Source of the DNA: a virus
Reading direction: 5' to 3' (one strand)
IMG/VR virus record: IMGVR_UViG_3300047328_000106
Location: 1 to 38,790 of that record
DNA: 38,790 nt
The notes below the pieces were generated by a model that saw only the letters and a program-made list of their open reading frames with translations, was not told where the DNA came from and ran no database searches. This document shows positions 1 to 38,790 of this stretch, piece by piece. A program made the translations under genes and the position numbers. Numbering within the stretch: position 1 is the stretch's first letter; every line of letters begins with the position of its first letter.

Positions 1-276
1 ATGACCACGTACGTCAGTAACAACACGGCACCTCAGAACGGCGGCGCGCTCGATGCTTGGCGCGAACGGATCAACAGCGGCCGCCAGTATCCGGATGCCT
101 GGACGCCGCGCCAGCGCTCCTGCCTGGACACGCTGTTGATGGCCAAGCGCATGCACGCGGTGCGCTGGCTGCACGAGCGGCGCGCCCAGCAGCTGCGCGC
201 GGCCGCGATCGCCAGCTGCATCAGCCGCGCCGAGCGCGTGCACAAGCTGCGCCTAGTGCGGAACGTGGTGCGCTGA
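1..276 (+). CDS. Small basic hypothetical protein
   Basis: A 91-residue open frame that begins at the first base of the window, so the true start could lie further upstream. It is rich in Arg, Ala and Leu, with a helical, positively charged second half and no recognisable domain or membrane segment. Its TGA shares one base with the ATG of the next gene, the coupling pattern seen throughout this phage. By position, just before a replication-initiator-like gene, it is probably an early or middle gene. I do not recognise a family. Confidence 0.6.
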   Translation: MTTYVSNNTAPQNGGALDAWRERINSGRQYPDAWTPRQRSCLDTLLMAKRMHAVRWLHERRAQQLRAAAIASCISRAERVHKLRLVRNVVR

Positions 277-677
277 TGGCGTGGATCAAACTTGAGAAGG
301 ACCTGTACACGGATCCCCGGGTCCGGCGCATGGCCACCGAGCTGCGGGCGCGCGATGGCGCCGCCGGCGTGCGTCTAGGCGACCCGCTGAGGTATGTAAC
401 AACCTGTGTGGGAGCTCTTGCTATCCTGTGGATAACTGCTGACACGCACGTCCAAGAGGACGACACGCTTGCCCTTGGGCCGGCGGAGATAGACCAGCTC
501 ACCGGCATCGATCGCTTCTGCGAGCTCTTGCCCGGTGAGTGGCTTCAGGTCATCGACGCGCACCGCGTGAAATTGCCGGGTTTTCATAGACATAACGGTA
601 CTACAGCCAAGAGACGGGCGCAAGGGGCCAAGAGGCAGGTGCAGCATCGGCTGCGATTGGTGCGTGACAGGACGTAA
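276..677 (+). CDS. Replication-initiator-like N-terminal domain protein
   Basis: 133 residues. The opening MAWIKLEKDLYTDPRVRRMA, the central hydrophobic strand and the late motif LPGFHRHNGTTAKRRAQ resemble the winged-helix N-terminal domain of phage replication/replisome-organiser proteins (the lambda O or DnaT-like group). Those proteins usually continue into a longer C-terminal part. Here the frame stops soon after the HNG..AKRR motif, so it is either a naturally short DNA-binding version or a truncated one. The start is the ATG overlapping the upstream stop by one base. A perfect DnaA-box-like nonamer lies inside the gene at 427-435, which recalls origins placed inside initiator genes. The family call is from remembered pattern; the replication role is inferred. 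Confidence 0.6.
   Translation: MAWIKLEKDLYTDPRVRRMATELRARDGAAGVRLGDPLRYVTTCVGALAILWITADTHVQEDDTLALGPAEIDQLTGIDRFCELLPGEWLQVIDAHRVKLPGFHRHNGTTAKRRAQGAKRQVQHRLRLVRDRT
427..435 (-). promoter_or_regulatory. DnaA-box-like nonamer inside the initiator-like gene
   Basis: The plus strand reads TGTGGATAA, an exact match on the minus strand to the consensus TTATCCACA. A second, 8-of-9 copy in the same orientation lies at 746-754, just downstream of the gene. Origins are commonly placed inside initiator genes, as in lambda O. Two sites about 320 bp apart could still arise by chance, and I see no iterons or AT-rich unwinding region beside them. Confidence 0.25.
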
Positions 678-791
678 CGCTGCAGCGTGACATGAGCGTT
701 ACCAGACCTAGACCTCTTACTTCCTACCTCTCAGTATATTGCTGCCGTGGATAACTATGCGGCAGCGCAACAGGAAAAAGGCGGTTTGGCG

Positions 792-1211
792 ATGAAGAGC
801 GAAGAGCGGAGGCGGTGGGAGAAGCGGTGGGCGGAGCGCGACGGCGCCAATCCGCTGCTGCAGGCGAGGGGCCAGCAGCGGTACCGCAACCACGTCACGC
901 ACGTCGACGGGGTGCGCTTCGATTCGCGCCTGGAGGCGGATCGGTATTGCGAGCTGAAGCTGCTGCGCGCCGCCGGCGAGGTGCGGTTTTTCATCCGCCA
1001 GGCGCCGTTCGACATCGCGCCTGGTGTGAAGTACCGCGCCGATTTCGTGGTGTCCTGGGCGGACGGTCGCGTGAGCGTCGAAGACACGAAGGGTCATCTG
1101 ACCGACGTGTCGCGCGTGAAGATCGCCGCTGTGCAGGAGCGCTACGGCATCGAGGTGACGATCCTCGCGCGCGCCGATGTCCGCAGGTTTCATACAGGGA
1201 GGATGCAATGA
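792..1211 (+). CDS. DUF1064 family nuclease (putative Holliday-junction resolvase-like)
   Basis: 139 residues from ATG 792. A GTG at 747 in the same frame would add 15 residues but has no ribosome site, whereas 792 follows AGGCGG at 7 nt. The body matches the DUF1064 pattern of phage endonucleases with a restriction-endonuclease-like fold: FDSRLEADRYCEL (first acidic residue in a helix), YRADFVV (metal-binding Asp after a strand) and VEDTKG (acidic residue plus Lys). Proteins of this type sit among phage replication and recombination genes and are thought to resolve branched DNA before packaging. Its stop overlaps the next start by 4 bp. The family call is fairly secure; the exact substrate is inferred. 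Confidence 0.8.
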   Translation: MKSEERRRWEKRWAERDGANPLLQARGQQRYRNHVTHVDGVRFDSRLEADRYCELKLLRAAGEVRFFIRQAPFDIAPGVKYRADFVVSWADGRVSVEDTKGHLTDVSRVKIAAVQERYGIEVTILARADVRRFHTGRMQ

Positions 1212-1468
1212 CCAACCCACTGATCGGGCGCTGCAGCAGCTGCAAGTACGCTCGCACGTTCGAGCAGCTGCAGGCGACCCGCCAGTATTGCCAGCGGAAT
1301 CCCCCGACCCCGCTGCTCATTCCCACCGATCGCGGCCCGGTGCTCTTTGGCATCTGGCCGCCGGTCGATAACGATTTGACGTGCGGCGAGTGGCGCGCTG
1401 TGGCGCTGCTCGAGCGCGGCGCGTTCTCGGAATTGCGGCGGGGAGGCGGCGATGCTGAAGCAACCTAA
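1208..1468 (+). CDS. Small four-cysteine (zinc-binding-like) protein
   Basis: 86 residues. ATG 1208 overlaps the nuclease stop and is preceded by a good GGGAGG site. Cysteines at residues 9, 12, 28 and 59 (CSSC, YCQR and LTCGEW) are spaced like a small zinc-binding fold. The YCQRNPP and CGEW motifs recall short phage proteins in early regions, but I cannot name a family. Its 3-prime end overlaps the next gene by 17 nt in a different frame. Confidence 0.7.
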   Translation: MTNPLIGRCSSCKYARTFEQLQATRQYCQRNPPTPLLIPTDRGPVLFGIWPPVDNDLTCGEWRAVALLERGAFSELRRGGGDAEAT

Positions 1469-1766
1469 CCTGGTGCGCGGCCTCGTGATTCGCGCCATGT
1501 ACAAGCTGCGCCTCGACCTGTCCAACATTTCGGAGACCGACGCGATCCTTGCGCTCGGCGGCAGCAACGATAGCCATCCCGAAAACATGGCCGCGGCGGT
1601 CAACGTCGTGCTGGTGCACATGGGCATGGATCCGCCGAAGGTCAAGGACCCTCGGTTCGACAAGACGCATCGAGCGCTCGCGAAGAAACGCCTCAAGGGC
1701 CCGCGCGGCGTCAATACGCGCGGTGGCGCCGAACCCACCCAGGACAACACTCATGGCGAACCGTAG
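1452..1766 (+). CDS. Hypothetical protein
   Basis: 104 residues, starting inside the end of the cysteine protein. The first two thirds look like a compact alpha/beta domain (VRGLVIRAMYKLRLDL, NMAAAVNVVLVHMGMDPP). The last 35 residues are basic and disordered. It shows no membrane segment or motif that I recognise. The next gene starts 14 nt before its stop in another frame, consistent with operon coupling. Confidence 0.65.
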   Translation: MLKQPNLVRGLVIRAMYKLRLDLSNISETDAILALGGSNDSHPENMAAAVNVVLVHMGMDPPKVKDPRFDKTHRALAKKRLKGPRGVNTRGGAEPTQDNTHGEP

Positions 1767-2112
1767 AGCACAGATCCCACCGCCGGCCGACCTTGTGCCG
1801 CCTTCCCCGCTGACGAAGCCGTCGATCGGCGTGCCGGACCCGTACGAGGCTTACCTCGAGGAGTTGATGCACGCGAAAGAGGGGAACTTGAAGCTGCAGC
1901 ACGCGATCGAGGTGTTGCGTTCGACCCTTGAGACCATCGTGGTTGCGGAGTTCGACAACCGCAGCCAGCTGCCCGTCAGTGCCCAGGAGTTGCGCACGAT
2001 GGCCGCGGAGGGCCTGAACGAGTACAGCCGCCTCACGGGGCAGAACTGGCGGCGGCACAAGCTGATCGGCTCCCGCGTCGGTGATCGCTCGCCCGTTCAG
2101 GATGAAGGCTAA
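1753..2112 (+). CDS. Hypothetical protein upstream of terminase
   Basis: 119 residues from ATG 1753, overlapping the previous gene. The N-terminal 30 residues are Pro-rich and probably flexible. A long helix follows (PYEAYLEELMHAKEGNLKLQ), which could form a coiled coil, then an alpha-helical C-terminus. No domain is recognised. It ends 6 nt before the terminase small subunit, so it belongs to the packaging operon by position only. Confidence 0.6.
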   Translation: MANRRAQIPPPADLVPPSPLTKPSIGVPDPYEAYLEELMHAKEGNLKLQHAIEVLRSTLETIVVAEFDNRSQLPVSAQELRTMAAEGLNEYSRLTGQNWRRHKLIGSRVGDRSPVQDEG

Positions 2113-2118
2113 GAGCGC

Positions 2119-2655
2119 ATGGCGCGTCGCGACAGGCCGAAGGAAGATCGCCGCGACCGGTTCGTGCAGGAGTACTGCAAGGACCTGAACGCGACGCAGG
2201 CCTGCATTCGCGCCGGCTACGCGCAGAAAGGCGCGCACGTTCAGGGATCTAGGCTGCTAAGCGATCCTAAGGTGAGAGGTGCGATCGATCAGCTGCTGGC
2301 GAAAGCCGCCGCGGCGAACCAGGTGACCATCGAGCGCACGCTCAAGGAGATCGCGCGCATCGCCTACGCCGACGTGCGCAAGCTCTACGACGAGAAGGGA
2401 AACCTGAAACCGATCCGCGAGCTGGATGACGACGCCGCGGCGTGCATCGCGGCGGTCGAGACCGAAGAGCTGTTCGCAGGCTCGGGCGAAGAGCGCATCA
2501 GCATCGGTGTCAGCCGCAAGGTCAAGCGCTTCGACAAGGGAAAGGCGCTCGACCAGTGCATGGCGTTTCTCGGGATGCACAAGTCACTGAACCCCGCCGA
2601 GAGCGGCGGGATGGCCCTTACGATCAATCTGTCAGGAGGCAAGAAAGTCAAATGA
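2119..2655 (+). CDS. terS: Terminase small subunit (Terminase_2-like)
   Basis: 178 residues. The N-terminal pattern FVQEYCKDLNATQACIRAGY, then GSRLLSDPKV, is the hallmark of Terminase_2 small subunits. These bind the packaging-initiation site through a helix-turn-helix and assemble into rings that hand DNA to the large subunit. A middle segment (residues about 72-150) would form the oligomerisation part, followed by a short tail ending in Gly-Lys residues. The length fits the family. A large subunit lies about 850 bp downstream, separated by three small genes. Its stop overlaps the following ATG. Confidence 0.85.
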   Translation: MARRDRPKEDRRDRFVQEYCKDLNATQACIRAGYAQKGAHVQGSRLLSDPKVRGAIDQLLAKAAAANQVTIERTLKEIARIAYADVRKLYDEKGNLKPIRELDDDAAACIAAVETEELFAGSGEERISIGVSRKVKRFDKGKALDQCMAFLGMHKSLNPAESGGMALTINLSGGKKVK

Positions 2656-2960
2656 TGCAGCCCGATCTGTTTATCGACCAGGCGCGGCGCAGCCGTCCGG
2701 TCACCCGATTGACCAGCGGCGAGGCCGCCCGTCACACCCGCCCGCGCGTCAATGAGTTGCAAGAGCGCGTGTTCACCCTGATTCGCGACCTAGGCGCCGA
2801 CGGGGCGACCGACGACGAGCTGCAGGTCTATCTACAGATGAACCCCTCGACGCAGCGGCCGCGACGCATCGAGCTCGTGGAACACGGTCGCGTACGCGCT
2901 TCCGGCGTAACCAGGCCAACGCGCTCAGGTCGTCCCGCGACCGTGTGGGTGGCCGCATGA
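2652..2960 (+). CDS. Winged-helix-like hypothetical protein
   Basis: 102 residues. ATG 2652 overlaps the small terminase stop; an ATG at 2655 is equally possible. The order helix (VNELQERVFTLIRDL), short turn, DDELQVYL, then NPSTQRPRRIELVEHGRV and a hairpin ending SGRPATVWV looks like a winged helix-turn-helix. I have seen this arrangement in small phage proteins with a C-terminal GRP..W signature. It could regulate late genes or help at the packaging site; neither is shown here. Confidence 0.65.
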   Translation: MMQPDLFIDQARRSRPVTRLTSGEAARHTRPRVNELQERVFTLIRDLGADGATDDELQVYLQMNPSTQRPRRIELVEHGRVRASGVTRPTRSGRPATVWVAA

Positions 2961-3154
2961 TCCTGCATAACGCGATCTGTGTGGTGTGCAAGGAACCGTT
3001 CCAGCGCAAGTTGAGCGCGCGCAACGAGGGCAAGGCGCCGATCTGTTCGCGCCGCTGCACTGGGCTGTACGCCCGCTCGAAGCGCCCCGCCCCTGGCACT
3101 ACCCACACGACCGTATCGGCCGCTGCTGCGACGGCCAAGCCGCGATTTACCTGA
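2957..3154 (+). CDS. Small zinc-ribbon-like protein
   Basis: 65 residues from ATG 2957, overlapping the preceding stop by 4 bp. CVVC and, about 23 residues later, CSRRC form a C-x2-C/C-x3-C pair typical of a single small zinc finger; the C-terminus is Ala/Thr-rich and disordered. No catalytic HNH residues are visible, so a nuclease call is not justified. Confidence 0.6.
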   Translation: MILHNAICVVCKEPFQRKLSARNEGKAPICSRRCTGLYARSKRPAPGTTHTTVSAAAATAKPRFT

Positions 3155-3177
3155 TTTTTACCCACCGGGAGATGACT

Positions 3178-3510
3178 ATGACCTACGAACAGACGACCGA
3201 ACCAACCGCCGCCTCTGCACCCGAGTCGGTGGCGCCCGAAGGCATCATCGGCCGCGCCGAGGCGCTGGTGAAGCTCGAGGCCGCCAAGGCAGAGGCGATC
3301 GCGCGCATTCTCGTCAACGACGTGAAAAACGCCGTCGCGGATTTCGTGGGCGCCGTGCAACGCATACCGTTGCTGGCGCACCTGGCGCCGGCCGAGCACG
3401 CCGTGCATCTGATGGGCAGCAACTTGCTGACCAAGGATGCGGCCACCAACCTGGTCAATTCGGTGCAGGTGCCGGGTGAGCCGGCGCCGGTTGAACCGCC
3501 GGCCGCGTGA
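3178..3510 (+). CDS. Hypothetical helical protein before TerL
   Basis: 110 residues. ATG 3178 is chosen over ATG 3172 because the GGGAG at 3167-3171 would touch 3172 but sits 6 nt before 3178. Both termini are Pro/Ala-rich and disordered. Residues 25-95 look alpha-helical and amphipathic, with a moderately hydrophobic middle (FVGAVQRIPLLAHLAPAEHA) that is not a clear membrane span. Its stop overlaps the GTG of the terminase large subunit. Confidence 0.65.
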   Translation: MTYEQTTEPTAASAPESVAPEGIIGRAEALVKLEAAKAEAIARILVNDVKNAVADFVGAVQRIPLLAHLAPAEHAVHLMGSNLLTKDAATNLVNSVQVPGEPAPVEPPAA

Positions 3511-4973
3511 TTCACTACGAGTACCGCTCCCCTGGCGTGACTGTCGACCAGCTGCTGCTGAGCGACAGTTTCGTCACGGGGATTCGTGGACCGATCGGAT
3601 CCGGCAAGAGCACCGGCTGCGTGATGAAGTGCCTGATGATCTCGGACGCGCAGCCCGTGCAGAAAGACGGCCGCAGGCACAGCCGCGGCGCCATCATCCG
3701 CAATACCTACCCCGAGCTCGTGACGACGACCATCAAGACCTGGCACCAGTGGGTGCCGCAGGATGTCGGGCGCTGGAAGGCCTCCGGGCCGCCGACGCAT
3801 CACATCATCGACGATGAGCGCGACATGGAGGTCATGTTCATCGCGCTCGACCGGCCCAAGGACGTACGGAAGCTCCTGTCCCTCGAGCTGACCTGGGCGT
3901 GGATCAACGAGGCCAGGGAAATCCCGAAGGCGATCATCGACGGCCTAACCGGGCGCGTCGGCCGCTTCCCGCCGAAGCGCGACGGCGGGTGTATCAACCC
4001 TCAGATCATCATGGACACCAACCCGCCGGAGGTCGATCACTGGTGGTACGTGCTGGCCGAGCACGACATGACCAGCCAGAAGAACGCGGAGCTGAACCAG
4101 TCCGTGACTAAGGCTGAGGAGTCGATGCGCGAGGCGGGGCTCCTGAAGAAGCGGCAGAAGCTGTTCACGTTCCTGGCTCAGCCAGACGCCAACTCGCCCG
4201 ACGCCGAGAACCTGGTCAACTTGCCGAGTGACTACTACGCCAAGGCGAGCGCCGGCAAGACCGAAGAGTGGAAGAAGGTCTACATCCGCGGGGAATACGG
4301 GTTCGTCCAGGATGGCCGCCCGGTCTACCCACAGTTTCGTGAGCACCTGCACGTCCGTGAGTTTGAGCTGAATCCCCGGCTCCCCATCTCGGTCGGCATC
4401 GATTTCGGGCTCACACCCGCCGCCTCGATAGGGCAGCGGTCTTTTACCGGGGTGCACCGCGTCCGCTGGGAGGTGGTGACCGAGCACATGGGAGCGAAGC
4501 AGTTCGCCGACACGTTGAAAGGGTTCCTGAACCAGTACTGCGCCAACTTCCAGATCGACAGCATCACCGGGGATCCGGCCGGCATGGCTGACAGCCAGAC
4601 GAACTCCGACGAGACTTGTTTCAAGATCCTGAAGGCCAACGGGCTCGACGCCCGGCCGGCCTCGACCAATGACCCCGTGGTGAGGCGCGAGGCGCACGCG
4701 CAGGCGATGATGCGCCTAATCGACGGCGAGGCGGGTTACCAGATCCACCCGCAGGGTTGCCCGACCTTACGGCGCGGCATGGCCGGGCAGTACCGCTATA
4801 AGCGCGTCCAGGTCGTCGGCGACGAACGGTTCCACGAGAAGCCCGAGAAAAATTCGGTGAGCCACGTATGCGAGGCCGACCAGTACCGGATGCTGGGTGC
4901 GGGCGAGGGGCGCGTCGTGCTTCGCGGCACGTTGGGTGGCAAGCGCTTGCGCCCGCAATACAGCCTGACGTGA
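3507..4973 (+). CDS. terL: Terminase large subunit (packaging ATPase and nuclease)
   Basis: 488 residues, starting at a GTG that overlaps the upstream TGA. Residues 28-36 form the Walker A motif GPIGSGKST (Lys34). TWAWINEA at 129-136 is the Walker B strand with catalytic Glu135. The C-terminal RNase-H-like nuclease shows GIDFG (Asp299), GDPAG (Asp356) and EADQY (Asp458), the expected three acidic residues. The protein therefore has a complete motor and headful/site nuclease and translocates DNA into the prohead through the portal encoded at 5740. The length is normal for podovirus large terminases. The next small gene overlaps its stop by 4 bp. Confidence 0.92.
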   Translation: MIHYEYRSPGVTVDQLLLSDSFVTGIRGPIGSGKSTGCVMKCLMISDAQPVQKDGRRHSRGAIIRNTYPELVTTTIKTWHQWVPQDVGRWKASGPPTHHIIDDERDMEVMFIALDRPKDVRKLLSLELTWAWINEAREIPKAIIDGLTGRVGRFPPKRDGGCINPQIIMDTNPPEVDHWWYVLAEHDMTSQKNAELNQSVTKAEESMREAGLLKKRQKLFTFLAQPDANSPDAENLVNLPSDYYAKASAGKTEEWKKVYIRGEYGFVQDGRPVYPQFREHLHVREFELNPRLPISVGIDFGLTPAASIGQRSFTGVHRVRWEVVTEHMGAKQFADTLKGFLNQYCANFQIDSITGDPAGMADSQTNSDETCFKILKANGLDARPASTNDPVVRREAHAQAMMRLIDGEAGYQIHPQGCPTLRRGMAGQYRYKRVQVVGDERFHEKPEKNSVSHVCEADQYRMLGAGEGRVVLRGTLGGKRLRPQYSLT

Positions 4974-5179
4974 CCGAAAACCGCCACCACGATCGCCGCG
5001 TCATCGATCGCCTGGTCGATTTCCGCAAGGAGGTGCGGCCGCGCGATCGCAGCAACATCAAGGTGAAGCTCACGGCGCGCGAAATGCACCTTGCTCTTGA
5101 CCGCCCGGATCCGCCGGAAGGGCTGGCGTATCCCCGCTGCGTGACCTACCGCGGTTACACCCTTGAGGCGACCTGTTGA
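4970..5179 (+). CDS. Small hypothetical protein
   Basis: 69 residues from a GTG overlapping the terminase stop. The first half is strongly basic and helical (RRVIDRLVDFRKEVRPRDR); the C-terminus has strands and two Cys residues. It may bind nucleic acid, but no family is recognised. It sits in the packaging operon between terminase and portal. Confidence 0.55.
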   Translation: MTENRHHDRRVIDRLVDFRKEVRPRDRSNIKVKLTAREMHLALDRPDPPEGLAYPRCVTYRGYTLEATC

Positions 5180-5234
5180 TTGTGCCCGGGACATTGCACA
5201 CGCTCCGGCGCATCGTCTGCCGTTCGGGGTCGTC

Positions 5235-5477
5235 ATGTCCGGGCTTTATCACACCTTCACGCGCTCCGCGGCCAACCCGGTCAACGTCGCTGAGAACCTG
5301 TTTGGCGGGCCGCGTAACCCTGCGCGGCCGCCGTCGGTCCCGAACCAGAACGACGCGCTAAACGCCGCGCAGGCGCAGACCGATGCGCTGCGGGCGCGTC
5401 GCGGGGTGCTGTCCAACATCTTTGCCGGCGCCCAGAATTCCCAGCCGGCCGTCGGCAGGACGCAGCTCGGAACGTGA
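5235..5477 (+). CDS. Small conserved podovirus protein before portal
   Basis: 80 residues from ATG 5235, with a GGGGT site 7 nt upstream. It is mostly disordered (Asn/Pro/Ala-rich) and ends in an Arg-rich turn followed by LSNIFAGAQNSQP and LGT. Short proteins with this kind of RRG..(S/T)(I/N)..G ending occur between terminase and portal in several podoviruses, as I recall. Its role is unknown; it could be a minor head protein. It overlaps the next GTG by 4 bp. Confidence 0.65.
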   Translation: MSGLYHTFTRSAANPVNVAENLFGGPRNPARPPSVPNQNDALNAAQAQTDALRARRGVLSNIFAGAQNSQPAVGRTQLGT

Positions 5478-5743
5478 TCGCCGCCATCGACAAGGCGAAC
5501 AGCCTGATCCGCCATGCCAGCTATCTGGGCGTCAAGGCTCAGTTGTTCGCGGTCGCCCTGACTCAGGACGAGGCCTTCGAGCTGCTCGACTACATGGCCG
5601 CCGGCGGCCTTGGGCTGTTCACAGACCACGACCGCCTGCTCGCCGATGTGCGCGCAGCCAGGACCGCCGGCAATCCCTGGGAGATCCTCGATTCCTGTTG
5701 CCTGATGGGCCTCAGCATCATCCGCAAGGATCGCCTGCAATGA
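5474..5743 (+). CDS. Hypothetical protein upstream of portal
   Basis: 89 residues from a GTG overlapping the previous stop. It looks like a small globular alpha/beta fold with moderately hydrophobic helices (VKAQLFAVALTQDEAFELLD) but no clear transmembrane span. I recognise no family. Its TGA overlaps the portal ATG by 4 bp, so it is translated together with the portal. Confidence 0.6.
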   Translation: MIAAIDKANSLIRHASYLGVKAQLFAVALTQDEAFELLDYMAAGGLGLFTDHDRLLADVRAARTAGNPWEILDSCCLMGLSIIRKDRLQ

Positions 5744-7401
5744 GCGATGACGCCAACAGCCTGGTCGATCACTGGCAGCTGCTCTGGAGCCAGCAGGCGA
5801 ATTTTCGGAACCTCTGGAACACCGCCGCCCAGTACGTGATGCCCGCCTGGGACAACTTCATTGGCGAGTTCTCCGAAGGTGTCAGCCGCAACACGCGCAT
5901 CTTCGACTCGACCGCCGTCACCGCGAACCAGCGCTTTGCCGCGGCGATGGAAGCGATGCTCACCCCGCGCAGCCAGGTTTGGCACAAGCTCATGGCCGGC
6001 GATGAGGATCTGAACGACAGCTCGGCTGTGCAGAAGTACCTCGACCAGGTCAACAAGATCCTGTTCGCCGCCCGCTACCACCCGGAGGCCAATTTCGCGA
6101 GCCAGACGGATGAGTGCTACATGAGTCTGGGCGCTTTCGGCAACAACGCGCTCTACACCGACGAGGTGCCGGGCAAGTGCCTGCGGTACCGCTCGATGCC
6201 GCTGTCCGAGGTGTGCTGGACACTCAATCACCAGGGGGTTGTCGACACGCTGTATCGCAAATTCCGCTACACTGCCAAACAGGCCATCCAGCACTGGGGC
6301 GAGGATGCCGTGCCCCTCGGCGTGGCGAAGATGTACGCCAAGAGCCCGTACACGGAAATCGAGTTCCTGCACGCAATTCGGCCGAACCACGAATGGCAGC
6401 CCGACAGCTACGGCGACAAGGGTAAGCGGTTCGAGTGCTGGTATGTGTACCTGGGCGACAAGTCCGTCATCGAGCGCAGCTGCTACCGCACGTTCCCCGT
6501 GTCGATCGGGCGCTACCGCGTCGCGCCGCGTGAGCATTACGGCCGCGGGCCGGCGATCGACTGCCTTCCCGACATCCGCACTGCCAACGAAATGGTCAAG
6601 ACCAGCCTGCGGTTGGGACAGAAAGCGGTCGATCCGCCGCTGCTGCTTGCCGAGGAGTCGATCATCCAGGCGTTCAACCAGCGCCCCGGCGCCATCAATT
6701 ACGGAATGCTGACGGGCGACGGTAAGCCGCTCGCGGTCCCGTTTGAATCCAAGGGCAACTTCGAGGTCCAGAAAGAGCTCATGGACGACGTGCGGTCGAC
6801 GATCCGCGACACGTTCCTAAACACGCTCTTCCAGATCCTCGTGCAGAACCCCAACATGACCGCGACCGAGGCGCTGCTGCGCGCCCAGGAGAAGGGCGAG
6901 CTGATCGCGCCCGCCATGGGCCGGCAGCAGTCGGAGTTCCTTGGGCCGCTGATCCACCGTGAGCTGCAGATCCTCACCGACGCGGGCCAGCTGCCGCCGC
7001 CGCCGCCCGAACTGCTGCGATCGCCGCGGGGCATGCGGATCGAATACACGAGCCCGCTGGCTCGCGCGCTGCGAGCCGAGGAAGGCACCTCCATCATGAA
7101 CACCGCCCAGGACATCGCCCAGCTCGCGAACCTCGACCCGACGGTCAAGTTCCTAATGGACTTTCACGAAGCCGGCCGAGAGATGGCCCTCATCCGCGGC
7201 TGTCCGGCCAAACTGTTGCGCACCGAGGATGAGGTGCAGCAGCTCCTCGAACACGCCGCACAGCAGGCGCAGGACCAGCAGATGGCCCAGCAGGCGCCGC
7301 AGCTGGCCGTGGGTGCCAAGAACCTCGCGCAGGCAGCGCAGCTCGCAAGTTCCTCTCCAACCGGCGCCGCTGTTGGCGCCCCATCGGTGGCCGCAGCATG
7401 A
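5740..7401 (+). CDS. Portal / head-to-tail connector protein
   Basis: 553 residues from ATG 5740. The sequence matches the T7 gp8-like head-to-tail connecting family: an early [15 protein letters not shown], then [22 protein letters not shown], the wing region with [13 protein letters not shown], and [18 protein letters not shown]. The C-terminal crown ends in a Gln/Ala-rich tail (residues about 500-553). Twelve copies would form the ring through which terminase packages DNA and to which the tail tubular proteins attach. Length and neighbours (terminase upstream, scaffold and capsid downstream) fit. Two large adhesin-like genes intervene before the scaffold, which is unusual. Confidence 0.9.
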
Positions 7402-9761
7402 AGAACCTATTCCGCTCCATCCTGATCTTGTTGGTGCTCGGCAGCGGGGAGGCAGGCGCCCAGGCGCTCATCAACTGCGTGTCCTCAAGCTCCACACCCT
7501 GCACCGTGGCAGGCGGCAGCTACGCCGGCCAGGGCAACGGCGATCAGGCTTGGCTGGCCTTTGGCAAGATCAATCAGAACTTCCAGACGCTGTGGCCGCT
7601 GCTGTCCGGATCGCTCACCGCCGGCGCCAACATCACTATCACCGGCATGTGGCCCAACTACACGATCTCATCGACCGGCGGGGGCAGCGGTTCCGGGACC
7701 GTGAACACCGGCAGCCTGGGCGCGCTGGCCTTCTATGGCGCCAACGGCACCGCGGTATCGCCACTCGGCACACTCGGCACCGCCGGTCAGGCACTTGTCT
7801 CCAACGGCACCGGCGCAGCCCCGACGTTCAGTGGATCGATGACTGGGGTCACCGCCGTCAACGGCACCGGCATTCCGGCCTCCTCCACCCTGCTTTTCGC
7901 GGGTGGCCCGCTCGGCACGCCCTCAAGCGGCCTCGGCACCAACCTGACCGGCATACCGCTCAACACCGCCGTCATCAATAACCTGCCGGTCACGAACCTC
8001 AACGGCGGCACGTCGGCCTCCTCGACCACGTTCTGGCGCGGCGATGGCACTTGGGCAACGCCCGCCGGCGGCAGTTTCGGCACCATCACCAGCGGCACCG
8101 CAGGCGTCGCGCTGTTCGTCGGCACCGGCGGATCGCTGGCGACCACGGGCACCGGGACGATTGCCGCCACGAGTCTGACTGTGCTCGGCGGGTTGCCAGC
8201 CATCAACCCGACCACGTTGCTGGGCAATCCGACAGGCGCATCTCTTGCGCCCTCCCCTATCACTCTCGCTGGCAACTTGTCGTTCAACGGCACCACGATT
8301 ACCACGTCGCAGCCGATCAACGCGCAGACGGGCACGAGCTACTCAATCCAGACCTCCGACGCCGGCAAGCTCGTCACCGGAAATAACGCGGCAGCCACCG
8401 CCTGGTCGCTGTCGAGTGCCACCACCACCGGGTATGGATCGGGCTTTTCATTTGACGCCCAGAACCGCGGCGCCGGCACCATCACGATCACGCCCACGAC
8501 CAGCACCATCAACGGGTCGGCGACGCTCGTCATCGCGCAAAATCAGGGCTGCACGATCAGCTCCGACGGCACCAATTACCAGGTCAGCGCGTGCACCGCG
8601 CTCTCGAGCGCTGGTTCATTCACCACGCTGTCGGGTGGCACGAACACCAACACCCTGAACATCGGGACCGGTGGATCGCTGCAGGCGACCGGGTCCGGCA
8701 CGATTACGGCGACGAATTACAGCGGCACCATCCCGCTGTCGCAGATCGCCACGTCCACCGGCCCGGGTGTCATGTGCTACGTGTCGGGTACGAACAACCC
8801 GGCCAACTGCAGCCTGGCCGGCAATCTGTTCCTGAACGGCAGCGTCGCGACCTCCGCGGCGGTCAACATCCAGTCGTTTACCACGGCTGGAACGGCGACC
8901 TGGACGAAACCCACGACCGGCTCGCCGATCATGACGCAGGTGATCCTGCTGGGCGCAGGCGGCGGCGGTGGGGCCGGTGCCAACTATGTCACCGGAACAG
9001 TGATGTCCGGCGGCGGCGGCGGTGGTGGCGGCGGTTACGTCACCAAGTATTTCTACACGGCGGCGCTGGGCGCCACGGAAACCATTACCGTCGGTGCCGG
9101 CGGCACGGGCGGCGTTGCGGCGTCCGGCACCGCAGGCGGCGCTGGATCGGCAGGCGGAATTTCCTCGTTCGGCTCTTGGTTTAGCGTCGGCGGCGGTGGC
9201 GGCGGATCTGGGGGTAAAAGCGCTGCGACAGCGGGCGGCGGCGGTAGTGGCGGAATCCTTGGCAGCGGCGGCGCAGGGTCGGGCGGCGCTGGTGGTTCCG
9301 CGGGTAGTGGTGGCGGCGGTGGCGGCGGATCGACCACGACCCCGCAGGTCGGATTTGCGTATTCCGTGGGAGGGTCGGGTGGCCAGAATGGTGCTGCAGG
9401 GTTCGCCGGAGGCCAGTCTATTTTCGGTGGCACGGGAGGCGCCGGGGGCGCAGGCCTCGCCGCCACCCCCGTGTCGCTCGCTGGCGCTGTAGGTGGCACG
9501 ACGGCGGGTCCGGAAGCCGGCGGTACGGCAGGTGCGGCCGCCGGCAACGGCGGCAACGGTAGCCTGCCTACGGCAGGCGAGGCAATCGCCGGTACCGGCG
9601 GCGGTAGTGGCGGTTCCGCCTCGAGCGGCGCGGCCGGCGCCGGCGGCACGGGATCGCTCGCGTCCGGGGGCGGTGGCGGCGGGGCCGCCATCAGTACCGG
9701 CACCGCGGGGGCGGGCGCCGCAGGCGGTACCGGCGCCGTGTACGTCATCACGTACTTCTGA
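7398..9761 (+). CDS. Glycine-rich fibre-like protein with Sec signal peptide
   Basis: 787 residues from ATG 7398, overlapping the portal stop. Residues 1-22 look like a Sec signal peptide: two basic residues, a hydrophobic core ILILLVLG and an Ala-rich cleavage site AGAQA. Then comes a tail-fibre-like motif ([15 protein letters not shown]) and a long beta-repeat region with typical fibre phrases such as [13 protein letters not shown]. From about residue 494 there is a glycine-rich domain opening [13 protein letters not shown] and continuing in long Gly/Ser/Ala runs to the C-terminus. Such domains form rigid polyglycine-type bundles in adhesins. It is probably a receptor-binding or surface protein. 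Why a virion protein would carry an export signal is unclear; it may act outside the cell or on the lysogen surface. Confidence 0.75.
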
Positions 9762-9763
9762 CC

Positions 9764-12493
9764 ATGTCAGTCACCCGTCGCGACGCGGTCAAAGGCATCG
9801 GATCGCTCGGGTTGCTCGCGGCGATGGACCGCGCATATGGGCGCAACCCGCGCGGGTTCGTCGCGGGCAGCTCGGGGCCGGCGCGCAACTATGTCGGCGT
9901 CAACGTGCCGGGCGTGAATTACTACTCGTCTGCGCAGCATTTCATCAACATCCTAAAACTCGCGAACAACCCCAGCAACGGTGTTGATGGAACCTGGTCG
10001 CCGGTGCCGAGCGGTTCCTACTACGACATCCAGATGGATGCGGACGGGTACCCCACCTCGATGACGGGGATCAGCGGCGCCACCTACACTGGGTTCGCGA
10101 CCAGCATTTTCCTCGGCATCAATTACGGTGGTCCGACAACCAACGTGCCGGTAGGAATGACCGCGAACACGATTTACCCGCCGGGCAGCTACACCCTGCA
10201 GTTCCTTGGCATTGGCACGATCACGATCAGCGGCGATGTGAGCTACACCCTGACGAGCACCACTGCAGCGGGGGCGCGCGGCACGTTCAACATTACCAAT
10301 GCGACGCGCACCGGGATAAAGTTCACAGTCTCCGGCGTCATCAACAGCTCGCCGGGCAACTACATTACCGCGGCGGCGTGCTGTCAGACTTCGCTGATGG
10401 GCGCGTACACCGGCACAGGAGGTGCCTACAACGCCGCCACGACGCCGATCCAGAACTTGTACACCGGCGGCCTGATGTTCCATCCGAACTTCAAGGCAAC
10501 GCTGGCCAATTACAGTCTGCTGCGATTCATGGACGCGTTCAACACGAACAGCCAGCTGCAGGGCATGTATTTAGGTCCGGCCGCGATTCCCTCGACCGCC
10601 ACGTCGGCCACCATGTACAACGACAACGGGTGGGATGACAAGACCTACACCGTGTCGACCTGGGGAAACGGCACCGCCGCGGGGTCCACGAGCGCCGTGC
10701 TGACCAAGGCGCCTTCGGCTGGCCGGTTCAATTTCATCACCAGCGACGGGCAGGTGCGCGCAGTCATTCTGGTGGCGTCTTCCACGACGATTACCTGGAG
10801 CGGCGCGCTGACCGGGACGCCGACGACCGCGCTGTCCGCGCAGCAAGCCAACACGCCGGATCACTCGGTGCAATTCACCGCTGCACCGTCGGGCACCGGC
10901 GGCAGCACGGTCGCCGCGCTCGCGGCCGGCACCTACGATCTGTTTTTCAGCGACGGCCAGAAACACCGCGTGGTGCAAGGTGCGTCCTCGACCAGCGTGT
11001 CATGGACAGGGTCCATTACCGGTAACCCGACTGTTGTGGCGTGGGCCGTGCCCATCAATCCGTGGCCGCTGCCAACCGGCACTTACGTGTTCACGATGGC
11101 CAGCGGACAGCCGATCCCGGTTAGCTGCACGATCAATTCGGAAGTCATCACCTGGCCGGCGTCGTTGCTGACGACCGCGATTCCGTTCGGGGCCAACGGG
11201 GCGACCGGCAACCAGTACACCCGCAGCGCGTGGTGGCACGTCATGCGCAACTGGTCGGATCGCACCTTGCCCACCAACTTCACGTATGGCGCCGCTCGAG
11301 GCATGCCGTTTGAGGTGGCGATGCAGCTGTGCATCGAGATGAGTACCTATAACGGATTCGCCGTCGATATGTGGTGGAACGTCCCGCCGAACGCGCCTTG
11401 GAACTTGGCCAACGGCGCCAATGGTGCCTACGACACGACCTGGTACACGAAGATGGCCGCGCTGGCCGCGACCGGCAATGATGGGTCCGGCATCAAGCTG
11501 CCCGGCATGACCGGCATCAGCGGCAAGTTCTACATCGAATGGTCCAACGAGACCTGGAACACCAACTTTGAGGCGTACAACTACGCGCAGGCGGTGGGTG
11601 GCTACCGGGCGCCGCTGTCGCTCAACAATTACGCCATGACCCAGTGGCACGGCATCGAATGCGCCTCCATCGGGCAGGCGTTTTTCAACCAGTTCGGCAA
11701 CACCGCGTTCCAGAACCGCATCACGGTGAGCTTTGGCTGCCAGAACGCCGGCAACGGCACCTACGGTGCCACAGGGTTGGGATTCCAGGCGCAGGCGCCT
11801 TCGTGGGTGTCGCTGGGCTATACGGCGCCGTACCTGCAGGTGGGTTCCGGCACTTCGACGCCGGTCGTGACCGGTTTCCATATCGCGCCCTACTTCAACA
11901 CCGGCGGCGTCGGCGGTATGACGAATACCTCGTCCGGACAGGCCGACCAATTGCGCATTCTCGGGCTGAGCACCGGCGACCCCACGTACGCGGCCGCGCT
12001 GGACGAATATTTTTCGCTCGCCTACAAGAACGTCGGCGCAAGTGGTTACACGTACGCCAGTATCGCGTCCGGCGGATGGATCGGCGACATCATTGCGCAG
12101 GCCAACAAGTTCTACCAGGGCGCGGCTTTCGTTGGCAAAGGCTGGGCCAACCTGCAGCGTCTGAGCTACGAAGGTGGCGAAGGGTTCCTGTCGTCCAGCA
12201 CCACCGGCTGGAATGCGTTCATGTGGTACGTGCATTCGGACCAGCGCATGTCCTATTGCTACTACGACCCGTCGCCGGGATCGCCGGGACATCTGGCAGG
12301 CACTGGGCTCATGCCGGGACTCGCCGGGACAGGCCTGCAATTCCTGACGCAATTCAACGCTTGCGCGGGTTGGACCGCTGGCAACCCATGGGGCGCCGTG
12401 GACAGCGCCATGCAGCTATCGGCGTCCGCCAGCGTTCCCGTTGCCACCAGCTGCCCCAAGTACCAGGGGCTGCAGAACTACATCTTGGCCTGA
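9764..12493 (+). CDS. Large protein with Tat-like signal and GH-A-like domain
   Basis: 909 residues, 2 bp after the previous gene. The N-terminus VTRRDAVKGIGSLGLLAAM has a twin-arginine-like motif followed by a mildly hydrophobic stretch. After a beta-rich segment (to about 240) comes LLRFMDAFNTNSQ (about 255), a likely first barrel strand. Three related beta repeats follow at about residues 320, 389 and 439. Then come WSDRTLPTN, MPFEVAMQLCIEM and the motif FYIEWSNETWN, in which Asn595-Glu596 matches the acid/base NE of clan GH-A hydrolases. I recall a family of secreted proteobacterial proteins with VDMWW..P and a (V/I)E(W/Y)SNE(V/T)WN signature. It may cleave or bind an exopolysaccharide; the substrate is unknown. 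Confidence 0.7.
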   Translation: MSVTRRDAVKGIGSLGLLAAMDRAYGRNPRGFVAGSSGPARNYVGVNVPGVNYYSSAQHFINILKLANNPSNGVDGTWSPVPSGSYYDIQMDADGYPTSMTGISGATYTGFATSIFLGINYGGPTTNVPVGMTANTIYPPGSYTLQFLGIGTITISGDVSYTLTSTTAAGARGTFNITNATRTGIKFTVSGVINSSPGNYITAAACCQTSLMGAYTGTGGAYNAATTPIQNLYTGGLMFHPNFKATLANYSLLRFMDAFNTNSQLQGMYLGPAAIPSTATSATMYNDNGWDDKTYTVSTWGNGTAAGSTSAVLTKAPSAGRFNFITSDGQVRAVILVASSTTITWSGALTGTPTTALSAQQANTPDHSVQFTAAPSGTGGSTVAALAAGTYDLFFSDGQKHRVVQGASSTSVSWTGSITGNPTVVAWAVPINPWPLPTGTYVFTMASGQPIPVSCTINSEVITWPASLLTTAIPFGANGATGNQYTRSAWWHVMRNWSDRTLPTNFTYGAARGMPFEVAMQLCIEMSTYNGFAVDMWWNVPPNAPWNLANGANGAYDTTWYTKMAALAATGNDGSGIKLPGMTGISGKFYIEWSNETWNTNFEAYNYAQAVGGYRAPLSLNNYAMTQWHGIECASIGQAFFNQFGNTAFQNRITVSFGCQNAGNGTYGATGLGFQAQAPSWVSLGYTAPYLQVGSGTSTPVVTGFHIAPYFNTGGVGGMTNTSSGQADQLRILGLSTGDPTYAAALDEYFSLAYKNVGASGYTYASIASGGWIGDIIAQANKFYQGAAFVGKGWANLQRLSYEGGEGFLSSSTTGWNAFMWYVHSDQRMSYCYYDPSPGSPGHLAGTGLMPGLAGTGLQFLTQFNACAGWTAGNPWGAVDSAMQLSASASVPVATSCPKYQGLQNYILA

Positions 12494-12496
12494 TCC

Positions 12497-13027
12497 ATGA
12501 CCCAGATCTGGACAGCCGACAGCATTACCGTGACCGCCGACTCTCAGGCGGGGCGCGCGGATGGGGCGCTGTTGGCGGGCCTACTGTGGACCGCGGACTC
12601 GACGCTAGTGACGGCCGATTCCGCTTCGTTCACGGCCGACGGCGGGTTCCGGCCGGGCAGCGTGCCGGTTGTCGGTGGCACGTTCAACATGGCGGCGATC
12701 GAGGTGGAGGACGACCTGAATGGATCCGCCACGATTGTTTGGCCGGCTTGCCCCAACGCGGTGGCGTACAACATTTACGTCAACGGGGCGCTGAAATTGA
12801 CGACTACCGGACGCCTCGCGTACGTCGCTGGCCTGCAGCAGGCCTCTTACGTCAACTATGTGCAAAAGCCCTCGCTCACGTACACCTTCTTCGTCACCGC
12901 GATCGTGAGCGGCGCCGAACAGATGTTCGCGATCGAGAAGCAATTCACACCGGCCCCCACGTCGGTCGCGCTCGTCACCCCGATGCGCCGGCCGTGGCCG
13001 TTCCCCAACACAGGACAGACCGACTGA
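12497..13027 (+). CDS. Fibronectin-III-like small structural protein
   Basis: 176 residues, with an ATG 3 bp after the previous stop. The N-terminus carries short repeats built on TADS: WTADSITVTADS, then WTADSTLVTADSASFTADG. This suggests a stacked beta repeat. Residues about 65-155 have the strand pattern of a fibronectin type III domain (SATIVWPACPNAVAYNIYVN, later YTFFVTAI). It probably accompanies the two preceding adhesin-like proteins as an accessory or surface protein. Its TGA shares a base with the next ATG. Confidence 0.65.
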   Translation: MTQIWTADSITVTADSQAGRADGALLAGLLWTADSTLVTADSASFTADGGFRPGSVPVVGGTFNMAAIEVEDDLNGSATIVWPACPNAVAYNIYVNGALKLTTTGRLAYVAGLQQASYVNYVQKPSLTYTFFVTAIVSGAEQMFAIEKQFTPAPTSVALVTPMRRPWPFPNTGQTD

Positions 13028-13380
13028 TGGACGCGACATCCCGCGACGCAGGCAAAGCCGTGCAAGGCAATCAGGCGGCGACGAAGCCGAAAGTGGGTGG
13101 CGTCGAGGACGCGCATTTTCGGATCGATGAGATGGAGCGGCGCCTCGCCAGCATGCCGTCCGAGGATCACATCGCCGGCATCGCCACCGGGGTCGCGCAC
13201 GCCGCGGGCCAGGGGATGCTCGAGCACATTCGCAAATTGACCGAGGCGCAGGACCAGGACGTGAAAACCGACCGTGAGGTCATCGAGGGCCTGCGCGATC
13301 TGATCGCCGAGCTGAAGGGGTTGTCCGCCCAGCTGTGCCAAGTACTGACACAGGTTGCAAGTGCCCGGCCGCGGGACTAG
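13027..13380 (+). CDS. Small coiled-coil hypothetical protein
   Basis: 117 residues from ATG 13027. A disordered basic start is followed by two long helices (DAHFRIDEMERRLASM and the stretch around LRDLIAELKGLSAQLCQVL) with heptad-like hydrophobic spacing, suggesting a coiled coil. No membrane segment and no recognised family. It closes the unusual block between portal and scaffold. Confidence 0.6.
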   Translation: MDATSRDAGKAVQGNQAATKPKVGGVEDAHFRIDEMERRLASMPSEDHIAGIATGVAHAAGQGMLEHIRKLTEAQDQDVKTDREVIEGLRDLIAELKGLSAQLCQVLTQVASARPRD

Positions 13381-13392
13381 GTTCCCGCCTTC

Positions 13393-13707
13393 ATGCAAGA
13401 GCGCACCGTAGACGAACAGAATCTGGTCGATCGCGCCAAGATCCTTGCCCGGGTGCGCGAGGAGAGCAAGATCTTCCGCGAGGTGTTCGGGTTGCCCGGG
13501 GAGCGTACCCGCCACGGTCAGGTGATCTTGGACGTGCTCCACCGCAAGTTCGGCCGCGGCCTGCCGAAAAACGTGTGCGACGACCACGGACGCACCGACG
13601 CGCTGCAGACCTGGCGCAACCTCGGCCACTACGACGTGCTCGAGGCCATTCACGAAACCATCACCTGGAAGGAATCCGACCATGCCCACAGCAGCAGCAC
13701 CCCTTGA
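13393..13707 (+). CDS. Bbp19-like phage protein
   Basis: 104 residues. The core IFREVFGLPGERTRHGQVIL, then DVLHRKFGRG and the late TWRNLGHYDVLEAIHETI, resembles the Bbp19-like domain found beside capsid genes of Bordetella phage BPP-1 and relatives. The domain is small, helical and of unknown biochemical role; its constant position next to scaffold and capsid suggests a head-assembly function. It lacks a strong ribosome site. Its end overlaps the scaffold start by 26 nt in another frame. Confidence 0.7.
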   Translation: MQERTVDEQNLVDRAKILARVREESKIFREVFGLPGERTRHGQVILDVLHRKFGRGLPKNVCDDHGRTDALQTWRNLGHYDVLEAIHETITWKESDHAHSSSTP

Positions 13708-14638
13708 ATCCGCCGCGGCGCCGGCCGCGCTTGCCCCCGCCGCCGCTGCTGCGCCCGCTGCAGGCGCTCCTGCAGCCGCGGCCGCGCCGGTAGGGGATGC
13801 CGGCGCCCCGGCTGCCAATCAGGCTTTCTGGGATTCCTGGACGGGCGACGATCAGAAAGACGTGCGCGAGTTCGTCGCGAACAAGAAATTCGCCGATCCT
13901 TTCCAGCTGGCCAAGTCCTACCGCGAGATCGAGCAGCTCGTGCCGACGCTGCGCGCCGCGGCGGCGCTGAAAGGGTATCCCACCGAAACCAAACTGCCCG
14001 ATGGCACCGTGAAGCCGGCGGACCCTGCTGCGGTCAAAGCCTGGAATCTTGCCACCGGCGTGCCGGAAACCCCGGACAAGTACGACCTGGCCAACATCGA
14101 GAAATCGCCCGGCGCTGATCCGCTGTTTACGGAAGAGCTGCGCAAGGAGCTGCATGGCGCCAATGTGCCGGCCGCGCTCGCCACAAAGCTCGCTGCCGGT
14201 TACGAGCGAGCCGTGCAATCCGCCATGCAGCGCTTCCAGCAGCAGCAGGATGCAGCAAGCGAACTCGCGATGAAGGAGCTCGAGCGCGCCTGGGGATCGC
14301 AGTACCAGGAGCGCGTGGAATTCGCGCGCCGCGGCCGCGAGTTCCTCTCCAGGGAAGTGGGCGGCCTGTCCTCGGAGCAGCTGCGCGGCATGGAGCAGGT
14401 GCTGGGCACCGACAAGTTCCTCTCCGTCATGTGGAAGTTCGGCGCCGGCAATGGCGAGGCGCGTTTCGCCGGCGGCGAAGGCAGGCCCGCCACGTTCGGC
14501 AATAGCGTCGCCGAGGCGCAAGCCTCGCTCGCCGACCTGCAGGCGCGCCGCGTGGCAGGTTCGGTGTCGAAATCGCAGTTCGATGAACAGTCGAAGCCGC
14601 TGATCGATATCATCACCGGCGGCATGAAACCCGCCTAA
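13682..14638 (+). CDS. Capsid scaffold / assembly protein
   Basis: 318 residues from ATG 13682, with AAGGA 8 nt upstream. Residues 1-45 are an Ala/Pro tract, typical of disordered scaffold N-termini. FWDSWTGDDQKDVREFVANK and LAKSYREIEQLVP follow, a pattern shared by podovirus scaffolds, and then a long helical, charged middle (RFQQQQDAASELAMKELERA). The C-terminal segment (SVSKSQFDEQSKPLIDI) would contact the capsid shell. It lies directly before the major capsid gene, as expected, but 203 bp of highly structured non-coding sequence separates them. The call rests on composition and position. Confidence 0.8.
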   Translation: MPTAAAPLESAAAPAALAPAAAAAPAAGAPAAAAAPVGDAGAPAANQAFWDSWTGDDQKDVREFVANKKFADPFQLAKSYREIEQLVPTLRAAAALKGYPTETKLPDGTVKPADPAAVKAWNLATGVPETPDKYDLANIEKSPGADPLFTEELRKELHGANVPAALATKLAAGYERAVQSAMQRFQQQQDAASELAMKELERAWGSQYQERVEFARRGREFLSREVGGLSSEQLRGMEQVLGTDKFLSVMWKFGAGNGEARFAGGEGRPATFGNSVAEAQASLADLQARRVAGSVSKSQFDEQSKPLIDIITGGMKPA

Positions 14639-14644
14639 GAGAGC

Positions 14645-14789
14645 GCGCGCGGGGGGCTTGCATGTGCCCGAAACGCGTCACACAGTCCGATCCACGAATG
14701 CGGACAAGGCGAGGACCTCGCCCCCGCTGACGAGGAGAAAGCTCCTGGCGTAGACCGGACCCGTCCGGTTAGAAGAGCCCCCCGCGTGC
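14645..14789 (+). ncRNA. Candidate multi-branched structured RNA upstream of capsid gene
   Basis: Between scaffold and capsid genes the transcript can fold into a closed junction. The outer helix pairs 14645-14659 with 14775-14789: 15 pairs, two of them G-U, built on six G against six C. Inside, almost without spare bases, are hairpins 685-689/701-705, 708-713/717-722 (3-nt loop), 725-728 plus 733-737 pairing with 742-750 (4-nt bulge, AAAG loop) and 754-759/764-769 (CCCG loop), all offsets from 14000. A weak fifth helix is 663-666/681-684. No U-tract follows, so it is not a terminator. The segment has no coding frame. It could control capsid translation, act as a processed RNA or take part in packaging; none of this is shown. 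Confidence 0.6.
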
Positions 14790-14841
14790 CGGGACAAGGC
14801 CTTCGAGAAGTCCGCTGTGTAGACCTTTCGGAGGATTCCTC

Positions 14842-15759
14842 GTGTCAACCAATCTCGTCACGTTCTACGTTCAGCAGTACGCCAAGGTGCTGAACGAGCT
14901 CGTCCAGCAGAAGAGCGCCCGGCTGCGCAAGTTCGTCACCGAGGACAAGTATCTCGGCCAGGCCGCGTCCCCGGTCGAGCAGGTCGGCATCGTCGCCATG
15001 CAGCCTGTCACGCAGCGCTACGGCCCGATGCAGCGCAACGATGCGCCCACCGACCGGCGCTGGGTCTACCCAAACGACTACGACCTGCCGCAGCTATTCG
15101 ACAACTTCGACAAGCTGCGCCTGCTGATCGACCCCAAGGGCAAGTTCGTCTCGAACGCCCACAACGCCGCGAACCGTCAGTATGACGACCTCATCATCGC
15201 GGCCCTGGGCGGCATCGCGCAGACCGGCGTCACGGCGCAGAACTCCATCTCGCTGCCCGCCGGCGAGATTGTCTCCGTGCAGCAGGGCGCGACCGCCCCG
15301 ACCGGCCTCACGGTCGCCAAGCTCCGCCAGGCGAAGCTGATCCTGATGCAGAACGAAGCCTACTCGGACGAGGAAGAGGATCCGGGCGATCCGCATTCGG
15401 GCCTCGTGTGCGTCGCCGGCGCGCGCCAGCTCGACAACCTGATGGCCGAGGCCCAGGTCGTCAGCCGCGACTACAACGACATGCCGGTGCTGGGCGAGGG
15501 CCGCGTGAAGCGCTTCCTCGGCATCGAGTTCGTCCGTTCCGAGCGCCTGCAGACGGGTACCGACGATCAGGCGGGCACCTCGACCAAGTGCTTCGTGTGG
15601 CAGAAAGAAGGCATGCACCTCGGCATCTGGAACGACATCACCACGAACATCAGCCAGCGCCACGACCTGCAGTCGGAGCCCTGGCAGGCTTACGTGTTCA
15701 TGACCGCGGGTGCGACCCGCCTCGAAGAGAAGCGCGTCGTCCAGGTGTGGACGCGGTAA
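14842..15759 (+). CDS. Major capsid protein (BPP-1-like)
   Basis: 305 residues from GTG 14842, placed by a strong GGAGG at 14830-14834 with 7-nt spacing. The sequence looks like the HK97-fold capsid proteins of BPP-1-like podoviruses: a helical N-terminus (VTFYVQQYAKVLNELVQQKS), RRWVYPNDYDLPQLFDNFDK in the E-loop/P-domain region, and a C-terminal strand pattern ending RLEEKRVVQVWTR. The length and the gene order scaffold-capsid-decoration fit. No maturation protease is evident. A multi-branched RNA-like structure precedes its ribosome site and may set its high expression. Confidence 0.85.
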   Translation: MSTNLVTFYVQQYAKVLNELVQQKSARLRKFVTEDKYLGQAASPVEQVGIVAMQPVTQRYGPMQRNDAPTDRRWVYPNDYDLPQLFDNFDKLRLLIDPKGKFVSNAHNAANRQYDDLIIAALGGIAQTGVTAQNSISLPAGEIVSVQQGATAPTGLTVAKLRQAKLILMQNEAYSDEEEDPGDPHSGLVCVAGARQLDNLMAEAQVVSRDYNDMPVLGEGRVKRFLGIEFVRSERLQTGTDDQAGTSTKCFVWQKEGMHLGIWNDITTNISQRHDLQSEPWQAYVFMTAGATRLEEKRVVQVWTR

Positions 15760-15811
15760 ACCCAACGTAGACCAGGGGGCCGGTCCCCAGTCACAACAGG
15801 AGTAGATTGCA

Positions 15812-16495
15812 ATGGCTGTCGTCAATACCAAGTCCACCACCGTCTCGAACTACGACGCGTCCCCGCGCGTCCTGACCTCCGGCTATCTCGCCGGCGCCAA
15901 CGACACCGTGCAGGTGGCGACCGCCGCGGCCGGTGCCACCGACTCGATCGGCTCGACGTACCGATTCGGCTTCATCGGCTCGGGGCGACGCATCGAGGAC
16001 ATCCAGATGATGAACGATGCCACCACCACGGGTGTGTGGCAGCTGGGGGTCTACTGCAACACGCAGCAGTCGCTGAACACCGGCCTGTTCCTGAATACCT
16101 GGATCTCGACGACCGCGTACGTCCCGGGCAACGTCGTGCAGTACAACGGCATCGTGTACTACTGCACCACGGGAAACACCAACAGCGCACCGCCGAGCGC
16201 CAATTGGACGACCGGCAACGCGATCGTCGCGGCCGCGGGCGCCATCCCGGTGCCGAATGCCAACCTGATCCTGGGGTCCGGCATCAGCACCGCGGCGGCC
16301 AACGCCAACTGGAAGAGCGTCTACTCCCCGTCGGTGGGTGCGGTCGGGTTCCTGGCGGCGAACGTGAACCTGCGCCTGTGGGAGCTCATGGGCTTCGCCA
16401 CCGATCCCGAATACCTCTTTCACGTGGTGCTGACCGCAACGACCGCGCCGACGGCCGCCGGCAACATCTCGCTGCAGATCACCTGGGTGGCGTAA
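15812..16495 (+). CDS. Capsid decoration-like protein carrying a carbohydrate-binding-like insert
   Basis: 227 residues from ATG 15812, with AGGAG 9 nt upstream. The gene directly follows the capsid gene, where podoviruses of this type encode a small beta-rich cement protein. The N-terminus (SPRVLTSGYLAGANDTVQVA) and the C-terminal strand pattern (LQITWVA) fit a jellyroll-like decoration protein. Residues 97-132 form a separate module: Trp, then TAYVPGNVVQYNGIVYYC, then Asn/Pro residues and a closing Trp. This is the spacing of CBM5/12-like chitin/cellulose-binding modules. Nearly the same module recurs in the tail nozzle at 18034-18144. It may display sugar-binding sites on the capsid surface. 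Confidence 0.7.
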   Translation: MAVVNTKSTTVSNYDASPRVLTSGYLAGANDTVQVATAAAGATDSIGSTYRFGFIGSGRRIEDIQMMNDATTTGVWQLGVYCNTQQSLNTGLFLNTWISTTAYVPGNVVQYNGIVYYCTTGNTNSAPPSANWTTGNAIVAAAGAIPVPNANLILGSGISTAAANANWKSVYSPSVGAVGFLAANVNLRLWELMGFATDPEYLFHVVLTATTAPTAAGNISLQITWVA

Positions 16496-16498
16496 CTC

Positions 16499-16744
16499 GT
16501 GGCTGCCGTCAGCTACTCGCTCGCCATTGCCGCCACCGCCCAGGGCCAAGGCCTCGAGGCGGTGGTGGCCGGCACGAACGCGCCGGCCGCGGGGTCTGTC
16601 GAGATCCGCATCGACCAGACGGCCGGCGCCATCACGGACGGGTCGGTCGCCGGCGGCACGCGCACCCTGAAGAAGGCCGAGGTGCTGTGGATCATCCAGG
16701 TGCTGACCCAGTACCTGCTGCGCGACACGAACGTCGTCGAATAG
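16499..16744 (+). CDS. Small structural-region hypothetical protein
   Basis: 81 residues from a GTG 3 bp after the previous stop. The first part is beta-rich (AAGSVEIRIDQTAGAITDG); the last part is a helix (AEVLWIIQVLTQYLLRDT). No family is recognised. Its place between decoration and tail genes suggests a head-completion or minor capsid role. Confidence 0.6.
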   Translation: MAAVSYSLAIAATAQGQGLEAVVAGTNAPAAGSVEIRIDQTAGAITDGSVAGGTRTLKKAEVLWIIQVLTQYLLRDTNVVE

Positions 16745-16747
16745 GCC

Positions 16748-17095
16748 ATGTCTGGCTACTCAAGCCCAGATTACAGCTCGCTCCGCCTGCTCGCGTCAAC
16801 GGCCGCGACCAACTGCGCGGCGGGCATTTTGGGCGCGGCCACCGCCGGCAAGGCGCGCGACACGTTCCTGCTGGGCGTCTACATCCAGTTCGCGGCCGGG
16901 CCCCCGGTGCTGACCATCGGCGGTCTGCTCGACAGCGCCGGCAATGCGGCCAACCTAGTCGTTTCCGGCAGCACCACCGTCGATTACTTCTGGATGCCGC
17001 CGGTGCCGATCCTCAACGAGTTCGGCGCCTTCACGTTCACCGCGTCCGTCGCGGCCAAGATCTGGGTCGCGCTGCGAGCCTGCACCGGACCGTAA
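16748..17095 (+). CDS. Small structural-region hypothetical protein
   Basis: 115 residues from ATG 16748. It is small-residue- and beta-rich with no charged helices (FLLGVYIQFAAGPPVLTIGG, then AFTFTASVAAKIWVALR), as in compact beta-barrel virion proteins. No family is recognised. It could be a second capsid decoration or head-tail joining protein by position. Confidence 0.6.
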   Translation: MSGYSSPDYSSLRLLASTAATNCAAGILGAATAGKARDTFLLGVYIQFAAGPPVLTIGGLLDSAGNAANLVVSGSTTVDYFWMPPVPILNEFGAFTFTASVAAKIWVALRACTGP

Positions 17096-17110
17096 CCCCG
17101 CGAGGTCGCC

Positions 17111-17722
17111 ATGGCGGGCGTGATTGATATTGCCAATGTCGCCCTGGAGATCCTGGGCAAGCCCGCGATCACGAGCCTGCTCGATAACTCGAACGCGGCG
17201 CGAGCGATCAATTCCACGTACGACATCACCCGGCGCGCGCTGATCGCCGGGCGTTCGACCTGGCGCTTCTCGGTGAAGCGCGCAAGCCTTGCCCCCTCAG
17301 CCGTTCCGGTCGTCTCCGGCCCCTACGCCACGCAGTACCCGCTGCCGTCCGACTGCCTGCGTGTGCTGCTCGCTGGCGACACCTATCCCGGCCTCGATCT
17401 GTCCGATTACCGCATGGGCCCCACCGATGCCGGGTATGTGGTCGAGGGACGCATGATCCTGTGTGACTACGGCTCGCCGCTGTCGTTGCAGTACGTTGCC
17501 GACATCACCGACACCACGATGTTCGATCCGTGGTTTGTCATGTACCTGGCCGCCGAGCTCGCCTGGGTCAACTGCGAGCGGCTCACGGGGTCTGACGCCA
17601 AGCAGGAAGCGGCCAAGCAGCGCAAGGAGGATGCCCGCAGCAACGCGGTCGCCTCCGACGCGCTCGTGAACACCCCGCAGTTTCCGGCAGATGACACCTG
17701 GATCCTTTCGAGGATGCAGTAA
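17111..17722 (+). CDS. Tail tubular protein A-like (gp11-type adaptor)
   Basis: 203 residues from ATG 17111, with GAGG just upstream. IDIANVALEILGKPAITSLLD, then TRRALIAGRSTWRFSVKRASL and LPSDCLRVL, is the characteristic pattern of T7 gp11-like gatekeeper proteins, which sit between portal and nozzle. The C-terminal helix AELAWVNCERLTGSDAKQE fits too. The length matches the family. Its TAA shares one base with the start of the nozzle gene, as in T7-like phages, where the two tail tubular proteins are adjacent. Confidence 0.85.
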   Translation: MAGVIDIANVALEILGKPAITSLLDNSNAARAINSTYDITRRALIAGRSTWRFSVKRASLAPSAVPVVSGPYATQYPLPSDCLRVLLAGDTYPGLDLSDYRMGPTDAGYVVEGRMILCDYGSPLSLQYVADITDTTMFDPWFVMYLAAELAWVNCERLTGSDAKQEAAKQRKEDARSNAVASDALVNTPQFPADDTWILSRMQ

Positions 17723-20712
17723 TGGGCAAGGCCAGCCCGGCGATCGCCGCCTTCAACGCCGGCGAGTTCGCTCCCCAGATGGAGGGGCGCACAGATGTCG
17801 AGAAGTACGCGATCGCCGCGCACATCCAGCAGAACTTCCTGCCCCTGAAACAGGGACCCTCGATGTACCGGCAGGGCACCGCGTTCGCCCAGGCCGTCAG
17901 GAATGCCGCGAACCGCACCTGGCTGGTCCGCTTCGAGTACTCGCAGACGCAGGCCTTCGTGCTCGAATTCGGGAACCTGTACGTCCGGTTCTACACCCTG
18001 CACGCACCCCTCCTGTCGGTCGGCAATGCGGCCTGGAATGCGGCGACCGCCTACGTGCTCGGCAACCAGGTCGTCGCCGGCGGCATGACGTACTACTGCA
18101 CCGCGCCCAACACCAACGTCGCCCCGCCGAACGCGGCCTACTGGTACCCGATGACGGCTTATCAGGGAGGCGCGAGCGCAATCTACGAGATCCCCTCGCC
18201 CTACCTCGCCGCGGACCTGACCGACGCGCTGGGTGAGTTCACGCTGCAGATCAAGCAATCCGGGGACGTGCTCTATATTGCCGCCGGCGCCGCCACCGCC
18301 GTCACGGCCACCGGCTACCCGCCCTTTACCCTGACCCGGTATGCCAACAACCCGCCCAACTGGCAATTCGCGCGCTATGCCCCGGTGGATGGCCCGTTCT
18401 CAAGCGCCGTACCGCTCGTGCAAGGCCAGAAAACCGCGCTGGCCGTGTCGGCCGCCAGTGGCAACGGCATCACGATCACCGCTGTCGGGTATGCGCCCCC
18501 TTTCGCCGCGACCGATGTAGGCCGCCTGGTCAGGATCGCGTCCCAGACTTTCAACGTGACGCCCTGGTCGACGCAGGCCGCGTTCGCCGCCGGCGCCACC
18601 TGCAGCAACAACGGGAACAACTACGTCGCGCTCAACGCCGCGACCACCGGCGGATCCCCGCCCGTGCACACCTCGGGCGCGGTGCTGGATGGGCCCACCG
18701 GCGTGCGTTGGCTCTACACGGACTCCGGATATGGCATCGCACAGATCACCGGGTTCACGAACGCCGGCAGCGTCACGGCCAACGTGCTGCTGCAGTTCCC
18801 CGCGAACTGCGTCGGCTCGAGCGCCGCGATCACGGCCGCCAGCGCCGCGAATCCCTGCGTGCTGACGGTGGCCAATGCCTTCGTGACCGGCGAGGCGCTC
18901 TTTGTCACCGGCGTCACCGGCATGACGCAGCTCAACAACAACGTCTACACCAACGGCACCGCGAACGGCGCCAGCGTCACCCTGGCCGGGACCGACTCGC
19001 GCACATTCTCCGCCTACACCGCCGGCGGCACCGTCTACGGGAATTACTCGGTCGAGTGGCAGCTGGGCGCCTGGTCGAACACGACCGAGTGGCCGCGGGC
19101 CGTGGATATCTTCAAGGATCGGCTGTATTGGGCCGGGCGCCTGACCCTGTGGGGTTCCGTGCCCGGGCTCTACAACAGCCACGCGCAGGACTTCAACGGG
19201 CAGGTCACGACGGACGCGGCCACCAACAACACCGTGTCCGGAGGCGACTGCTCGAACATCGCGTGGCTGTCGGCCGCGCAGATCCTGCTCATCGGCTCTC
19301 AGGGTGGGGAGTATGGCCTCGATGCCGCCAACTACTCGAGCGCACCGCTGGGCCCGGCCAACATCGAGATCCTGCGCCAGTCGCAGTGGCGGGTGAGGGC
19401 CATCCGCCCCGAGCTCGCCGGCACCTCCGTCCTGTACGTGCAGCGTGCCGGGCGCAAGGTCATGGCCATGGACTACAACTTCTACCTGAACCGCTACGAC
19501 TCGACCGACCAGTCGAAGTACTCGTATCACATCACGGTGGGTGGCGTGACCCAGATCGCCATGCAGCAGGAGCCTTTCGAGGTCCTGTGGTGCGTGCGCG
19601 CGGACGGCACGCTGCTCTCCTACACCTTCAACCGCGAGGACAACGTCACCGCCTGGGCGCGGCACAACCTCGGCGGCAACGGGATCGTGGAATCCATCTG
19701 CGTCATTCCCGCGCCCGACGGGCTGCGCGATGAACTGTGGATGGTGGTCAACCGCACTATCGCCGGCGTCGTCACTCGCACGGTGGAGTACCTGACAAAG
19801 CATTTCGAGGGGCCGCAGGGCGGCTACGCCGGCGATGCCCTAGCCTCTGCCTGGTACGTCGACTGTGGTGTCCAGTACCAGTCCCCGACCTTCGCGACCA
19901 TCGCCGGGGCCATTGTGCAGTTCAGCACCACCGGGCAGACCATCGTCGTGTCCGCGGCCAACGGGTTCAAGGTCGGCCAGGTCGTGACGCTGGCCGGCAT
20001 GCAGTACACCGGCACCTTCAACCCGAACATCAGCTGGTCAATCACCGCAGCCAATTCCACCGGATTCACCGCCGTCAATGCGCAGTTCGGCAACCTTGGC
20101 AGTTTCCAGTACGTGTCCGGTGGCACCGCGACGCAGGGGTCACAGCAGGCCGGCACGACGACCATTACCGGGATCCCGGCCGTCCTGTGCGGCCAGACGG
20201 TCTCGATCCTCGCCGATGGGAACGTGCTGCCGCAGCAGACGGTTTCCGCTGCAGGTACGCTTACGTTGCCGGGCGTCTATGCGCTGGTGACGCTGGGGTT
20301 CTCGTACCAGGGGAACCTCGTTCCCATGCGTTTCGAGGGTGGGGCGGACGTAGGTACCGCGCAGGGCAAGATGAAAAAGGGTCAGAACCTCGTGCTGCGC
20401 TTGGTCGATTCCGGTGGCACCAAGGTGGGGCAGCTGTCGAATATCAACACCGTGACGGGTGTCTATCAGGACCCTCTCGGCGTGCTGAATCAGCAGGTCG
20501 CCCTGCTCGAGAATGTCCGCTACAACAGCACCACGACCCCGCTCGACTCCCCGCCTCCCCTGCAATCCGGGGATTTCCCGGTGTCGTTTCCCTCGAATGC
20601 GAACTCCGATCAGGACGATCGGGACTTCTACGTGCTGGTCCAGCAATCGGCCCCGCTGCCCACCACCGTCGTCGGGCTCTACCCGTCCTACAAGGTCGAG
20701 GATCCGCAGTGA
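17722..20712 (+). CDS. Tail tubular protein B-like nozzle protein with inserted modules
   Basis: 996 residues. The start FNAGEFAPQMEGRTDVEKY and FLPLKQGPSMYRQGTAF, followed by RTWLVRFEYSQTQAFVLEFG, is typical of podovirus nozzle proteins (gp12-type). Modules are inserted: a carbohydrate-binding-like unit at residues 105-141, a looser related unit at 282-330, and an FCCH-like beta repeat at about 369-440 (AFVTGEALFVTGVTGMTQLN) with a second, weaker one at about 724-807. The core resumes with WSNTTEWPRAVDIFKDRLYW and SQWRVRAIRPELAGTSVLYV. It would form the hexameric tail tube to which the tailspike attaches. The modules may give weak surface-sugar binding. Confidence 0.85.
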   Translation: MGKASPAIAAFNAGEFAPQMEGRTDVEKYAIAAHIQQNFLPLKQGPSMYRQGTAFAQAVRNAANRTWLVRFEYSQTQAFVLEFGNLYVRFYTLHAPLLSVGNAAWNAATAYVLGNQVVAGGMTYYCTAPNTNVAPPNAAYWYPMTAYQGGASAIYEIPSPYLAADLTDALGEFTLQIKQSGDVLYIAAGAATAVTATGYPPFTLTRYANNPPNWQFARYAPVDGPFSSAVPLVQGQKTALAVSAASGNGITITAVGYAPPFAATDVGRLVRIASQTFNVTPWSTQAAFAAGATCSNNGNNYVALNAATTGGSPPVHTSGAVLDGPTGVRWLYTDSGYGIAQITGFTNAGSVTANVLLQFPANCVGSSAAITAASAANPCVLTVANAFVTGEALFVTGVTGMTQLNNNVYTNGTANGASVTLAGTDSRTFSAYTAGGTVYGNYSVEWQLGAWSNTTEWPRAVDIFKDRLYWAGRLTLWGSVPGLYNSHAQDFNGQVTTDAATNNTVSGGDCSNIAWLSAAQILLIGSQGGEYGLDAANYSSAPLGPANIEILRQSQWRVRAIRPELAGTSVLYVQRAGRKVMAMDYNFYLNRYDSTDQSKYSYHITVGGVTQIAMQQEPFEVLWCVRADGTLLSYTFNREDNVTAWARHNLGGNGIVESICVIPAPDGLRDELWMVVNRTIAGVVTRTVEYLTKHFEGPQGGYAGDALASAWYVDCGVQYQSPTFATIAGAIVQFSTTGQTIVVSAANGFKVGQVVTLAGMQYTGTFNPNISWSITAANSTGFTAVNAQFGNLGSFQYVSGGTATQGSQQAGTTTITGIPAVLCGQTVSILADGNVLPQQTVSAAGTLTLPGVYALVTLGFSYQGNLVPMRFEGGADVGTAQGKMKKGQNLVLRLVDSGGTKVGQLSNINTVTGVYQDPLGVLNQQVALLENVRYNSTTTPLDSPPPLQSGDFPVSFPSNANSDQDDRDFYVLVQQSAPLPTTVVGLYPSYKVEDPQ

Positions 20713-21146
20713 TGCGCCTGGTGCCCTATCGCCCGTTTCACATGCACATGCTGCAGGCGCAGGGCGTGCAGGCCGCCCAGGTGAGCGAGCTGTCGATTGT
20801 GCCCGGCCAGTATGCGAGCGTCATCGGATCGGCGGGGGCCGCCTTCACCGTGTGGAAAGGGGAGTCAATCGTGGCGTGTGCTGGCATGGTCTCCCTGCTG
20901 CCTCATTGCGGGACCCTGTGGGCCGTGCTCGCCCAGGACGCCGGGCGCTCGATGCTGTGGATCCACCGCGCCGTCACGCGCTTCCTCGAGATGCAGACCG
21001 TGCAGCGGCTGGAGGCGACCGTGCTCGAGGGGTTCGACCCGGGGTGCCGCTGGCTTGAGCTCTTGGGGTTTACATACGAGGGGCGCATGCGCGCGTACGG
21101 ACCGGACGGCTCGACGCACCTGCGATACGCCCGGGTGCGGCTGTGA
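20712..21146 (+). CDS. Internal virion protein A-like (GNAT-fold)
   Basis: 144 residues from ATG 20712; a GTG at 20709 is also in frame. The order VWKGESIVACAGMVSLLPHC, then MLWIHRAVTRFLEM, RLEATVLEGF and WLELLGFTYEGRMRAYG follows an acetyltransferase (GNAT) fold: a strand pair, a central helix, and the final GF..EG strand. T7 gp13-like internal proteins have this fold, and the position directly after the nozzle and before the core proteins matches T7 order. Whether it binds acetyl-CoA cannot be told from sequence. Confidence 0.75.
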   Translation: MRLVPYRPFHMHMLQAQGVQAAQVSELSIVPGQYASVIGSAGAAFTVWKGESIVACAGMVSLLPHCGTLWAVLAQDAGRSMLWIHRAVTRFLEMQTVQRLEATVLEGFDPGCRWLELLGFTYEGRMRAYGPDGSTHLRYARVRL

Positions 21147-21556
21147 GCTACGTCGCCGCGGCGGCAACCCTTGCCCAGGGGTTCGCGCAGAAAAAAGCCG
21201 ACAACTACAACGCGACCGTGATGGGCAACGAGCAGCGCCTGTCGATCGACCAGGCGAACGCGCAAGAAGACCAAGTTCGACGGAACTCGCGCCAGGCGCT
21301 GGGCGCACAGCTGGCCGCGTTCGGGGCGTCGGGCGCCGGCTACGGCGGCAGTTCCGAGCGGGCGCTGGATCAGTCGGCCATCAACCAGGAGATGGACGCG
21401 CTCAACACCCGCTACAAGGGTGCGATCACCGGCTACGGGTACGGCGCGCAGAGCCAGATGGACCAATACCAGGGCAACCAGGCCGTGAGCACCGCGGCGA
21501 TCCGCGCCTTGGGTAGCGCGAGCTCCAGCTACACCAGCGGCGTGGCGCTCGGCTGA
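21143..21556 (+). CDS. Internal core protein (gp14-like)
   Basis: 137 residues from a GTG overlapping the previous stop. It is Ala/Gln/Ser-rich and helical, with a Gly-rich turn (FGASGAGYGGSSERALDQSA). This fits small T7 gp14-like ejection proteins, which help form the outer-membrane part of the DNA-ejection channel. It lies between the gp13-like gene and the large core proteins. The assignment is mostly positional. Confidence 0.7.
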   Translation: MSYVAAAATLAQGFAQKKADNYNATVMGNEQRLSIDQANAQEDQVRRNSRQALGAQLAAFGASGAGYGGSSERALDQSAINQEMDALNTRYKGAITGYGYGAQSQMDQYQGNQAVSTAAIRALGSASSSYTSGVALG

Positions 21557-23862
21557 TGGCCCGCGGGGATCCCGGCGAGGAGATCTACCGCCCGCAGGTT
21601 CAACCCGAGGACCTGCCGCGCAAGATTGTCCCTGAAGATCGCGGCGGCCCGGATCCGCTGGGCGCGGTCGCACAGGTGGCGACCCAGACGACGGACATCA
21701 TGCAGAAGAAACAGGCGGCGGATACGGCTGCCTGGGCCGGCAATACGCTGGCCGATTTCCGCGTCGCGCAGGCGCAGAAGCTCGAGCAGATGAAGGCGGC
21801 GGCGCCGGCGGGCGATCCCGGCAATTTCACCGAGCGCTGGGCGCAGCAGTACGACCAGGACGCGCAGAAGCTGGCCGCCGTTTCCCAGTCGAATCCCATG
21901 GCGGATGCCATGGTGCGCAAAGGCCTCGGCGACATGCGCCGGGCCTTTACCGAACACGTCATCGGCTGGGAGGCGACCCAGCGCAAGGCCAGCCAGGCCG
22001 ACTCGATCGAGCAGAACCTGCAGGCGCAGCTCGGTGTCGTGCGCGCACACCCCGAGCTCGCCGATTCCATCGGCTCGACCCTGAACGACCAGATCCAGAC
22101 GCGGTTCGACGGCGATCCTTCCCAGAAGCTGCAGTACCTGCGCCGGGTCGATCAATCCCTGACCGGCGCAGCCGCCCAAGGGTTGCTCGACCAGGATCCT
22201 GTGCACGTCTATCGCGAACTGAAGGCGGACAGCACCAGCGACCCGGTGCTGTCGCGGGTCCGCGACCCCCAGATGCGTCAGCAGCTGCTGCAACAGGCGG
22301 GCACCGGCATCGCGAACCAGCTCGCCGGCGGCGTCACCTCGGCACTGCGGATGGGCGGCCCGGCCGCTGGCGCGCAGGCCTTCGCCGCTATCGATAAGGC
22401 ACCGTGGGACGACGAAATCAAGGAAAAGGCCATTCAGGAGGCACACCGGCAACGGGCGACGCTGATCGAAGAGAACCAGACCAAATACGACGCCCAGCTC
22501 ACCAGCGTGCGCCAGCAGATCGCCAGCGGCCAGTATCGCCCCGATTTCGATTCGACGGTGGCCATGCTGCACGACAAGGTCGCGGTGTCCGGTGAGCAGG
22601 CCGGCGCTTGGCTGGGCGAGCACGCGCGCGCGGCCGCGAAGCTCGTCGATACCGACACGCACCTGCAGGACTTTCAGGACGTGATGGATGGCAAGCGCTA
22701 CTTCGACCCCAAGGACAAGGATTCCAAGATGGCGGCCGACGTGGGCTACCAGCGCCTGCTCGACCAGAACCACCTCGAACCACTGTCCGCGGACGGCATC
22801 AACCTGGCCGCGCACATTGCCACCAAGGGCGCGGTCCCGGATACGGCCGCGGTCGCGATCCGCTCGGTGCTGGTCGCCTCTCAGGACCCGCAGCAGTTCG
22901 CCGCCGCCGCCGGCGCCGTGTCTCGACTGCGCGACGCGAGCCCGCGGGCGTTCCAGTATCTGGAGGATCACGAGCACCTCGGGCAGATGGCCGATGCGTA
23001 CCTGGACCTGACCAAGAACGGCGGCATTGACCCGGCGACCGCGCTGCAGACCGTGCGGGCGAACGAAGAGCAGACGCCGGAACGCAGGAAGCTGCTCGAC
23101 CGCCAGTTCGCGTTCGCCCGCCCGTTCGGACCCCACGAAGGCGCGCTCGAGCAAGAGCTGCGCCAGCAGCTGCACGACATTCCGGCGCTCGAGGGGCACG
23201 GCACATTCCTGGGGCTGATTCCTACCCGGTCGGTGCCCGATGTCATCCCGCCCGAGATGACCGCGGCCTACGGCAAGAACGTGCGCGCGATCTGGGAACG
23301 CAACGGCGGCAACATCGCCGATGCCGAGAAGGCGGCCGCCGCGAGCCTCGGGCGCGCATGGGGCGTGACGGCCGTCAACGGTACGCCCGAAATCTGGCAC
23401 CTGCCGCCGGAGCGCATGTGGGCGGACGTGAAGGACAAAGACGGCAACCCGATCATCACCCCGCAGCTGATCCGCGAAGACATTGCCAAGCACGCCCAGG
23501 GCGCGCCCGGCATCGAGCCCTACGTCATTCGGCGGTGGAACGATGCGAAGAACGAGCTGGAAACCTTCAAGCCGGACCCCGACAAGATCAAGCTGAAACC
23601 GATCCCGGCGACCGACCTGACCGGCGGGCGGCGGTTCGGCGTGTTCTACGACGAGCACGACGATGGACACCTTGAGGACCTGAGGGACGAGAAGAACCGC
23701 CCGCTGACCTACGATTTGCCCGTGACCGGCACCGACCTGCAGACGCTGGCGCGCGCATCGCGCGACGAGCAGGCCAAGCGTGACGCCGCGGCGGTTGCGA
23801 AGGCCTCTGCGGACCGGCAGGCGACCCTGCAGCACATCGAAGACACGCGCTGGGGTAAGTAG
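21556..23862 (+). CDS. Internal core protein (gp15-like ejection protein)
   Basis: 768 residues from an ATG overlapping the previous stop. The body is almost entirely alpha-helical and charged. Early phrases RKIVPEDRGGPDPLGAVAQV and MQKKQAADTAAWAGNTLADF are typical of podovirus internal core proteins that stack in the capsid and form a periplasmic tube during DNA ejection. The C-terminus is Lys/Asp-rich (VKDKDGNPIITPQLI). The length is close to T7 gp15 (about 750). The stop overlaps the giant gene's GTG by one base. Confidence 0.8.
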   Translation: MARGDPGEEIYRPQVQPEDLPRKIVPEDRGGPDPLGAVAQVATQTTDIMQKKQAADTAAWAGNTLADFRVAQAQKLEQMKAAAPAGDPGNFTERWAQQYDQDAQKLAAVSQSNPMADAMVRKGLGDMRRAFTEHVIGWEATQRKASQADSIEQNLQAQLGVVRAHPELADSIGSTLNDQIQTRFDGDPSQKLQYLRRVDQSLTGAAAQGLLDQDPVHVYRELKADSTSDPVLSRVRDPQMRQQLLQQAGTGIANQLAGGVTSALRMGGPAAGAQAFAAIDKAPWDDEIKEKAIQEAHRQRATLIEENQTKYDAQLTSVRQQIASGQYRPDFDSTVAMLHDKVAVSGEQAGAWLGEHARAAAKLVDTDTHLQDFQDVMDGKRYFDPKDKDSKMAADVGYQRLLDQNHLEPLSADGINLAAHIATKGAVPDTAAVAIRSVLVASQDPQQFAAAAGAVSRLRDASPRAFQYLEDHEHLGQMADAYLDLTKNGGIDPATALQTVRANEEQTPERRKLLDRQFAFARPFGPHEGALEQELRQQLHDIPALEGHGTFLGLIPTRSVPDVIPPEMTAAYGKNVRAIWERNGGNIADAEKAAAASLGRAWGVTAVNGTPEIWHLPPERMWADVKDKDGNPIITPQLIREDIAKHAQGAPGIEPYVIRRWNDAKNELETFKPDPDKIKLKPIPATDLTGGRRFGVFYDEHDDGHLEDLRDEKNRPLTYDLPVTGTDLQTLARASRDEQAKRDAAAVAKASADRQATLQHIEDTRWGK

Positions 23863-26800
23863 TGCCGTTCACGAGCGCCACCGACGCCGACAACCTGCAG
23901 CTCGCGCCGCAGTCGCCCACGTCCGCCGCCGTGCCCCCGCAGGCCATGCAGGACACGGCCGCGAGCGCCGGGACTGGCGCCGATGGGCCAAAGTACTCCG
24001 CGCTCGATTTCTGGGCCGCCCAGATGCGCAACACCACGTGGGGTCAGGCCCCCAGCAACCTCTCGCTCAAGGGCGCGTACGGCGCGCCACTGATCGGCAA
24101 CGCGGACGACCCGGCGCTCGCCGACGGCAAGATCCCTGAAGGTTACGAGCAATACGCGAACCAGTTTGTCGGCCTGCATACGCCGGAAGAGGTGGCGTAC
24201 AAGAAGGCGCAGATCGACCAGAAGCTCGCGGACCAGCGCATCATGGGTTCCAGCGGCTACACCGGCCTGATCCAGTTGCCGTTGCAGCTGCTGGATCCCA
24301 CCAACATCGCACTCATGGCGACACCGCTGGCCGAGACCCGCATCGCCAACGCGGTGCGCCAGGCGGTGGCGGCCGCCGGCGTTGGCGCTGCTCAGGAAAC
24401 GCTCAACCACGGACTGGATCCTACGCACGTGTACGGGCTGGAATCCGTGGCCAACATCGGGGCGTCCGCGCTCTTGGGCGGCATTCTGGGCGCCGCCATG
24501 AAGCCGAAACTGCCGGCCGCTGAATACGAGCGCCTACGCGCCGCGCTCGCGCGCGAGCTCGAGGCGAAGATCGATGAGAACTTCGGCGGGCCGGGCGGCG
24601 CCGGCGACAGCGCCGACAAGATTGCGCGGGACCTCAAAGAGCGCCTGGCCGCGCACGGCGATGCTCTTGAGCGCGCCGCCGGCGAGCATGCGGGAGCGGC
24701 GGAAGGGCTGGATCCCAAACAGGTTGAGGCGCGTGTACAGGCGGCGCAGGACGCGCTCAGGGAGGCGCAGGCGCCGCTGGACCCAGGGGCAAGGGCTGCG
24801 GCGATCGAGGCCGAGATGGCTCGCTTGCAGACGCCAGACAGCGTGCGCGCGCGTCTGGAGGAGCAGCACGGAGAGCGGCTGCCCGAGGTGCTTCAAGAGC
24901 GCGCCGCGCAGAACGTCGATGAGCAGCTGGAGCCGCTGAAGGCGGCCGCCGCCAAGGCGCAGGCCGCGCTCGATGACGCGCTGGCCGATCAGGCGCGCTT
25001 GGAGCGCGCCGCCGCAAGCCGCGCCGAGCTCGAGCGTTTCCGCGGCATCCAGCCGGCCGAACCCGTTTTACGTGGAGAACCCGATGCTGCACCCGTTGAG
25101 CCGAGTTTACGATCCGACGTACCAGCCGCCGAAGGAGCTACAGAACCTCGTCGCGGAGAACCCGGAGAATCAGTTCCTCGCCCTGATGCTGCAGGCGCAG
25201 CACACCCAGCTGAAAGAACAGCAGGCCGAGCAGGGCAACCGGTCGCCGTCCGCGAAGCCAGCGGCCGAGGAAGCGCCCTAGAGGGCCTCGGCAGCATTTT
25301 CGAGGCGCACACCGGCGAAGGCGCGGAAGGCGCCGCGCGCCTGCACCTGCAGCGGCCGCTCGAGCTGACCAGCGAGCAGGTGCCGAAATTCCGCACCGTC
25401 AAGGAAGCGCGCGCCTGGGCGACCGAGCAGATTGCCCGCGGGCACGACGGTTTGGTCATCGACAGCTCGCACCTCGGCGGCCCAACCCACTACGTCTCGT
25501 TCCACCCCGACCAAGTGAATCACCCGTCGATCGCGCGCATCAAGGGCACCGTGTCCTCGGCGCCGGCCGTCGAAAAGCGGGTCTATGATCAACTGACGGG
25601 GCTGGGTCGATTTGACGATAAGCAGGCGCGCGCCTACGCGGCGATCGTCGGGGACTTCTACGGCACGCAGGGAAAGCGCCTCGGCATCACTGCCGATGAG
25701 CTGTTCCAACGGTTTCCGCTGCGCGTCACACAGGAAGAGGCAGCGCTGCAGGGTGTGCGCGAATCGTTATCCCAAAAGCCCCGACGGAGTACAATAGGCA
25801 CTCCGTACACACTGGACCTTTTCGGTGAAAAGATACCCCGCACCCCGGAACGAGGGACTGAGCCGGCCGGCAGCACCGAGCCGGGTGGGAACGTACAGCC
25901 CGCCGGCCCGCTATCGCGCGACGACGCGCCAGGCCGCTACGCCCGCCGCACCGAGATCGTCAAGGATTCCGAGCGCCAGCTAGGCGTCGATCGGGTTACC
26001 ACGCCGGCCGAAGCGGCGACGGCGTTTCATACGCTGGCCAAGGGTGCCAAAGAGCGCTTCGACGCCTTGGTCACCGACAAGGATGGCAAGCCGCTGGCCA
26101 TCGTCGGGAGTTCCACCGGCACGCTCGACGCCGCCAGTGTCTACCCATCGCAAGTGGCGGCCGAAGCGTTCCGCATCAATGACGCCGCGAACATCTGGTT
26201 CGGCCACAACCACCCCAGCGGCTTTTCCGACCTGTCGCTGGCCGACGAGAACATCAACCGGGTGCTGGCTGACCTTTTCGAGGGCAGCCGCATCAAGCCG
26301 CGCGGCATTCTGGCCGTCGGCGGCGGCGCCAAAACCGAGGGACGGCCGTGGGAGCACGTAACCCACGAAGGCGATCGCAGCACCGGCGTCACAAGCCCCG
26401 TCGAGCGGCCCACATCCGTCCCTGTCGTCGAGCGTCAGTTCACCGAACACGGCGCGTTGGGACCGGCTGTGCGCGACAGCAACGATGCGCGCAAAGCTGC
26501 AGCGGCGATTGCCGGCAACGAAAGCGGCTTGGTGCTGCTGGATAACCGGCACACCCCCGTAGGCTTTGTACCCGTGCAGGATGCGGACATTGCAAAGTTG
26601 CGCGACACCGGCAAGCTCGACGAGATGCACCGCGTGTTGTCGGTCAGCAACGCGAACCGGGTGGTGGTGGCCAACAACGGGACGCTGCGCGAAGCGTCAA
26701 TCAAAAACCTGGCCAAGTACATCCGTTCCATGGATGGCCGGGTGTTGGATGTCATCGACACCAAGACCGGCGCGTCATGGCGCGATCAGGGCATCGACGC

Positions 26801-29800
26801 GGACGTAGGCGGCAAATTCAAGCAGGAATCGCGCGGCACGTATGACCCGCACCTAAACGAAATCTCGCTGCTGCCTACCGCCGACGTGTCCACGTTCCTG
26901 CACGAGGCCGGGCACCACTTCCTGAACGTGATGGGCCAGCTCGCCTCGCAGGACGGCGCGCCGCTGTCGATCCGCGAGGACTTCGATCACCTGATGCGCT
27001 GGTTCGGCATCCACAACGACCTGATGGGTGCCGAGGCCTGGACTGGCATGTCGGTGAACGAGCAGCGGCCGTACCACGAGCAGTTTGCCACCGCGTTCGA
27101 ACAGTACCTCAAGGAAGGCCGCGCGCCGTCCACCCGCTTGCAGTCGATCTTCCAGAAGTTTCGCAGCTGGCTCACCGAAGCGTACCGATCACTGAGCGTC
27201 TTCAATCCCCACACGCCCGGGGTGCGCGACGTGATGGACCGGATGCTGGCGGATGAGACCGAGATCCGCGCCGCGCGTCAGGAACGCATCAGTGCGGCCG
27301 ACACGCCCCTGCAGAAGCGCCTGGCCGCGGACGAGGAGCTGCGCGACAGCCTGCGCAGCATGGCCGAGCGCGAGACCGGCTGGGCCGAGGTCGGCGGGCA
27401 GATGATTCGCAAAGAGGTTAACGGCGGCCGCGGCAACGAGTCTGAGATCAGCCGCACCTCCTGGATCGGCAATTCCGACTGGTGGGCGGAACGCCCCGGC
27501 GGTGGCCCCAATGGCGATCGAAGCCTGAGCGAAGAAGCGGTCAAGGCGGCCGTCGACAAGGCGCTGGCCGGCGAGAAGCTGGGGTCCCTGCAGCAGCGCA
27601 CCGTGCAGTTCATGATCGACGTGCACGACGAGCGGATCGCCAATGAGCCGTTCCTGCCCACGGATCAGGATATGATGACTGACGGGGTGCATGCGACCAG
27701 TGCCCGCGACGCCGCGCACACCGCCATGGTGGCGCGCCTGTCGGCGATCGATGAGGACCTGGTCCAGCAGCTCGCCATCCGGCACGGCGAGGACGATGCC
27801 GGTTTCATGGACGCGGTCAGGAGCGCGCTACATGCCAACGACGAGGACGCAAGGGCTGCTCGCAGCATCCCGCAAGGTATTGAACCGTTTGGGATTGGCC
27901 CAGACCGGCGATCCGCCGCCGGACCTGACGGCCAGGCAGACGCAGCTGGACGGCTCAATCAGGCCGCCCGCGAACCTGCTGAACGCGTTCGTGGCACCGC
28001 CGGCGACGAGCCCGATCTCCTCGGCGAGCGCACCGGCAGCGCCCAGCGCCTCAGCGACGAAACCCGCCGGCGGGACACCAAGCGCAACACCGGACAGGAA
28101 TCCCTAGAGACCGGCGACCCCGGCGACCTGTTCTCGGAAGCCCGCCGCCAGGGCGACCTGTTCCACCAGTCGGCGCGCACTCTGCGCGACAACCTGGCGG
28201 ACCAGCTGGCCCGGCTGCCGCCCGAAGATCGGGCCCATTTCGAGGCGCGCATCGCCGCGCTTGAGCACGCCCAAACGCCCCGCACGCCGCTCTATGCCGC
28301 GCCGGCCGATTCCGTGGCGGGCGCCACCACGCGCGACGTGCGCGCCGATGATCTGAAGGCCAACACCTACGCCACGCACGCCGGCGCCATGCTGGGGCGC
28401 CTGACGGGATGGTTCGCGCCGGGTTCGCGCGCGCTGCGCTCACCCTTCCTGACCATGCGCCGGGCGACACAGATACTGCTCGAGACGCCCGAAATCCTTG
28501 CCAAGAACCTGCCGACCGAGGCCAATCCCCACGGCGTGCCGACACGTGTCAGCGTCGAGGCGAAGCTGAAGCGTTACGAGGGCAACTGGTACACCGCTTG
28601 GAACCTGCGCGACCAGCTCTATCGCCAGTACAGGAACCGGCCGCTCGGGGATCTGGAGCGCAACCAAGGCCGCATGGACAAGCACGCCTTCAACGAGGCG
28701 GTGTCTGCCGCGATGCGCCGCGGCGACATCCACGAGACGCCGGAGGTGGAGCAGGCCGCGCAGATGACCCGCAAGATGGTGTTCGATCCTCTGAAGGTGG
28801 AGGCGCAGAAGCTGGGGCTTTTGCCGGCCCAGGAGGACCTGCTGGGGGGTACCGCGCAGAGCTACCTGATGCGCCAGTACGACTGGGCCAAGATCAACGC
28901 GAACCCGCGCGAGTGGCACGAGATCCTAGTCGATCACTTCATGCACCACGACGGGCTTGAGGCCGCCGAGGCCTCCGATGTCGCCCACCGCGTGACCATG
29001 AACATCAAGGGCAGCGAGCTCGGGCTCTTGGACACGAACGAACGGGCATTCGATCGGATCGGGGATTCCGGCCGGGTCAAGGAGCGCCAGCTGCTGCTCC
29101 CTGACGAGAAGCTCGAGAAATTCCTGGTGAACGACATCGACACCCTGACGCACGCCTACACCAAGAGCCTCGCGCCGCAGGTCGAAATCATGAAGGCGTT
29201 CCCAGGCGACGACCGGAACCTGAAGCAACTGGCTCTTGACCTCACGGATGAGTACAAGATCCTGAAACAGCGGGCGCTGGTGGCCAACGACAACGCGGCC
29301 GCCGACAAGCTGGATCAGCGCCTGAACCGCGATATGCGGGACCTCGTCGCCATGCGCGACCGGCTGTATGGCCGGTTCGGCGCCGCCTCCGACCCTTCCC
29401 ACTGGGCGGTGCGCGCGGGCCGCGCGATCCGTTCCCTGAACGGGTTCCGGATGCTGGGCACCGCCACGTTCTCTCATCTTCCCGACATCGCCAACGTGGT
29501 GATGCGTCGAGGCCTCGGCGGCACGATGGCGACCGCCGCGCGAATGCTGGGATCCAGCGACGCCAGGCGCCTGTCGATCGACAACGTGCACCGCGTGGGT
29601 GCCGCGCTCGACATGATCCACAACAGCACCGCGGCGCAGCTGGGCGAGTTCGGCATTGAATCCTCCTACGGGTATCAGAAGGCGCTCAACCGCGGGATGC
29701 GTGCGTTCACCATCGCAACCCTCGAGACGCCGCTGATCGCCACGACAAAGGCCTGGTCCGGCACCGCCGCGCACGATGAAATTCTGGCCGCCGCGGAGCG

Positions 29801-30662
29801 CGTGCTGAGGGCGAAGGATCTGGACGTGCAACGACGCGGCAGTCTGGATCTTTCCAAGAGCGAGATCACCCGTTTCAATGCCATGGGCATCGGGTACATG
29901 GATCTGCAGCGGATCGGCGAGCAGTTCCGCGAGTACGGCAACACGGTCAACGGCATCCGGCTGGGCCAGACCGATCGCTGGCACGACCGTGGCGCCGCCC
30001 AGCTCGTCGACACCGCGACCGCCATGGCAGCGGATGCCGCGACGCTGCACCCGTCCGCCGGGGACACGCCGCTGTGGACTTCGAGCGAGATCGGCAAAGC
30101 CATTTTCCAGTTCAAGAGCTTCGGGGCGGTCGCCATCCGCAAGATCCTGATACCGATCGCACAGGGTTTGGCTCTTGGCGATGCGCGCGCCTACATGGGG
30201 CTGGCCACCTTGATCGGTGCCGGCACTCTGACGTATCTAACCAAGCAGGCGATCTCCGGCCAGCCAGTGGAGAAAGAGCCGTCGCGGTTTGCTCTTGAAG
30301 TGCTCGACAAGTCCAACCTTCTGGGCTGGACCGGCGAGTTCTTCTACCCCGCGCTGTGGGCAATGGGGGCGAACAATTTCAGCCGCTGGGGTGACCGGCA
30401 GACCTGGGAGACACTGGGCGGCCCAGTGGCTGGTACCGCAGCGGACGTATGGGACTTGCGGCTTCCGGCCAAGATCAAGGGGCAGATGATGCACGACACG
30501 GACCCGAAACAGCGATTCTCGCGCGGCGATCTGCACCGCATCCGCAGGTTGCTGCCGGCCAACCAGGTCTGGTACCTGCGCCGCGGCGTCAACGCCCTCG
30601 AGGGGCAGATCGGAGATTCCATGGGGCTGCCGCCTGAGGCACCGCGAGGCAACACGCAATGA
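23862..30662 (+). CDS. Giant polyvalent internal virion / ejection protein (gp16-like)
   Basis: 2266 residues from a GTG sharing one base with the previous stop. Visible parts in order: hydrophobic helices (about 147-208), charged coiled coil (215-390), disordered linker (about 400-474), and an ART-PolyVal-like domain with HDGLVIDSS and YVSFHPDQVNH (474-560). Next are a RadC/JAB domain with the full JAMM motif His782-x-His784-x7-Ser792-x2-Asp795, a further domain (857-975), and an MPTase-PolyVal-like HExxH at 1014-1018 with the downstream YHEQFATAFEQYL. A second disordered linker covers about 1324-1415, and a long helical C-terminus ends in hydrophobic helices (IFQFKSFGAVAIRK). The C-terminus fits gp16-like ejection proteins. 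The enzyme domains would be injected and act on host proteins; no lysozyme-like domain is seen. Both linkers hold embedded genes. Confidence 0.8.
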   Translation: MPFTSATDADNLQLAPQSPTSAAVPPQAMQDTAASAGTGADGPKYSALDFWAAQMRNTTWGQAPSNLSLKGAYGAPLIGNADDPALADGKIPEGYEQYANQFVGLHTPEEVAYKKAQIDQKLADQRIMGSSGYTGLIQLPLQLLDPTNIALMATPLAETRIANAVRQAVAAAGVGAAQETLNHGLDPTHVYGLESVANIGASALLGGILGAAMKPKLPAAEYERLRAALARELEAKIDENFGGPGGAGDSADKIARDLKERLAAHGDALERAAGEHAGAAEGLDPKQVEARVQAAQDALREAQAPLDPGARAAAIEAEMARLQTPDSVRARLEEQHGERLPEVLQERAAQNVDEQLEPLKAAAAKAQAALDDALADQARLERAAASRAELERFRGIQPAEPVLRGEPDAAPVEPSLRSDVPAAEGATEPRRGEPGESVPRPDAAGAAHPAERTAGRAGQPVAVREASGRGSALEGLGSIFEAHTGEGAEGAARLHLQRPLELTSEQVPKFRTVKEARAWATEQIARGHDGLVIDSSHLGGPTHYVSFHPDQVNHPSIARIKGTVSSAPAVEKRVYDQLTGLGRFDDKQARAYAAIVGDFYGTQGKRLGITADELFQRFPLRVTQEEAALQGVRESLSQKPRRSTIGTPYTLDLFGEKIPRTPERGTEPAGSTEPGGNVQPAGPLSRDDAPGRYARRTEIVKDSERQLGVDRVTTPAEAATAFHTLAKGAKERFDALVTDKDGKPLAIVGSSTGTLDAASVYPSQVAAEAFRINDAANIWFGHNHPSGFSDLSLADENINRVLADLFEGSRIKPRGILAVGGGAKTEGRPWEHVTHEGDRSTGVTSPVERPTSVPVVERQFTEHGALGPAVRDSNDARKAAAAIAGNESGLVLLDNRHTPVGFVPVQDADIAKLRDTGKLDEMHRVLSVSNANRVVVANNGTLREASIKNLAKYIRSMDGRVLDVIDTKTGASWRDQGIDADVGGKFKQESRGTYDPHLNEISLLPTADVSTFLHEAGHHFLNVMGQLASQDGAPLSIREDFDHLMRWFGIHNDLMGAEAWTGMSVNEQRPYHEQFATAFEQYLKEGRAPSTRLQSIFQKFRSWLTEAYRSLSVFNPHTPGVRDVMDRMLADETEIRAARQERISAADTPLQKRLAADEELRDSLRSMAERETGWAEVGGQMIRKEVNGGRGNESEISRTSWIGNSDWWAERPGGGPNGDRSLSEEAVKAAVDKALAGEKLGSLQQRTVQFMIDVHDERIANEPFLPTDQDMMTDGVHATSARDAAHTAMVARLSAIDEDLVQQLAIRHGEDDAGFMDAVRSALHANDEDARAARSIPQGIEPFGIGPDRRSAAGPDGQADAAGRLNQAAREPAERVRGTAGDEPDLLGERTGSAQRLSDETRRRDTKRNTGQESLETGDPGDLFSEARRQGDLFHQSARTLRDNLADQLARLPPEDRAHFEARIAALEHAQTPRTPLYAAPADSVAGATTRDVRADDLKANTYATHAGAMLGRLTGWFAPGSRALRSPFLTMRRATQILLETPEILAKNLPTEANPHGVPTRVSVEAKLKRYEGNWYTAWNLRDQLYRQYRNRPLGDLERNQGRMDKHAFNEAVSAAMRRGDIHETPEVEQAAQMTRKMVFDPLKVEAQKLGLLPAQEDLLGGTAQSYLMRQYDWAKINANPREWHEILVDHFMHHDGLEAAEASDVAHRVTMNIKGSELGLLDTNERAFDRIGDSGRVKERQLLLPDEKLEKFLVNDIDTLTHAYTKSLAPQVEIMKAFPGDDRNLKQLALDLTDEYKILKQRALVANDNAAADKLDQRLNRDMRDLVAMRDRLYGRFGAASDPSHWAVRAGRAIRSLNGFRMLGTATFSHLPDIANVVMRRGLGGTMATAARMLGSSDARRLSIDNVHRVGAALDMIHNSTAAQLGEFGIESSYGYQKALNRGMRAFTIATLETPLIATTKAWSGTAAHDEILAAAERVLRAKDLDVQRRGSLDLSKSEITRFNAMGIGYMDLQRIGEQFREYGNTVNGIRLGQTDRWHDRGAAQLVDTATAMAADAATLHPSAGDTPLWTSSEIGKAIFQFKSFGAVAIRKILIPIAQGLALGDARAYMGLATLIGAGTLTYLTKQAISGQPVEKEPSRFALEVLDKSNLLGWTGEFFYPALWAMGANNFSRWGDRQTWETLGGPVAGTAADVWDLRLPAKIKGQMMHDTDPKQRFSRGDLHRIRRLLPANQVWYLRRGVNALEGQIGDSMGLPPEAPRGNTQ
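25084..25281 (+). CDS. Embedded gene candidate 1 in +1 frame of the giant protein
   Basis: 65 residues read in the +1 frame inside the first disordered linker of the giant protein. GGAGA at 25074-25078 lies 5 nt before ATG 25084. The product looks natural, not like a shadow: LHPLSRVYDPTYQPPKELQN, then an amphipathic helix (ENPENQFLALMLQAQH) and a charged tail. By hand count about 86 percent of its third codon positions are G or C, as in real genes here, whereas the host frame over the same bases is mostly A or T at third positions and codes for Pro/Glu/Arg-rich filler. That suggests the small frame is the selected one. I recognise no family. Confidence 0.5.
   Translation: MLHPLSRVYDPTYQPPKELQNLVAENPENQFLALMLQAQHTQLKEQQAEQGNRSPSAKPAAEEAP
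27832..28107 (+). CDS. Embedded gene candidate 2 in +1 frame of the giant protein
   Basis: 91 residues in the +1 frame, inside the second disordered linker of the giant protein. AGGAG at 27819-27823 precedes ATG 27832 by 8 nt. The N-terminal half looks natural (GLLAASRKVLNRLGLAQ, then RQTQLDGSIRPPANLLNAF); the second half is Ala/Pro/Ser-rich. About 79 percent of its third positions are G or C by hand count, against about 67 percent for the host frame over the same bases, with the contrast strongest in the first half. It shares frame offset, linker location and a clear ribosome site with the other embedded frame. No family is recognised. Confidence 0.4.
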   Translation: MPTTRTQGLLAASRKVLNRLGLAQTGDPPPDLTARQTQLDGSIRPPANLLNAFVAPPATSPISSASAPAAPSASATKPAGGTPSATPDRNP

Positions 30663-32848
30663 CCATCACGGCCACCACGGCGCGCGTCAGTTTCACCTGC
30701 GACGGCGTCATCACCGTTTTCCCCGTCGGCATCCAGGCCTACTACGCCACGGATTTCAAGGTTGTGCTGTCGACGCCCGCTGGCGCGCAGACAACCCTGA
30801 CCCTGAATTCCGACTACACGATGGCCTCGTCCGGATCCCTGACGCCGCCGCTGTGGACTTTGACCTGCACCGACGCGCAGCCCTGGGCGGCCGGGGATGT
30901 CTTGCAAGTCATATTGAACCCCGTCGAGACGCAGACCACCGTGTACGCGCAGGGGGTCGCATTCCCGAGCGCCGCCGTGCAGGCGAACATGGACCGCCTG
31001 ACCCAGATGGCCATTCGCCTCAGCGACAGCCTGGCGCGATCGGTGACCGCGCCCGACGGCGATGCCGGGCCGTCCATGTTGCTCCCGTCTGCGGTCAACC
31101 GGGCGCAGAAGTACGCAGCGTTCGATGTCAACGGTAACCTGATCGCGACCGCGTTGCCCGTGATCTCGAGCGCTGCACTGACCCAGGCAAACGTCGGCGC
31201 TGCCCTCTACCCGGTACTCGCCGGCGAGGCGGGCGTCACCAACACCGCTTACCCGTATGGTGACGTGCGCCGCTTTGGTGCGGTGGGCAACGGCGTCGTC
31301 GATGACACGGCCGCCATCCAGAATTGCCTCAACTGCTCTGCCCGGGTGTTTTTCCAGCCTGGCCTGGTGTGGAAGATTTCCGCCTCACTCACCGTACCGA
31401 CGACGTGCACGATAATCGACGGACTGGGCTCGTACCTCGTCGGTCCCGGCGCCGCCACCACGGTCGACGGGTTCGTGTTCAGCGGGTTCTACAACGGCAG
31501 TCTGAGCATTGTGCTGGCTTCCAACCGCTACCGATTGCCGGGCGTGACCCACTGCCGCCGCGCCTTCTCGTTCGTCGGGGCCGCGTTCATCAATGTGGAA
31601 GCCGACTTCTGTCAGTTCTGCACCGACGGCGTGCACGTCGATTCGACCTCGGTGTACCTGCAGTTCTGCGTCGAGCTCGACATCGACATTAAGAACATCA
31701 GCATGTGCACCAACGGGTTCAATATGATCTCGTGGTCCGGCAGCAGTAACGGCATCCAGGGCTGCCACTTCAAATCGAACTACGTCAACGGCTGCAACGT
31801 CGGCATCGCAGGCATCTTTGATACTGCCTCGGCCGCGTTCACGTTCAATTATTTCGACATCACCGTATTGGATGGCAACGGCGCCCAAGGCGCGGCGGCC
31901 GCGATTAGCTATAACCTGACACCGAACGCCAGCGCGAACTTCTACCGGATCCCGGGTGATGTCATCAATATGACATCGTCGCCCGCGTACGTGAACGTCG
32001 GCGGGTTCTCGGATTTCGAGATCCTGCACTTTCGCGGCGGCCGAAGCGCCGATTATGTGTCCTGGGTAAACTTTAGCGCGGTGCAGCCCACCCCGACGAT
32101 CTACCCGGGCAATGGCACGCTGTACGTCAACGTGGCCACCAATGGGTCCGATGTAACCGGCACCGGCAGCGCCCTCTTGCCTTACGCGACAGTCGGCAAG
32201 GCGATCGCGATGATTCAGGGCCTGAACCTGTTGGGCACCAACGCCGTGATCCAGCTGGCCGCCGGCGCCTACCCGGCCGCCATCACGTACGACACGACGA
32301 CCGCGAACGATCCTCAGTGCCAGATGATCATCCAGCCGCTGAGCGCGGCGGCCGTCACGCTGTCCGGCGGCATTACTGTGTACGGCGCGGGCGCCAAAGT
32401 GTTGCTGTCCAATGCCGCGGGAACGCTGACCGTAAGCGGCACCGGATTGCTGGTGCAGTACGGCGCGCTCGTGAACATCAGCGGCGTGACCTGGGGCGCG
32501 GTCACCGGCGCGCACATGACGATCCTCAATACCGCCAACATCGTCATGAATTCCAACTACAGCATTACCGGGGGCGCCACCGTGCACGTGGCGACCCAGC
32601 GCAATGGGTCGTTTGTGTGTGCTGGCAACACAGTGACGCTGGTCGGAAATCCCGCGTTCTCGACGGAATTCAGCTTCTCCAACCTGAACGGCAACCAGGA
32701 CTGGACGGGCACGACGTTCACCGGGGCTGCCACCGGCACGCGCTATCAGGCCACGCTCAACGGCGTCGTCAACACCAACGGCGGCGGCGCCAACTTCCTG
32801 CCGGGCAATGCGGCCGGTTCCGTGGCGAACGGCGGTGTGTACGCCTAA
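30659..32848 (+). CDS. Tailspike with T7-like N-terminal adaptor and beta-helix
   Basis: 729 residues from an ATG overlapping the giant gene's stop. Residues 1-110 (VSFTCDGVITVFPVGIQAYY, and later YAQGVAFPSAAVQANMDRLT) match the T7 gp17-type N-terminal domain that anchors fibres or spikes to the nozzle. At about 202 the phrase VRRFGAVGNGVVDDTAAIQN is the entry motif of the pectate-lyase-superfamily beta-helix. A second repeat-like part begins at about 488 (LYVNVATNGSDVTGTGSALL) with parallel-beta-helix spacing. It is probably a trimeric receptor-binding spike that degrades or binds a surface polysaccharide. Catalytic residues cannot be assigned by eye. Confidence 0.85.
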   Translation: MTITATTARVSFTCDGVITVFPVGIQAYYATDFKVVLSTPAGAQTTLTLNSDYTMASSGSLTPPLWTLTCTDAQPWAAGDVLQVILNPVETQTTVYAQGVAFPSAAVQANMDRLTQMAIRLSDSLARSVTAPDGDAGPSMLLPSAVNRAQKYAAFDVNGNLIATALPVISSAALTQANVGAALYPVLAGEAGVTNTAYPYGDVRRFGAVGNGVVDDTAAIQNCLNCSARVFFQPGLVWKISASLTVPTTCTIIDGLGSYLVGPGAATTVDGFVFSGFYNGSLSIVLASNRYRLPGVTHCRRAFSFVGAAFINVEADFCQFCTDGVHVDSTSVYLQFCVELDIDIKNISMCTNGFNMISWSGSSNGIQGCHFKSNYVNGCNVGIAGIFDTASAAFTFNYFDITVLDGNGAQGAAAAISYNLTPNASANFYRIPGDVINMTSSPAYVNVGGFSDFEILHFRGGRSADYVSWVNFSAVQPTPTIYPGNGTLYVNVATNGSDVTGTGSALLPYATVGKAIAMIQGLNLLGTNAVIQLAAGAYPAAITYDTTTANDPQCQMIIQPLSAAAVTLSGGITVYGAGAKVLLSNAAGTLTVSGTGLLVQYGALVNISGVTWGAVTGAHMTILNTANIVMNSNYSITGGATVHVATQRNGSFVCAGNTVTLVGNPAFSTEFSFSNLNGNQDWTGTTFTGAATGTRYQATLNGVVNTNGGGANFLPGNAAGSVANGGVYA

Positions 32849-32878
32849 TGAATGGTTTGCAGACACAGGGAGAAAGGG

Positions 32879-33157
32879 ATGTCCGGGCTGCCCGACGCGG
32901 TAATCGACGATAGTGTGCTGCATGTCCTGTTCCTGCTGGTCAGCGCCGTCATGGCTTTTTTTGTGTGGTTGCTGAACCGCAGCATCGCGCGCATCGACGC
33001 GGATATCGCGTCCAAGGCGAGTGTCGAGTCGGTCACCCACTTGGGTGACAAGATGGACGACATCAAGGAAGCCAATGAGAAGGCCCACCGCGAGACGCGA
33101 GAGAGCCTGCAGCGCATCTACGACCGGATGCTCGATCGCGGGGATCGAAGGTCGTGA
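32879..33157 (+). CDS. Small membrane protein with coiled coil (lysis cassette)
   Basis: 92 residues. ATG 32879 is chosen over ATG 32852 because GGGAG lies 6 nt upstream. One transmembrane helix spans residues about 12-34 (VLHVLFLLVSAVMAFFVWLL), followed by a charged helix with heptad pattern (KMDDIKEANEKAHRETRESL). It sits directly before the endolysin and overlaps it by 4 bp. It could be a holin of a single-span type or an inner-membrane spanin-like protein; the topology alone does not decide. Confidence 0.7.
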   Translation: MSGLPDAVIDDSVLHVLFLLVSAVMAFFVWLLNRSIARIDADIASKASVESVTHLGDKMDDIKEANEKAHRETRESLQRIYDRMLDRGDRRS

Positions 33158-33657
33158 GCGCGTTTTCGAAGGCTTTGGTCGAGCTGCTCGTGCTCGAGGG
33201 CGGGTTGGTCGACAACCCGGCGGATCCCGGCGGCCGCACCAACCTCGGCATTACGCAGCTGACGTTGGACGCGGTTCGCAGCAAATACCCCGGGCTGCCG
33301 GCAAAGGTTGATGAACTCACTCCGGACACCGTGGCGCCTGTCTACAAGGGCGAATACTGGGACGCGGTGCGAGGCGACGAGCTGCCCCAGGCGCTGGCCT
33401 CCTGTGTGTTCAAGCAGGCCGTCAACCAGGGTGTGCCGCGGGCCGTGATCGAACTGCAGCAGTCCCTCGAGCTCATCGTGGATGGCAATCTCGGTCCCGT
33501 CACGGTGGCGGCCGCGCAGCGCAAGCACCCACCCGATGCCGTGGCGGACTTCATCGTCGCCTCGATCCTCAATTACACCCGGTCCAGCAACTTTGCCACG
33601 TTCGGCAAGGGGTGGATCCGCCGGGCCGCTCTCACCGCTGTGGAGGCCTTCGCATGA
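33154..33657 (+). CDS. Endolysin, GH108 family muramidase-like
   Basis: 167 residues from a GTG overlapping the previous stop. LVLEGGLVDNPADPGGRTN contains the EGG motif of GH108 lysozymes; Glu15 is the probable catalytic acid. GEYWDAVRGDELPQALA and then FKQAVNQGVPRAVIELQQSL form the C-terminal peptidoglycan-binding-like domain (PG_binding_3). No signal sequence or anchor is present, so it would need a holin to reach the cell wall. Length is usual for the family. It overlaps the holin gene by 4 bp. Confidence 0.9.
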   Translation: MSAFSKALVELLVLEGGLVDNPADPGGRTNLGITQLTLDAVRSKYPGLPAKVDELTPDTVAPVYKGEYWDAVRGDELPQALASCVFKQAVNQGVPRAVIELQQSLELIVDGNLGPVTVAAAQRKHPPDAVADFIVASILNYTRSSNFATFGKGWIRRAALTAVEAFA

Positions 33658-34208
33658 CCGATTTTGCCGACAACGTGAAAAACATCATCAAGACCGTGGC
33701 GCCCGTGCTCGGCACGGCGCTCGGCGGCCCGCTTGGAGGCCTCGCCGGCGGCCTGCTGTCGAAAGCATTGGGCGCGGCTGATGGCAGCGGCAACATTGTG
33801 CCCGCCACGCAGAAGCAGATAGAGGCCGCGATCCTCGGCAGCGATCCGGCGACCCTGCTGGCGCTGAAACAATGCGAGGCCGACCTGCAGAAGCACCTGC
33901 AGGACCTCGGTGTCCAAGAGGACCAGTTGGCGTACGCCGACCGCGACAGCGCCCGCAAGCGCGAGGAGGTCGTGCAGGATTGGACCCCGCGGCTGATCGC
34001 CTGGTTGGTCGTCATCCTGACCGTCGCTGGCGAAGGCCTGATGATGTTCTACGGGACGCCCAAGACGGTGGACCCCATCGTGCTCGGGCGAGTGTTGGGA
34101 ACGTGGGATTCGGCGCTGATGCTGGTGCTGGGCTATTACTTCGGCAGCTCGGCCGGGTCGGCTGCGAAAACCGAGGCCATCAACGCGCAGCTGAAGGCCT
34201 CCGCATGA
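33654..34208 (+). CDS. Holin of the 3TM (gene-transfer-release) type
   Basis: 184 residues from ATG 33654. The N-terminus holds a Gly/Leu-rich weakly hydrophobic segment (about 11-42). A charged helical middle follows (QCEADLQKHLQDLGVQEDQL, then DRDSARKREE), then two membrane helices at about 114-134 (LIAWLVVILTVAGEG) and 154-170 (LMLVLGYYFGSSAG). This layout and the RDSARKREEVVQDWTPR stretch fit the 3TM holins known from GTA-like elements and phages. It would permeabilise the inner membrane to release the GH108 endolysin. Confidence 0.8.
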   Translation: MTDFADNVKNIIKTVAPVLGTALGGPLGGLAGGLLSKALGAADGSGNIVPATQKQIEAAILGSDPATLLALKQCEADLQKHLQDLGVQEDQLAYADRDSARKREEVVQDWTPRLIAWLVVILTVAGEGLMMFYGTPKTVDPIVLGRVLGTWDSALMLVLGYYFGSSAGSAAKTEAINAQLKASA

Positions 34209-34516
34209 AAACCCTGGCCATGCTATTTCTGGCCTATTGCCTGATCGCGCTCTACCGCACCCCTGGCCGCGGGTATGGAGCGAAGGTGCTGATGTTCTTC
34301 GACCTGTTCGTTTGCGCGTGCATCTGGCGCCTGCCCGATGTGACGATCAGCTCCAAGTGCGGCCTTGAGCTGCGCCGCGCGAATCCGCGCTGGTGGGCCG
34401 TGGCAATCAGCGCGTTCTGTGACTTGTTCGAGCCGAACCACTGCAAGCTCGCCATTCAGGCGGATCGGGACCGGGCTGCGCAGGCAATCGCACTTCTCAC
34501 CGGTAATCACCTGTGA
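34205..34516 (+). CDS. Small lysis-region membrane-associated protein
   Basis: 103 residues from an ATG overlapping the holin stop. Hydrophobic segments at about 2-18 (LAMLFLAYCLIALY) and 28-45 may enter the membrane. The C-terminal part with VTISSKCGLELRR, then WWAVAI and PNHCKLAIQADRDRAAQA recalls a conserved family of small proteins beside phage lysis genes that ends in an HC..A...E/D..R pattern. Its function is unknown. Confidence 0.6.
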   Translation: MKTLAMLFLAYCLIALYRTPGRGYGAKVLMFFDLFVCACIWRLPDVTISSKCGLELRRANPRWWAVAISAFCDLFEPNHCKLAIQADRDRAAQAIALLTGNHL

Positions 34517-34980
34517 AAGAGATCGACTGGGACTGGTACGTCATCGCCCATACCCTGGCCTGGCGCCTGGCGCCCGACGGGTTCGTGATGAGCCGCAAAG
34601 ATCTGGCCAGCCTGCCGCCGGACCGGGTAATGGTGGAGGACCGCACCCACGAGTCCATCACGCTGCGCTGGCTGTCGCTCGAGGAGGCGCAGCTGCTCAA
34701 GGAATCCCTCATCAAGCACGGCCGGCCGAAAGCGGCCGTCTCGCACCTCGAGGGGCGCTGGCAGAAATTCGCGGTTGTGTTGTCCTGGATGCGGGCGCGG
34801 GACGGCGTGACCCTGCGCCAAGCGGACCGCGACGCGGTACCGAAAACGCTGCTGCTCTATGCGGAAGGGCACGCCGATGACGTGGAATTTCGGTTCATGC
34901 CGGACAAGGATGCGCGCGTCATGCAGCGCCAGTATCGCGAGCGCGACGGTCGCATCATTACAGAGGTTGGGCGCCTGTAA
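34513..34980 (+). CDS. Hypothetical protein at end of the late operon
   Basis: 155 residues from a GTG overlapping the previous stop. It appears to be a soluble alpha/beta protein (ESITLRWLSLEEAQLLKESL, KFAVVLSWMRARDG) without membrane segments. No family is recognised. It is the last plus-strand gene of the late block. Its final 23 bp overlap tail to tail with the convergent lipoprotein gene, and no terminator hairpin with a T-run is visible between them. Confidence 0.6.
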   Translation: MKEIDWDWYVIAHTLAWRLAPDGFVMSRKDLASLPPDRVMVEDRTHESITLRWLSLEEAQLLKESLIKHGRPKAAVSHLEGRWQKFAVVLSWMRARDGVTLRQADRDAVPKTLLLYAEGHADDVEFRFMPDKDARVMQRQYRERDGRIITEVGRL

Positions 34981-35374
34981 CCCGCGGTGCGCCGCGGTCC
35001 GGCGCCTCCGCGATCGCCTGCAGCACCGCGCCGCGCGCGCCTTCTTCCGCGGATTCCCGGATCTGCCGACCGAACGCGAACACGTCGATCGCGCCCGGCG
35101 TACGCCTTGAGCGCTGCTCGGCCGCGTTGATGGCGTAGCGCTCGGCCGCGGCGGAGTGCTGCTGGCAGGACGCCACGGCCGCCTGGGCAAGCTCGGAAGC
35201 GGTCAGGCGCTGGGCGCCGTGGGACCGCGCGTATGTCACCGCACAGACGCGCAGGTTATCGCGCGCCTGGCGTGCAAGATCCATCTGCTGATCAGGACCT
35301 GCACCCGGCTCCTGCATCAAAGTGCAGCCGGCCAGTGCAAATATGGCCAACCCAAAATAGGGTTTATGGTTCAC
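34958..35374 (-). CDS. Lipoprotein on the repressor transcript
   Basis: 138 residues on the minus strand from a GTG at 35374, placed by GAGGA 8 nt upstream. A lipoprotein signal is clear: Lys4, hydrophobic FGLAIFALAGC with lipobox LAGC and lipidated Cys17; Thr at +2 suggests the outer membrane. The mature part is helical with two Cys residues and an Arg/Ala-rich tail. It follows the repressor gene by 26 bp in the same direction, so it may be expressed in the lysogen as a conversion or superinfection-exclusion factor. A spanin role is also possible because it abuts the lysis cassette, but it is on the opposite strand. A repressor-operator-like palindrome lies inside codons 4-9. Confidence 0.7.
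   Translation of the reverse strand: MNHKPYFGLAIFALAGCTLMQEPGAGPDQQMDLARQARDNLRVCAVTYARSHGAQRLTASELAQAAVASCQQHSAAAERYAINAAEQRSRRTPGAIDVFAFGRQIRESAEEGARGAVLQAIAEAPDRGAPRVTGAQPL
35349..35364. promoter_or_regulatory. Operator-like palindrome O3 inside the lipoprotein gene
   Basis: AACCCAAAATAGGGTT has perfect AACCC/GGGTT half-sites around a 6-bp AT spacer, the same architecture as O1 and O2 in the divergent promoter region. It overlaps codons 4-9 of the lipoprotein gene, about 400 bp from O1/O2 on the other side of the repressor gene. Bound repressor could block transcription into the lipoprotein or join a loop. Confidence 0.5.
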
Positions 35375-35400
35375 GGCGCATTTCCTCGATCGAAAGAAAG

Positions 35401-35748
35401 TCATCCACTTGCCTGTCGTCGAAAAGCGCTCTCAGCGCTGTTTTCTGCGTTGTCATCGTGCAACCGTGTAGCGGCAAAATAAGGGGTTACCAGGTCGTGC
35501 GGCCGCACTTTAAAGGCGGCCGCCAGCTGTTCCAGCATGTCAACGGAGGGGCCCAGCGTTTGAGCGATAATACGCTGGATCTGCGAGAGCGATGTGTCGG
35601 CCGCTCGGGCAAGCGCTTGGTTGCGTGCGGTGACAGACCGTAGTGGGCGAAAATGATGGTCGCGCAGCGATCTTACATTCTGCGCCAACACACCCCGGAT
35701 TAAAGGGTGTTTCCGTTCTTTCTTTGAACGCCGTCCCATTGACGACAT
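35401..35748 (-). CDS. XRE-type phage repressor without protease domain
   Basis: 115 residues on the minus strand, divergent from the Cro-like gene. After a basic N-terminus (GRRSKKERKH), residues about 43-85 form a helix-turn-helix of the XRE/CI type: NQALARAADTSLSQIQRIIA, then PSVDMLEQLAAAFKVRPHDL. There is no C-terminal LexA-like peptidase with Ser-Lys dyad, so RecA-dependent self-cleavage is unlikely and induction must use another route. ATG 35748 is used; ATG 35739 is an alternative. Three copies of one palindrome flank the gene and are its likely binding sites, giving autoregulation. Confidence 0.8.
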   Translation of the reverse strand: MSSMGRRSKKERKHPLIRGVLAQNVRSLRDHHFRPLRSVTARNQALARAADTSLSQIQRIIAQTLGPSVDMLEQLAAAFKVRPHDLVTPYFAATRLHDDNAENSAESAFRRQASG

Positions 35749-35763
35749 TGTCCGTTAAGAGAT

Positions 35764-35779
35764 AACCCTAAATGGGGTT
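35764..35779. promoter_or_regulatory. Operator O1 (AACCC-N6-GGGTT)
   Basis: AACCCTAAATGGGGTT, a 16-bp palindrome with perfect 5-bp half-sites in the repressor/Cro intergenic region. It starts exactly 21 bp before O2, so both sites face the same side of the helix, which would favour cooperative repressor binding. Its right end overlaps the -35 of the Cro promoter. Confidence 0.6.
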
Positions 35780-35806
35780 GATTTAACCCAATATAGGGTG
35801 TAATTT
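35778..35806 (+). promoter_or_regulatory. Promoter for the Cro-like early operon
   Basis: TTGATT at 35778-35783 and TAATTT at 35801-35806 are separated by the ideal 17 bp. The predicted start of transcription, about 7 bp after the -10, coincides with the ATG at 35813, and no Shine-Dalgarno sequence precedes it. The mRNA may therefore be leaderless. A promoter for the repressor on the minus strand must overlap this region but I cannot place it with confidence. Confidence 0.5.
35785..35800. promoter_or_regulatory. Operator O2 between -35 and -10 of the Cro promoter
   Basis: AACCCAATATAGGGTG, with one mismatch from the perfect palindrome. It fills the space between TTGATT (35778-35783) and TAATTT (35801-35806), so a bound repressor would occlude RNA polymerase directly. 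Confidence 0.6.
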
Positions 35807-35812
35807 CTCCAC

Positions 35813-36004
35813 ATGACCGAATCGATGCATGAATACGTGATTGATCAGTTGCAACGCGCCAAGGGTCGCTGGGGCGTTGTTGCCGAAGAAACGGGGATTT
35901 CGCGGCGTACGGTGGAGAAGATCGCGCGCAGAGAAATCGGTGACCCGTCAGTGAGTTTCGTGGAGCGGCTAAACAAGTACTTCAGGGACAACGCAGCAGC
36001 GTAG
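35813..36004 (+). CDS. Cro-like helix-turn-helix regulator
   Basis: 63 residues from ATG 35813. WGVVAEETGISRRTVEKIAR forms a clear helix-turn-helix and is followed by SFVERLNKYF, a short dimerisation-type helix. The size, the divergent position next to the repressor and the shared operators fit a Cro-type regulator that opens the early operon. ATG 35825 is an alternative start, but 35813 coincides with the predicted transcription start. Confidence 0.75.
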   Translation: MTESMHEYVIDQLQRAKGRWGVVAEETGISRRTVEKIARREIGDPSVSFVERLNKYFRDNAAA

Positions 36005-36025
36005 AGCCGGCGGTATAGGTGGATT

Positions 36026-36112
36026 ATGGCAGCCTTGCGCACATTCAGCGATATTGAAGTTCCGACAACGGAGTATAGGCTCTGTCACCCTGCTTTTGCG
36101 TCCGTGCGGTAG
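36026..36112 (+). CDS. Possible 28-residue leader peptide
   Basis: A short frame in the 130-bp gap after the Cro-like gene: ATG 36026 preceded by AGGTGG, ending TAG 36112. The product ALRTFSDIEVPTTEYRLCHP has no recognised family. It could be a small early protein or a chance frame; conservation is untested. Confidence 0.2.
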   Translation: MAALRTFSDIEVPTTEYRLCHPAFASVR

Positions 36113-36134
36113 CGCTCTTAGGGTTGGTGCGGCC

Positions 36135-36407
36135 ATGATCCGGATGCTGCTGCAGAAACCATGGAAAGCCGAGCACCTCGACGTGATCGTCGGCAACACC
36201 GTCGTGGTGGAGTGCGACAGCGGCGACCTGGAAGGCCTGGACGCGGCGACGCTTGCACACCATATCGCCGCCTGCCATGACTGCCTGCCTGCCCTGCAGG
36301 CCCTGTACGGGCTGGCGCAGCGCGAGCTGGGAAGTCGATTGACCCATCATCCCGCGCTGACCGCGGCGCGCGTCGCCCTTGCGAGGGCAGGAGTCCATCA
36401 TGAGTGA
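36135..36407 (+). CDS. Small early protein with His/Cys motif
   Basis: 90 residues from ATG 36135; a longer frame back to a TTG at 36054 looks unlike coding sequence. A strand-rich start (HLDVIVGNTVVVECDSG) is followed by a helical part with HHIAACHDCLPALQALYGLA, whose clustered His and Cys residues could bind a metal. Unknown function. It overlaps the next gene by 8 nt in the early operon. Confidence 0.6.
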   Translation: MIRMLLQKPWKAEHLDVIVGNTVVVECDSGDLEGLDAATLAHHIAACHDCLPALQALYGLAQRELGSRLTHHPALTAARVALARAGVHHE

Positions 36408-36735
36408 CACCCGCGACTGCCTGAACTGCGGCAAGTCGCTATCCGTCGATGAGATGGCGCGATATCCGTCTGGCGGCATGAAGAAGGTCTGTCTGAACTG
36501 CAACACCGGCCGCGGCGCGCGCAAGGGTGGGGCAGTGACAACGCGTGAGAAAACCCTGGCGGATCTCTCGGTGGTGGCGACCGTGCCGAAGCTGACTATC
36601 GCGCCGGGCTACGGGATTGACGCCAGCATCAGCGAGAATGCCCTGCACCTGATTCAGGGTGAGGATGCTGTCACGCTGTCGCGTGACGAGGGGCGCCTGC
36701 TGTTTACTGCGTTTGGGAATTGGGCCAACGCATGA
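36400..36735 (+). CDS. Zinc-ribbon early protein
   Basis: 111 residues from ATG 36400, with AGGAG 6 nt upstream. CLNC, then 21 intervening residues and a second CLNC form a four-cysteine zinc ribbon at the N-terminus; the C-terminal half is a small alpha/beta domain (LTIAPGYGIDASISENALHL). Such proteins bind DNA, RNA or protein in phage early regions. No named family is recognised. Confidence 0.7.
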   Translation: MSDTRDCLNCGKSLSVDEMARYPSGGMKKVCLNCNTGRGARKGGAVTTREKTLADLSVVATVPKLTIAPGYGIDASISENALHLIQGEDAVTLSRDEGRLLFTAFGNWANA

Positions 36736-36983
36736 TTACCGACAAGCGTCTGCAGGTCTTGAGCGGCCCCGACTATGCACGGTCGGAGCCGGGACAGATC
36801 GCGGCGGCGCTGCTGAGATCGCGCGAGTTGTTGCGCTGGGCCGTCCTTGAGATCGAGCGCCAAACGGAGTTACTTGCTAGGTGCCACGAACTACCCGACG
36901 GCCGCATGGACCAGGAAGATGTGGTCGATGAGGTGTCCGAGGCGCGCAGCTGGTTGGCCGACGCAAAGCGGGCGATCGCATGA
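36732..36983 (+). CDS. Small helical early protein
   Basis: 83 residues from an ATG overlapping the zinc-ribbon stop. It is predicted all-helical and acidic-to-neutral (IAAALLRSRELLRWAVLEIE, then VSEARSWLADAKRAIA) without a motif that I recognise. It belongs to the early operon between the regulator and the integrase. Confidence 0.55.
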   Translation: MITDKRLQVLSGPDYARSEPGQIAAALLRSRELLRWAVLEIERQTELLARCHELPDGRMDQEDVVDEVSEARSWLADAKRAIA

Positions 36984-37013
36984 CCATAGTTCACTCACAC
37001 AGGGGAATCATCG

Positions 37014-37294
37014 ATGACCACGAAAAATCAAGTTCAAGTTGTTGGCTGGGAGATTGGGAAGGTCTACCTGATCCGTACGGTGACCATGGTTGACACCGGC
37101 CGGCTGGTGGCGGTAAACGAACACGAGCTTGTCCTCGAGGATGCCGCGTGGATCGCGGACACCGGTCGCTTTGCCGACGCACTGAAGAGTGCGGAATTTA
37201 ATGAGGTCGAGCCATTTCCGGACGGTCAAGTCATCATCGGCCGCGGCGCAATCATCGACGCCGTGAAGATCAGCGAGTCACCGCGAACCCAGAA

Positions 37295-37298
<4 letters not shown>
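37014..37298 (+). CDS. Small early beta-rich protein
   Basis: 94 residues from ATG 37014, preceded by AGGGG. It is a compact alpha/beta protein (VGWEIGKVYLIRTVTMVDTG, then LVAVNEHELVLEDAAWIADT) ending in QVIIGRGAIIDAV. The GRLVAVNEHELVLEDAAW stretch resembles small phage proteins of unknown function that I recall near repressor regions. Its stop overlaps the next ATG by 4 bp. Confidence 0.6.
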
Positions 37299-37527
<229 letters not shown>

Positions 37528-37604
37528 AAGACTGTCTTGTCATGGGCCGCGCCAGTCCGCGAAGCGCGGCCTCTGGCAACCACAACGCGCAGCGAGGTGT
37601 ATGC

Positions 37605-37820
37605 GTGATATTGCCGCGTGATCGGGTCATCGAATTGACGGGGCGTAAGCGCCCGAGCGCCCAAGTGCGCTGGTTGAACCGTCACCGGTGGCAGTTCACA
37701 GTCAACGCGCTCGGCGAGCCGGTGGTGGCGCTCGCGGAGTTCAATCGTCACATGGTTGGCGGGCAGCCCGCGCGCCGCCAAGAGCCCGATTTCAGGGGGA
37801 TCAATGGGACGGCCGCGTAA
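37605..37820 (+). CDS. DUF4224 protein preceding the integrase
   Basis: 71 residues from GTG 37605 with GAGGTG 5 nt upstream. RDRVIELTGRKRPSAQVRWL, then WQFTVNALGEPVVAL matches DUF4224, small proteins usually found immediately upstream of phage tyrosine integrases; they may assist excision or regulate integrase. The same frame is open back through the hexamer repeat, so an Arg-Gly-rich extension is formally possible. It overlaps the integrase start by 17 nt. Confidence 0.75.
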   Translation: MILPRDRVIELTGRKRPSAQVRWLNRHRWQFTVNALGEPVVALAEFNRHMVGGQPARRQEPDFRGINGTAA

Positions 37821-38790
37821 ACGCGACAAGCACCTGCCGCGCCGGATGTACCTGGTGCACGGCGGTTACTACTTGCACCCGAAAGGTGCGAAGCCGGTGC
37901 ACTTGGGTCGCGACCTGCCGGGCGCGCTCACCAAGTACGCGGGCCTGATCGGCAACCAGTGGGAAGGCCGCACGCTGGGCGATGTGATTGACCGTTACCG
38001 AGCGGAGGTGTTGCCGCTGAAGCGCTCCGCACAGACCCGCACGGACCAGGGCACCGCGCTTGGGCGCCTGCGCAAGGCCTTCGGGCACATGTTGCCCGAC
38101 AACATCACCGCCCAGCATTGCTACTCCTACCAGGACGCGCGCCGAGGCTTGAACGGTCAGCCCGTGCCCGTCGCCGCCCGCCACGAAGTTCAGCTGCTTG
38201 GGCACGTGCTCGCCAAGGCAATACGCTGGGGCATCGCCACACGTAATCCCGCCCGGAGTCTGGACCTGGGGCCGCGAACGCCGAAGCGCCGGCGGGTCAC
38301 GATGGACCAAGTAGAACAGCTTCGCGCCTTGGCCGACGAGCGGATGCGCGTGGCGATCGATTTTGCGGTCAGCCTTGGGCAGCGCCGCGGGGATCTGCTG
38401 AACCTGCGGCGCGAGCAACTGACTTCGGCCGGCATCTTGGTTAAGCAATCCAAGACCGGCGCCGAGGTGCTGATCGAGTGGAGCGCAGACCTTGAGGCGA
38501 TCGTCGCACGCGCGAAGGCGCTGACGCCGCAGGTGCCCGGCGAGTACCTGATCCGGAAGCGCAACGGCCGGCCGTACAGCCCGGGCGGGTTTGCCTCGAT
38601 CTGGAAGCGACTGATGTACAAGGTCGTCAAGGCCGGCGGGCAGCGCTTCACCTTTCACGACCTCAGGTCGGTGTCGGCCGACGGTGCAGCGACGCCTGAG
38701 GAGGCGCGTGACCGGCTGGGGCACACAGACGTGGCCACGACAAAGCGGCATTACTTGCGGGGCGTCGTGAAGGCGAAGCCGCGATCATGA
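37804..38790 (+). CDS. int: Tyrosine site-specific integrase
   Basis: 328 residues. ATG 37804 follows AGGGGGA; the open frame further upstream is only the shadow of DUF4224. The N-terminal arm- and core-binding parts (residues 1-170) include GRPRKRDKHLPRRM and DVIDRYRAEVLP. The catalytic domain shows Arg194 (LGQRRGDLLNL), Lys217 (KQSKTG), His285-x-x-Arg288 (HDLRS), His307 (LGHTD) and the nucleophile Tyr317 (RHY). All five expected residues are present, so it should be active. It would catalyse integration of the phage into the host chromosome. Its stop is the last codon of the window, so the attachment site is probably just outside. Being downstream of the Cro-like operon, it may be expressed with the early genes. 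Confidence 0.92.
   Translation: MGRPRKRDKHLPRRMYLVHGGYYLHPKGAKPVHLGRDLPGALTKYAGLIGNQWEGRTLGDVIDRYRAEVLPLKRSAQTRTDQGTALGRLRKAFGHMLPDNITAQHCYSYQDARRGLNGQPVPVAARHEVQLLGHVLAKAIRWGIATRNPARSLDLGPRTPKRRRVTMDQVEQLRALADERMRVAIDFAVSLGQRRGDLLNLRREQLTSAGILVKQSKTGAEVLIEWSADLEAIVARAKALTPQVPGEYLIRKRNGRPYSPGGFASIWKRLMYKVVKAGGQRFTFHDLRSVSADGAATPEEARDRLGHTDVATTKRHYLRGVVKAKPRS

Follow-up and report, generated by a model that had tools for sequence, protein, structure and literature searches.

A structured leader RNA upstream of the phage major capsid gene and a putative scaffold protein as its candidate reader

The 203-nt gap at positions 14639-14841 of virus record IMGVR_UViG_3300047328_000106, which separates a putative scaffold ORF from that of the major capsid protein, contains a real and previously undescribed structured RNA. 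About 80-90 related phages carry the element immediately ahead of their major capsid gene, and the architecture of the RNA differs from the one drawn in a first-pass annotation of the window (the whole stretch of 38,790 nt analysed here). Two internal loops of the RNA change in lock-step with one residue of the neighbouring scaffold-type protein, which suggests, as far as comparative sequence evidence goes, that the scaffold reads the capsid leader RNA to tune capsid production. The features of the locus are collected in Table 1.

Table 1. Features of the scaffold-capsid region and of the leader RNA in the window.
Feature	Positions	Strand	Basis
Putative scaffold / capsid-assembly protein, 318 aa	13682-14638	+	PHROG 3742; residue-loop co-variation; AlphaFold2 helices
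5' arm of the closing stem drawn in the first-pass annotation	14645-14659	+	Complementarity private to this genome, outside the conserved element
-35-like hexamer TTGCAT	14658-14663	+	TTGNNN, N17 and -10-like hexamer fixed before P1 in the main group
-10-like hexamer CACAGT, poor here	14681-14686	+	TAGCGT in most relatives
P1: GCGG / ACAA / GGCGAG-GAC-CUCGCC / C / CCGC	14700-14727	+	Covariation
First 4x1 internal loop (P1), ACAA opposite C	14704-14707 opposite 14723		
Conserved UGAC linker	14728-14731	+	UGA invariant in 29 close sequences
P2 hairpin, AAAG loop	14733-14746	+	Covariation
P3 hairpin	14753-14770	+	Covariation
P4: GAAG / A / GCC / C / CC...GG / ACAA / GGC / CUUC	14772-14804	+	Covariation; swap test
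Second 4x1 internal loop (P4), ACAA opposite C	14794-14797 opposite 14780		
P5: 14800-14808 paired with 14826-14834; arms CCUUCGAGA.../...UUUCGGAGG, the 3' arm being the Shine-Dalgarno sequence	14800-14834	+	Shine-Dalgarno pairing; arm co-evolution
Shine-Dalgarno sequence GGAGG of the capsid gene	14830-14834	+	Pairs with CCUUC in P5
Major capsid protein, 305 aa, GTG start	14842-15759	+	Pfam Phage_capsid_2, E 1.5e-62; PHROG major head protein

The gap between scaffold and capsid genes is present as first annotated, the scaffold label itself being putative. We infer a scaffold function for the product of 13682-14638 from its position, its helical prediction and weak family matches: all 26 homologues match PHROG 3742 (function unknown), 19 of the 26 also match PHROG 'protease' families, and two give a Pfam hit to the T7 capsid assembly protein. 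A structure search with its AlphaFold2 model (mean pLDDT 76.7, lower around residue 70) returned no significant solved relative. Other elements of the first description were recovered as well, namely the capsid Shine-Dalgarno (SD) sequence near the gap end, hairpins separated by short linkers, and the lack of an intrinsic terminator, a terminator scan having found no terminator-like site (hairpin followed by a U-tract) in the gap. Elsewhere in the window, an integrase-family phage ORF at 37756-38790 (+) runs off the window end, and given this ORF the phage may be temperate. Possible CBM_5_12-like carbohydrate-binding modules occur at 15812-16495 and 17722-20712 (both +), the former barely above and the latter below the Pfam cut-off.

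Loci for comparison were collected by a capsid protein search, which gave 46 viral contigs, and by an alignment-based capsid search, which gave 80 more loci partly overlapping the first 46; DNA patterns added others. Two covariance models, R1 and then the wider R2, locate the element immediately ahead of the capsid gene in almost every homologue, including those whose capsids are only about 42% identical, and the GenBank phage record MW202898 carries it at 52.6 bits. All 12 near-full genomes hold one copy, and the model search found no credible second copy in the window genome; a weak unfiltered match at 10988-11097 (-), antisense within a large ORF (19.5 bits, E 0.015), is probably due to chance. 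The distance between the element and the capsid start is 17-60 nt across 78 loci. A cis role is preferred because there is one copy per genome, always at this short distance from the capsid start. In L031-L034, L040, L041, L149 and their relatives the element seems to extend over the 3' end of a small ORF that precedes the capsid gene, and there the same bases may serve both coding and RNA structure.

The newness suggested by the first-pass annotation was borne out by Rfam 15, none of whose 4227 models matched anywhere in the window; no family reached its gathering threshold, and in a permissive search the best, RAGATH-10, scored 15.5 bits against the 41.2 needed. The covariance models had no match in the cultured relatives HTVC010P, Baldr, Skadi, ZP6, VP5, YeP5, Piluca and TPWB-05. 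A pattern search for prophages returned one viral contig, L069, in a beta-proteobacterial MAG; L066-L068, considered as prophage members of the family, were rejected as unrelated coding DNA. Our literature search found no paper describing this leader RNA, and for the related pelagiphage Skadi no ribonucleotide switches were identified (PMC10504331).

The helices P1-P5 form a grammar that fits 32 of 33 close relatives. Two-sided changes are seen in 19 of the 29 pairs, and the score is 0.372, against which shuffled controls score 0.121 and slid controls no more than 0.105. A tree-aware covariation test, our own reimplementation modelled on R-scape in which substitutions are redistributed along the tree, was applied to 78 sequences and 5050 column pairs; it returned 18 significant column pairs, 17 of them helix pairs. 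The homologous gaps thus carry the compensatory changes expected of a genuine RNA, and because of this covariation we regard the element as certain. A diverged clade without P2 and P3 retains P1 and P4 together with their loops, which suggests that these two loops are the core. L145, L146, L152 and L163 carry reduced forms that lack P2 and P3 but have both ACAA loops in place, and an extra tandem P1-P2 unit, again with an ACAA loop, lies upstream of the full element in L050 and L051 (reverse strand).

Members of the main group carry a TTGNNN-N17-(TA)NNNT box pair whose end lies 7-14 nt ahead of P1, which places the start of the RNA just before that helix; in the window the transcription start is predicted at about 14694. 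The best box pair is correctly placed in 68% of all members against 29% of shuffles. A stock promoter scan of the window did not list the pair at 14658-14686, and some clades have no recognisable promoter.

The closing stem that the first-pass annotation had made the core of the junction, 15 bp between 14645-14659 and 14775-14789, did not survive comparison. It was counted as 14 continuous pairs in the window; the other loci with a testable gap have 4-8, equal to shuffled controls, and the closest relative, L069, has six, that is, no such stem. The complementarity is thus specific to this genome and occurs in none of the other tested loci, and we rejected it as the core of the element since the homologues lack it. 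Because its 5' arm extends into the -35 box TTGCAT, an RNA started at the promoter would be without it. The whole gap folds at -92.4 kcal/mol (z = -3.0), and this strength depends on the same 14-15 bp of genome-specific complementarity. A folding energy better than shuffled sequences accordingly holds for the gap as a whole and fails for the true leader, 14694-14841, where z = -1.09 and 26 of 200 shuffles are equally good. Taken alone, the energy comparison would have spoken against a structured element. Folding energy was dropped as proof of the leader; as its non-significance there says little either way, the decision rests on the comparison with relatives.

One short strand belongs to two helices. 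CUUC (14801-14804) closes P4 by pairing with GAAG and also enters P5, where CCUUC pairs with the GGAGG of the SD sequence; in 74 of the 78 phages the strand that closes P4 is also the one pairing with the SD. In swaps of the P5 arms between phages, own arms gave -12.7 and swapped arms -9.3 kcal/mol (0 of 5000 permutations), and short-strand swaps gave 0 of 5000 for GAAG/CUUC and p = 0.003 for the switch strand with the SD, all of these permutations ignoring relatedness. GAAG/CUUC changes in concert to GAGG/CCUC or GAAA/UUUC. The predicted nearest-neighbour cost of freeing the SD has a median of 7.4 kcal/mol and is 6-7 kcal/mol in the window. In the predicted folds of L145, L146 and L152, read by eye, the SD pairs with the apical P4 strand by another route. 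Judged by energy, SD pairing sets the real arms little apart, since 91% of shuffled arms likewise pair at least half of the SD; it was dropped as proof and replaced by the arm-swap tests. Two mutually exclusive pairings that both co-evolve are the pattern of a translational switch. With compensatory changes, a fixed position and an alternative structure that masks the SD, the element belongs among structured cis-regulatory mRNA leaders.

In the 18th significant pair, letter 4 of the P1 loop is coupled to its counterpart, letter 4, in the P4 loop (E = 0.008, 1200 simulations); the letter 3-letter 3 pair ranks next and is not significant alone (E = 1.3). The relation is one of identity, not complementarity. 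Across the 78 sequences letter 3 is A/A in 73, C/C in three and U/U in two, with no mixed case, and letter 4 is A/A in 50, C/C in 23 and mixed in five, several of which look misaligned in our judgement. Both loops are 4x1 (A-Y-A-N opposite one C), and their polarity is opposite in P1 and P4. On the capsid tree letter 4 has changed some 11-12 times per loop, independent pairs always in the same direction.

If one factor reads both of these loops, which drift in concert, it should drift too. Columns of the neighbouring proteins (about 640, of which 94 in the scaffold) were scanned for prediction of loop letter 4, covering the scaffold and five other nearby proteins, the capsid among them; too few loci reach the portal or the genes ahead of 13 kb for these to be included. 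The best columns by gain are all in the putative scaffold, namely F70 (0.97-1.0), Y80, A94 and L96, while the best columns elsewhere reach 0.76 in the capsid and at most 0.88 (tail tube A) in the other proteins. Tyr occupies position 70 in all 17 AC/AC phages of a wider set, in two of three CC/CC phages, and in none of the 40 AA/AA and two UA/UA phages; the AA/AA phages carry Phe (22), Trp (17) or Leu (1). Loop letter 4 (A or C) agrees with residue 70 (F70, or Y when the letter is C) in 58 of the 59 phages of the capsid-tree set. The exception is L006, with CC loops and yet F; L052 has mixed loops. This link is built on 9-10 changes on the capsid tree, with six supported independent pairs and none opposite; a sign test on the approximately six well-supported independent switches gives p ~0.03.

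Two close comparisons illustrate the switch. In the sisters L026 (AUAA, F) and L027 (ACAC, Y) both loops switch together with residue 70, P2 and P3 are common to the two, and the capsid proteins differ by five conservative differences; L088 (AUAA, F) and L036 (AUAC, Y) switch likewise. The capsid protein, considered as the RNA reader, was rejected in view of its best column of 0.76 and of the near-identical capsids of L026 and L027, whose loops both differ. In the scaffold model residue 70 falls in the turn between the predicted helices 56-67 and 73-94, within an N-terminal motif, NK[NKG][FWY]xDPxxLAKSYxxLE, that makes up a helix-turn-helix-like segment. The fold and position of the element, its mutually exclusive helices, the identity of the loops and their lock-step with residue 70 were all established computationally.

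We propose as the probable mechanism that the scaffold binds the twin loops, stabilises P4 and frees the SD, and so matches capsid production to scaffold supply. A host-type promoter within the gap would start the capsid mRNA just before P1. When CUUC pairs with GAAG, P4 would be closed and the capsid SD free; when CUUC sits at the base of P5, the SD would be masked. The N-terminal helix-turn-helix-like segment of the scaffold may recognise the P1 and P4 loops, probably as a dimer, as twin loops of opposite polarity would suit a two-fold symmetric reader. Binding would hold P1 and P4 together, stabilise P4 and turn capsid translation on, and capsid output would be proportional to free scaffold. 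What we infer is that the scaffold binds the RNA directly, recognises it as a dimer and acts as an activator. Among the roles first offered for the RNA, cis-regulation is well supported by position, covariation and a helix that masks the SD in competition with P4. The setting of the capsid-to-scaffold ratio is likewise well supported, the RNA loops co-varying with the scaffold protein. Nothing in the analysis supports exonuclease blocking or a role in packaging, and in the latter case the cis position before the capsid gene, with no Rfam match of any kind, argues against a phi29-type packaging RNA.

The main rival, which we consider unlikely, keeps the partner and reverses the sign: the scaffold would bind the leader near the SD and block the ribosome, such that excess free scaffold lowers capsid synthesis. 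The link between residue 70 and the loops applies equally to this repression, and P4, with only 17-60 nt between its end and the start codon, is within reach of the ribosome footprint; however, the P4-intact form, which is the bound one, leaves the SD free in both the main family and the diverged clade. A homotypic loop-loop contact within the RNA is improbable. Here the switch would work without protein or sense something else, and the scaffold correlation would reflect linkage. Letters 3 and 4 are indeed identical in both loops, and the opposite polarity in P1 and P4 would suit two-fold docking, but such a contact leaves unexplained why residue 70 tracks letter 4 in 58 of 59 phages when the adjacent capsid columns do not.

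We give very little credence to a metabolite riboswitch controlling capsid translation. The SD-masking helix with its competitor could serve as an expression platform, but a ligand pocket should be fixed, whereas between close phages the internal-loop letters under the strongest constraint change together; it is the other unpaired segments (UGAC, AAAG) that are conserved, and no Rfam riboswitch matches. Equally far-fetched is a transcription-level element at the start of the late transcript (put-like antitermination or an RNA stabiliser), for although the RNA adjoins the promoter of a long structural operon, its constant short distance from the capsid gene and the SD-masking helix point to translation, no terminator is nearby, and the promoter is missing in some clades.

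If scaffold-controlled translation is correct, the locus offers a concrete RNA switch open to testing, in which the partner protein is named and one contact pair, residue 70 with loop letter 4, can be exchanged. The element also represents a new family of structured RNAs that is common among uncultured phages and goes unseen in genome annotation. In the cultured relatives Vibrio phage VP5 (L173) and Alteromonas phage ZP6 (L168) the last ~200 nt before the capsid start, between the same two genes, hold a different leader, in which a GGGTAGC/GGTAGCC motif occurs twice; a near-consensus promoter (of the TTGACT-N17-TATAAT type in VP5) precedes the capsid gene, and the scaffold has a related segment. 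This repeated-motif leader is perhaps an analogous twin-site RNA. More speculatively, and we hold this as a tentative idea, the FxDPxxLAKSYxxLE-like motif common to the N-termini of phage scaffold proteins could be an RNA-reading module, scaffold control of capsid translation via twin-loop leaders could be widespread in tailed-phage assembly, and specificity pairs could be rewired by one residue (Phe/Tyr) and one base (A/C).

How the ratio of capsid to scaffold is set is an old question, usually answered by promoter strength or by scaffold autoregulation. In P22, free scaffolding protein adjusts the synthesis of a head-assembly protein post-transcriptionally by acting on its own gene. The mechanism proposed here would likewise have free scaffold adjust the synthesis of an assembly protein after transcription, although through a dedicated leader RNA with twin recognition loops before the capsid gene instead of through the scaffold's own gene. 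The coat proteins of MS2 and PP7 are structural proteins that regulate the translation of a phage gene by reading a small RNA structure. Our proposal shares this logic and differs in that it concerns dsDNA tailed phages and a scaffold-type protein, and in that the leader has several hairpins, two loops and an alternative helix for the SD. Ribosomal-protein leader RNAs are protein-responsive mRNA leaders that match protein stoichiometry, as is proposed for this leader; here the proteins are phage assembly proteins, and no Rfam leader family matches. The Mu-gpT-DE motif is, like the present element, a candidate structured RNA linked to a phage head gene; the window matches no Rfam model, and Mu-gpT-DE was not confirmed among those models. 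In T7, the phi10 promoter between the scaffold and capsid genes starts the structured gene 10 leader. The arrangement described here is similar, with a separate promoter between the same two genes and a structured capsid leader; unlike in T7, the promoter is of the host type and the leader carries conserved, competing helices.
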